Part shown: in pieces, positions 1-38,948 of the stretch
Layout: each line of letters starts with the position of its first letter
Numbering within the stretch: position 1 is the first letter of the stretch
IMG/VR virus record: IMGVR_UViG_3300037231_000287
Location: 1-38,948 of that record
DNA length: 38,948 nt
Reading direction: 5' to 3' (one strand)
Origin: a virus
Program-made: the position numbers and the translations under genes
The notes under the pieces: generated by a model
Databases searched by the model: none
Seen by the model: only the letters and a program-made list of their open reading frames with translations
Told to the model about the DNA's origin: nothing

Positions 1-237
1 TTACCCGCACATCATGGAGACGACGCCGCGCAAATTAGAGGGCTTCGTCGTCACGACATACGACGTCACCTTCGATACCCCCAGGATCGGCTGCGCCGTG
101 GTCAGTTGCGTCTGCTTGGAGATACCGAGCGTCAGCCGGGTGACCACCAACTGGGTCTGCTTGGAGATGGCATCGCCGGGCCGCGCGACGACCTGCTGAA
201 CCTGCTTCGAGATCGCAGCTGATGTCGGGGTCGCCAT
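1..237 (-). CDS. Small repeat-built phage tail-region protein
   Basis: This 78-aa protein is the last gene of the tail module in the window. Most of it is four tandem units of about 15 residues, starting near residues 9, 24, 39 and 54, each opening with (I/V)SK, usually followed by QTQLVV-like residues. The repeat is also visible in the DNA as a 45-nt period. Its start codon overlaps the stop of the upstream gene as TGATG, so it is probably coupled to it. Short SK-repeat proteins of this type sit beside tail-fibre genes in other phages, which suggests a virion-associated or tail-tip role, but no enzymatic motif is present. The function is unknown. Confidence 0.7.
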   Translation of the reverse strand: MATPTSAAISKQVQQVVARPGDAISKQTQLVVTRLTLGISKQTQLTTAQPILGVSKVTSYVVTTKPSNLRGVVSMMCG

Positions 238-1265
238 CAGGTGCTCACCTGCATACCGGCCTCGTAGGCGGCGGCATTCAGATCAGCGGATGTCCATGCA
301 ACGCCCGTCTTTGGATTGACGGTCTGGTTAAATTGAACACCCGGCGCCACGAAAGCGGTGGGCAACGCCTCGGCGGCCGACACAAAGGCCTCTCCCCCGA
401 TCAATTGCGCCAACGCGATATGACTCAGACTTCCGCCGCCCTCGGTGCACCTGACGTTCGTGGTGACGCACACGACGTCCTGGTTTCCGATGGACGGGCC
501 GCTCATGAGGTAGCGCTGCACGGCGCCTGAAGTGGTGGTGGTATCGAACACCAGGTCGTTCACGATGGGCTGGTTAACGTTGCTGACCTCGCCGGTCATT
601 TGGTCGAGTGTTCCAGCAGCGGTCCCCGCACAGGTGTAGACGCTATAGTCTCGCGTATCGCTGTCGCTGACGTGCCCTTCGGACCAAGCGCTGTCGGCTC
701 TACCCGTGTTGTTGCCGAGGTTCACTCCGCCGAGCGCCGTCACGCCGTCGGTGGTGATGTCCCCAGTGAAGGTGAACACCTGGCTCTTGTTAATGTGGAG
801 TGTGAGAAAGCCCTCCGCGGCATAGTTGAAGTTGATATCGAACTTGTCCGGCGAGGCCGGCTGGATCGAAAATCCGGACAAAGTGACACCCAGCAAGGTC
901 TGAGCGCCCACCGCGTTCACCTTGTAAACGCTATATGGGCCTGGGGCATTGGTGCCGGTGTTGAATATAACAATTCGGGGAATGCCGCTCGCATCCACCA
1001 GCGCCAAGAACGGGGTGGAAACGTTCACGTTGCCCTCGTTGTCGCACCAAACTCGATGGGTCATCCAACCGGACGACAGCGGGCCGGCCGGCCATAGGCG
1101 CTGGGCGAAAGCGACCCCTCCTGAGACCAAAATTGCCGATCTCGCGACACCCACTCGGAAGTAAGGCGCTGCGGTTTCTATCGTGATGCCGCCGCCGATG
1201 TTTCCGTTCATGTATTGGAAATCGCCGTCTTCGCCGTAGGTGTCATGCGGTGTCGGGGTGGTCAT
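237..1265 (-). CDS. Tail-associated exterior/receptor-binding-type protein
   Basis: This 342-aa protein has no signal peptide or membrane segment and is rich in beta-prone, Thr/Val/Gly/Asn segments. The middle (about residues 90-210) resembles a lectin-like jelly-roll, ending in a WSEGHVSDSDTRDY segment like the SEV-DEDTR motif seen in phage exterior proteins. The C-terminus carries NPKTGVAWTSADLNAA, similar to the NP-TG-AWT-ADLNA ending of several phage virion proteins. It lies among tail-fibre genes, downstream of gp48 and the collar-type fibre gene. A role in host-surface contact is inferred from fold impression and position, not from a catalytic motif. Confidence 0.6.
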   Translation of the reverse strand: MTTPTPHDTYGEDGDFQYMNGNIGGGITIETAAPYFRVGVARSAILVSGGVAFAQRLWPAGPLSSGWMTHRVWCDNEGNVNVSTPFLALVDASGIPRIVIFNTGTNAPGPYSVYKVNAVGAQTLLGVTLSGFSIQPASPDKFDINFNYAAEGFLTLHINKSQVFTFTGDITTDGVTALGGVNLGNNTGRADSAWSEGHVSDSDTRDYSVYTCAGTAAGTLDQMTGEVSNVNQPIVNDLVFDTTTTSGAVQRYLMSGPSIGNQDVVCVTTNVRCTEGGGSLSHIALAQLIGGEAFVSAAEALPTAFVAPGVQFNQTVNPKTGVAWTSADLNAAAYEAGMQVST

Positions 1266-1276
1266 CTGACTGCCTT

Positions 1277-1825
1277 TTAACGTTGAAACATGAAGGCCCA
1301 GGCCACATCGGCCCAGGTCGTGTCGGGCGTTCCGACGGGCGCAAGATCGGCGCTGTCGCCGCTCTGCACATTCACCTCGGCGAAGGTGGGCAACGTGACG
1401 ACACCGGTGGCGCTGATGGTGATGGTGCCCAACACGGTGCGCGTGCCAGCCACGGTCGCGGCAAACGCGTATTGGGCCGGGTTGGCGGGCGGTGCCGGGG
1501 CGCTGATGGTAGCGCCCGCAAGGTTGGCCGGAATCGTCAGCGCTTCATTGAAGCTCCAGCGCATTTCATAGGCGCCGGTATTGCTCACCGGCCCCGGATG
1601 GAACCACCGTTGGGGCGCCGCCGTACCTTGCACCAGGTCGGCGATATCGGCGGCCGTCAGAGCTACGTCGCCCGTCCTGCCGGCGACGCTGCGCACGGGC
1701 GCCAGCAGGCCGGCCGGTATCTCGACATTCTTCTGTCCGGATGGCTTCGCGGGGTCGACAGCCGGGATTATCAGGTTGGCGAAATAAGTGTCCGCCGGCA
1801 TGGCGCTAATGGGGAGATCAGTCAT
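1277..1825 (-). CDS. Tail fibre protein
   Basis: This is a 182-aa protein. Around residues 44-66 it carries a segment of the PVRSVAGRTGDVALTAADI type. This is the V-G-TG-V-LTA-DI module that recurs in phage tail fibres as a short folding or trimerisation unit. The rest is an alanine/threonine-rich beta segment ending in TWADVAWAFMFQR. It is very likely part of the distal tail fibre complex. The ATG at 1825 follows the preceding stop codon by 6 bp, consistent with an operon. The exact fibre segment and receptor are not identifiable. Confidence 0.65.
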   Translation of the reverse strand: MTDLPISAMPADTYFANLIIPAVDPAKPSGQKNVEIPAGLLAPVRSVAGRTGDVALTAADIADLVQGTAAPQRWFHPGPVSNTGAYEMRWSFNEALTIPANLAGATISAPAPPANPAQYAFAATVAGTRTVLGTITISATGVVTLPTFAEVNVQSGDSADLAPVGTPDTTWADVAWAFMFQR

Positions 1826-1831
1826 GGGCGG

Positions 1832-2080
1832 TCAGCTCTCCAAAACGATATTGGACGTCGTGCCATTGAGGGCGGCAGCGAGGTTTGCGGTCGAAATCAA
1901 ACTCAGAACGCCCCCCGGAAATACGAGCACCTGGTCGTCGCCGCCGATCGTTGTGACCACCGGGAGCAACGCCAACGGGCCTGGCGCACCGTTTGGTCCG
2001 AAGCCAAGCGTGACCACAGGGCCGAGCCCGGATTGTTCGATGGAGAGGCCCAACGAAGCCATTGCGACGACGATCTTCAT
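1832..2080 (-). CDS. Hypothetical tail-module protein
   Basis: This is an 82-aa protein beginning MKIVVAMASLGLS. The ATG at 2080 was chosen because it forms an ATGA overlap with the upstream stop codon at 2077; the open frame continues further upstream only in a non-coding-looking, Arg/His-rich stretch. The product is small and hydrophobic, Gly/Leu/Val-rich, with no recognised domain. It sits between two short tail proteins and is probably a minor tail or fibre-associated component. The function is unknown. Confidence 0.6.
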   Translation of the reverse strand: MKIVVAMASLGLSIEQSGLGPVVTLGFGPNGAPGPLALLPVVTTIGGDDQVLVFPGGVLSLISTANLAAALNGTTSNIVLES

Positions 2081-2406
2081 GGCGGCGCGGCGGGCGGCGC
2101 GGTGATCGAAGGCAGCGCCACAATGCCGAAGGTTTCGCTGTAGAGAATGACGCCATTCAGCGCGTACCGAATGTCGCACGACAGATTGCCAGGGGGCCAG
2201 CCTGTCGTGTCGCAGGGGCCTAACTGGAATGTCCCGGCCGCCGCCACAGCAATCGTCACGGTCAATTCCGCGACTAGGGCGGCATTCAGATCCCGCACCT
2301 CGGACGTGAATGTGGCGCCCGTGATGTCGATCGGCGTGCCATCATCCTGCTGCGCCGTCGCGGTGAGCAGCAGCGTCTGGCCGACCTTGACCGGGAACGC
2401 GATCAT
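2077..2406 (-). CDS. Phage tail-module beta-sandwich-like protein
   Basis: This 109-aa protein begins MIAFPVKVGQTLLLTATAQ. The start at 2406 lies 26 bp after the stop of the preceding gene and removes an Arg/Pro-rich N-terminal run of the longer frame. The sequence has an immunoglobulin-like alternation: a polymer of beta strands, DGTPIDITGATFTSEVRD, then CDIRYALNGVILYSETF. It resembles small phage proteins annotated as BppU-like or hypothetical tail proteins that describe a property of a fibre. The assignment to tail structure comes from context, and no specific function can be claimed. Confidence 0.6.
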   Translation of the reverse strand: MIAFPVKVGQTLLLTATAQQDDGTPIDITGATFTSEVRDLNAALVAELTVTIAVAAAGTFQLGPCDTTGWPPGNLSCDIRYALNGVILYSETFGIVALPSITAPPAAPP

Positions 2407-2431
2407 CGCGGCGCTTTCGAAATGCGGCTCA

Positions 2432-2959
2432 TCAGGCGATCTCTGCGCTCGCCGCTGGGAGCTCGCTGGCCGCACCCCAAATCACCGCATAAAGCGCCAG
2501 CCGGTAGGCGGCTATAGCTTGGTGAAACGCCACGAAACTGGCCCCCGATGGGAAGACGTGGAGTGCGCCGCTGCTATCCGGCCAACTCCACGTCGATGCG
2601 TTGCCTGGGAACGCCCCCGAATTCGCATTGATCAGCCCGGCCAGTTCGGCCGCCAGAGTCAGCGACAAACCGTCGAGCGCGTAGGTGCCGTTCAGCGCGG
2701 CAGCGTGCGCCGTGCTGGTCACGGCCAGACCCGCTCGTAGCGCGATCACTGCTGCGATTGAGGGCATTGGCACGGCGTCCACGGCCGGCGTGAAACTGCC
2801 TAGCGCGCCAGCGATGAAGGTGGTGGTAGCGGGCGCGGAAATCAGCGCGTTGTATTGCGCCTGGCTTATCAGCTGCGCCCCCGCCGGCGGCGCGGCGATC
2901 GCGCTGTCGAAGAAGCCCGTGGGGCGACCATGGCCGTCCGTTGTGACGTATTTTGTCAT
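2432..2959 (-). CDS. Tail fibre assembly-type protein (DUF4376-like)
   Basis: This 175-aa protein starts at MTKYVTTDGHGRPTGFFDS, 2959 being the first ATG directly after the stop of the upstream fibre gene (stop begins at 2961). The N-terminus, with TTDG-GRPTGFFDSAI and PAGAQLISQAQYNAL, looks like the N-terminal part of tail-fibre assembly proteins. The C-terminal half, WPDSSGALHVFPSGASFVAF followed by HQAIAAYRLALYAV, resembles the DUF4376 domain found in phage tail proteins. It probably acts as a fibre chaperone or fibre-bound subunit for the gene at 2961-3500. The domain call is from recognition by eye. Confidence 0.55.
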   Translation of the reverse strand: MTKYVTTDGHGRPTGFFDSAIAAPPAGAQLISQAQYNALISAPATTTFIAGALGSFTPAVDAVPMPSIAAVIALRAGLAVTSTAHAAALNGTYALDGLSLTLAAELAGLINANSGAFPGNASTWSWPDSSGALHVFPSGASFVAFHQAIAAYRLALYAVIWGAASELPAASAEIA

Positions 2960-2960
2960 G

Positions 2961-3500
2961 TCAGTTCCCCAACGCCATCCAAAACCCGCCAACGCTGGCG
3001 TTCGACGGAATAGCCGGACAGTAGATATCGATGTGCGAAAGGTCCGCGCCGGCACTTATGCCGTAACTGAGGCAGAAAGAGCCGCCATCATTGGCAAAAC
3101 CGCCCAAATACTGCGTCGGAAATGAGGCTCCGAGCAGTATCGACGTGGTCGGGGAGCTGGTTCCCGAAAAGGCAAAAGTACCGAAATTAACCACGATCGG
3201 CGGCCCGCTCACCAATGGCACGAAGAAATAGCCACTGACAACGGAGCCGGAGACCGTGAGGGAGCCACCGCCGGCGCCCCCCTGGCGGACAAGCGAGAGG
3301 ATCGCCGCCAGCACCTGACCGTTATTGGCCGCATTGGGTGTTTCCCCACCCGCCGCGATAATACCCATGAGCTCTTCTTGCACGCCGTTGAAGAAGAGGG
3401 CGTTGCCAAACGTCCCTTCCTGGTTAGCGGCAAGGTTTCGGTCCTGCCACATGCGCAGGCCGTTCACGAGGGCGTAATTGGCACCGCTTATTCGGTCCAT
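2961..3500 (-). CDS. Tail fibre protein, gp53-like C-terminus
   Basis: This is a 179-aa protein. The N-terminal 70 residues (MDRISGANYALVNG, then EGTFGNALFFNGVQEEL and NAANNGQVLAAI) are typical of short fibre subunits of contractile-tail phages. They connect to a beta-rich, Gly/Ser/Val-rich C-terminal domain ending GGFWMALGN, in the style of gp53-like receptor domains that end in a short aromatic motif. It is probably the distal receptor-contacting fibre. It follows the gp48 gene by 3 bp, the usual position of a fibre gene in Mu-like phages. Confidence 0.65.
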   Translation of the reverse strand: MDRISGANYALVNGLRMWQDRNLAANQEGTFGNALFFNGVQEELMGIIAAGGETPNAANNGQVLAAILSLVRQGGAGGGSLTVSGSVVSGYFFVPLVSGPPIVVNFGTFAFSGTSSPTTSILLGASFPTQYLGGFANDGGSFCLSYGISAGADLSHIDIYCPAIPSNASVGGFWMALGN

Positions 3501-3503
3501 GGA

Positions 3504-4184
3504 TTAACTCTCCTGCAAAATGTAGCCGGCGTTGTCTTCCAGCAGGATCGAGCCCGTGCCGTCTTCCAATGCGATCGACGAACCTGTCGCCGCCGTGTCG
3601 TAATTAAAGAAAAAAGTAATATGCAGCGGCGCGCTGCAGGTCATCGGGCAGACCGCCAGGTTCGGTATGAACGTCCCCAGGCTGTCGTCACACGTCGCGG
3701 CGCCACATTCGAAATTCGTCACCGAGGTCGCCGGAAGGTTGACCGCGATCGCGAAATTCTCCGCGTAGGGCACCATCTGATCGCTGCACGTCGATGCGCC
3801 GCAGACCCAATTCGGCACTTCGACGATCGTCAGATCGACGCCCAAACCGGCCGCCATATTCTCGAAATAGCCGGCGCAAATTGGGCCGCCGGCCGTCCAT
3901 CGTTGATAAACAATTGCCGCCTGCTGCTCGAACCCAAGCGCGGAAGTATCTCGGCCGCAAGGATCAGGACCGAGAACCCGCTGGTAATCGGGCAGCAAGT
4001 TGAAGGCGAACCGTGGGTCGACCTGCGGGCCCATCGCGTCGGAAGATACTTGCAGGTCGGAAATCACGGCACCAAGGCCGAGAAGTCGGGCAGCAAAATA
4101 ACTGTCGACGTCGGCCGGAAAAATCCAGCCCGGCGGCGCGAGCGCCAGCAATTCCGCCTGCACTTGGCTTGGCGTGCGCGACAT
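3504..4184 (-). CDS. Mu gp48-family baseplate/tail protein (DUF2313, YmfQ)
   Basis: This 226-aa protein belongs to the YmfQ/DUF2313 family, which completes the baseplate wedge next to gp47 and connects to the tail fibres. The diagnostic N-terminal part is present: LLALAPPGWIFP near residues 11-22 and LLPDYQRVLGPDPCG near residues 63-77, followed by a long section with paired cysteines (CGASTC, CGAATC, CPMTC) that are unusually frequent for this family. Its start overlaps the gp47 stop as TGATG. The C-terminus contains two GSI-LED-repeat-like strands (SIALEDGTGSILLEDNAG), perhaps a fibre-docking extension. Confidence 0.85.
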   Translation of the reverse strand: MSRTPSQVQAELLALAPPGWIFPADVDSYFAARLLGLGAVISDLQVSSDAMGPQVDPRFAFNLLPDYQRVLGPDPCGRDTSALGFEQQAAIVYQRWTAGGPICAGYFENMAAGLGVDLTIVEVPNWVCGASTCSDQMVPYAENFAIAVNLPATSVTNFECGAATCDDSLGTFIPNLAVCPMTCSAPLHITFFFNYDTAATGSSIALEDGTGSILLEDNAGYILQES

Positions 4185-5332
4185 CAGCTCGCGCCAAAAT
4201 CAAGGGTGCCGAGGATCGGCAGTTGGCCGGCAGTGTATGTCTGGTCCGCCGATGGCGCGCTGCGATCGTGATACGTTTCGCCGGAGCCGTTGCTGAGCGC
4301 CGCGTCGAGATTTGACATCGGCATGATCCACGCACTGCCGCCGCTGCTTTGGGCTGCCCCCGGCAGTGTGGCGAAATAGAGCTGCAGCGCGCCCGTCGCG
4401 GCAAGCTGTACCGGCACAGTGTTTGGCGTGAGGGCAATCGTCACGTCGACGGGGATCAGAGTGAACGGGGTCACGTAGACCGACATACCGAGCGGCTTTC
4501 TTTGCCCGGCGTCGGTCAAATACGCGGTGACAACGTCGAGTTCCGTATCGGTCGGGACGCGTGGAGGCAGGCCACCACCTTGGTTGATGGCAAGGAAAAC
4601 ATTGACATTGCCGAGCGACAATTGAACCGGCTGAACGATGGCGTTTTCCAGCACCTGGCCAACCCACTGCGTATAATCCTCGCCGGAGCCTCCAGCGCCG
4701 CGCTCGCGAATGCGCTCCAAGATCCGCTGGCGCCAATCCTCGATCGGTTCCAGATCTTGACCGTCGCTAATGCCGTCACTCGCCACGGTCGCCGTCTGCG
4801 GGTTCAGGCCGGGCACGGGTGTCACAAATCCCAGCACTACACCGGCATCCAGGTTGCCAGCGCTCCCGGCGACAGCAGCGGAGATTTCCAGCGTGCCAGT
4901 ACCGGTGTTGCTGAGCGTGCCGGCGGTGGTGGTCGTGTAGATCGCGCCCGCGAGGCTGAGCGTTTCGCCGCCGGCCACGACCTGATTGGGTGACCCCACA
5001 ACCGTGACCGGACCGGCCGCCTGTGTCGGCTGCACGCGCGGGACATTCCACACCGCGGCATGGCGGGACAGCCATCGCCACGCAGTATCCGGCATCAACT
5101 CTTTGGCGTTGCTCGCCAGATAAAGCCAGGTATCCGTAACGCTCAATTCGGCCACGCGCGCGTGCACGGCCAAAGTCGAATTAGGAGATCTTGCGTCCAC
5201 CACGGCCGGCGGGGCCGCCGGATTTCTGAGCGCCCAAATCCGCGCGAATTCGACCTCGTAGACCGACGCAGCGCGGCTGCTTATGTCTCCCGGCGCCGGG
5301 ATCGGCCAGCCGCCACTACCCGTGCCGCTCAC
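4184..5332 (-). CDS. Baseplate J-like protein (Mu gp47 family)
   Basis: This 382-aa protein is the baseplate wedge component of the Baseplate_J family (Mu gp47, P2 gpJ). Family features are SPNSTLAVHARVAELS near residues 49-64, the GTLEISAAVAGSAGNLDAG segment in the middle, and EDWRQRILERIRERGAGGSG about residues 202-221, followed by the usual Gln/Val-rich wedge fold. It starts with GTG at 5332 in a GTGA overlap with the gp46 stop. It works with gp46 and gp48 to form the ring around the tail spike. Confidence 0.92.
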   Translation of the reverse strand: MSGTGSGGWPIPAPGDISSRAASVYEVEFARIWALRNPAAPPAVVDARSPNSTLAVHARVAELSVTDTWLYLASNAKELMPDTAWRWLSRHAAVWNVPRVQPTQAAGPVTVVGSPNQVVAGGETLSLAGAIYTTTTAGTLSNTGTGTLEISAAVAGSAGNLDAGVVLGFVTPVPGLNPQTATVASDGISDGQDLEPIEDWRQRILERIRERGAGGSGEDYTQWVGQVLENAIVQPVQLSLGNVNVFLAINQGGGLPPRVPTDTELDVVTAYLTDAGQRKPLGMSVYVTPFTLIPVDVTIALTPNTVPVQLAATGALQLYFATLPGAAQSSGGSAWIMPMSNLDAALSNGSGETYHDRSAPSADQTYTAGQLPILGTLDFGAS

Positions 5333-5781
5333 GATAGCGCCTTGGTCACGGTCATTTTGGTGTTTGCAACGACGGCCTGAATGCCGAGAACCTGACGCTG
5401 CGTATAACCGACTTTGACGCCGACGCTGAGACCGCTGTTCTGGAAGTGTCCGAGCGCCTCCAGTGTCGCACTTTCACCGAGCTGCTTTGATTTGCGCGTC
5501 GCCTTCGCGCCATCCAACAACCAGAGCCGCGAACCGATCAGCTGGCCGGTGAAATCAAGCGCATCCCCGACCCATCCCTGCCGCGCCATCAGCGAGCCAG
5601 GAACGTAGAAATCGCTCTCCACTATGGGCAGAACGTCATCGCTGCGCGCGCGCCGATTGCACCCCATTGAGATAAGCATCGGCGTGGCGACCGTGGCGTC
5701 GAGCATCAGATCGGTGCCGTCGAACCCAAGGTCGCAACGTCCCGTCTGAGGATCCAAAACCAGCGCGTTATCGAGGAACAT
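5329..5781 (-). CDS. Mu gp46-family baseplate protein
   Basis: This is a 150-aa protein of the GP46 family, equivalent to the lysozyme-like wedge subunit gpW/gp25 of other contractile phages. It begins MFLDNALVLDPQTGRCDLG, and contains SDDVLPIVESDFYVPGSLMARQGW, RLWLLDGAKAT and VKVGYTQRQVLGIQAVV, all typical of the family. The start at 5781 was chosen because the longer open frame is Arg/His-rich shadow coding antisense to gp45. The gene lies after a 62-bp gap that carries one copy of the 22-bp repeat described among the findings, so it may begin a new transcription unit. Confidence 0.88.
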   Translation of the reverse strand: MFLDNALVLDPQTGRCDLGFDGTDLMLDATVATPMLISMGCNRRARSDDVLPIVESDFYVPGSLMARQGWVGDALDFTGQLIGSRLWLLDGAKATRKSKQLGESATLEALGHFQNSGLSVGVKVGYTQRQVLGIQAVVANTKMTVTKALS

Positions 5782-5816
5782 GGGGACCAGTTTTCCGCGT
5801 GCGCGCGAGTGCCTGG

Positions 5817-5838
5817 CATGCCCACCGTGGTGGGGTAG
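5817..5838. promoter_or_regulatory. 22-bp conserved dyad element, copy 1 (upstream of gp46)
   Basis: The 14-bp core CCCACCGTGGTGGG at 5821-5834 has 6-bp arms that are perfect inverted repeats; it is preceded by CATG and followed by GTAG. The same 22 bases, apart from one core position, occur at 18505-18526 and 30681-30702, each in a non-coding gap. This copy begins 5 bases after the gp45 stop (reading in the gene direction) and its core ends 39 bases before the gp46 ATG. A binding site for a late activator is the favoured reading. A processing hairpin is an alternative, and no U-run follows, so it is not a standard terminator. Confidence 0.6.
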
Positions 5839-5843
5839 TAAGA

Positions 5844-6428
5844 TTAGGCGGTGACGAAACCGGCCGCTGTGACGGTGCCCCCGACGTTCATATCGCCGTT
5901 CACTGCCCCGTTGCCCGCCACGCTCAAATCGCCGCCAATCGACATCGTGCCGGTGGTGCTGAAATCGCCCGTGACAGTCATATCGCCGGTTATTGCTGTC
6001 GGTCCAGTAATGGCGACCCCATTTGGTGCAGTAATCGACACGCCGGGCGTCTGTATGATCACCTGGTTGAAGCCAAAAATCTCCACGATCCCGCCGGCGC
6101 GCACGCGCACCCGACTGCCATCTTCCGCGTAGATGCAACCGCCATCACCGGGCGCCATCCCGCCGTAGCGGAACGACGGATTGCAGAGCGGAAGGGCAAT
6201 GTACTGGCCAGGATCGCCACCGATCGCGAGGAGGTTCACGACTGCGCCTTGGATTGGCGGCATCGAAGCAAACCCGAAAATGCTCTGCACTTCTATGCCG
6301 GTGCGAGTGATACCGCTGTGCGTCTGCACGGTAATAGTTTGGGCCTGTCCCGTGTCGTCGACCGAGAGAACAACGCCCTGCACCGTGTTGCCGCGGGCAT
6401 CATAAATCTGTTCGTGCAGCGCTTCCAT
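5844..6428 (-). CDS. Tail spike/baseplate protein (Mu gp45 family)
   Basis: This 194-aa protein is the gpV-like central spike that punctures the outer membrane. It has an OB-like N-terminal domain (GVVLSVDDTGQAQTITVQTH), the GFASMPPIQGAVVNLLAIGGDPGQ segment at about residues 51-74, and a C-terminal triple-stranded beta-helix made of short repeats (ITGDMTVTGDFSTTGTMSI, GGDLSVAGNGAVNGDMNV) with about 6 residues per rung. The start ATG follows the gp44 stop by a base. The C-terminal ending GFVTA lacks an obvious metal-binding tip motif. Confidence 0.9.
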   Translation of the reverse strand: MEALHEQIYDARGNTVQGVVLSVDDTGQAQTITVQTHSGITRTGIEVQSIFGFASMPPIQGAVVNLLAIGGDPGQYIALPLCNPSFRYGGMAPGDGGCIYAEDGSRVRVRAGGIVEIFGFNQVIIQTPGVSITAPNGVAITGPTAITGDMTVTGDFSTTGTMSIGGDLSVAGNGAVNGDMNVGGTVTAAGFVTA

Positions 6429-6429
6429 T

Positions 6430-7728
6430 TCAGGGCGCCGTCAGGTTCGCGACGGTGGCATCCATCGATCCGGACCGCTTCTGCTTCGGTCCCTTTTTCT
6501 TGGAAGCCTCGTTAATGCGGTCATAGGCAGTGACGCCGACAACCCGCATGCGCGTTTTCATACCCGCGGCTCCGTAGGTGAAGTGCACGCCAGCGATCAG
6601 CATGTCTTTGTCGATCGCCAAAAATGGGTCGTAGAGCGGTGTCACCTGGTTGGGCCGCCACAAGGTGCCATCTGGGCCCTGCGGCGAGCGCCAGTCCGGA
6701 ACACTGTAGTAAAGCTCATCACCTTCACCGCGCGCCACGCGCACCGCCCATTCAGCTTGTTCCTGTGTCGTGCTGCTGCCGCTTTGCGTCCGCGTCATGC
6801 GCACGGTCGGGCGGTAGCGCGTGATCTCGGGATCGGTGGCGTGGCCGGTCATCACGATCGCGCTCGCCTCCGGAGCCACGGCGGCGACCGGCGCCGGTGT
6901 GCCGGTCAGAGGCGCGACAGTGCTGTCCAGATGCACGGGCACGCCGGTCCGCGCGCCTGCGCAGCGTTCGGTCTGGCCTTTGACATACACATCGCTGAAA
7001 CGATGCTCCCAACTCTGCGTGCCTTCGCTGTCCTGCACATTGACGCCGATCTGCAGAGGCGCTGGCGCGCGCGAGCTCCCACCTTGGGTCAGCTGCAGGC
7101 CGCCGATCCCGTCCGAAACCAAAAGGGTTGACCGCTGGCGAGCCGCCTTCTCCAGCGCGGCCAGCACCGTTTCATGCGGGCCAATTGCCAAGCGAACAAA
7201 CACGTCGCCCACATCCACGAAGGCGGTGACGTTGATACCAAAGGGCATGCAGAGCGCCGTAGAAATATGCAGGAGGTCGACATTCTTGAACTCGGCCGGC
7301 CCGTTGGGCACCGCGGCGCAGTCAACCAGGTCGCCTGTTTTGTCGCGCCCTATGATCCGCATCTGCAGCGCGGTGGCGCTCCACTTGGTGCGGACCGTGT
7401 CGATGTAGCCATTCAAAACGAGTTCGCCGTCGAGATATATCTGCGCTGGCATCCCCTTCACGATCGGCTGCGTCGAGCCACCATAACCGCCGTAGGCCGA
7501 TGCGAAGCCCTGGTACGCGAGCGCTCCGGTCACACGCGCCTGGTCGAATATCATCAGCTCGAAACTGCCGGCGATATTTTTCAAATCGCGGTTAATCGAA
7601 ACCTCGAAAAACTCGGTGATGCGCATCCCGCCGGCGACTAGAAGCACGCGTGCCGTTGGCTGGGAGGCTGGTGAAAACGCCGTGTAGTTGTCGGTCTGTG
7701 GCGCCGACTGCGAAATGGAGGCGCTCAT
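6430..7728 (-). CDS. P: Baseplate hub protein (Mu gp44/gpP family)
   Basis: This 432-aa protein is the baseplate hub, homologous to gpD/gp27-type late-control proteins. The N-terminal half shows EFFEVSINRDLKNIAGSFEL (about residues 39-58), QRVTGALAY and YLDGELVLNGYIDTV; the second half contains RPTVRMTRTQSGSSTTQ and VSDWRSPQGPDGTLWRPNQV-like parts of the fold. The C-terminus has a lysine-rich SKKKGPKQKRSG tail. It sits between gp43 and gp45, with 10 bp to the stop of gp43, which matches Mu order. Confidence 0.9.
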   Translation of the reverse strand: MSASISQSAPQTDNYTAFSPASQPTARVLLVAGGMRITEFFEVSINRDLKNIAGSFELMIFDQARVTGALAYQGFASAYGGYGGSTQPIVKGMPAQIYLDGELVLNGYIDTVRTKWSATALQMRIIGRDKTGDLVDCAAVPNGPAEFKNVDLLHISTALCMPFGINVTAFVDVGDVFVRLAIGPHETVLAALEKAARQRSTLLVSDGIGGLQLTQGGSSRAPAPLQIGVNVQDSEGTQSWEHRFSDVYVKGQTERCAGARTGVPVHLDSTVAPLTGTPAPVAAVAPEASAIVMTGHATDPEITRYRPTVRMTRTQSGSSTTQEQAEWAVRVARGEGDELYYSVPDWRSPQGPDGTLWRPNQVTPLYDPFLAIDKDMLIAGVHFTYGAAGMKTRMRVVGVTAYDRINEASKKKGPKQKRSGSMDATVANLTAP

Positions 7729-7738
7729 GCAAATTCCC

Positions 7739-9055
7739 TTATGGAAGCAGCGGCACGGATGCTTGGCCGGTGGCCTGTAATGCTTCGATCAATCCCGACG
7801 CGAGCGAAGGGTCGGCGATGTAGTTCCGAGCCACCAGGTCGTAATACATGCCCGCAACCTGACCGGGCGTGTCGCCGGCTAGATACTGCGCGATCAGCCA
7901 AACCGGTGTCGGCCGCGGCAACGTCAACGTTACGATCGCCGGCAACCGCCCGATGCGAGCGTTCATGTCGATCGAGAGCGCGCTTTGTGCCGCGATGCAG
8001 CCGCGCCAAACGTTGGCGGCCAGTGTCGGGTAGGACGCTCCGAGCGAGAGCGCCGATTGCGCGCACGCCTGGACCGCGGCCAGCAGCTCGGCCAGCCAAG
8101 TCGCCGCGTCCTGCTGACTGGTGAAGACGATGTCGCTCGCCGCGGTGATCGCATCGGCAAGCACAAGCGCCTGGGTGACCAGGGTCAGTGCCGGGCCTGG
8201 CGCCGGATCTATCGCGTGAGCACCCACGGCCGTGACGACGGCGAGTAGAAAGCTGGTCGTCTGCGCTGCATCGGCCGCCACCGCCGCCGTAGTGGGTGCA
8301 CCTGGCGCGACGGCGGCGGGAATCGGAGGCTGCGCCGCAACCACCGCGGCGGCGCTGGGAGCGGCGAGAGCGGCGCCCAGGGCGGCCGTGAAGCCAACGC
8401 CTGGCGGGAGATCGTCCGCGTCTGTGAGCAGAGCGATTTGGGGAAGGACCAGGGCACCAAGCAGCTCGGAGCTGGCGCCAGTGACGTCAAGCAGGGCGAG
8501 CCCGAAGAAGCCCGCAACCGACGCCGCGAAATTATGCGCGTAGGAGATCACCGACAGCACCTGGGAGATCTGCCCTAGCACCGCGTCCAGCATCCCGAAT
8601 GCGGCTTGGCGCATGTTCTGCAGCTGTGTCAGCAGCGAGGCTTCCGTGTCGGCCGGCGGTGGCACGCGCGGGTAAAAGCGGGCCACGCTGGCGGTGAAGC
8701 GGACGCACCGCAGCTCGTCGTGCGAGAATACGATCTCCTGGCTCATCAGCACGGCCAGGAAATTGCCCAGCCACGGATGGTCCAGCGTTGAAGGGCCCGC
8801 GGTTTGAAATACCGTTTCCAGGGCGGCCGCCTGCGCCACGAAATCGTCGCCGATCATCAAACCGGAGATATGGATTTCGCCGTCGTCTTGCCCCAGATCC
8901 TGGAAGGCTGCGACGTCCTGTCCCGGAAAGAGCAGCTTCTGGACGCGGCGCCCCGGCGGGTGCCGGCTGTCGACCATATAGAACGGCACGCCCCCAAACG
9001 ACGCCTCCATAAAGGCGCCGGGGTATTCGTCGAAGAGGTCTAAGAACCCTGTCAT
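7739..9055 (-). CDS. N: Tail/DNA circulation protein (Mu gp43/gpN family)
   Basis: This 438-aa protein carries the DNA-circularisation N-terminal domain of Mu gp43/gpN: ASFGGVPFYMVDSRHPPGRRVQKLLFPGQ near residues 18-46, and a CVRFTASVARFYPRVPPPADTEASL segment about residues 117-141. Beyond residue 200 it is dominated by alanine/leucine-rich helices. In Mu this protein is a tail baseplate/hub-associated component acting after the tape measure. Its ATG overlaps the tape-measure stop as ATGA. The long Ala/Pro-rich middle part (residues 240-290) is low complexity. Confidence 0.9.
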   Translation of the reverse strand: MTGFLDLFDEYPGAFMEASFGGVPFYMVDSRHPPGRRVQKLLFPGQDVAAFQDLGQDDGEIHISGLMIGDDFVAQAAALETVFQTAGPSTLDHPWLGNFLAVLMSQEIVFSHDELRCVRFTASVARFYPRVPPPADTEASLLTQLQNMRQAAFGMLDAVLGQISQVLSVISYAHNFAASVAGFFGLALLDVTGASSELLGALVLPQIALLTDADDLPPGVGFTAALGAALAAPSAAAVVAAQPPIPAAVAPGAPTTAAVAADAAQTTSFLLAVVTAVGAHAIDPAPGPALTLVTQALVLADAITAASDIVFTSQQDAATWLAELLAAVQACAQSALSLGASYPTLAANVWRGCIAAQSALSIDMNARIGRLPAIVTLTLPRPTPVWLIAQYLAGDTPGQVAGMYYDLVARNYIADPSLASGLIEALQATGQASVPLLP

Positions 9056-11490
9056 CGGCGGCTCAACACCGGCCCGGGGTTTGTGACTGTCACCGTATGG
9101 TTCGGATTGCTGGCCTGGACGTTTTGCACGGTGGTGCCAGGCGCCGCCGTAACCGTCACAGCCAGCGTGTCATGGTTGCCGCCGGCCGGGGCACCAGGCG
9201 CGCCGGCGGCGGCCGGCGGCGTGGCGCCCGATGCTCCATGAACGGCGGTTAGCTGCGCCGCGTCAGCAAGCCCGAAATGGCGACCAAGCCAGCTATCCTC
9301 AAGCGGCTTTTCCATGCGCTCCACCAGCGCGTGCAAGCCATCAACGAGTGCCTGCCAGCCGGAGGAGATGCCGGCCAGAATTCGTGTGCCAAGGCCACCA
9401 GACCAGCTATCAACCCAGGTGACGAAATCGTTGAATATTTGCTTCACGATGTCCCAGGAAGCGTGCATCTGCATTCCGAAGCCAGAGCCCATTTCGCCGA
9501 GGCCCTTCCACACCCGGTCCATGTCGAGCGTGAAAATACCGGCGAAGAAGTCGAGGAAGCCCTGGAAGCTCATTTTGACGCCGCTCCAGAGCTCTTCGAA
9601 AAACGGCGCGAAGGTTCCCCAGTTTTCGTAGACGTCATAGGCCGCTGCAGCGAGTAGCGCGACCGCGGCGATCACTAGTCCGATGGGCGAAAATATCGCC
9701 GCGAGCACCGCTCCCAAAGCCTCGAACACTGAAACCGCGCCAACGATCCAGGTGATTGGTGACATCAACGCTGCGAGCCCCGCGGCCACAAACCCAAGGC
9801 CGGCACCCAGAAGGCCCCAGACGGCAATCACCGCAGGCATCACAGCTGTAACCACGGTAACGATGGCTGCGAGCGCAAGGAGCCCGGCGACGGTCCCAAG
9901 TATTACGTGCGTGGTGACTGGAAAATGTTCGTTCATATAATTTAGCGCCGTCGTAATTGGCCACAGCGCCACGGCGACTGCCTTCAGCATCGGGAGCAAG
10001 CTCTCGCCTAACGTCCGGTTAAGCTCCGCTAGATCCTCTTCGACCTTCCGGAGCTGAATGAGCGGTGCGGCAAATCCCGTCGCGAAATCGGTATCAAGGG
10101 TATCCTTGCCGACCGCATCGAGCCGCTTCTTTAGGTCAAGAAACCCGGCTTTGTGCTCTAGCAAACTCACGATAGCGGTGCCTGCCTCCTGATTGTGGAG
10201 GAGCTTGCCGATGAACTCGGTTTTATCGATGTGTCCCATGCCGGCCGTCCGCTGATCCAGCTTTCCAAGCACGGCATATAGCGGGTTGATGCCCTGCTTC
10301 TCCGCGTTCCGGAGTAGCTTTGGCAGATCGATACCGGCCTGCTTTGCGAAGCTCCGGTTGGCAATCGGCGACGTGATATAGTGAAGAGCATCGAAGAAAT
10401 TCGCTGCACCTTGGTTTGGCTGGCTACTATTCTTCATCACAGTTTCAAGGCTTGCGAACGCGATATCCGCGCTCCCCCGGCCTGTCATTCCGAGTAGTTC
10501 CATCTGCCCGGTTATCCCCGGCAGTTGCCGACTGAAATCCTCGACCTTAAAGCGGCCTTCTTTGCTGGCATAAGCCATCGCAGCGAGCGCACCGCCGATC
10601 TGGCCTTCCGGGATTTGCGCGTTACCCAGCAACGATCCAGTCGCAGCACCCAAATCCTCGGGCGAAATATTGTAGGCGGTCGCTGCTTTTGAGTGCGCCA
10701 AGAGTGCTACGTTGACGACGCGTGCGCTGATCCCTTGCTGGACGAGGTCCGAATACGCGCGCGCAATACTTTCGCTAGTCTGTCCGGTTTCGTGCGCGTC
10801 GGAGACGAACAGCTGATTGAGCCGCTTGATCTCAGGCGCAACCTTATCGCCGCTCAACTTCTCTGAGATCGCGATATGACGAAGGATGTTCTCATAGGCT
10901 GCGTATTGGCCAATCGAGTGCGCCATGCCCGCGCCCTCCATTATCCCCACGAAACCCTGGCTAATACCGTCTTGAGCCGCGCTACCTGCTGCATGGGCGG
11001 CATCGACAAAATTACCGCCCGCGCGACGTAGATTTCCTATCCGGTCCGGTTGAAGGTTGAGAGGGATACGGCTGTCTCCGCCAGGCCCTCCTAGCAGTAG
11101 GGGCGAGCCGCCTGCTCCCGGTGGGTCCTCAGAGACGTCGCCACCCCGAGCGCCGTTTCCGAGTGTGACCAGTTGCCCCAGGGATCGGTTCAGAGAGGCG
11201 ATCCCGCCAGAATTAACGCTGATGATGCTTTCGTTCGCGGCGGCCGCCATGCGCGTTATGGCGGCGGTGGCGCGGTCGGCCTGCTGTTCCGTGCTGCGAA
11301 GTCCATCGACCACCTCGTCGATCGGGCCAGCCAGCCGCTGCAGCACGTCTAAACCCTTTTCAAGGTCGCCCAAGCCCAATTTCTTCGCCAGATTGACCAG
11401 GCGGTCCATCTGCTTTTCGAGCTTGCTCAGGCCGTTCGACAGCTTGTCTTCGAGGTCGAGACGAAGGCCGGCTCTGAGCTCCTGGTTCAC
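9052..11490 (-). CDS. Tail tape measure protein (Mu gp42 family)
   Basis: This 812-aa protein sets tail length and is the largest tail gene. It has an N-terminal coiled-coil/helical section (LDLEDKLSNGLSKLEKQMDRLVN), a central TP901-type tape-measure section (around residues 180-440), hydrophobic segments of about 20-25 residues at about 540-620 that are typical of tape measures inserting into the inner membrane, and an Ala/Gly/Pro-rich C-terminus. The start is GTG, overlapping the stop of the frameshifted tail chaperone at 11487 as GTGA. No muralytic domain was identified. Confidence 0.9.
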   Translation of the reverse strand: MNQELRAGLRLDLEDKLSNGLSKLEKQMDRLVNLAKKLGLGDLEKGLDVLQRLAGPIDEVVDGLRSTEQQADRATAAITRMAAAANESIISVNSGGIASLNRSLGQLVTLGNGARGGDVSEDPPGAGGSPLLLGGPGGDSRIPLNLQPDRIGNLRRAGGNFVDAAHAAGSAAQDGISQGFVGIMEGAGMAHSIGQYAAYENILRHIAISEKLSGDKVAPEIKRLNQLFVSDAHETGQTSESIARAYSDLVQQGISARVVNVALLAHSKAATAYNISPEDLGAATGSLLGNAQIPEGQIGGALAAMAYASKEGRFKVEDFSRQLPGITGQMELLGMTGRGSADIAFASLETVMKNSSQPNQGAANFFDALHYITSPIANRSFAKQAGIDLPKLLRNAEKQGINPLYAVLGKLDQRTAGMGHIDKTEFIGKLLHNQEAGTAIVSLLEHKAGFLDLKKRLDAVGKDTLDTDFATGFAAPLIQLRKVEEDLAELNRTLGESLLPMLKAVAVALWPITTALNYMNEHFPVTTHVILGTVAGLLALAAIVTVVTAVMPAVIAVWGLLGAGLGFVAAGLAALMSPITWIVGAVSVFEALGAVLAAIFSPIGLVIAAVALLAAAAYDVYENWGTFAPFFEELWSGVKMSFQGFLDFFAGIFTLDMDRVWKGLGEMGSGFGMQMHASWDIVKQIFNDFVTWVDSWSGGLGTRILAGISSGWQALVDGLHALVERMEKPLEDSWLGRHFGLADAAQLTAVHGASGATPPAAAGAPGAPAGGNHDTLAVTVTAAPGTTVQNVQASNPNHTVTVTNPGPVLSRR

Positions 11491-12364
11491 TTAGTAGCCT
11501 CCTGCCGGCGCCGCTCATTCAGCTGGCTCGCGGCTCCGCCCCAGAACCGCACGCGATCGGCGGTCAGCGCCTCCAATTCGGCGCGTGACCACCCGTAATG
11601 TTCGCCAATCGCCGATACGATTAGCGGCCAGTCTTCTGGCCACTCCCGGACAAAAAACCCACGGTGCGCTGCAGCGCCATGATGTCTTCCGCGTCCATCG
11701 CATCGAACACCGCCGACGCTTCTTTGGGCGTCATGCCGGTCGTACGTGCGAGCGCGTTGCAGGTCACATCCGCACCCTTGGCGCCGCCCTGGACGATCGC
11801 GATCAAATCGGCACCGGTCATACGGCGCATCACGAACTGTTCTGGCAGCTCGATTTCGCCGCCGCTGTCGGGGTGCAGCAGCGGAAGGGTGACCTTGCCA
11901 TCGGCATCAACCTCCGCGTGGGCGGGCAGGCCGTCTTCCTCGTTGAAACCCCCGATGATCGCGACGATTTCGCTGGCCGCGGAGATATCGCTTGCATCCA
12001 TCCGATCATAGAGCAGAGCTGCGCGGGCGGGCGTAAGGTTGGCGGACCTGGTGATTGCAACGATGCTCATGCGGCCCTTCGCAGCCATCACCTTGCGCAT
12101 GTCCGGCCCCTTCATGCGCCGGAAGGTCAGCTGCGTGAATTTCTCGCTCACCACCTCAGCGCTGGTCGTAGCGCGCGTCCGCACCGCAACCGGAAACTTC
12201 AGCTTCAGCACGATTAGACCGTTGGGCAGCTTTTCGGCGCCGGCCGGCAGCGCCACGTCACTGGCGCTGTCGTCCAATACGATGACATCGGCTTCGTCCA
12301 CGGCGCCTGTCGCAGCGACGCCTTCGGTTGCAACGGCGTCTCCAATTGTCACGATCGGGTTCAC
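11487..12364 (-). CDS. Tail assembly chaperone, frameshifted long form (gp41/E-T type)
   Basis: The long tail-assembly chaperone is made by a -1 shift near 11651-11660 in the gp41-family gene. After the shift the frame runs on for about 54 residues (VREWPEDWPLIVSAIGEHYGW, then SRAELEALTADRVRFWGGAA) and ends at a TGA overlapping the tape-measure GTG. This joined product is 292 aa. The extension has the ending typical of gpT/gp41' second frames and explains a 130-bp gap that would otherwise be empty. The short form is listed separately. The frameshift is inferred from the slippery site and the coding-like extension. Confidence 0.75.
11621..12364 (-). CDS. Tail assembly chaperone, short form (gp41 family)
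   Basis: This is the 247-aa zero-frame product. The family domain is present twice: residues 81-139 (FRRMKGPDMRKVM, then LTPARAALLYDRMDASDI) and residues 179-239 (MRRMTGADLIAIV, then MTPKEASAVFDAMDAEDI). Each is a version of the small E/41-type chaperone that binds the tape measure before tube polymerisation. It starts with GTG in an overlap with the tube gene stop. The duplicated unit is unusual. The N-terminal 40 residues are a low-complexity linker. Confidence 0.85.
   Translation of the reverse strand: MNPIVTIGDAVATEGVAATGAVDEADVIVLDDSASDVALPAGAEKLPNGLIVLKLKFPVAVRTRATTSAEVVSEKFTQLTFRRMKGPDMRKVMAAKGRMSIVAITRSANLTPARAALLYDRMDASDISAASEIVAIIGGFNEEDGLPAHAEVDADGKVTLPLLHPDSGGEIELPEQFVMRRMTGADLIAIVQGGAKGADVTCNALARTTGMTPKEASAVFDAMDAEDIMALQRTVGFLSGSGQKTGR
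11651..11660 (-). other. Predicted -1 ribosomal frameshift site
   Basis: In the gene direction the sequence reads GGGTTTTTTG. With the zero frame GTG-GGT-TTT-TTG it contains two overlapping X-XXY-YYZ heptamers, GGGTTTT and TTTTTTG. A -1 slip here opens the frame to 11487. In Mu itself the equivalent slip is reported as -2, so a simple -1 site is a variation of the mechanism. No specific downstream pseudoknot was modelled. Confidence 0.75.
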
Positions 12365-12714
12365 AGCTCGATGGGCTCCCCACCCTTAAAGTTCAGTTTC
12401 AGTTTGCCGCCGTCGCCGGCCGAGAATTCAAGCGCCTCGGTGAGGAACGCCTCGTCCCAGGAGAAAATCTGGCCGGTGTCGCAATGCACCTGCAGCTCGC
12501 CCTCGTCGGTGGAGAACGTATCCGTCACGCGCTGGCCGGCCTCGACCGGCACGGTCACGCTGATTTCGGAGGCGACCATCATTTGCGCGCGCCCGACCTT
12601 GCGGCTGAAGATCACTTCCTTGTTGCGGACACCGCCCAGCTTTACGGTTCCGCCGGGCTCGTTATCGAGCTTCACGCCGTTGAAATAAATGTCGACGATG
12701 CCAAGCGTTTGCAT
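12361..12714 (-). CDS. M: Tail tube protein (Mu gp40/gpM family)
   Basis: This 117-aa protein is the contractile tail's inner tube subunit. Family features are the opening GIVDIYFNGVKLDNEPGGTVKLGG and the following beta-strand part (EVIFSRKVGRAQMMVASEISVTVPVE), ending GKLKLNFKGGEPIEL. It follows the sheath gene directly (14 bp) and precedes the tail chaperones, the usual order sheath-tube-chaperone-tape measure. About 118 aa is the usual family length, so it seems intact. Confidence 0.92.
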   Translation of the reverse strand: MQTLGIVDIYFNGVKLDNEPGGTVKLGGVRNKEVIFSRKVGRAQMMVASEISVTVPVEAGQRVTDTFSTDEGELQVHCDTGQIFSWDEAFLTEALEFSAGDGGKLKLNFKGGEPIEL

Positions 12715-12728
12715 GGTTTATGTGCTCC

Positions 12729-14261
12729 CTAAACTTCGAACTGCAGGGCGCCTGCGAGCACCATCAAATTGCCCACGCGGCTGTAGGGCTGCGTCGCATT
12801 CACCCGGTTGATGCTGTTCGGATCGATCGAGAAGTTCGACAGCCGCACCTGGTTCTGCACGTCCTGGATCCAGCCGCTTTTCCCGTAGACCGTGCAGCGG
12901 GCCGCCCAGCTGCCCTGCAGACGCAAGGGCGTGGCAACTGTGGGATCGTACTCGGCTGCCAACGATCCGTCCTGCGCCAGCTTATTGCTGGGATAGGTAA
13001 GTGAAACGTAACCCTTCCAGTCATAGCGGATGCGGGTGGCCACCTTGGCGGCATTGATGTCCTGCCAGGCGATCGTCAGCGTGCCGGTATTATCGGTCAG
13101 GTTTTCACTGACCAGGCGCTGCGTCACGACGGTGCCGTCCGTCAGCACGTCGAACGTGCTGAGGCCGTTTCCGAGCAGCAGCTGCTGTTCCTCCCAACCA
13201 ATGCGATCGGCCATACGCGGCGCCACCACACCCGGCAGCACCTGGCCTCTGATCTGTCGGCTCGGATCGTTGTAGGTGCTCTGAGCGGCCACGGCCCCCA
13301 TAGTCGCGGACCAGACCCAAGGCGGCGTCGGCGGGTTGGTAACGCCCAGGGTGGAGCGGAAGCGGCTGTTCATGGCCGCCTTCGCGTTCAAAATCTGCCC
13401 GTAGGAGCCGCTCAACACCACGTAGGCATAGGCGTCCAGGCCGGCCATTGCGTTGAACCGGCGATCGAGCTCGGTGGAAATTGCGGAGAGGTTCACCGCG
13501 TCCTGCCACGGCTGGATAATATCGGTGTACCAGGCCGAGGAAATGGTATCGATAATGGGGACGCACGACGGATTGACGGTGCCGCCACTCATACCGGTCA
13601 CCGTGCACACCATTCCAGGAGGCAGCATGTCGTTGGGGCCCATGGCGACCCAAAGGTCGATGTTGTTTCCTTCCGTGCCGGCGTTCACCGCGGTGAGCAT
13701 GATCTGGTGCCCCAACACGCCCTCGGTCTCGGCCGTGACAGGCAGCGCCGGCATCGTCTGCTCGGCGAGCAGCGCAACGGCATTCGTCGCGACGATCGGG
13801 GCGGTATCGGTCGCTGCAACGGGCACAAGGATTTGCACGCCGCCGATATAGAGCGGCAATACTCCGCTTTGCGTCCAGTTGCCGGAGATCTGAAATCCCC
13901 CCGTCGCCTGCTCCGCGCCGGCGGCATCCGCGACGCAAATCATCCACACCGGGATCGTCGGCTTCGTAGACAGAACGGCCAGCGCCTGGCCTTCGCCGAT
14001 ACTGCCAGCGCCGCAAAGGTTGGTCGCTTGGGCAGGCGTCAGCAGCGGGTAGACCTTCAACGGGGTAGCGTTACCGGCCGCTGACATCTGCGCGAAAATG
14101 ATGATGCTGGCGGGAAATGGAAGAATTCCCGCGTTCGAATAAATCGGGTCTACTTCATAGTAGTTACCCGGAACAAGTATGTTCATCGGGATCTGATTGA
14201 ACAGATTTGGGTTGACTGGCGGTTGGGGGGCGCCCCCGGCGCCGCTGTTGGTATCGCTCAT
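12729..14261 (-). CDS. L: Tail sheath protein (Mu gp39/gpL family)
   Basis: This 510-aa contractile sheath subunit begins MSDTNSGAGGAPQPPVNPN and shows the family conserved IPMNILVPGNYYEVDPIYSN near residues 24-43, and typical C-terminal DRIGWEEQQLLLGNGLSTFDV, QRLVSENLTDNTGTLTIAWQD and RYDWKGYVSLTYPSNKLAQD-like sheath elements. Length and order match Mu. It overlaps no neighbour and is separated from the gp38 stop (14263) by a single base. Confidence 0.95.
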   Translation of the reverse strand: MSDTNSGAGGAPQPPVNPNLFNQIPMNILVPGNYYEVDPIYSNAGILPFPASIIIFAQMSAAGNATPLKVYPLLTPAQATNLCGAGSIGEGQALAVLSTKPTIPVWMICVADAAGAEQATGGFQISGNWTQSGVLPLYIGGVQILVPVAATDTAPIVATNAVALLAEQTMPALPVTAETEGVLGHQIMLTAVNAGTEGNNIDLWVAMGPNDMLPPGMVCTVTGMSGGTVNPSCVPIIDTISSAWYTDIIQPWQDAVNLSAISTELDRRFNAMAGLDAYAYVVLSGSYGQILNAKAAMNSRFRSTLGVTNPPTPPWVWSATMGAVAAQSTYNDPSRQIRGQVLPGVVAPRMADRIGWEEQQLLLGNGLSTFDVLTDGTVVTQRLVSENLTDNTGTLTIAWQDINAAKVATRIRYDWKGYVSLTYPSNKLAQDGSLAAEYDPTVATPLRLQGSWAARCTVYGKSGWIQDVQNQVRLSNFSIDPNSINRVNATQPYSRVGNLMVLAGALQFEV

Positions 14262-14262
14262 C

Positions 14263-14598
14263 TTAGTTTCCCTTCAGCGGGCGTGCGCCCTGATCAGCCT
14301 CGTTCGAGCCAACGGGAGGCACCGGTTGCTTTACCGCTGGCTGCGCGGCGGTCGAGGCACCGGTACCGGCAACGTCAACCGCAGCCGCGGTGGCCGTGCT
14401 GCCCGCGCTTTCGGCGGCGGGCTCGACCTCGGCCGCGGGCGCGGCGTCGACGGCGGCCGGCGGGACAATCACCAGGTCGCCCGCGTTGACGCGGCGCCTG
14501 ATGAAGCTCGTTTCCTCGACGGAAATGCCGGCCTCCGGAACCCATTTGCCGCCTGGCAGCTGAACACGCCGACCTGGTGCGGTTTGAACCTTGATCAT
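14263..14598 (-). CDS. Mu gp38-family small protein (DUF2635)
   Basis: This 111-aa protein is related to the DUF2635/gp38 family, encoded next to the sheath in Mu-like phages. The N-terminal 35 residues (IKVQTAPGRRVQLPGGKWVPE, then GISVEETSFIRRRVNAGDLV) are conserved. The rest is an Ala/Pro/Thr-rich tail. I prefer ATG at 14598: AGGAG ends 5 bases upstream, with the gp37 stop inside that spacer; a GTG at 14604 is the alternative. Its job is unknown. Confidence 0.8.
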   Translation of the reverse strand: MIKVQTAPGRRVQLPGGKWVPEAGISVEETSFIRRRVNAGDLVIVPPAAVDAAPAAEVEPAAESAGSTATAAAVDVAGTGASTAAQPAVKQPVPPVGSNEADQGARPLKGN

Positions 14599-14600
14599 CG

Positions 14601-15200
14601 TCACTCCTGCGGACCGATATTGAAAACGTCTGCGAGCACAACCTCGCCGTTCGGCGCGAATTCCCAGCCGATGCCGAGCTGCTTGAATGTGGCCGGCGTC
14701 ACGTCCGGGCCGATCAAGGTTGCGCCCGGCGACATCGTGACATTCACGGCCAAGTCGATCGCCGCCATGGCGATGTTCTCTTTATTCCAGCCCTCGGCGT
14801 ACGCATTCGCGGCTTTCGTCACGAGGCATGTGCCAACGCCGGGAACGGTGTGGCCGTTCAGAACGGCGATCGCAGCTTGCACCACCTGGAAAAGCCCGAC
14901 GCCCTGCGCGTCGCCGTAATACCGGGCTCCAACCGAGCTTTGGTTGGTGACGACAACGAAGACCGTCCAATGGCTTTCGCCTTTGAACAAAGTGCCGGCA
15001 TTGCGTGTGGCGTCGACATCGTTCCAGCCGAGGCCGATGAACGGCGTACGCCGCACCAGGCGTTCCCACTCCTGCGCCGTCAGGCGCGGCGGCATGAATG
15101 AGAACTCAAAAAATGCCGGCGGAAATGCGAGCTGCAATTGCTTTTGCAGACCAGCGCCGATCAGCGACAAAGGCCCGGGATTGATCGAGGCGACCGTCAC
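14601..15200 (-). CDS. K: Mu gp37-family protein (DUF1834)
   Basis: This is a 199-aa protein of the DUF1834/gp37 family. It is a tail terminator-type neck protein in the Mu layout, between gp36 and gp38/sheath. Supporting segments are GWNDVDATRNAGTLFKGESH, WTVFVVVTNQSSVGARYYGD, GLFQVVQAAIAVLNGHTVPG, and the C-terminal LGIGWEFAPNGEVVLADVFNI. It begins with GTG overlapping the gp36 stop. Length is close to the family norm. Confidence 0.88.
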   Translation of the reverse strand: MTVASINPGPLSLIGAGLQKQLQLAFPPAFFEFSFMPPRLTAQEWERLVRRTPFIGLGWNDVDATRNAGTLFKGESHWTVFVVVTNQSSVGARYYGDAQGVGLFQVVQAAIAVLNGHTVPGVGTCLVTKAANAYAEGWNKENIAMAAIDLAVNVTMSPGATLIGPDVTPATFKQLGIGWEFAPNGEVVLADVFNIGPQE

Positions 15201-15724
15201 GTCAATTGCTCGGACCAGGAAGGTGGAAGCGGCATAGCATCACAAGCCGATTGGCCGCCCTGGTCGCTCTGCGGATAGGTCGTACCGATTGCAGGATAGT
15301 TATTGGCGCGCTGGCCCGGCCCATACACCGCGCCGCGATCCGACATCTGCGCGTAACTGTCGTCGCCGGCCGGCACCTCGTCCAACGGCAAAAGCACCTT
15401 GCCGAGAGCAATGCCCTCCAGCCACGCGATCGTTTCCTTGCGCGCCAAGCGCACCATTTCGGAGGGATCGCGGCCGCCGCCGGTCGACAAGTCGTAGCGA
15501 GCCAAAATGCAGCAGGCGCGATTGATGGTCGCCGGAATATTGGTGATCGGCGTCTGGTAGCGCTTGCTGACGTAGGTATCGATCAGGTCAGAAGCATCGC
15601 CCAGCGCGAGCACAATCGGTGGAGCATTGATTTGCTCCATCGGCTGCCCGTCCGGGACGGAGAGGCGGATCATCTCCGCCGCCCCGAACCGGGTGACCAT
15701 GTCGCTTACAGCCGCGTAAGGCAT
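15197..15724 (-). CDS. J: Mu gp36-family protein (DUF1320)
   Basis: This 175-aa protein matches the DUF1320/gp36 family (head-to-tail connector region). It starts MPYAAVSDMVTRFGAAEMIRLS, which is the typical YA-DM-RFG-EL-LSD start, and continues with ALGDASDLIDTYVSKRYQTPI and RYDLSTGGG. The C-terminus after residue 130 is Gly/Gln/Pro-rich. The ATG overlaps the gp35 stop as TAATG. Confidence 0.92.
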   Translation of the reverse strand: MPYAAVSDMVTRFGAAEMIRLSVPDGQPMEQINAPPIVLALGDASDLIDTYVSKRYQTPITNIPATINRACCILARYDLSTGGGRDPSEMVRLARKETIAWLEGIALGKVLLPLDEVPAGDDSYAQMSDRGAVYGPGQRANNYPAIGTTYPQSDQGGQSACDAMPLPPSWSEQLT

Positions 15725-16026
15725 TATGCGGCCGGCTTACCGGTCGCTTTGGCCTTCGTGGCCATTGGCGCGGCATCCTTACCCTCGGATGCCGCGCCGC
15801 CCGTCCCAGTAGCTTCTGCCGGGGGGTTATACTGCGCAATGAAGTCGGCGACGTCTTCCGCCGTGATCTGTTTGCCGACCACGACTTTGATGGCCGGCTC
15901 GGCGACGAGTTCCTTCAGCTGCTTCGCGTCGAACTGGTTCAACGGATAGTCGGCGAAGGCTGGGTTGGCGACGCCGCCCCGGATCAAACCGGCTCGGGCG
16001 CACAACACGATTAGCGGACGGCTCAT
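15724..16026 (-). CDS. Mu gp35-family protein (FluMu/HI1506 type)
   Basis: This 100-aa protein has a small alpha/beta N-terminal domain (RAGLIRGGVANPAFADYPLN, then QFDAKQLKELVAEPAIKVVVGKQ) that matches the HI1506-type gp35 seen next to the Mu major head gene, and an Ala/Lys/Thr-rich tail. It is probably a minor head or head-tail protein. It starts at 16026 after a gap that carries a GC-rich hairpin behind the major capsid gene. Confidence 0.75.
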   Translation of the reverse strand: MSRPLIVLCARAGLIRGGVANPAFADYPLNQFDAKQLKELVAEPAIKVVVGKQITAEDVADFIAQYNPPAEATGTGGAASEGKDAAPMATKAKATGKPAA

Positions 16027-16047
16027 ACGCTTTTACCCTTTGCAAGG

Positions 16048-16066
16048 CCGGCCGCGGCGCGGCCGG
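16048..16066. other. GC-rich hairpin after the major capsid gene
   Basis: CCGGCCGC and GCGGCCGG flank a three-base loop (GGC), an 8-bp perfect stem. It lies between the major capsid gene and gp35. There is no T-run after it in the gene direction, so it is not a classical terminator. It may slow decay or limit read-through of the abundant capsid mRNA. This is inferred from position only. Confidence 0.4.
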
Positions 16067-16081
16067 GGTTTCAGATATCCG

Positions 16082-16996
16082 TCAGTTGAGCCAGGTGTTC
16101 TCGATCACCTTGCACTCGCCCTTCCACGGGTTGCTCTCGATCACGTTGGTGCTGTCGAGGTTGTATTCGCCTTCGAACAGCATCTTGGCGGTCTGGTAGA
16201 GAGCGGTCGGCCCAACCCAGATTGTCGGCTTGATGTTCAGCGGCGCACCGTTGGGTTTGTGCTGGCTCATCATCGCCTGACGAACCATTGCGAAGTTCGC
16301 GCCGGTCAGCGGCAGCGTGCTCATCGCCGCAAGGTTCCAGATGCCGAAGCCCATGTTCATGCGGCCGTCGACGCCCCAGACAAACTGCTTGTTGAAGAAC
16401 ACACTTGGATCGGTCAGCGAGAATTTCGGGGTGATCACGAACGGCCGGCGCCGCTGGCAAATCATCGGTTTGATCACCTTGCGGTTGTCAAACAGATACC
16501 AGGCGGGGCCAGGCGCACCTTCCGCGGGGAAGTAATTCGGGATCGTGATTGCGTTCCCGTTCTTGTCGAACTGCGGGTGCGATGGATCGAAGAAATTCTG
16601 GCCATCGTAGCAGGGCGTCGAAGGACCATTCACCAGCAGCTGGGACGCCAGCAGATCCGGCAGCTCGCCGGCGTTCTGGCCGAGCTGTTGCGCGGCCTGG
16701 CCAAGGAAGCCGTACTTGTCGTCTTCGATGTCCGTCCGCTCGCAAGCGATCGTCTCTTCGAAGAGCCGGTTGGTGATCGTGAAGGTGGTCAGGCCGAGCT
16801 GCTGCACGACGCGATCGCCGATCCATTCGCGGAGACCGGTAATCAGGTCGAGGCGCGGATAAACCTCGGCGGCGCCGGTGCTGTTGGTTTCGGAAGAGAA
16901 GTTCTTCCAGACGCTCTCAACGGCATCGATTTGCACGTTGTAAGCGGTGTTGACGGCGTCGTTGATGGACGCCAGCGCGGGGAATGTAACTAACAT
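16082..16996 (-). CDS. T: Major head (capsid) protein (Mu gpT family)
   Basis: This 304-aa protein is the main capsid subunit. It starts MLVTFPALASINDAVNTAYN; the ATG at 16996 sits in a TAATG overlap with the gp33 stop and drops 14 codons of the longer frame. Family features include SETNSTGAAEVYPRLDLITG, GLREWIGDRVVQQLG, DDKYGFLGQAAQQLGQNAGELP, and YDGQNFFDPSHPQFDKNG, as well as the C-terminal ALYQTAKMLFEGEYNLDSTN. Length agrees with Mu T (about 305 aa). Confidence 0.95.
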   Translation of the reverse strand: MLVTFPALASINDAVNTAYNVQIDAVESVWKNFSSETNSTGAAEVYPRLDLITGLREWIGDRVVQQLGLTTFTITNRLFEETIACERTDIEDDKYGFLGQAAQQLGQNAGELPDLLASQLLVNGPSTPCYDGQNFFDPSHPQFDKNGNAITIPNYFPAEGAPGPAWYLFDNRKVIKPMICQRRRPFVITPKFSLTDPSVFFNKQFVWGVDGRMNMGFGIWNLAAMSTLPLTGANFAMVRQAMMSQHKPNGAPLNIKPTIWVGPTALYQTAKMLFEGEYNLDSTNVIESNPWKGECKVIENTWLN

Positions 16997-17430
16997 TAGC
17001 GGTTGAACCTCACCCAGGTGCCATTTTCCAAGCCGCACAACGTGCCGACTTCCAGCAGCGGCAGCGTTGCGCCGCCCACGATCGTTGTGCTGCCCAGCGA
17101 GCAGCTTGCGTCATCGATCGCGTAAACGGGCGCGCCCAGATTGAGCGCGGTCAGCGTACCGCCAGCAGCGGGCGCCACCGGCACGCGAGCCACGATGTCG
17201 CGTTGCGCGACCACGAAGCTCGTGCTCGTGACGCCGCTGGCCGAATTATCGAGCTCGCGATCGGAAACACCGGCGTAGGTCAGCTCGGTGCCAGCCTGGA
17301 TCGGCTGCACGTTGCTGTTCGCGTCGATCGCCAGCATCGATCCGGCGTAGACGTGGATCCCTGCCGGGACGGTGTAGCCGAAATTCGGCCCCGTGCGGAT
17401 CGGCAGTTTCGCGTTTGCGCGCAACGGCAT
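16996..17430 (-). CDS. Mu gp33-position head/capsid-decoration candidate
   Basis: This 144-aa protein lies between the protease and major capsid gene, the Mu gp33 position. It is beta-rich with glycine turns (PNFGYTVPAGIHVYAGSMLA; NVQPIQAGTELTYAGVSDR; GAPVYAIDDASCSLGSTTIVG), resembling capsid decoration or cement proteins with an SH3-like fold. The decoration role is inferred from its fold impression and position. It starts at ATG 17430 with TGATG overlap with the gp32 stop. Confidence 0.75.
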   Translation of the reverse strand: MPLRANAKLPIRTGPNFGYTVPAGIHVYAGSMLAIDANSNVQPIQAGTELTYAGVSDRELDNSASGVTSTSFVVAQRDIVARVPVAPAAGGTLTALNLGAPVYAIDDASCSLGSTTIVGGATLPLLEVGTLCGLENGTWVRFNR

Positions 17431-18020
17431 CAGACGGCACCTTTCTTCAGCTTCTTGTTCTTCAGGAAAGCCTCCTTCGAGACGCCCATTTTCTCACAGG
17501 ACATCTTCTCTTCAGGCGACCAGTCGTCGTCATCGCCGCCGGGCTTTTGGGCATGCAGAACGACCAGCTGCTCGCCGTTGATACCGCCGGCATGAAGGCT
17601 GGGCAGGCCGTTGATTTCCGTTTCAACGGCCGCCGGCTCTTTGGCATGACGGGTGATGAAATAATCGCGCAATGACGCGATCGGCTTGCCCGCCTTGATG
17701 GCGCCGTCGACGTATGAGGTCGCGCGCTCCTTGGCGCCCTGCTGCGTCAACGTATCCAGCTGCGTCTGCAGCGTGATGACTTGCTGCGCCATGAGCTGCA
17801 CTTCGGTGCCGCCCCCGGCGCGCTGCGCTTGCAGCTCCACCACCAGGCCATCCGCATCGGCCGCCTTCAGGCCGCCGGCCGCGGCGATCCGCTGCAACTG
17901 CGCGGAATGCGTGGCTACCGCCGTGGTCGCCGCCGCACCGGCCTGGACGGCCGCCAGAACAGCGGCTTCGTCCGCCGTCTCGGGCAAACCGAGGGCGGCG
18001 CGTAGAGCTTTCAAATCCAT
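17430..18020 (-). CDS. Internal-start scaffold protein (Mu Z-like)
   Basis: An in-frame ATG at 18020 inside the protease gene starts MDLKALRAALGLPETAD, preceded by a clear AGGAAG-type ribosome-binding site 6 bases upstream. The product would be 196 aa, lacking the protease domain. In Mu, scaffold Z is translated from within I in this way. The product is Ala/Gln/Thr-rich and predicted helical (LQRIAAAGGLKAADADGLVV). It is listed as separate because the RBS decides a second start. Confidence 0.6.
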   Translation of the reverse strand: MDLKALRAALGLPETADEAAVLAAVQAGAAATTAVATHSAQLQRIAAAGGLKAADADGLVVELQAQRAGGGTEVQLMAQQVITLQTQLDTLTQQGAKERATSYVDGAIKAGKPIASLRDYFITRHAKEPAAVETEINGLPSLHAGGINGEQLVVLHAQKPGGDDDDWSPEEKMSCEKMGVSKEAFLKNKKLKKGAV

Positions 18021-18479
18021 TCCAGCTTCCTGCTCAGAGTGAAGTGTTTCGAGGTCGGGGAGGTTCGGCGTGTTTGTGAGTGCGGCTCTCATTACGCGCC
18101 GCACAGCGCCGGTCTTTTTGTCGATGGCGATCGCCGGACTCATGCCGCGATAGGCGTGTTCGCTCATCAGCTGCGTTCCGGCGGCGGTCCATTCCACCCG
18201 GCCCCAGATGCCGTCCGCGCGGGACTGCATTTCGTATATCCAGCCGCGCGCCGGGCTCGGCTGTCCCGTGGTCATGGCGAGATCAATTGCGTGATTTTCG
18301 TCGATGGCGATGGGACCATCAGCGAGGCTGGCATCGATCACGGCCTGCGCGCTGTTCAGCACGTAAGGGCCACGGCCATCGAGGCCGGAGAATTTGCCTG
18401 CCGGTACGAGGTGCACCCATTCAGGGGGCGCTGCGCCGGCGGCCAAAACGCTGTGGAGATAAACTTTCATCGCCGGCAT
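17430..18479 (-). CDS. I: Prohead protease/scaffold (Mu gpI, gp32 family)
   Basis: This is the head maturation protease joined to a scaffold. ATG 18479 (MPAMKVYLHS) gives 349 aa; an alternative ATG at 18470 (MKVYLHS) is equally possible. The N-terminal part, with PPEWVHLVPAGKFSGLDGRGP, ADGPIAIDENHAIDLAMTTG, and RADGIWGRVEWTAAG, matches Mu-type I proteases; the catalytic residues were not assigned by eye. The C-terminal half from MDLKALRAALGLP onwards is scaffold-like, with Ala/Gln-rich helices and a Lys-rich end. The 14-bp dyad element lies 29-38 bases upstream of the two ATGs. Confidence 0.88.
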   Translation of the reverse strand: MPAMKVYLHSVLAAGAAPPEWVHLVPAGKFSGLDGRGPYVLNSAQAVIDASLADGPIAIDENHAIDLAMTTGQPSPARGWIYEMQSRADGIWGRVEWTAAGTQLMSEHAYRGMSPAIAIDKKTGAVRRVMRAALTNTPNLPDLETLHSEQEAGMDLKALRAALGLPETADEAAVLAAVQAGAAATTAVATHSAQLQRIAAAGGLKAADADGLVVELQAQRAGGGTEVQLMAQQVITLQTQLDTLTQQGAKERATSYVDGAIKAGKPIASLRDYFITRHAKEPAAVETEINGLPSLHAGGINGEQLVVLHAQKPGGDDDDWSPEEKMSCEKMGVSKEAFLKNKKLKKGAV

Positions 18480-18714
18480 GATGACCGGCGGCCTTCGGGC
18501 CGCGCATGCCCACCGCGGTGGGGTAGTAGCGCGTCGCTCTCCCGCGGAAAACGCTAAGGCAGAGGCACCCGGATTTCTAGCCCGTACAGCCGGGGCGGCT
18601 TGACGACGTCCAAGCCCCGCGCCCTGTGCCGCCATGGCGGCGTAGCCCCGCTCTTAGCGGTCTTATTTACCTCTCAAACTTATCGCTGGATGGCCAACTA
18701 TCCAAGATCGGTGT
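18480..18714. other. Central non-coding region between I and the 44-aa gene
   Basis: I see no credible gene in this 235-bp gap. Within it are: the GCGGCC-CGAA-GGCCGC hairpin (about 18488-18504); copy 2 of the dyad repeat; a perfect GCCGCCATGGCGGC palindrome near 18640; and further G/C-rich arms (GGGGC/GCCCC). It sits between I and G at 18.5-18.7 kb of 38.9 kb, the exact place where Mu has its central strong gyrase site. It is a candidate regulatory/topology site. No promoter consensus or RNA gene was identified in it. Confidence 0.5.
18505..18526. promoter_or_regulatory. 22-bp conserved dyad element, copy 2 (upstream of I)
   Basis: The core CCCACCGCGGTGGG at 18509-18522 is a perfect 14-bp palindrome, preceded by CATG and followed by GTAG. 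It lies 29 bases before ATG 18479 and 38 before ATG 18470 of the head protease gene. This is the position of the Mu late promoter P-I. Next to it (18488-18504) a separate stem GCGGCC/GGCCGC occurs. Function is inferred from recurrence and position. Confidence 0.6.
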
Positions 18715-18849
18715 TCACCGACCCTGGAGATATTGCACGAGGGTGCCGACAAGCCCGAACAATATAAGGCCGGCGAAGCAGATCCCCGCCAATCCGAGCA
18801 GTATCTGGTTTAAGCGGGGCATCGGCTTCTTGTTTTCCAGTGATGTCAT
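18715..18849 (-). CDS. 44-aa small membrane protein
   Basis: This short gene begins MTSLENKKPMPRLNQ and continues with one hydrophobic stretch (LLGLAGICFAGLILFGLVG) before a short QYLQGR end. A GGAG ribosome-binding site precedes the ATG by 8 bases. It is a single-pass membrane peptide with no recognised family. It lies between G and the central non-coding region, so it is last in its local transcription unit. A lysis or host-modifying role is possible but not shown. Confidence 0.65.
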   Translation of the reverse strand: MTSLENKKPMPRLNQILLGLAGICFAGLILFGLVGTLVQYLQGR

Positions 18850-18901
18850 TTCTCGCTCTCCGTTCCGGTCCCGCTGCGTCGGGCCGCAACCAGATCAAGC
18901 A

Positions 18902-19414
18902 CTAGAACCCGCGGCCGTCCAGGGCGCGGCGTAGGAAGCCGTCAACGATCTCCTCGATATCCCGCTCGTCGTCGCCGTGGATCCCGAGATATGGCCGCGC
19001 CGGCAGCGTCACCTTTTTCACGCGCACCAGGTGATCGCCCAGCATGAACACCAGAGCAGCTGCGTTCTTCGGCACGATCGTCGCGCCGAACTGCTGCGCG
19101 GCCGCATAGATCTTGTTGCTGCCCCAGATGACTGTTCCGCCGGCTGCAAAAAACGTCAGCGACTTTTGCAGCTGCAGGCTCTCCCGCAGGATGCCGGGCC
19201 CCTTCTTCATCTCGGCATAGGCCGGCTTCAGCGGCGCCCATGGTTTACCGGTGGCGTCGGTGGGACCGTCCATACGGTCCTGCGTGTTGCGCACCATCGC
19301 CACGCCGATCGCCCGCATGATTGGCGTCGGGCTCTTCACCAGCGCACCGACCTGGCGCAGCGCCGCGCTCACTTGGCGGTCGTCGAACGTCGCTACGAGT
19401 CGTGCACCGGTCAT
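18902..19414 (-). CDS. G: Virion morphogenesis protein (Mu gpG family)
   Basis: This 170-aa protein belongs to the phage virion morphogenesis (gpG/tail-completion S) family. It contains TPIMRAIGVAMVRNTQDRMD, GKPWAPLKPAYAEMKKGPGI (about residues 57-76) and a C-terminal NAAALVFMLGDHLVRVKKVT-type section followed by ARPYLGIHGDDERDIEEIVDG. The TGxxWxPLxPxY signature is the family hallmark. It lies downstream of gpF after a gap with structured sequence. Confidence 0.9.
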   Translation of the reverse strand: MTGARLVATFDDRQVSAALRQVGALVKSPTPIMRAIGVAMVRNTQDRMDGPTDATGKPWAPLKPAYAEMKKGPGILRESLQLQKSLTFFAAGGTVIWGSNKIYAAAQQFGATIVPKNAAALVFMLGDHLVRVKKVTLPARPYLGIHGDDERDIEEIVDGFLRRALDGRGF

Positions 19415-19444
19415 GCTTGGAAGTCCCCGTGATCCGCCCTATGT

Positions 19445-19550
19445 AGGTGGCTGGCGTGCTGCGACACGGTGCTAATCTCTCTGCCGTAGGACCGCTTTCG
19501 GGCGGGATCGTTTTGTGGGGTTGCTGAGAGGCCCCACCAGCACGCCACCT
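19445..19550. other. Branched inverted-repeat element between F and G
   Basis: An outer stem AGGTGGC/GCCACCT (19445-19451 with 19544-19550) continues, after a 4-base bulge, as GTGCTG/CAGCAC (19456-19461 with 19538-19543). It encloses a GTGGGG/CCCCAC hairpin (19515-19520 with 19532-19537) and a smaller CCGC/GCGG hairpin (19492-19505). CTCTC in one side and GAGAG in a loop could pair as well. It spans the F-G intergenic gap and its right edge touches the F stop codon. It could be an RNA regulatory structure or an undescribed small RNA; the sense is not determined. Confidence 0.5.
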
Positions 19551-20743
19551 TACTCATCCCCGTTCGCCAGATCGTCGGCGTCTCCATACACCTGGTCGTA
19601 GAGCTCCAGCAGCTTTCGCACCTCTTTCGGGCCGGTGCGCCGAAAGCTGAGCAGGTAGTTCTCGTGGCCCGCCTCGGTGGTTTTGATCACCGCCAGCCAA
19701 ACCGCGCCCGAGCGCCGCAACAGCAGAAGCCGCTCGTCATCGCCGGCCAGCGCCACGGTGGGATGGCGCACCAGGTCAGGCAGCAGCCCGTAATGCTTGT
19801 CGTCCAGGTCCGGGTGGCTCTTGCGCTGCTTGGCCAGCGTCTGCTCGGAAAGCCGCACCTGCGGCACATTCGACCCGAGCGCCTTCTGCACGATCGCCGG
19901 CAGCTCGCCGAGCTCGACCGAGCCGATAGGTGCCTCCAGGAAGCGCTGCAGCTCCGCCGGCACCGGTGGCAGCGGCGCGCCGGCCTCGGGCGCCTTGGGC
20001 GTGCTGGGAAGCGCAGCCGGCCGCATGGGGTCGGTCTTCACCGGCACGTTCGCCAGGCCGGTGCGCGCTGCCAGGCCGGGGTTGTAATCGAAGCCCGGAT
20101 CGATACCGACCGGCACCTGGTGCACGGCGCCCGTCACCTTGTCGGTCCACGGGCGGAATTCGAGCGGGGGCGCCGTGTCGGGCCCGGCCTTCCCCATGCG
20201 CCGGAGATCTCCGCCAGAGACAGGCCGCACCCGGCAACCGCAGCGCCAGCCGTTCGGGGGGTAGTGCGTCTCCCAAAATGGATCGTCCGCCCGCAGCGTC
20301 AGCCCGTTCCACGCCAAGTGCTGCAGCCGTGGGTGCTTGCTGCCACTGTGGACGTATTGCCAGTAGGGGAAGGCCGCGAGCGTCTCCGGCTCCGTCAGCT
20401 GCATGTAGCGGCCGGCCGAGTAAGCGGTGGACAGGTTCGTCTCGTAGATGATCCGGCTGCGCCACCCCGGCGAACCGTTATAGCTCCAGCCGTGCTTGGC
20501 CACGATCTCGTCGAAGTCTTGCCGGAACACCGCCAGCGTGGTGCCCTTTTCAAGCGCCTTTCTGATTGCGTTCTGAAAGTCTTTCAGCAGCGCGTCAGAA
20601 GTGGCGCCAGCCACCATGAAATTGTGGCTGTGCTCCTGCCGCCAAACGTCGTTCCAGCGCTGCGTCGGAACCCGTGCCTTGCGCTGAAAGAATTTGATCG
20701 CCTGAGTGAAGGGCAGGTCGATAGCTTCAACGTCAGTGGTCAC
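19550..20743 (-). CDS. F: Head morphogenesis protein gpF with C-terminal RNase-like domain
   Basis: This 397-aa protein is a head morphogenesis (SPP1 gp7/Mu F) protein. The family domain spans about residues 45-190, with FRQDFDEIVAKHGWSYNGSP, RSRIIYETNLSTAYSAGRYM and PPNGWRCGCRVRPVS. From residue 296 a distinct domain begins (VRLSEQTLAKQRKSHPDLDD, then LVRHPTVALAGDDERLLLLR, then VIKTTEAGHENYLLSFRRTG), matching the pattern of the PBECR (barnase-EndoU-colicin-RelE-like) nuclease modules fused to gpF. It could be packaged with the head. It starts with GTG, GTGA-overlapping the small gene upstream. Confidence 0.85.
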   Translation of the reverse strand: MTTDVEAIDLPFTQAIKFFQRKARVPTQRWNDVWRQEHSHNFMVAGATSDALLKDFQNAIRKALEKGTTLAVFRQDFDEIVAKHGWSYNGSPGWRSRIIYETNLSTAYSAGRYMQLTEPETLAAFPYWQYVHSGSKHPRLQHLAWNGLTLRADDPFWETHYPPNGWRCGCRVRPVSGGDLRRMGKAGPDTAPPLEFRPWTDKVTGAVHQVPVGIDPGFDYNPGLAARTGLANVPVKTDPMRPAALPSTPKAPEAGAPLPPVPAELQRFLEAPIGSVELGELPAIVQKALGSNVPQVRLSEQTLAKQRKSHPDLDDKHYGLLPDLVRHPTVALAGDDERLLLLRRSGAVWLAVIKTTEAGHENYLLSFRRTGPKEVRKLLELYDQVYGDADDLANGDE

Positions 20744-20955
20744 GAACGTCCCACCGTCTGTTCCTCGGCGGGATTAAGCTTTGCCGCGATCCGCTTCAGC
20801 ACAGCCATTTGCTTTTCCGAAAGCGACATCTCGCCTTTCCACAGAATTAGGCGCCCACGTAAGTCGTCGAGAAACTCTTCCTCCCAGCTCGTCAGATGTG
20901 CACAAAACTCAGCGTCCTTAAGCAGCTCGACCAAATCAAATTTCGCTGCCGCCAT
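20740..20955 (-). CDS. Hypothetical protein between portal and gpF
   Basis: This 71-aa protein begins MAAAKFDLVELLKDAEFCAHLT. ATG 20955 is chosen because it overlaps the portal stop as TGATG. It is mostly helical with acidic patches (SWEEEFLDDLRGRL), and ends KLNPAEEQTVGRS. No domain recognised. Its position suggests a head-assembly or packaging-associated peptide, but the function is unknown. Confidence 0.65.
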   Translation of the reverse strand: MAAAKFDLVELLKDAEFCAHLTSWEEEFLDDLRGRLILWKGEMSLSEKQMAVLKRIAAKLNPAEEQTVGRS

Positions 20956-22811
20956 CACGCGTCCCATGCCGATGTGTCTACATCGAGCTTCCGCGCTTTT
21001 GCCCTGATCCGCCGGCGCGCCTCCGCCTTCTCTTCGGCCGTGAGCCCGCCCGTACGTCGAACCATTCCCCAGGCGAGGCGCACATGCGCCGCATCGTGAA
21101 TTGGCAGCGCGCGCTTCCCCGGCACCGCGAAATCATCATCTGGCAATGCATCGCGCGTCGCGGCGTCCAGCGCCGAGTGCCGCTCGATCGCAGTGCGCGA
21201 TACCAAGTCTGAAACGACACTCGCTTGGCCTACCAGGTTGGCCAGCGCCATGCCGCGTGACATCGCCTCGGCGAATTCATCGGGCGCCAAGTTTAGCCCC
21301 TGCAGCCGGTGCATCAGGTCGGGCATATCGGTGGCCTGCTCGAACTGCGCGCGTACCGTGTCGATCATGCCGGCCATGGCGCCGGCCGCGTCGTCTTCCA
21401 ACCGCGCGGCCAACGCATCGACGACTTCGGGGGGCGCCTCGGAATGGCGCACGATCAGCTGCGAAAGCCAGGGGGTCTTTCCCGCGCCCTGACGCTGCAA
21501 TTCCGGCGGCGTCACGGCCAGCGACGGGACGGGGATTTTCTCCACCGGAGCCGGCGGGCCACCGATCACCTCGTCGCCCTCCTCCGGCTTCGACAGTCCA
21601 AGCCGCTCGCGGATCTCGCTCGCCTTCACCTTCAACCCGATCGGCGCCAGATCGGCCACGCCCGCAATGACGTCCTTCAGCGGAACTTCATCCGGACGGC
21701 CGATCAGCAGCTTGGGGTATTTTTTCTGCGGCCCGTAGGTGAACGCCACCATTGCGTGCACGACCTGGCGGGTCAGCGTGGTGGAAAGCAGGCCGGCGTC
21801 GAAACGCTCCACATCCTGCTCCGCCGCCCGGTGATCTTTCCCTACCGCGTGGCCGCCATTGATTGCTTCCGTGCCGGCGGTTCCCCCCAGCACGACCTTG
21901 CTGACTTCGCGGTTCAGCCAATCGCCACGCTTTTCGTAGAGCGTGGCGCCAGCGGTCCGTTCGCCATCCTTGACGAACTCCATCTCCATGCTCTTCGGAA
22001 TGATCGCTGCGACGTCGCCGGCGATCGAGGAGACCGCGCGCCAAAGCACGCGCTTATCCGTTTCGCTGGCTTCCGGTCCGTAGCGGCCAATGCGGATTGG
22101 CATGCCGTAGGCTTGGCAGAACAGCGCCCAATCCCGCAGCGTGAAAGCGCTGAACATCCACAGAAACGCGACGACGCGCGTGAGGCCGCCGCGGATGATC
22201 GTGCCTGATTTGCTGCGGTGTTTGTGCACCACGAACTTGTGCGGCAGCAGATCCAGGAAACCAGTTTCCCCGCGCAGCCATAGCGTGCTGCCATCCTTCC
22301 AACTCAGCTCAAAGAACCGCTGCGGCCGGTAGCAGAACTCCTTTGGCACCACGCGACCGGGCTCGGTCGACCACATGATTTCGTGCACCGAGTAGCCCTT
22401 GCCGATGGCATCGAACATATCCATCAGCGCATCCGCGAGCACGCCATCGTCTAGCCAATTCTGCACAAGCTCGGCGTGCTTTTGACTTTCGGGATCGTCG
22501 CCTGCCGGTTGCACCGTGACGGGCAACTGCACGACCTGGCGCTTGCGCTTCGAAAGAACCGAAAAATAATGGGGAAAGAGCTCTTCGATCTCCTCCGCCA
22601 GAATCATCCAATCCAGCGATGATCCATTGTCGCTGGCGCGCATGACCGCCCCCAGCCGCACCGGGTCCATGCCATAGGCAAGGTGCCCGGAAAATGGCGG
22701 CCGGCCGACCGTGGCGTCGACCGGCGAAACCTGGTCGCGAAGCGTAGCAATGTAGGCAGTCGGTATGACCTTGCCGGCTTCGTCGAGCAGCACGCCAATT
22801 TTCTCAGCCAC
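20955..22811 (-). CDS. Portal protein (Mu gp29, DUF935 family)
   Basis: This 618-aa protein forms the portal ring through which DNA enters the head. It matches the DUF935 family: RLGAVMRASDNGSSLDWMIL (about residues 52-71) and EEIEELFPHYFSVLSKRKRQV, then DMFDAIGKGYSVHEIMWS, and LKVKASEIRERLGL near the end. It is longer than many portals because of an Ala/Arg/Asp-rich C-terminus. It begins with GTG at 22811, 47 bases after the glycosyltransferase stop. Confidence 0.93.
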   Translation of the reverse strand: MAEKIGVLLDEAGKVIPTAYIATLRDQVSPVDATVGRPPFSGHLAYGMDPVRLGAVMRASDNGSSLDWMILAEEIEELFPHYFSVLSKRKRQVVQLPVTVQPAGDDPESQKHAELVQNWLDDGVLADALMDMFDAIGKGYSVHEIMWSTEPGRVVPKEFCYRPQRFFELSWKDGSTLWLRGETGFLDLLPHKFVVHKHRSKSGTIIRGGLTRVVAFLWMFSAFTLRDWALFCQAYGMPIRIGRYGPEASETDKRVLWRAVSSIAGDVAAIIPKSMEMEFVKDGERTAGATLYEKRGDWLNREVSKVVLGGTAGTEAINGGHAVGKDHRAAEQDVERFDAGLLSTTLTRQVVHAMVAFTYGPQKKYPKLLIGRPDEVPLKDVIAGVADLAPIGLKVKASEIRERLGLSKPEEGDEVIGGPPAPVEKIPVPSLAVTPPELQRQGAGKTPWLSQLIVRHSEAPPEVVDALAARLEDDAAGAMAGMIDTVRAQFEQATDMPDLMHRLQGLNLAPDEFAEAMSRGMALANLVGQASVVSDLVSRTAIERHSALDAATRDALPDDDFAVPGKRALPIHDAAHVRLAWGMVRRTGGLTAEEKAEARRRIRAKARKLDVDTSAWDA

Positions 22812-22858
22812 GTTTCGGCCCCACGGTTTGAATGTTCTTGTCCACGAGAGTTAGCTTT

Positions 22859-24283
22859 TCAGGCGACCCTATCGGGGGCGATATCGGCCTCGATCCAGGC
22901 GCCATATTTCCGGCGCCAGAGCTCCTGCGTCGCCTGATTGTATTGCAGCATGTCGCGCCGCTGCTGGTGCAGGCGTCGCGACAATTGCGCCGGCGTCTCT
23001 TCCCAGATCGTCGTCATGAGCCGCGCGATCGCGTGCGACCTGGCGGGATCCGCCCATGCGTAGGCGCCGACCCATGGCACCTCTGGATTTGCCACTAACG
23101 GCACGCCCTCGGCCGCCGCGTCGGCCGCCACGATGCAGTAGCTTTCACTGAAGTTGCTGGCCAGCGCGATATCCATGCCGCGCATGACAGCGCGGAATTC
23201 ATCGTGCGGGTGCCACCTGTGCTGCACCAGCTCGTGGTGCGAGCCGGCGAACAGGTTCCGCACGTTGTTGAGCTCGCTGCCGGCGTTCATGTCGATCCGG
23301 CCGCCGTTGATATGCAGGCGCAAACGCTTGCCCACCTGGCCCGCAAAATGCAGCGCCGCAAACGCCTGCACGATATGCGCCTTCAGCGGCCGGATCGCGC
23401 CGAACAGCGCCACATCCACGTGCGACTTATCGCGCCGCAGGCGTGCCGTCATATCGCTGAAGGCAGGCTCGGGATAGAAATTCGGGGCGTAGGTAACCAG
23501 GTGCTCGCTGACGCCGTGTGCGTGCGCCAGGATTTTCAAATCCTCCACACTTCGAGGGTCGTTCGCCATCACCTCGAAGCCGAGTTTGAGGTAGTCGCGA
23601 ATGAAGCCGTAGCCGGACCATTCGCCGCTCAGGAATTGCGTCGGGGAATGGTTCCGCACGGCGAAGCGCACATGCGGATGACGCTTGCGCAATTCCGCCA
23701 GAAACGTCGGCACGACCCAAATTGCTTCGACGATCACGTGCGTCGGCTGAAAGCGCAGGATCTGGTCATGGATCTGGTAGGGGCCGGGCACCTCCGCCAC
23801 GCTCGCGTTAATGCCGTGGCTCACCAGCATGCTCGCCTGGAACATTACCGAATTACGAAGGCCGCTGCTGTAAGCGAAGGCCCGGCCGCCTTTCGCGCCG
23901 GAAGCGGTCGAGGCACTCGCCGTGCAGCGTGGGGCGCTATCCGGTCCATAGGCGCCCCGGTCAGGCCCGTAGGCGCTATCGGGACCATATGCGCAATCCG
24001 GGCCATAGGCGCCACTTTCGGGACCATAAGCACTATCCGGCCCATAGGCGTCGGTGGGCCCGTAGGCGCCGCATTCGGGCCCATATGCGCCCGGTCCGTA
24101 CGCGCCGGTGTCAGGGCCGTACACACCGCAATCCGGCCCGTAGGGCAGGTGTGGAGCATAGGGCGCTAGCCCGTCGCCGCCATAGGGCGTTTCCGTCGAG
24201 GGCACCGCCGCGGCGCGTTCCCGTGCTGCTTCATCGTCCCAGCGTTCCCAGCGCATTGCCACCAGGAAAAGCACTTTGGTCAT
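22859..24283 (-). CDS. GT-B glycosyltransferase with an internal YGP repeat tract
   Basis: This is a 474-aa protein. After a short first strand (MTKVLFLVAMRW) a long insert begins; from about residue 48 to 115 it contains about eleven YGP(D/E/T) units spaced 5-7 residues apart, often AYGPDS or GAYGPD. From about residue 138 a standard GT-B (GT4-like) fold resumes: GLRNSVMFQASMLVSHGINA, HVIVEAIWVVPTFLAELRKR, and in the C-terminal half FGAIRPLKAHIVQAFAAL, DIALASNFSESYCIVAADAA and EGVPLVANPEVPWVGAYAWA. It lies in the packaging operon, TGATG-coupled to the gene upstream, so it is a phage gene. The acceptor is unknown; a sugar added to virion or host surface is possible. Confidence 0.82.
   Translation of the reverse strand: MTKVLFLVAMRWERWDDEAARERAAAVPSTETPYGGDGLAPYAPHLPYGPDCGVYGPDTGAYGPGAYGPECGAYGPTDAYGPDSAYGPESGAYGPDCAYGPDSAYGPDRGAYGPDSAPRCTASASTASGAKGGRAFAYSSGLRNSVMFQASMLVSHGINASVAEVPGPYQIHDQILRFQPTHVIVEAIWVVPTFLAELRKRHPHVRFAVRNHSPTQFLSGEWSGYGFIRDYLKLGFEVMANDPRSVEDLKILAHAHGVSEHLVTYAPNFYPEPAFSDMTARLRRDKSHVDVALFGAIRPLKAHIVQAFAALHFAGQVGKRLRLHINGGRIDMNAGSELNNVRNLFAGSHHELVQHRWHPHDEFRAVMRGMDIALASNFSESYCIVAADAAAEGVPLVANPEVPWVGAYAWADPARSHAIARLMTTIWEETPAQLSRRLHQQRRDMLQYNQATQELWRRKYGAWIEADIAPDRVA
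23938..24142 (-). repeat. YGP(D/E/T) coding tandem repeat inside the glycosyltransferase
   Basis: About eleven units with 15-21 nt periodicity, encoding YGPD, YGPE or YGPT separated by Ala/Gly/Ser/Cys residues. In the DNA the unit is recognisable as GGNCCATAGGCGC-like on the plus strand. It lies in the loop after the first strand of the enzyme, where it is unlikely to belong to the catalytic fold. The copy number may vary between relatives. Confidence 0.85.
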
Positions 24284-24609
24284 CAGGTCACCTTTTGGTC
24301 GTTTTGCTTGTCAGGATCAGCGCCCGGCCGCAGCACGGGCGGCAGTTGGAAGCGGTAGCGCCACGCCAGCCGCATCACGTTTTTCCGCTGCGCTTCGCTC
24401 AGCATGGAAATTTTTCGGCCGCGAACACTGCGCAGAAACACACGGTCGCCGACCGTATCGGTCACCGTGCGCTGCAGCCGCGCCACCAGGCTGGCCAGGA
24501 GCAGCTCTTCCTCGATCGACACGCTCGTAGCGGCGGCCAGGCCGGGCATCACAGCCCGCTCGGCATCGGTGAATGCCAGAGGCTGTGCCCCTGGACTTTC
24601 CTGGTGCAT
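24283..24609 (-). CDS. Hypothetical protein after the large terminase
   Basis: This 108-aa protein uses ATG 24609 in a TGATG overlap with the large terminase stop; a TTG one codon upstream is the only other option. The middle part (SIEEELLLASLVARLQRTVT, then RKNVMRLAWRYRFQLPPV) is predicted helical with Arg-rich edges. No domain recognised. It may be a packaging-associated protein, based only on position. Confidence 0.6.
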   Translation of the reverse strand: MHQESPGAQPLAFTDAERAVMPGLAAATSVSIEEELLLASLVARLQRTVTDTVGDRVFLRSVRGRKISMLSEAQRKNVMRLAWRYRFQLPPVLRPGADPDKQNDQKVT

Positions 24610-26183
24610 CAAAGCGGCCTCAACATCGGGATCATGCCGCGACCAGGTGCGCGCGGCATGTCTTCGTCTTCGGTGTCCGGTTGCTCGCTCCAGCGCCGCT
24701 GCGGCGCCTGGCTGCCGTAAAGCCCCGCTGACGCCTTGACGCCGCCGCGGTAGCCATACTCCTCCGGCTCCGCGCGGCTGGCCGCGTAGGCCAGCGCAAG
24801 CGCGATTGCGGCATCACCGTGGCGTCCCTTGCCGTCGCTGCCCAGCGTGCGCTCCGGCACACGGATAACGCCGCGCACCCAGGCCAGCATCGCAAGATCG
24901 TCCAGCACGTCGCGATCTTTCGGCAGCTCCATAGTGCCGTCTTCGAACGCCGCCTTCATCGGCGGCATGTTTTCGCGGTACCAGGGCTCGCTCATCATCA
25001 CCGGTTCGATCCGCGAAACGCCGTACCGCTGCATCGCGACCTCGGCCAGGAAACCACCGTTGCCGGTGGCATCTAGCTTTCCGGCACGCATCCTCGGCAG
25101 GCGGTCAGCGATGTAAAACAGGATCTGCTGCTGCTGCTCGAACGGCACGTTGCGCAGTTCGACAATGAAGGGCGCCCGGCGCGTGAGGTTCTTCATGATC
25201 TGCAACGGCACGATCACCGATAGATCGCCCTTGCGGCCAAAATCCTGTCCGAACACGCAAGGCGTGTTGGGGTCGAGCTTGTCGAGCAGCGGCCCCAGTT
25301 CGCGCTCACACCAGTCACGGCATTCCGCCTCGCGCAAATGCTTGGCCACGTGCACAAACATGTCGTTGCACGACCAACGAAGCACAGGACCGTCCGCAAC
25401 CATGCGCTTTTCGATCAGGGATCTGGGAATGGCCGCACCGCCGCCCGAGCGCGCAATGCACATCAGTTCTTCGTCGGCGCCGGCGCCGTAGAAAGCGAAT
25501 ATCTCCGCTCGCCAGTCCCGCTCGCCTTCTTCTGTCCAAACCACGCCGCGCGTGAAGCAGATGCGCTTGTACAGGCCCTGCGCGAGCGCATCATCGAAGG
25601 TGCAGCGTAACAGGTGATAGGGCTTCTTTCCGGCGCGGATTTCCTGCACCAGCGTATTGAACGGATTTTCCTCGCCGTTATGCGTGCTGATAATCAGCAC
25701 CTTGCCACCCCAGATCAGATGGGCCAGCGCGGCCGTCAGCACCTCGTCCAAATTATCCATGAATGCGGCTTCATCCAGGATCACAAGACCCTGTTTGCCA
25801 CGCAGTGCGCGCGCCACGTTAGGCAGCGCCACCACATCGAAGCCACTCGCGAAACTGACGCGAAATGCCTTGATGTCTTTGTCCGGATTATCCGGGTCCG
25901 TGAAGACGAATTCCTCTACGGAGGCCGCGGCCTCTCCGATCATCTTCGCCCAGACGGCGACGTAATCGATGAACTCGCGCGTCATCTCCTTTTCGTAGCC
26001 CATGTAGAAGACGTCGCTTCCGCCGGCGCTCTTCGCCGCCATAGCCGTCGTGGCCGCCACGGCCGCGGCTGCCCACGAATACCCGGTGCGCCGCGATTTC
26101 TCCGCAACCGTCACCGAATGCTGGCTGACCGACGACATCAGCTCCTGCTGATACGTCAGGAAAACGGCCGGCATATCGCTCAT
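24609..26183 (-). CDS. Terminase large subunit (Mu gp28 family)
   Basis: This 524-aa packaging motor begins MSDMPAVFLTYQQELM; ATG 26183 overlaps the upstream stop as ATGA. The ATPase part has the Mu-type Walker A variant EKSRRTGYSW (residues 28-37) and Walker B GLVILDEAAF (D137, E138), with the coupling motif IISTHNGEENPF. The nuclease part has an RNase H-like acidic set at D314 (GQDFG), D371 (LDATGNGG) and D457 (HGDAA). All catalytic residues look present. It works with gp27 and the portal. Confidence 0.93.
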   Translation of the reverse strand: MSDMPAVFLTYQQELMSSVSQHSVTVAEKSRRTGYSWAAAAVAATTAMAAKSAGGSDVFYMGYEKEMTREFIDYVAVWAKMIGEAAASVEEFVFTDPDNPDKDIKAFRVSFASGFDVVALPNVARALRGKQGLVILDEAAFMDNLDEVLTAALAHLIWGGKVLIISTHNGEENPFNTLVQEIRAGKKPYHLLRCTFDDALAQGLYKRICFTRGVVWTEEGERDWRAEIFAFYGAGADEELMCIARSGGGAAIPRSLIEKRMVADGPVLRWSCNDMFVHVAKHLREAECRDWCERELGPLLDKLDPNTPCVFGQDFGRKGDLSVIVPLQIMKNLTRRAPFIVELRNVPFEQQQQILFYIADRLPRMRAGKLDATGNGGFLAEVAMQRYGVSRIEPVMMSEPWYRENMPPMKAAFEDGTMELPKDRDVLDDLAMLAWVRGVIRVPERTLGSDGKGRHGDAAIALALAYAASRAEPEEYGYRGGVKASAGLYGSQAPQRRWSEQPDTEDEDMPRAPGRGMIPMLRPL

Positions 26184-26638
26184 TTCGGCGCCTCGATTAG
26201 CGCGCCGAGATAGGTCACCCGGTAATTCCCATCGTCGCACGGGCCAACGATGCCGGCATCGGTCAAGCTCGGATCGTGGATGATTTTTCCGTCAACCGCG
26301 ATCACAGCATGATTGAGCCCGGAGGTGCTGGTACCGCAAAGGATGAATGGAACCCCGTGGTTCGAACTGGCCTGGATACCCAACACCTGGTTGAGTGGCC
26401 GATCTCGATGGCAAATCGCGATACGCACAAAGCCGCGGTCGGCTAGCCACCTGGTCATCTCCGTGTACGCAGAACGGATGCGAAAGACGTCGCCTTCCAA
26501 CGGGCCATCAAAAAAGTGCGGCACTTCGGCCGGCGTCAGGCCCAGCAGGCAAGCGATGCACGTGCGGTAGCAATCGCCGTAGGTTCCCTTTTCGGGTGCG
26601 TGCCGGAACAGCTGCTTATGCAGCTGCATCGTGATCAC
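26180..26638 (-). CDS. Papain/C39-like cysteine protease candidate
   Basis: This 152-aa protein (GTG start at 26638, GTGA overlap with the 50-aa gene; ATG 26629 is an alternative) has a plausible Cys-His-Asp arrangement: GDCYRTCIACLLGL with C23, GLNHAVIAVDGK with H110, and IIHDPS with D122. The order and spacing resemble C39-like or amidase-type papain-fold enzymes, and similar unannotated GDC-RT-IAC proteins are found in other phages. The function may be peptide or amide-bond cleavage; which target is unknown. It could also be a non-catalytic fold. Confidence 0.55.
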   Translation of the reverse strand: MITMQLHKQLFRHAPEKGTYGDCYRTCIACLLGLTPAEVPHFFDGPLEGDVFRIRSAYTEMTRWLADRGFVRIAICHRDRPLNQVLGIQASSNHGVPFILCGTSTSGLNHAVIAVDGKIIHDPSLTDAGIVGPCDDGNYRVTYLGALIEAPK

Positions 26639-26787
26639 TTCAGTGCGCCTGTCAGTAGCGCCAGCACCATGCCAATCAACAACGCCGCTACGACAACATG
26701 CGCGCCGATCCAGACCGCGAAGATGGCCCGGTCCCTCCGGTAGAGACGCTCCCTACGCAGACGCTCGCCTTGATACGGGGCCGTCAT
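26635..26787 (-). CDS. 50-aa small membrane protein
   Basis: A short gene with Arg-rich N-terminus (GERLRRERLYRRDR) then a hydrophobic segment (AIFAVWIGAHVVVAALLIGM) running to LALLTGALK at the C-terminus. It is a single-pass membrane peptide, N-terminus likely inside. ATG 26787 overlaps the upstream gene's stop as ATGA, and its stop overlaps the next gene's GTG. This coupling argues for reality although it is short. A holin- or antiholin-like role is possible but not shown. Confidence 0.65.
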   Translation of the reverse strand: MTAPYQGERLRRERLYRRDRAIFAVWIGAHVVVAALLIGMVLALLTGALK

Positions 26788-27017
26788 TTACGTGCTGCCT
26801 GGCGCTGGATCTTTCGTGCGTCGCGCTGCGCCGCACGTTTCTTCTGCTTCGCGGTCTTTGGCAGCGGCGGACGGCCAATCCGCATGGACTGCCGACCAAA
26901 GCCGGTATCGCCTCGCGGGGAGGCACGACGCACGTCGTAGATGCTGTAATCGTCGTTTCGCCGGCTGTCGAAAACGATCATGGCTGCAGCGGCCATAAGG
27001 CCTAGACCCTTAAACAT
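26784..27017 (-). CDS. Hypothetical basic protein
   Basis: This is a 77-aa protein. It has a hydrophobic start (MFKGLGLMAAAAMIVF), a Ser/Arg/Asp/Tyr-rich middle (DSRRNDDYSIYDVRR) and a very basic tail (PPLPKTAKQKKRAAQRDARK). It ends in an ATGA overlap with the 50-aa membrane gene. The design, with a short anchor and polycationic tail, suggests a small membrane- or nucleic-acid-contacting protein. No family recognised. Confidence 0.6.
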   Translation of the reverse strand: MFKGLGLMAAAAMIVFDSRRNDDYSIYDVRRASPRGDTGFGRQSMRIGRPPLPKTAKQKKRAAQRDARKIQRQAARK

Positions 27018-27055
27018 CCGCGTTCCTCTGCCTCCGCATTCGACTGTGCAGGAAC

Positions 27056-27101
27056 GGTCCCGCCGAAGCGGGACCGCCTTATTCCCGCCCGAGCGGGGCG
27101 G
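27056..27101. other. Two tandem GC-rich hairpins
   Basis: Hairpin 1 (27056-27075) is GGTCCCGC and GCGGGACC around CGAA on the plus strand, which reads as a UUCG tetraloop in the minus-strand transcript. Hairpin 2 (27085-27101) pairs CCGCCC with GGGCGG around a 5-base loop. They fill the 96-bp gap between two minus-strand genes. The UUCG loop makes a very stable RNA stem in the direction of transcription; there is no T-run. Possible mRNA processing or attenuation element. Confidence 0.5.
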
Positions 27102-27113
27102 CCTTGTTGCAGG

Positions 27114-27668
27114 TTACGTGGCGCCGGCAGCTGCCGCCGGAGGCTGCGGCGCCGTTGTGACGGCCAGCGTCGGCGCGTCGGTGATGGTTTCATCGGGCAG
27201 CGGCGTTACGGTGACGTTGTAGGCAAGATTCACAACGCCATCCGCCAGAACTTCAACAACGGCCGGCGTTCCGGGTACTGTGGGCACCCCGCCGGTGATT
27301 GTCAGAATCCACGGATACTCATTGCCATTCCAGGAGAGGTTCGAGCCGCTGTTCGGCGCAATCGCCGCGGTCGCATTGGTGGCGGCCGAGGTGGTGATTG
27401 TAGGTGCGGAACCGTCCGAATTGCTGACGGCCAGTGGGGTTTGATAGGTGCCGGGTGTCCATGCGGGATCGTTGACATTGACCTGCAGGGCCACATTTTC
27501 CGGCGTCGGGGTACCAGTGGGGTCCAATTTACGCTCCGTTCTCTGTGTCGCGGATCCGCCGCGCCGGATGCCGACGTGCTCAGCGCGCGCCGGAATTTCG
27601 AAATCGCTATGGCCGCGCGCGGGTGCGTCGGCGACCGTTGAATGTTTCGACAGCTGCGGCTCGATCAC
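27114..27668 (-). CDS. Hypothetical secreted/structural-like protein
   Basis: This is a 184-aa protein starting with GTG 27668 in a GTGA overlap with the upstream stop. From about residue 50 it is rich in Thr, Val, Ala, Pro and Asn and looks like a beta-sandwich domain (NVALQVNVNDPAWTPGTYQ, then NLSWNGNEYPWILTITGGVP), ending PQPPAAAAGAT. No signal peptide was seen. It resembles phage fibre or decoration-type proteins, but lies between GapR/LDT genes and small membrane genes. Function unknown. Confidence 0.55.
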   Translation of the reverse strand: MIEPQLSKHSTVADAPARGHSDFEIPARAEHVGIRRGGSATQRTERKLDPTGTPTPENVALQVNVNDPAWTPGTYQTPLAVSNSDGSAPTITTSAATNATAAIAPNSGSNLSWNGNEYPWILTITGGVPTVPGTPAVVEVLADGVVNLAYNVTVTPLPDETITDAPTLAVTTAPQPPAAAAGAT

Positions 27669-28060
27669 GCCAGCACCATCAGTTGCGTGATCGGCTGCTG
27701 GGCGTGCAGACGCAGCATCGCCTCGGTGCCTTCGTCTGTGGTGCGGATGCAGCCCAGCGTGCAGTGCGCCGGCCCCATGCGCCCCAGGCCATCTTTGACC
27801 AACTGGCGGCCGGCGTGGATGCCCATACCTTCGCGGCCGGCAACGTCGAATAGAAAAATCCCGTGCTGGCCGAACATCGAATTCGCATCGTCACCGGGAT
27901 GCGGCGTCCAATGGCTGTAGCTGTAAATGCCATTCGGCCACTCCCCCCTGGAATGGCTGTCGACATTGTTGTCGGCTTCGAACTCGGCGACCGGCGTTGC
28001 AACTCCATCGCTGAACAGCTGAAGTTTGCGGGCGGTTCTATGAAAAACGACGTTGCTCAT
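27665..28060 (-). CDS. L,D-transpeptidase (YkuD-type) fold protein
   Basis: This 131-aa protein begins MSNVVFHRTARKLQLFSDG. It carries an L,D-transpeptidase-type active site: H82 in MGIHAGR, and C104 in the HCTLGCIRTT motif (compare the S-x-GCIR box). The N-terminal half with YSHWTPHP and GQHGIFLFD fits a minimal YkuD fold. It could remodel or cross-link peptidoglycan, or be a lysis- or infection-linked wall enzyme. It lacks a signal peptide, so export might depend on another protein, or it may be virion-borne. It follows GapR by 4 bp. Confidence 0.75.
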   Translation of the reverse strand: MSNVVFHRTARKLQLFSDGVATPVAEFEADNNVDSHSRGEWPNGIYSYSHWTPHPGDDANSMFGQHGIFLFDVAGREGMGIHAGRQLVKDGLGRMGPAHCTLGCIRTTDEGTEAMLRLHAQQPITQLMVLA

Positions 28061-28064
28061 GGCG

Positions 28065-28340
28065 CTACATTCCCAGCGCACGGCGGTAGGTATCGAGCAA
28101 CGTTTCCTGCTCTTCGACCTCTGAGGGCTCCTGTTTGCGAAGCCGCAATACGTCTCTTAGCACCTTCACGTCATAGCCGGCGCTCTTTGCTTCAGCGAAG
28201 ACGTCCTTGATGTCGGAGCCGAGCCCTTTTCGCTCCTCCTCCAGGCGCTCGATGCGCTCCACGATGCTGCGCAACCGTTCCGCCGCCACATTACCGGTAG
28301 GCGCCTGTGCCTGTTCGACAGCCGCACGCTTTTTGCTCAT
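28065..28340 (-). CDS. gapR: GapR-type nucleoid protein (DUF2312)
   Basis: This 91-aa protein is close to the alphaproteobacterial GapR/DUF2312 family: RSIVERIERLEEERKGLGSD, IKDVFAEAKSAGYDVKVLRD and VLRLRKQEPSEVEEQETLLD line up with the conserved helical core over most of its length. Cellular GapR binds overtwisted AT-rich DNA as a helical ring-forming protein and stimulates gyrase and topoisomerase IV. Here it sits in the late packaging region, in ATGA overlap with gp27. The N-terminus has a short Lys/Gln/Ala-rich extension. Confidence 0.9.
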   Translation of the reverse strand: MSKKRAAVEQAQAPTGNVAAERLRSIVERIERLEEERKGLGSDIKDVFAEAKSAGYDVKVLRDVLRLRKQEPSEVEEQETLLDTYRRALGM

Positions 28341-28921
28341 GTCGTCACCCCAAAAATGGCTGCTTTGATGTTGTCGACGAGCTCGCCGGTAAGTCCCTTT
28401 CCGGCGATAACCTTGCTGACCGCGGCGGCCGCCTCGCGTTTCGCTCGCTCGGTGGCGCGCTTCTCCGCGGCCGCGATGAAATCCTCATTTCCCTTACTGG
28501 CGGCGACCAGGCTCTGAACCGTCTTCGCCAGCATCATCACGCCTTCCGGATTTCCCTTCAGCGCGCCGGCGCCGGCCGGATCCATGTCTTCCGTTTCGTC
28601 CTCGGAGGCGCGCAAGAATAGATCCATCACCACGCTATGCAGCAGCTCGATATTCAGTCGGGCGGTTTGGCTCTCAGGCGCGTCGCCGAGTTGGCTGGCC
28701 AAAGCCTCGGCCACAGAGCGGCTGCGGCGCATTTTCTCACCCAGTGCATCCAGGCGCAGCGCGTGGCGGCCAATTGCACTACGGCTTGGCATGCCCGCCG
28801 CGGGCAGCATGCCTCGTAGCAGCTTCAGGATGTCATCAATCGTGCAGCCGCGCATGCGCGCCCGGCCGATCTCCTCGCGGATTTCCGCTGGCAGCTTATC
28901 GATGCTTGAGGGACGGCTCAT
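28337..28921 (-). CDS. Terminase small subunit (Mu gp27, DUF3486)
   Basis: This 194-aa protein is a DUF3486/gp27-type small terminase that recognises phage DNA for packaging. MSRPSSIDKLPAEIREEIGR, ARMRGCTIDDILKLLRGM, and PSRSAIGRHALRLDALGEKM are typical of the family's N-terminal DNA-binding helix-turn-helix; the rest forms the helical oligomerisation part. Unusually, its partner large terminase is separated from it by the accessory cassette (26180-28340). It starts right at the stop of gp26. Confidence 0.9.
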   Translation of the reverse strand: MSRPSSIDKLPAEIREEIGRARMRGCTIDDILKLLRGMLPAAGMPSRSAIGRHALRLDALGEKMRRSRSVAEALASQLGDAPESQTARLNIELLHSVVMDLFLRASEDETEDMDPAGAGALKGNPEGVMMLAKTVQSLVAASKGNEDFIAAAEKRATERAKREAAAAVSKVIAGKGLTGELVDNIKAAIFGVTT

Positions 28922-29220
28922 TAGTTCGGGCGCCGCGCTACGCCGGGGTGGCGCCGGCCCAACGCCACCTCGTCGCCGTCATTCGTAAGGTAAGCAACCC
29001 AAAAGCCGCCGCCTGCAGTAGGCATTTTTTCAAGCCGCACCAGGCGCTGATCTTCAAGCCAGGATAGGTCGCTCCGCACCACGTCGCGGCCCACCCCGTG
29101 GCCGAACTGATTGACCACCATTTTCAGGATGGTCTCATTCAACGTCATCGCGCTCGCCTCAACCAGCGCCCGCAGCAAAATCAGGCGGCGGTCTTCCGCC
29201 AGCGTGTCGGCGAGGCTCAT
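28921..29220 (-). CDS. Mu gp26-family winged-helix protein
   Basis: This 99-aa protein matches the gp26-type family found before the terminase genes of Mu-like phages. It has an N-terminal helical part (AEDRRLILLRALVEASAMTL), NETILKMVVNQFGHGVGRD, RSDLSWLEDQRLVRLEKMPT, and a beta wing (GGGFWVAYLTNDGDEVALGR). Such a winged-helix fold may bind DNA or support packaging. ATGA-coupled to gp25. Confidence 0.82.
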   Translation of the reverse strand: MSLADTLAEDRRLILLRALVEASAMTLNETILKMVVNQFGHGVGRDVVRSDLSWLEDQRLVRLEKMPTAGGGFWVAYLTNDGDEVALGRRHPGVARRPN

Positions 29221-29513
29221 ACCTTCTCCTTCAGCGAATGCTCGAGCAGTATCGAAACCATGTGCTCTGTGCGCGAAACGCCTTCCTTCACGCTCTGCAC
29301 TTGCTCGCCCAGCACCGCGACGCCGCGCTCCACGGGCCCAAGACGCTGCTCCACGGCGGCCAGCCGCTTATCCAACAGCGTATGATCCGCATGGCTCGCG
29401 AAGTTCCGAGCCATCATCATGCGAATTAAGCTCATGCAGAGCCAGAAAAGGCCGCTCAGGAGCGTGAAGGCTTCCAACGATGTCTCCCAGTCCCAATGCG
29501 TGAGCGACGTCAT
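29217..29513 (-). CDS. Mu gp25-family membrane/coiled-coil protein (DUF2730)
   Basis: This 98-aa protein starts MTSLTHWDWETSLEAFTLLS. ATG 29513 is chosen from the ATGA overlap with the zinc-finger gene. It has an N-terminal transmembrane helix (about residues 15-30, LEAFTLLSGLFWLCMSLIRM) followed by a coiled coil (DKRLAAVEQRLGPVERGVAV). The DUF2730/gp25 pattern is clear. In Mu-like phages it lies just before gp26/gp27. Function not known, perhaps spanin-like or membrane-associated. Confidence 0.82.
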   Translation of the reverse strand: MTSLTHWDWETSLEAFTLLSGLFWLCMSLIRMMMARNFASHADHTLLDKRLAAVEQRLGPVERGVAVLGEQVQSVKEGVSRTEHMVSILLEHSLKEKV

Positions 29514-29728
29514 GGGCGTCTCCCTTCGAGGTCGGCCTGGCAGTCGACACAATTTTCGGCACCCGGCACGGCCGCGCGGCGCGGCGCTGGAATTTCCTCC
29601 CCGCAGCAGCGGCAGAAATTTGAAATAGGCTTCCGCGCCGGCCGAACCCTTGACGTGTGATTGGCCACGGCCAGGTCGGTAAAATTGCGGTCCCATTCCT
29701 GGGCTTGATCAATCGAGTCCAAACGCAC
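29510..29728 (-). CDS. DksA/TraR-type C4 zinc-finger protein
   Basis: This 72-aa protein has a C-terminal zinc-finger in the DksA/TraR style: FCRCCGEEIPAPRRAAVPGA, then NCVDCQADLEG. Four cysteines are present. Phage TraR homologues bind the RNA polymerase secondary channel and alter host transcription. The start is uncertain: GTG 29728 (VRLDSIDQAQEWD) is favoured because a GGGG-like sequence precedes it and the helical part DQAQEWDRNFTDLAVANH matches family openings. Its end overlaps gp25 as ATGA. Confidence 0.8.
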   Translation of the reverse strand: MRLDSIDQAQEWDRNFTDLAVANHTSRVRPARKPISNFCRCCGEEIPAPRRAAVPGAENCVDCQADLEGRRP

Positions 29729-29774
29729 GATCCCCAAATAAGCGCGGCGAACAGAAGCGCCGCCGCGCGCGCCA

Positions 29775-30074
29775 TTACTTCCCGGAACCTGCTGTCGACG
29801 CCTGTTCGATAGGCTGCCTGGCAGTACCAAGCCGGGCCTGGATCGCGGCCTTCAGCAACTGCTCCACCGCCGCACTCGCGGTGTTGTCGTTGATCAGTAG
29901 ATGCGGCGCCGAATAGGCAACGACGCCCGCCGCGGCTGCGATGCTGTCATCCCCTGTCAGGACGCGCACTGCCTCGCCGGCCGACAGGGCCGCCAGGGCG
30001 CCGATGCCATGGATGGTCGTGGGCTGGCGCAGCCAATCCACGAAAGCCGCCTGCAACGGCGCCAGCAGCTTCAC
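29775..30074 (-). CDS. Hypothetical membrane-associated protein (possible holin)
   Basis: This 99-aa protein starts with GTG 30074 in a GTGA overlap with the lipoprotein gene. It has moderately hydrophobic stretches (IHGIGALAALSAGEAVRVLT, and DSIAAAAGVVAYSAPHLLIN) and a charged C-terminus. Its place beside a lipoprotein in the region where Mu-like phages keep lysis genes makes a holin possible, but the hydrophobicity is weak and no holin motif is seen. Confidence 0.6.
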   Translation of the reverse strand: MKLLAPLQAAFVDWLRQPTTIHGIGALAALSAGEAVRVLTGDDSIAAAAGVVAYSAPHLLINDNTASAAVEQLLKAAIQARLGTARQPIEQASTAGSGK

Positions 30075-30616
30075 GGCGCCAGTTCCTGCACCGCTACTGG
30101 CGCCACAGGCACCAGGGCCACAGCGGGCAGGGCATCGGCTGATGCTAGGATTTTCGTGACCGTAGGCGGCCCCGCGTCGGCCAGGAAGAACTGGGCGCCA
30201 CCGATCAGCAGATCCAGCTCAGCTTTGTGTGCCGCGGATAGCGCACCGGCCGGCAGTGCATTCACCGCGTTCCGAACATCCGTAAGGACACCGGACAAGG
30301 TCACCGGCAAGACGTCACCGGTCAGCCCCGCGATTTCCGGATTAAGCGTGGCCTCCACTTTGGCGACGATCGCCGCGTCGGCTGGATGCGCAAGGAGCCA
30401 ATTTGCCGCATCCCGCTGCAGCCCGCCGTTAAACGATTGGAGGCCCGATACGACCGTCGCCATAGTGATCTTAGGCGCGGGCGCGGGCGCGGCCGTCGGC
30501 GATGTTGCGCTCGCGACCGGCGGCACACCGCTGGTCACCGGCGCAGTGCCGGTTAGGGCACCGCAGCCCGCCAGTAGCGCGCATGCAGCCATCGCAATGA
30601 ATGACTTCCAGAACAT
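30071..30616 (-). CDS. Putative lipoprotein (late region start)
   Basis: This 181-aa protein begins MFWKSFIAMAACALLAGCG, a lipoprotein signal with lipobox LAGC, so it is probably exported and lipidated. ATG 30616 is favoured by a strong GGAGAAGG ribosome-binding site 2 bases... counted from its last base, about 5-6 from its centre; GTG 30631 is the other option. The rest is Ala/Pro-rich then helical (VVSGLQSFNGGLQRDAANWL). In phages such proteins may be outer-membrane spanin-like or superinfection factors. It is the first gene after the Mor/C-type activator and the third dyad element. Confidence 0.72.
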   Translation of the reverse strand: MFWKSFIAMAACALLAGCGALTGTAPVTSGVPPVASATSPTAAPAPAPKITMATVVSGLQSFNGGLQRDAANWLLAHPADAAIVAKVEATLNPEIAGLTGDVLPVTLSGVLTDVRNAVNALPAGALSAAHKAELDLLIGGAQFFLADAGPPTVTKILASADALPAVALVPVAPVAVQELAP

Positions 30617-30680
30617 GACCTTCTCCGCCACCGAGAAATTCGGCTTGGGAGCAAAGGTAGTCGCGGACGAAGAAGTGCAT

Positions 30681-30702
30681 CATGCCCACCGTGGTGGGGT
30701 AG
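30681..30702. promoter_or_regulatory. 22-bp conserved dyad element, copy 3 (start of late region)
   Basis: The core CCCACCGTGGTGGG at 30685-30698 is preceded by CATG and followed by GTAG, exactly as at copies 1 and 2 except for a single core base difference from copy 2. It starts two bases after the stop of the Mor/C-type activator in the gene direction and lies upstream of the lipoprotein and lysis/packaging genes, the place of Mu Plys. No standard -10/-35 was confirmed. Confidence 0.6.
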
Positions 30703-30704
30703 CG

Positions 30705-31130
30705 TCAGATCAGTTCGAAATCCAACTGCCTGGCGCTGCCATCCTGTGGCTGGCGCTGCATGCCCTTATGGGTCCGCGCCATCGGTGCCCAGCCGCTGTT
30801 TGCCAGCCGCTGAACGAAACTCTCGGTCGCACCGACCAGCAGGGCGATCTCGCCGTGGCTGCGGCCACCTTGCGCCATTAAAACCCGCGCTCGCCATTCG
30901 CGGCACAGCGGCAGACGCATGAGCGTGCCACCGAAACTACCCCCGAGGCGCATCAAAGAAACCTCATCCAGGTGCGCCGTCAAGAAGCTGTTGGAAACAT
31001 TCTCGGGCTTGGGCACGTGCAGCCGCGTTCCGCCACGCAGCGCCAGCAGGCGCATCGTGTTGTCCACGCCGATGCAGCCGACGAGCTCGGCTACTTCGGG
31101 GGGCGGATCGGGGATGCGTGCAACCCGCAT
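30705..31130 (-). CDS. Mor/C-type late/middle transcription activator
   Basis: This 141-aa protein fits the Mor/C family: a helical N-terminal dimer part (PDPPPEVAELVGCIGVDNTM), RGGTRLHVPKPENVSNSFLT (the strand-like HVPK segment resembles the Mor beta-strand) and a C-terminal helix-turn-helix (GRSHGEIALLVGATESFVQR, about residues 88-107). Mor activates the middle promoter and C the late promoters in Mu; only one such gene is seen here, so it may do both. It is immediately followed by dyad copy 3. Confidence 0.75.
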   Translation of the reverse strand: MRVARIPDPPPEVAELVGCIGVDNTMRLLALRGGTRLHVPKPENVSNSFLTAHLDEVSLMRLGGSFGGTLMRLPLCREWRARVLMAQGGRSHGEIALLVGATESFVQRLANSGWAPMARTHKGMQRQPQDGSARQLDFELI

Positions 31131-31132
31131 GA

Positions 31133-31444
31133 TCAGGCCGCGACCTCCGGCAATGTCTGCCGCACGCGCAAACCGTTCGGCAGCGCGTTGTCCAACGCCG
31201 CCGCCAGTTCCGCACTCATCACGCCCGATAGCGGGAAATTCAGGGTTATGCTGGTGCCGCGGTCGCGGTCCCTGAATACCAGCCGCACATTCAGCCCGCC
31301 TTGGCGCGTCAAGTAAGGCCGCGTTTTCTCAACTAGCGTACAGCCCTCCACCAACGCCGAACTCCACGGTGGAATGTTAGGCAAGAATAGCGCTGCCGGC
31401 ATGGATGCCAGATAGCGCCCGAACCGCGCGCTCCGGCGCCTCAC
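31133..31444 (-). CDS. Hypothetical early/middle protein
   Basis: This 103-aa protein uses GTG 31444 (GTGA overlap). Near the middle is a short beta-rich section (RLVFRDRDRGTSITLNFPLS) and a helical end (SAELAAALDNALPNGLRVR). No recognised domain. It sits between the Mor/C-type gene and a short helical protein, in the region where Mu-like phages carry non-essential early genes. Confidence 0.6.
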   Translation of the reverse strand: MRRRSARFGRYLASMPAALFLPNIPPWSSALVEGCTLVEKTRPYLTRQGGLNVRLVFRDRDRGTSITLNFPLSGVMSAELAAALDNALPNGLRVRQTLPEVAA

Positions 31445-31662
31445 GCTGCCACCTGGGGCGCCCGGTGGCAGCGTCCGTCCTGGTAGCCTTCCTCACGTGC
31501 CTGCTCGGCCATGGCCACCGCCGGTGCCTCGATCAGTTGCTCGGCATATTCCAGTGCTATTGCCATCGCCTTGTGGCGCTCATTGGCCGGCATACTCCCA
31601 CCCAGCCGCACTGCTTCGCGCACCGCGCTCTTGATCGCCAATTGTAGCGCCGCCTTGTTCAT
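31441..31662 (-). CDS. Hypothetical short helical protein
   Basis: This 73-aa protein begins MNKAALQLAIKSAVREAVRL. It is helical and charged (ERHKAMAIALEYAEQLIEAP) with an Arg/His-rich end. Overlaps its neighbours on both sides (TGATG at 31662; GTGA at 31441-31444). No family recognised. Confidence 0.6.
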   Translation of the reverse strand: MNKAALQLAIKSAVREAVRLGGSMPANERHKAMAIALEYAEQLIEAPAVAMAEQAREEGYQDGRCHRAPQVAA

Positions 31663-31790
31663 CAGTACGCCCTTCCAAAATGGATGTTTTTCCGGCCGAT
31701 CTGCACATCCATTTTCACGACGCCGGAGGCCATCAGGCCAACCAGAACGCTGCAGATAATGGCAGCATAAATTCCCAATGCGCTCTTCAT
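31662..31790 (-). CDS. 42-aa small membrane protein
   Basis: A short gene with one hydrophobic segment (LGIYAAIICSVLVGLMASGV) followed by VVKMDVQIGRKNIHFGRAY. Its ATG overlaps the GemA gene stop as ATGA, and its stop overlaps the next start as TGATG, so it is part of the coupled chain. Likely inner-membrane peptide of unknown function. Confidence 0.65.
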   Translation of the reverse strand: MKSALGIYAAIICSVLVGLMASGVVKMDVQIGRKNIHFGRAY

Positions 31791-32233
31791 GACGCCTTCC
31801 CTGCGCGCAGCCGCGCGCGCCAACCTTTCAGCCCTTCGATCACCAGAACCGCCTCGGCGTGGCTGCAGAACTCGGGTGCGTCCACACCATCAGGAACCTG
31901 ATCGCTTTTCGTCTGCCGCCGCACGAACCCGCGCAGCTCGGCCGTGCCAGGTGTGCCATCCAAAAGCGGTTTGATGTCCTTCCAGATCGCGTAAATCAGC
32001 CGCACCTCGGGAACGGCGCTGATCGGCCGCGCGCTTTTCGGCTTCCAGCCGAGGCGGCGGAATTCGTCCAACAATGCGACCAGCTGCGTTTCGCTGCAGG
32101 CGGTACTGCTAACCTGCCCCGTGATGCGTTTGAGCACGTCGCGGTACGTGTCGTCGTCAAGGCGCATTTCTTTCTTGGCGATCTGCACCTTGGCGATAAC
32201 CGCTCGCCGCGGATCACGAGCGCTCGCCGTCAT
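31787..32233 (-). CDS. gemA: GemA/Mu gp16-family regulator (DUF1018)
   Basis: This 148-aa protein belongs to the GemA/gp16 family. AVIAKVQIAKKEMRLDDDTY, RDVLKRITGQVSS, and LVALLDEFRRLGWKPKSAR match the conserved core. In Mu, GemA is reported to affect host gene expression and DNA supercoiling/gyrase. It ends in a helical domain (EAVLVIEGLKGWRARLRAG). It is a typical early gene of transposable phages, here ATGA-overlapping with the upstream unknown gene. Confidence 0.88.
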   Translation of the reverse strand: MTASARDPRRAVIAKVQIAKKEMRLDDDTYRDVLKRITGQVSSTACSETQLVALLDEFRRLGWKPKSARPISAVPEVRLIYAIWKDIKPLLDGTPGTAELRGFVRRQTKSDQVPDGVDAPEFCSHAEAVLVIEGLKGWRARLRAGKAS

Positions 32234-32493
32234 AACGGCTTACTCACGGGATATTCTGCCGACGTATTGGCCAGATAGTCCGAGTACGTAATCAGCAGGG
32301 CGGCCACACGCCCTGGAGAGGCCCATTTCGTCAGAAGGTGCGTGGTAGCAAGCATAATGCCGCCGATTGCCACGGGGTACGCGCCGCCGGCCACAAGGGC
32401 TTCGATCATCGCTACCATGCGTGTGGCCATCTCGCGCTGGGCTGCATCCAGCTCCTCGGCCGTCATGACGGGCCGTTCCGATGCAGCGGTCAT
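32230..32493 (-). CDS. Hypothetical early protein
   Basis: This is an 87-aa protein from ATG 32493 (MTAASERPVMTAEELDAAQR), chosen because it overlaps the DUF3164 stop as ATGA. It has helices and a hydrophobic stretch (GGAYPVAIGGIMLATTHLLT). No recognised domain. The longer open frame upstream is antisense-like shadow of the DUF3164 gene. Confidence 0.6.
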   Translation of the reverse strand: MTAASERPVMTAEELDAAQREMATRMVAMIEALVAGGAYPVAIGGIMLATTHLLTKWASPGRVAALLITYSDYLANTSAEYPVSKPL

Positions 32494-33119
32494 GCCGCCC
32501 TCGCCGCGTCGAGGGGGATCTGCTGCCACTTCGCATCCAAATTCGGGCGCGCGTGGAAACGGATATACCGCTTGCTGCGGGTTATCTTGATCGCATCCGA
32601 TATCGCGTCCATGGCGCGCTTCCATTTCGGCTCCTCGATCGCCACCCGGCGCAGTGCTAAAATCCGGTCCACAGCCACCCGGCCTTCCGTGCCCACGTCG
32701 AAGGCGTCGTTCACGATTGCCCGCAAATTCTGGTTTCCGCCGGCGCTCCACTCCACCAGGCATTCATCGATTAGAGCCTTGGCGGCATTCAATTCCGGCC
32801 CCAACGCCAGGAAATGCCCTGTCGAAACTTCCACACGAAACAGGCCGTCCAATGTCTCCAGCGTGGTGTTTGAGCCGCGACGGTTTTTCGCACCGTATTT
32901 TTCGGCCAGAACGACCAGGAATTCATCCACATCGCTGAAGGCAGCTTCTCGAAACTCCAGAAGTGCCTTCTGCATTTGCATGGCGCGCTGGCACAGCATC
33001 AGCACCGTTTGATCCTGCAGCAACACATCCGGGCGCATGCGGCTACGCGAAACCCAGCCACCGCCTGGGGTCAAAACCAGATCGTCAGGCACGCCTGTCG
33101 TCTTCACGTCACCGTCCAT
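32490..33119 (-). CDS. DUF3164-family early phage protein
   Basis: This 209-aa protein is a DUF3164 family member typical of Mu-like early regions. ATG 33119 (MDGDVKTTGVPDD) has GGAG 6 bases upstream, so it is preferred to the one four codons earlier. Typical segments: QMQKALLEFREAAFSDVDEF, LEYGAKNRRGSNTTLETLDG-like (AEKYGAKNRRGSNTTLETL) and the C-terminal RAMDAISDAIKITRSKRYIR. Function unknown; it probably works in host take-over or replication. Confidence 0.85.
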   Translation of the reverse strand: MDGDVKTTGVPDDLVLTPGGGWVSRSRMRPDVLLQDQTVLMLCQRAMQMQKALLEFREAAFSDVDEFLVVLAEKYGAKNRRGSNTTLETLDGLFRVEVSTGHFLALGPELNAAKALIDECLVEWSAGGNQNLRAIVNDAFDVGTEGRVAVDRILALRRVAIEEPKWKRAMDAISDAIKITRSKRYIRFHARPNLDAKWQQIPLDAARAA

Positions 33120-33330
33120 ACTGCACTCCACGCCGTTGCGGTGCGGCGCCGAAACGCTCCACCTGGTTGGTTCGAATTGTCTGAATTTGCTGCTGCGCCA
33201 GCCGGCGTTCCCAATTTACGCGCGCTTCGTGGGCGCAGGCCGGGCACACATCGCGTTCGCACTTCAGGCCGCCGTGCACGGGCACCGAGCCCGCGCCGTT
33301 GCAAGTGCTGCACCCACCCGACCTACGCAC
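33109..33330 (-). CDS. Small four-cysteine zinc-binding-type protein
   Basis: This 73-aa protein has a zinc-finger-like arrangement: C-x2-C (CSTC) near residues 6-9, and later CERDVCPAC with three cysteines and HEAR. The tail is basic and Gln/Arg-rich (RRLAQQQIQTIRTNQVERFG). GTG 33330 is preferred because GAGGG lies 5 bases upstream; GTG 33336 is also possible. It overlaps both neighbours. No specific target known. Confidence 0.6.
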   Translation of the reverse strand: MRRSGGCSTCNGAGSVPVHGGLKCERDVCPACAHEARVNWERRLAQQQIQTIRTNQVERFGAAPQRRGVQYGR

Positions 33331-33598
33331 GGCCACCCTCGATCACCCGAAGGCGCCGCAACCGCCGCATCGGCGGTGGCGCGTTCGCCACGGCCTGCTC
33401 GCACGCATCGCCCACCATCTCGTCGAGCAATCGTTCCATGCGGTGCAAGTGGAATTGCTGCCTGCGCGCGGCGGCGGCGGAAAGCTCGAGTTGGTCAGCC
33501 CACCATTTCGCTTCCTGCGCGGTGATCGCGCCGCCGGCCTGCATGAAAGGCTGGAGGTTCGTAGCAATCAGTTTCAGGCGTTCCGATAAATCGAACAT
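33323..33598 (-). CDS. Hypothetical early protein after MuB
   Basis: This 91-aa protein begins MFDLSERLKLIATNLQPFMQ; ATG 33598 has AGGGG five bases upstream. It is helical with Arg/Ala/Gln-rich segments (ELSAAAARRQQFHLHRMERL) and ends in VIEGGRA. Position directly after B suggests an early accessory gene such as those between B and gemA in Mu. No family recognised. Confidence 0.6.
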   Translation of the reverse strand: MFDLSERLKLIATNLQPFMQAGGAITAQEAKWWADQLELSAAAARRQQFHLHRMERLLDEMVGDACEQAVANAPPPMRRLRRLRVIEGGRA

Positions 33599-33606
33599 CA
33601 CCGCCC

Positions 33607-34572
33607 CTACGCCGCTTCAGCGATGATTTTGGTGTTGCTGATCCGCTCCCAGCTGCGCCGGATCAGATCCGTGGTGACTGGTTTGCCGTCGGCCAGCATG
33701 TGCGCCAGCCGCATCGTTTTCGTGATGCCGCGAAGCGAGCCCGGTTGCTTGGCGATCCACGTTAGCAGGCGCCGCTCTTCGACCCCCTCGACGTTCCAGG
33801 CGTCCAGGATCATGCGCACATCCTCCTGGGTTGCCTTCAGGCGGGTGATGCGCATGCCAATGCGGCTAAATAGCTGCGCGAATTGCGCCTGGCGGCCGAA
33901 GCCTTCGATGCGCGTGTTCACCGTTTCGTTGCCGACGATGGCGACACCGATGCCGGCCAGGTCGTGCAGCGTCCGCAGCTGGTCGATGCTCGGGCTTGTC
34001 AGGTGCTGCGCTTCATCCACCACCAACAGGCCGCCGGAGCCACGCAGGCGGCGCTGGATGGCCCTTGAAACTGTCTGGCTGCTGTATTTTTCGGTCAGGT
34101 CCAGCGTCTGCGCGAGCGTATCGAGCACCATCCGCGGCGTCGAGAAGCACGGCTCGCACGTCAGCAAGAAAACGTTTGGATTGGTGGCCTGGTGCCGAAT
34201 TATCGACGTGGTCTTACCGAGGCCCGGCGAGCTGCTCAGGAGCACCAGCTCAGGGGCATACTGTGCGTGTTCCAGCAGCGAGATAAACTGCAGAGACGTC
34301 GGCGTGGCGATGTATCCAGGCGCGATGGGCATTTCGGCGCGCTTCTGCGCCATCGCCGCCTGCGCATCGATCCAGCGTTGCGCCTTTCTGGCGATGTCGC
34401 TGGTGCGGCCCAGGTACGTGTTGCCCATCCAGTTGCTGAATGTGCCGTAGGCAACGCCCGCCTCCTGGGCCACCTTCGTCATCGGCCTATCGCCCTGCAC
34501 GCGGCGCACTTCGGCGCGGATGGCCTCCTGCTGGTGGGCGTCTAGTGTGTTGTCATCCAGTGTATCGGTCAT
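33607..34572 (-). CDS. B: MuB-type AAA+ ATPase, transposition target selector
   Basis: This 321-aa protein is MuB. The N-terminal part has a helix-turn-helix-like DNA-binding section (MTKVAQEAGVAYGTFSNWMG, residues 31-50). The AAA+ part has Walker A SSPGLGKTTS (K120, T121) and Walker B LLVVDEAQH (D186, E187), with a C-terminal GSLRGITKTMRLAHML helical domain. It binds target DNA in an ATP-dependent filament, keeps transposition off itself (target immunity) and activates MuA. ATG 34572 starts MTDTLDDNTL, 56 bp after A. Confidence 0.93.
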   Translation of the reverse strand: MTDTLDDNTLDAHQQEAIRAEVRRVQGDRPMTKVAQEAGVAYGTFSNWMGNTYLGRTSDIARKAQRWIDAQAAMAQKRAEMPIAPGYIATPTSLQFISLLEHAQYAPELVLLSSSPGLGKTTSIIRHQATNPNVFLLTCEPCFSTPRMVLDTLAQTLDLTEKYSSQTVSRAIQRRLRGSGGLLVVDEAQHLTSPSIDQLRTLHDLAGIGVAIVGNETVNTRIEGFGRQAQFAQLFSRIGMRITRLKATQEDVRMILDAWNVEGVEERRLLTWIAKQPGSLRGITKTMRLAHMLADGKPVTTDLIRRSWERISNTKIIAEAA

Positions 34573-34628
34573 GTAGCCTCTCTCTGCCCGTCTGGGGCGT
34601 TGCGTTGCGTCCGGCCGGCGACGATCCC

Positions 34629-36605
34629 TCAATCGTCGCCGGCCTCCTCCACCAGCCGCAGCTGGCCGTACTGCGCGCGGCGGGCCTGCGCTGCCGCCAC
34701 GAACAATTCGTCTGTTTCGGCTTCGCGCTCTTGCTCGGCAGCCGGCCGTGCCGCGATCGCCGCGTTGCCGTTGAACATGCGCACCACCTTTGTTTCCGGC
34801 AGCGGCGGGGCCTCGGTATCCCGCTTCGTCAGTTCTATGAGCCGCTGGGTGGTCATGCCGCCGCGCTCGATCGCGTCGTTGGCGGCTGCATTGCGGCGGT
34901 ATGTCGCAAGGTTGCGGGCATGGATTTTGGCGGCTTCCATATCGTTGAAGCCAACGGCTTCCAGACATGGCGCTGCACCAAGATACGATCCGTCCCAGTG
35001 ATACACGTGCAAGTCTTCATGCAGCGCGTCGGGATCAAACCGAACCGTCAGGCTTGCACCGGTAAATTGCTGCAGAAACTGCGCCCAATAGCGATTTCCG
35101 TGGAAATAGATGGAGCTATCGGGCGCGCGCGGTTTGATGTGTTGCGCGGCCAGCAACCACAACTGCTTGTGCTTTGGAGAAGCCTTCTTGATCTGTGATT
35201 TGTTGTAGGAAATCTCAAAAGCTTGCTGAAATGATAGCTTGCCCGCGCAAACCTTGGTGCGGCGCCCGGCGCGGGCGTTGTGATCGCGAATGCCTTCGCC
35301 AACCACCTGTAGGAAAAGCTCGATCGGCACAGCCTTTGAAGCGTCGAAATCTTCCGGCCTGGCGCCCGGCGAGTTGCCGCAGTACGCGCCTTCGAAGCGG
35401 ATATCCTTGGCGATCCGCCGGGCGAAGTCACCAAAACCACGCTCGATGGGCTTACTCTGGCCCGAATATGGCAGCGTGAAGCGCACATCGACGCCGAGCT
35501 GCTTCATGATGCCTTCGGGTTCAGCCTCCCGGTATTTGTAGCGGAAGCGGTTCTTGATGCCGCCCGTCAGGGCCTTCGCGGTGAAGCCGCGGCCGTTATC
35601 GAGGTAGCAGAGGTCGGGAATGCCATAGGTTTCGACCATTTCGCCGAAAGCCCGTTGCACCAGATACAGATTTTCAGTCCGATCAACCTTCCAAGACAAA
35701 AACATGTCGGAATAAAGGTCTTGAAATCCGACCATCATCGGGCGGCCGACAACTCCATCCGCCCAGCGCACGAAAACGTCCCACTTGTGGCCGTCCGCGT
35801 TCACCGCCTGCAGAGCATGGAATACGCTCCGGTCGCGATCCTGGTGCGGGAATTTTGCCTTGACGGCGTGGCGCCCCTCGCGCGCCAGCGTCAATGTTTC
35901 GACCGGCACCTGCTGCATGCGCCGCCACATTGTCGCCCGGCTCGGTAGGATCCAGCCGTTCTCTTTCGCCACCTTCCAAATCGCGAAATATGCGTCGCTG
36001 AACAGCGGCTTCGATTGGCGGGCATATTCGGCATAGAGCGCGTTCCACGCCTCTGGTGAGCACTCGGCCGTCGCCGTGCGCCCTGCGTAACTCGGCGCCA
36101 GCAGGGGAAGCCACTCTGTGCGCGGCCGGCCTTTAACCTTGCGCTCCCAATCGTAGACGGCGCTCTTGCTTACGCCGAAGGCCTGCGCGACATCGATCAG
36201 GGCATTCAGCTTTGGCCGGCCGGTGCGCTCCACCATGTCGCGCACCATGTCCAGCACTTGCAGGCGTCGGTCCGCTTCCGCGCGGGATTTCTCGGTCTGC
36301 TTAAAGAACCAGTCCCACAAAGCCGCGTCAGTGCCGGCCGCCTGCGCATTTGTGCGCTCGGCATCGTCATTCACGATGGCATTTGCCGCCGACCAGGTCA
36401 GGCGCGCGTCGGGCGGCAATACCGACCAATGGTATTCGAAGCCGCCGCCGCGCTCGGCCCGTCGGCGCCAACGCTTGCCGGCCCACTCCGGCCGGCGCCA
36501 GTCGTCACGTTCGGCCAGCGCCAGTACGTTCACTTTGGAAGTGGGAACGCCCGGCAACCCCATGGCGGCGATTTCTGCCGCGGTGAACCATTCGCATGGG
36601 GCCAT
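34629..36605 (-). CDS. A: MuA-type DDE transposase
   Basis: This 658-aa transposase carries an intact DDE set at D271 (VNADGHKW), D336 (YLDNGRGF) and E388 (SKPIERGF); in Mu these are D269, D336 and E392. The N-terminal Mu HTH (MAPCEWFTAAEIAAMGLPGV, about residues 1-65) binds enhancer/operator sequences, followed by end-binding HTHs (ALIDVAQAFGVSKSAVYDWE), the catalytic rve-like domain about 240-440, the Mu C-terminal beta-barrel and a charged tail that may bind B. It starts as TGATG after the upstream gene. Confidence 0.95.
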   Translation of the reverse strand: MAPCEWFTAAEIAAMGLPGVPTSKVNVLALAERDDWRRPEWAGKRWRRRAERGGGFEYHWSVLPPDARLTWSAANAIVNDDAERTNAQAAGTDAALWDWFFKQTEKSRAEADRRLQVLDMVRDMVERTGRPKLNALIDVAQAFGVSKSAVYDWERKVKGRPRTEWLPLLAPSYAGRTATAECSPEAWNALYAEYARQSKPLFSDAYFAIWKVAKENGWILPSRATMWRRMQQVPVETLTLAREGRHAVKAKFPHQDRDRSVFHALQAVNADGHKWDVFVRWADGVVGRPMMVGFQDLYSDMFLSWKVDRTENLYLVQRAFGEMVETYGIPDLCYLDNGRGFTAKALTGGIKNRFRYKYREAEPEGIMKQLGVDVRFTLPYSGQSKPIERGFGDFARRIAKDIRFEGAYCGNSPGARPEDFDASKAVPIELFLQVVGEGIRDHNARAGRRTKVCAGKLSFQQAFEISYNKSQIKKASPKHKQLWLLAAQHIKPRAPDSSIYFHGNRYWAQFLQQFTGASLTVRFDPDALHEDLHVYHWDGSYLGAAPCLEAVGFNDMEAAKIHARNLATYRRNAAANDAIERGGMTTQRLIELTKRDTEAPPLPETKVVRMFNGNAAIAARPAAEQEREAETDELFVAAAQARRAQYGQLRLVEEAGDD

Positions 36606-37060
36606 CAGAGAATGCCCTCGCTCTTGGCTTCGCGGCGCAGCGCCTCGCGCTGGCGCCGTAATGTATCTTCGCGCTCCTGGATGGAGGCCAGTTCGATCAG
36701 TTTCAGAAAGCGCCGCTCGATCACGGTCCAGCCGAACATTTCGGCGATCAGCTCCAGCAAGCGGCGATCCTGCGTCGCATGCAGCAACGCGATCAGCCGC
36801 ACTGAATTGATGATGTGCCCCTCGCGGCCCTGACTGGCATAGGCGTTCAGCATATTTTCGCTGACGCTCTGGCCAAGAAACTCGCCCATGCGCTGGGCGA
36901 TCTCGGCACGCGAAAGCAGGCTTTCAGAAAGGGTGAGCGAAATCGCCCGGCACAGCTTGTTGTTGATGGTGGCTGCACGCACTTGATCCGCATCGAAGCG
37001 GGCCACAGGCTGCGGCGGTTGCCAGTCCAGCAGTCCAAGCTGCCCCGGGTGATTTCGCAC
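36605..37060 (-). CDS. Hypothetical early protein upstream of transposase
   Basis: This 151-aa protein lies between the ParB-like gene and MuA. GTG 37060 is chosen since AGGG lies 7 bases before; GTG 37066 is possible. It is mainly helical: ATINNKLCRAISLTLSESLL, SRAEIAQRMGEFLGQSVSEN, RLLELIAEMFGWTVIERRFL. SRAEIAQRMGEFL looks like a helix-turn-helix opening, so DNA binding is possible. Similar genes accompany A in other alphaproteobacterial transposable phages, but the function is unknown. Confidence 0.65.
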   Translation of the reverse strand: MRNHPGQLGLLDWQPPQPVARFDADQVRAATINNKLCRAISLTLSESLLSRAEIAQRMGEFLGQSVSENMLNAYASQGREGHIINSVRLIALLHATQDRRLLELIAEMFGWTVIERRFLKLIELASIQEREDTLRRQREALRREAKSEGIL

Positions 37061-37069
37061 TACCACGCC

Positions 37070-37165
37070 CTAGCGCTCGTCGCCGGTCAGGTGTGGACGG
37101 TTACCGTTCGCGATATCGTCGCGCATCGGCTCCACGGCCGGCGTATTCTGATCAATTTTGGTCAT
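37070..37165 (-). CDS. 31-aa coupled small ORF
   Basis: A short ORF (MTKIDQNTPAVEPMRDDIAN, then GNRPHLTGDER) whose ATG overlaps the ParB-like stop as ATGA. It is charged and may be disordered. It ends 10 bases before the next gene's start. It is real only if coupling is functional; nothing else supports it. Confidence 0.4.
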   Translation of the reverse strand: MTKIDQNTPAVEPMRDDIANGNRPHLTGDER

Positions 37166-37962
37166 TGGGCGCGCGCCCGCGGCGTGCGCGGCTTCATCTC
37201 ACGCGCCACGTATTCAGCTATCAGCGCGCGGGCATTCGGACTGGCCTTTGCCCACCGGACCTTGAAATCGTCGAGCGTCTTTTGATCGGCATCGACATGC
37301 TCCGGCAGCGAGCCCCTCACATCCGACAGCGCGGCTGAAACCGTGGAAAAAGAGGGTTCCCCCTCGGGCGGCAGCAGGCGGTCAATGACCGCGCGCCGAT
37401 CATCGATATCTTCGATCGCCGCAATGGCCACTAGTTCTTGGTATTTGTTGGCGAGAGTGGAGACGGCGATCCGGGCGCGCAGGTCGCTCGGAAGCTCATC
37501 CATCATCGCGTTCAAACCAACGAGTTTCTCAACCCAGCGCTTCGAAAAGCCCAGCTTTTCCGCCACGTCGGACTTCAGCGAACTACGTTCGCTCCTTCCT
37601 ATATCGGAATGGTCGCCCTGCAGGCTGATCCTTTCCGCCACGAATTTCGCCCGGTCGAGGGTGCTCAACTCGTTCCTTATTAGGTTCTCATCGATCTCGC
37701 GAAGGCGGGCCTCCTTGTCGGTTCCCTCAAAGAAAACGACGGGGACGGTTTTCTTGCCGGCGGCCTTGGCCGCGGCCAGTCGGTGCGCGCCGGCAACCAG
37801 CCTGTATCTGCCGCCGACCAGTTCTTTGCGGACCTCAATTGGGGTCATGATCCCCTTCCGCGCCATGACGGAGTGGGCCATTTCGGCCACATACTCCAGG
37901 TTCACGTCGCGCAGCCGTCCGCTATCGTCGATCAGATCGACGTTTATCGTTTCGATGTTCAT
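37162..37962 (-). CDS. ParB/Spo0J-domain DNA-binding protein
   Basis: This 266-aa protein has an N-terminal ParB domain: PIEVRKELVGGRYRLVAGAH with GAHR (58-61), then VPVVFFEGTD and ENLIRNELSTLDRA (92-105). A helix-turn-helix (SDVAEKLGFSKRWVEKLVGL, about residues 130-149) follows. The C-terminal part is helical. It is in the early operon just after Ner, ATGA-coupled. ParB-type domains bind CTP and spread on DNA from a palindromic site. No ParA was seen in the window. It might act on replication, partition or regulation. Confidence 0.88.
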   Translation of the reverse strand: MNIETINVDLIDDSGRLRDVNLEYVAEMAHSVMARKGIMTPIEVRKELVGGRYRLVAGAHRLAAAKAAGKKTVPVVFFEGTDKEARLREIDENLIRNELSTLDRAKFVAERISLQGDHSDIGRSERSSLKSDVAEKLGFSKRWVEKLVGLNAMMDELPSDLRARIAVSTLANKYQELVAIAAIEDIDDRRAVIDRLLPPEGEPSFSTVSAALSDVRGSLPEHVDADQKTLDDFKVRWAKASPNARALIAEYVAREMKPRTPRARAQ

Positions 37963-38279
37963 GCAGCCTCTCGTTTTTTACAGGGCCCGACGCGGTTTTC
38001 GTGCCTACTCTTCCGGCGGTCAGACCGGCGTCGGTCTATCGGCTGGCCGAACTCGTCGTAACGGCTTGGCCAGATTGTTTGAGGAGTGACCCCAAGATGC
38101 TTTGCCAACAGCAGCTGAACTTTCGGGGACCGCCTGGTCAGGGTTTTGATCAGGGCGGCGGGCGAATAGCCGTTCTGGACGGCCAAACACGACAGGGTTA
38201 CGCCTGTTTTTCGGATAGCGGCTTTGACATCCTCCGGGTGCCAATCCAGCGTTCGTCTGAGTTTGGGTATGTCGGCCAC
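37959..38279 (-). CDS. ner: Ner-like repressor of early transcription
   Basis: This 106-aa protein belongs to the Ner/Nlp winged-helix family: DWHPEDVKAAIRKTGVTLSC, LAVQNGYSPAALIKTLTRRS, and LLLAKHLGVTPQTIWPSRYD are diagnostic. It starts with GTG 38279 after a GAGGG. In Mu, Ner turns down the early promoter and the repressor promoter. The C-terminal 35 residues are basic (RRRSDRRKSRHENRVG), an extension beyond the usual 75-aa Ner. Confidence 0.9.
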   Translation of the reverse strand: MADIPKLRRTLDWHPEDVKAAIRKTGVTLSCLAVQNGYSPAALIKTLTRRSPKVQLLLAKHLGVTPQTIWPSRYDEFGQPIDRRRSDRRKSRHENRVGPCKKREAA

Positions 38280-38393
38280 TCGCCCTCAATTCCGGTCACG
38301 TCTGAGACGAGATTGCGGAAATTACGGTGCGTCGTCAAGCGGCAGAACCGAAACTCTTGGAATAAAGGGTATTGCGGCAACGCCGAGGGCTAT
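38280..38393. promoter_or_regulatory. Divergent operator/promoter region between repressor and Ner
   Basis: This 114-bp gap separates ner (minus) from the repressor gene (plus), the place of Mu's early operators. It holds two direct copies of ATTGCGG(A/C)AA at 38312-38321 and 38371-38380, possible repressor or Ner half-sites. It also includes the candidate minus-strand promoter listed separately. The exact operators cannot be fixed by eye. Confidence 0.6.
38310..38338 (-). promoter_or_regulatory. Candidate early promoter (towards Ner and transposase)
   Basis: In the minus direction TTGACG (38333-38338) is followed by 17 bases and CAATCT (38310-38315). The -35 is excellent and the -10 is weak. 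Transcription would begin about 38303 and read ner, the ParB-like gene, A and B. One of the direct repeats, ATTGCGGAAA, overlaps the -10, suiting repression. Confidence 0.45.
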
Positions 38394-38948
38394 ATGACTG
38401 ATATCGCTGAAAAAACTACAAAATCAGCAATTGGCGGCCATACCGTGACCACCATAACTGTTGATTCGAACAAGCGTTCTGGTCCGGAGATGGCAGATCG
38501 GCTGCGGCGCGCCCTGATCGGTCAACGTAGAGTCGACATCATCGGCGCTTCCGGCGTTTCTGATGGGACGATCACGCGGGCGCTCAGGGGCCAGCCCACG
38601 CGCCGGGGCACTTTGGCCTCTCTGGCGGATGCGATGGGCATTTCCCAGGATTGGCTTATTGATGGCGCTGGGCCTATGCGCCGCCTACCGGTCGGCAGCG
38701 TGACCGACGAAGGCCATGTCGTGACCGAGGGCCCGATGATGCCCTTTGAGCAGCCGCTTTTCTCCACGATGAATATGGATCGTGCGGCCCGCGCCCTCGC
38801 TACGGCCGATCAGATGTTCGCCGCGAAGCGCGCTGCTCCGACGGATCGGGAGCGCGTCCAGGCCATGGCGCTAATATACGACATGCTTCTTCAACAAGAG
38901 CGCGACCAGGAACGTAGTAAAACTGAATCGAGTCCTAATACAGGATAA
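38394..38948 (+). CDS. Phage immunity repressor (c-like)
   Basis: This 184-aa protein is the only plus-strand gene and faces away from ner. ATG 38394 (MTDIAEKTTKSAIGG) has GAGGG upstream; the longer open frame to the left runs through ner antisense and is ignored. A helix-turn-helix lies about residues 42-76 (IGASGVSDGTITRALRGQPT, then LASLADAMGISQDWLIDG). The C-terminal part contains helices (DRERVQAMALIYDMLLQQER) likely for dimerisation. It probably keeps the prophage silent by blocking the early promoter. Confidence 0.85.
   Translation: MTDIAEKTTKSAIGGHTVTTITVDSNKRSGPEMADRLRRALIGQRRVDIIGASGVSDGTITRALRGQPTRRGTLASLADAMGISQDWLIDGAGPMRRLPVGSVTDEGHVVTEGPMMPFEQPLFSTMNMDRAARALATADQMFAAKRAAPTDRERVQAMALIYDMLLQQERDQERSKTESSPNTG

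Follow-up and report, generated by a model that had tools for sequence, protein, structure and literature searches.

A phased TTAA/TAAG array and a putative C/Mor-activated late promoter in the central G-I gap of a Mu-like phage

Results

Gene content and the gap upstream of I

The window, that is, the whole 38,948-base virus record analyzed here, is a Mu-like phage. It encodes MuA and MuB (Table 1) as well as GemA and Gp27 (Pfam), and its minus strand carries terminase, portal, F, G, I, and T (PHROGs); gp45 lies at 5844-6428 and gp46 extends from an ATG at 5781 to 5329 (Pfam Gp45 and GP46). The nearest relatives found were viral contig L004, whose major head protein is 90% identical to that of the window, the Acetobacteraceae MAG phage L087, and the Komagataeibacter phage L088. 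For gene I, position 18470 (MKVYLHS..., an N-terminus conserved in relatives) is most likely a better start than 18479. The frame is open upstream of I to 18635, and this extension is not conserved, with L004 having an in-frame stop before I. Gene I is central, at 0.526 of the record, the ends of which may differ from those of the phage. Elsewhere in the window, a perfect 13-bp stem, GGCCGGCGACGAT...ATCGTCGCCGGCC, lies at the end of the MuA gene (34613-34644), and a protein that is ParB-like by sequence appearance is encoded near the transposase (37162-37962), as is also the case in Thiobacimonas phage P1 (KT381864).

Table 1. Features of the window (coordinates in the 38,948-base record)
Feature	Position	Strand	Basis or remark
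MuA	34629-36605		
MuB	33607-34572		
Gene I, head maturation protease, 346 aa	17430..18470	-	phrog_328, E 1.3e-65; start by conserved N-terminus
C/Mor-type late transcriptional activator gene, presumed dyad reader	30705..31130	-	phrog_836, E 3.6e-14
Palindromic activator site (C/Mor dyad) of putative P_I, CCCACCGCGGTGGGCATG	18505..18522	-	three near-identical late-strand copies; relatives' own palindromes at same place
Dyad copy 2, P_lys-like position directly after activator gene	30681..30698	-	one mismatch
Dyad copy 3, between gp45 and gp46	5817..5834	-	one mismatch
CATCAT, -10-like hexamer of putative P_I, 7 nt before I start	18478..18483	-	dyad-anchored composition
Second promoter-like element TAGAAA-N17-TAGCGT, between array and putative P_I	18551..18579	-	by eye, nearest relatives only
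Palindrome GCCGCCATGGCGGC, probably chance	18628..18641	-	not conserved in L004, closest relative
Helically phased units TGAGAG-TAAGAC-TAAGAG at 11- and 9-bp intervals, candidate gyrase-wrapping arm of a strong gyrase site	18651..18676	-	

An earlier note on this DNA had drawn attention to a noncoding gap between I and a 44-aa open reading frame (ORF; 18715-18849, minus strand), and had proposed it as a candidate counterpart of the Mu strong gyrase site (SGS) on account of two palindromes and a hairpin. The gap is real, both palindromes are exact (CCCACCGCGGTGGG at 18509-18522 and GCCGCCATGGCGGC at 18628-18641), and the GCGGCC-TTCG-GGCCGC hairpin is present near 18490-18503. Perfect loop-free palindromes of 14 nt are not rare, as there are six in the window. 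RNA folding of the gap was no better than that of shuffles (z of -0.90 and +0.33), and no match to the gap was obtained in an Rfam search, by blastn against phages, or with a simple sigma-70 scan; scanning viral contigs with a 17-nt pattern was unspecific. We also considered the upstream part of the gap as a conserved stem, CGCTAAG/CTTAGCG, and rejected it since, as judged by eye, the stem is lost in L004 and L008.

The I-proximal half of the gap resembles a C-activated late promoter

The element CCCACC(R)CGGTGGGCATG occurs three times in the window, always on the minus (late) strand, with one copy following the C/Mor gene, one preceding I, and one separating gp45 from gp46. A search of both strands of the window for CCCACCGCGGTGGGCATG, allowing up to 3 mismatches, returned 5 matches versus 0.12 expected (0/100 shuffles). 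With the ATG of I taken as the transcription start, which is itself inferred, the dyad axis lies at about -44 to -45.5; the start of the putative P_I transcript would be at or adjoining this ATG. The -10 hexamers of P_I (18470-18483) and of the gp46 site (5779-5794) sit 6 to 7 nt before the ATG, with most relatives being alike, and because of this placement the mRNAs from both sites may be leaderless. The second promoter-like element retains an identical 17-bp spacing in L004, L006, L008, L011, and L012 (by eye).

Related phages each repeat a palindrome of their own at the sites occupied in the window, and these palindromes are unlike that of the window except in G001, which has the same one: GCCGGTSGGCGCCGGC in G002 and G003, ACCGACRCGCGTCGG in G004, CAGGTATCGNNCGATACCTG in G005, and GCCCGCCNNGGCGGGC in G008 and others. 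Two or three copies were present in most relatives examined. Both extra copies exceeded a Markov null in G001 to G005, and copies were not above this null in G007, G010, G011, and G016, the I start used being imprecise for the last three. In the window and in ten relatives alike, an ORF resembling a C/Mor activator adjoins the first dyad copy, and phrog_836 matched proteins of all seven relatives tested in addition to that of the window itself. Phages sharing a palindrome (window and G001; G002 and G003) have activator helix-turn-helix segments that are near-identical by eye.

We then scanned 159 nonredundant loci for dyad position. The center of the best dyad upstream of I fell within one 5-nt bin at -45 in 41/109, relative to at most 7 in control stretches, and 36 different arms were represented among 52 dyads. 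Alignment anchored on the dyad revealed a conserved A at +33 and a conserved T at +37, corresponding to a -10 hexamer located 6 to 7 nt before the ATG. Upstream of I in L337 (~1762-1991), there seem to be two copies of the palindrome region and of a CTAGAAATCGC...GCGCGTAG element, one copy of the latter being inverted. The recurrent pattern makes it very likely that the CCCACCGCGGTGGG region is the C-activated late promoter P_I, with C binding and activation being deduced from sequence.

A phased TAAG array lies in the upstream half of the gap

A phased array of TAAG units, which had escaped the earlier note, is the gap's most significant feature. In the window, the units TGAGAG (18676), TAAGAC (18665), and TAAGAG (18656) lie at -206, -195, and -186 from I, respectively; the first is degenerate (not TAAG), likewise in L331 and L351. 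The upstream regions of the nearest relatives carry TAAG(A)G direct repeats spaced 9 to 11 bp apart. Across 159 nonredundant upstream regions (-270 to -60), TAAG pairs 9 to 12 bp apart numbered 28 versus 0.93 in shuffles (shuffle maximum of 6), with a second peak at 19 to 21 bp. The complementary CTTA was hardly enriched upstream of I, indicating that the arrays are same-oriented, and their spacing (11, then 9 to 10 bp) is stereotyped.

To place these units along the phages, triples were counted in 100-bp bins aligned on I, with overlapping chains included. The 318 gap bins contained 43 TTAA/TAAG triples, whereas the 13,178 other bins contained 18. This ~99-fold enrichment over flanking phage DNA is descriptive, as are the other enrichment figures, since this unit-based test was designed after the repeats had been spotted by eye. 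TAAG triples alone numbered 11 in gap bins and 0 elsewhere. Counted per locus, a triple was present in 15/159 and a strict pair in 38/159. Among the controls, AATT, TTTT, ATTA, and permuted tetramers displayed little or no enrichment in the gap. AAAA triples were enriched 30-fold there, and hence the A/T-richness of the gap contributes to the array enrichment.

The array occurs in phages of Devosia, Komagataeibacter, Eikenella, Shewanella, Serratia, Glaesserella, and Terasakiispira, so that its hosts span the alpha-, beta-, and gammaproteobacteria; the TTAA arrays of beta- and gammaproteobacterial phages came to light only after the unit test had been set. Comparison of the gap across related phages detected the array in 23/56 long G-I gaps versus 0/43 short gaps (<180 nt). 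Thus, the site is not universal, as the short-gap phages have none. Single phages have extra genes between G and the array: the 44-aa ORF of the window encodes a probable membrane protein, and L008 carries a 338-aa methyltransferase-like ORF (2938-3954). These genes look as if they were cargo inserts beside the site. In D3112-like phages, anti-CRISPR genes have been reported at the expected SGS position (PMC8705779).

A/T phasing extends beyond the array units

Outside the selected array units, A/T upstream of the arrays was in phase with a best period of 10.5 bp (P = 0.009, circular shifts), and A/T downstream was in phase at 9.5 to 10 bp (P < 0.001, circular shifts), both tests assuming independent loci, for which related phages qualify only in part. 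Arrays of the same kind at other places in these phages showed weaker flanking phasing. As a family average, the phasing around the gap arrays reached ~70 bp on each side and spanned about 150 bp. For the window alone, whole-gap periodicity was weak, and ranks from a generic scan of entire gaps for 10-bp periodicity were mixed (window, 19/138 stretches; G001, 55/130; G007, 98/139). The distance from the last array unit to I ranged from 83 to 274 bp (standard deviation, 49 bp) without clear helical coherence (R of 0.23), which argues against a promoter-bound activator.

Discussion

We consider the gap to be composite, with its I-proximal half forming the late promoter P_I and its upstream half a candidate gyrase wrapping array, a reading to which we assign a probability of roughly 0.6. 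The place singled out by the earlier note was right and its landmark wrong: the palindromes are no part of a gyrase-type site, and an SGS-type site in this gap is plausible for the upstream array, given its position, phasing, and conservation across phages.

The proximal half has much in common with the Mu late promoters activated by C (P_lys, P_I, P_P, and P_mom). The window likewise encodes an activator of the same family with the first dyad straight after its gene, has further dyads preceding I and a tail gene as well as one on the lysis side, and has a -10 hexamer without a clear -35 element. Mor and its promoter P_m are the structurally mapped relative of the C-activated promoters. A Mor dimer occupies inverted repeats centered at -43.5 and so substitutes for the -35 element (PMC4390567), and the window dyad is centered near -44. 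In contrast to the Mu promoters, dyads of the window type are phage-specific and GC-rich, the -10 hexamer is CAnnnT, the third site precedes gp46, and transcription seems to begin at the start codon itself.

The annotated gyrase cut of Mu falls at 17879/17880, which is 176 bp upstream of I, and TTAA steps occur at -161, -140, and -128 from I (21 and 12 bp apart). These steps are in the right arm of the Mu SGS, an essential region containing bending repeats (PMC10052514). The array of the window similarly lies in a mid-genome G-I gap, presents phased TA-rich steps from -206 to -186, and belongs to a family with long-range A/T phasing. It differs from the Mu site in its T(A/G)AGAG unit, set in a GC-rich genome, and in its spacing of 11 and then 9 to 10 bp; the gap has no DNA similarity to the Mu SGS, the DNA of which has no matches beyond Mu, D108, SfMu, and their close kin. 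Gyrase motifs mapped by Topo-Seq have two arms of 47 bp, each with a GC periodicity of 10.75 bp (PMC6379681), and a GC periodicity of 10 to 11 bp is common to the gyrases of several species (PMC6379681, PMC12324340); the ~150 bp of phased A/T around the arrays, as a family average, resembles these motifs.

Because the flanking A/T is phased, the Mu SGS is similar, and the distance from array to I is variable, a gyrase wrapping arm is probably the function of the array, gyrase as its reader being our deduction from these patterns. Simple A/T phasing would not require a core as specific as TAAG, and the array may therefore have a reader other than gyrase; this specificity, together with the one-way orientation, could reflect recognition by a sequence-specific protein or shared ancestry. 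Transcription control alone is the strongest competitor, albeit a less likely one: besides P_I, there would be a regulator of host or phage origin on the upstream array, for instance a response regulator on 10- to 11-bp direct repeats, and it would serve the promoter-like element at 18551-18579, with no role for gyrase. The sequence-specific, same-oriented core, the stereotyped spacing, and the fact that this element comes after the array in the nearest clade all favor such control, whereas the incoherent distances to I and the A/T phasing on either side of the array speak against it. TTAA-N7-TTAA resembles a CtrA box, and yet we think it unlikely that the array units are CtrA boxes. Arrays occur in beta- and gammaproteobacterial phages (e.g., L106, L126, L139, L141, and L156), and these bacteria are not known to have CtrA.

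We regard it as unlikely that the array is instead read by a phage protein, such as the ParB-like one, or by bending proteins of the HU/IHF type, thereby organizing a prophage domain. The array is single-copy and central, the window does encode a ParB-like protein, and the Mu domain requires IHF, HU, and Fis (PMC3820752). Nevertheless, the core of the array is constant while the activator dyads of these phages diverge, which implies a conserved reader, and ThP1 carries a ParB-like gene without an array pair in its gap. The original proposal of a gyrase site marked by palindromes and hairpin retains its mid-genome position between G and I, but is very improbable given that CCCACCGCGGTGGG is the late-promoter dyad present in three copies and GCCGCCATGGCGGC is not conserved in L004. 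Least probable of all is a structured noncoding RNA or an N-terminal extension of I, to which the locally stable stems and the open frame might point; the folding and Rfam results speak against the former and the in-frame stop in L004 against the latter.

Under the composite reading, a dimeric activator of the C/Mor family would bind the palindrome ~44 bp upstream of the transcription start and stand in for a -35 element, so that host RNA polymerase could use the -10 hexamer very near I, a switch that would turn on the capsid genes late in infection. In the upstream half, a single-copy array of TA steps that all face the same side of the helix would allow host gyrase to wrap the DNA around the GyrA C-terminal domain, and the array would act as the equivalent of the Mu SGS, which aids the pairing of the prophage ends.

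Whether this extends to the family is, in our estimate, evenly balanced: a phased TTAA/TAAG array in the G-I gap could be a general, recognizable signature of strong gyrase sites in transposable phages of alpha-, beta-, and gammaproteobacteria, with the right arm of the Mu SGS as one case and a sizeable short-gap class of Mu-like phages having lost, or never had, an array there. The late-promoter dyads would provide a matched activator and binding site for each Mu-like phage, useful for studying C/Mor specificity. The array, in turn, would offer a computable prediction of where such gyrase-type sites lie and which phages lack them, making the question open to deletion and cleavage mapping.
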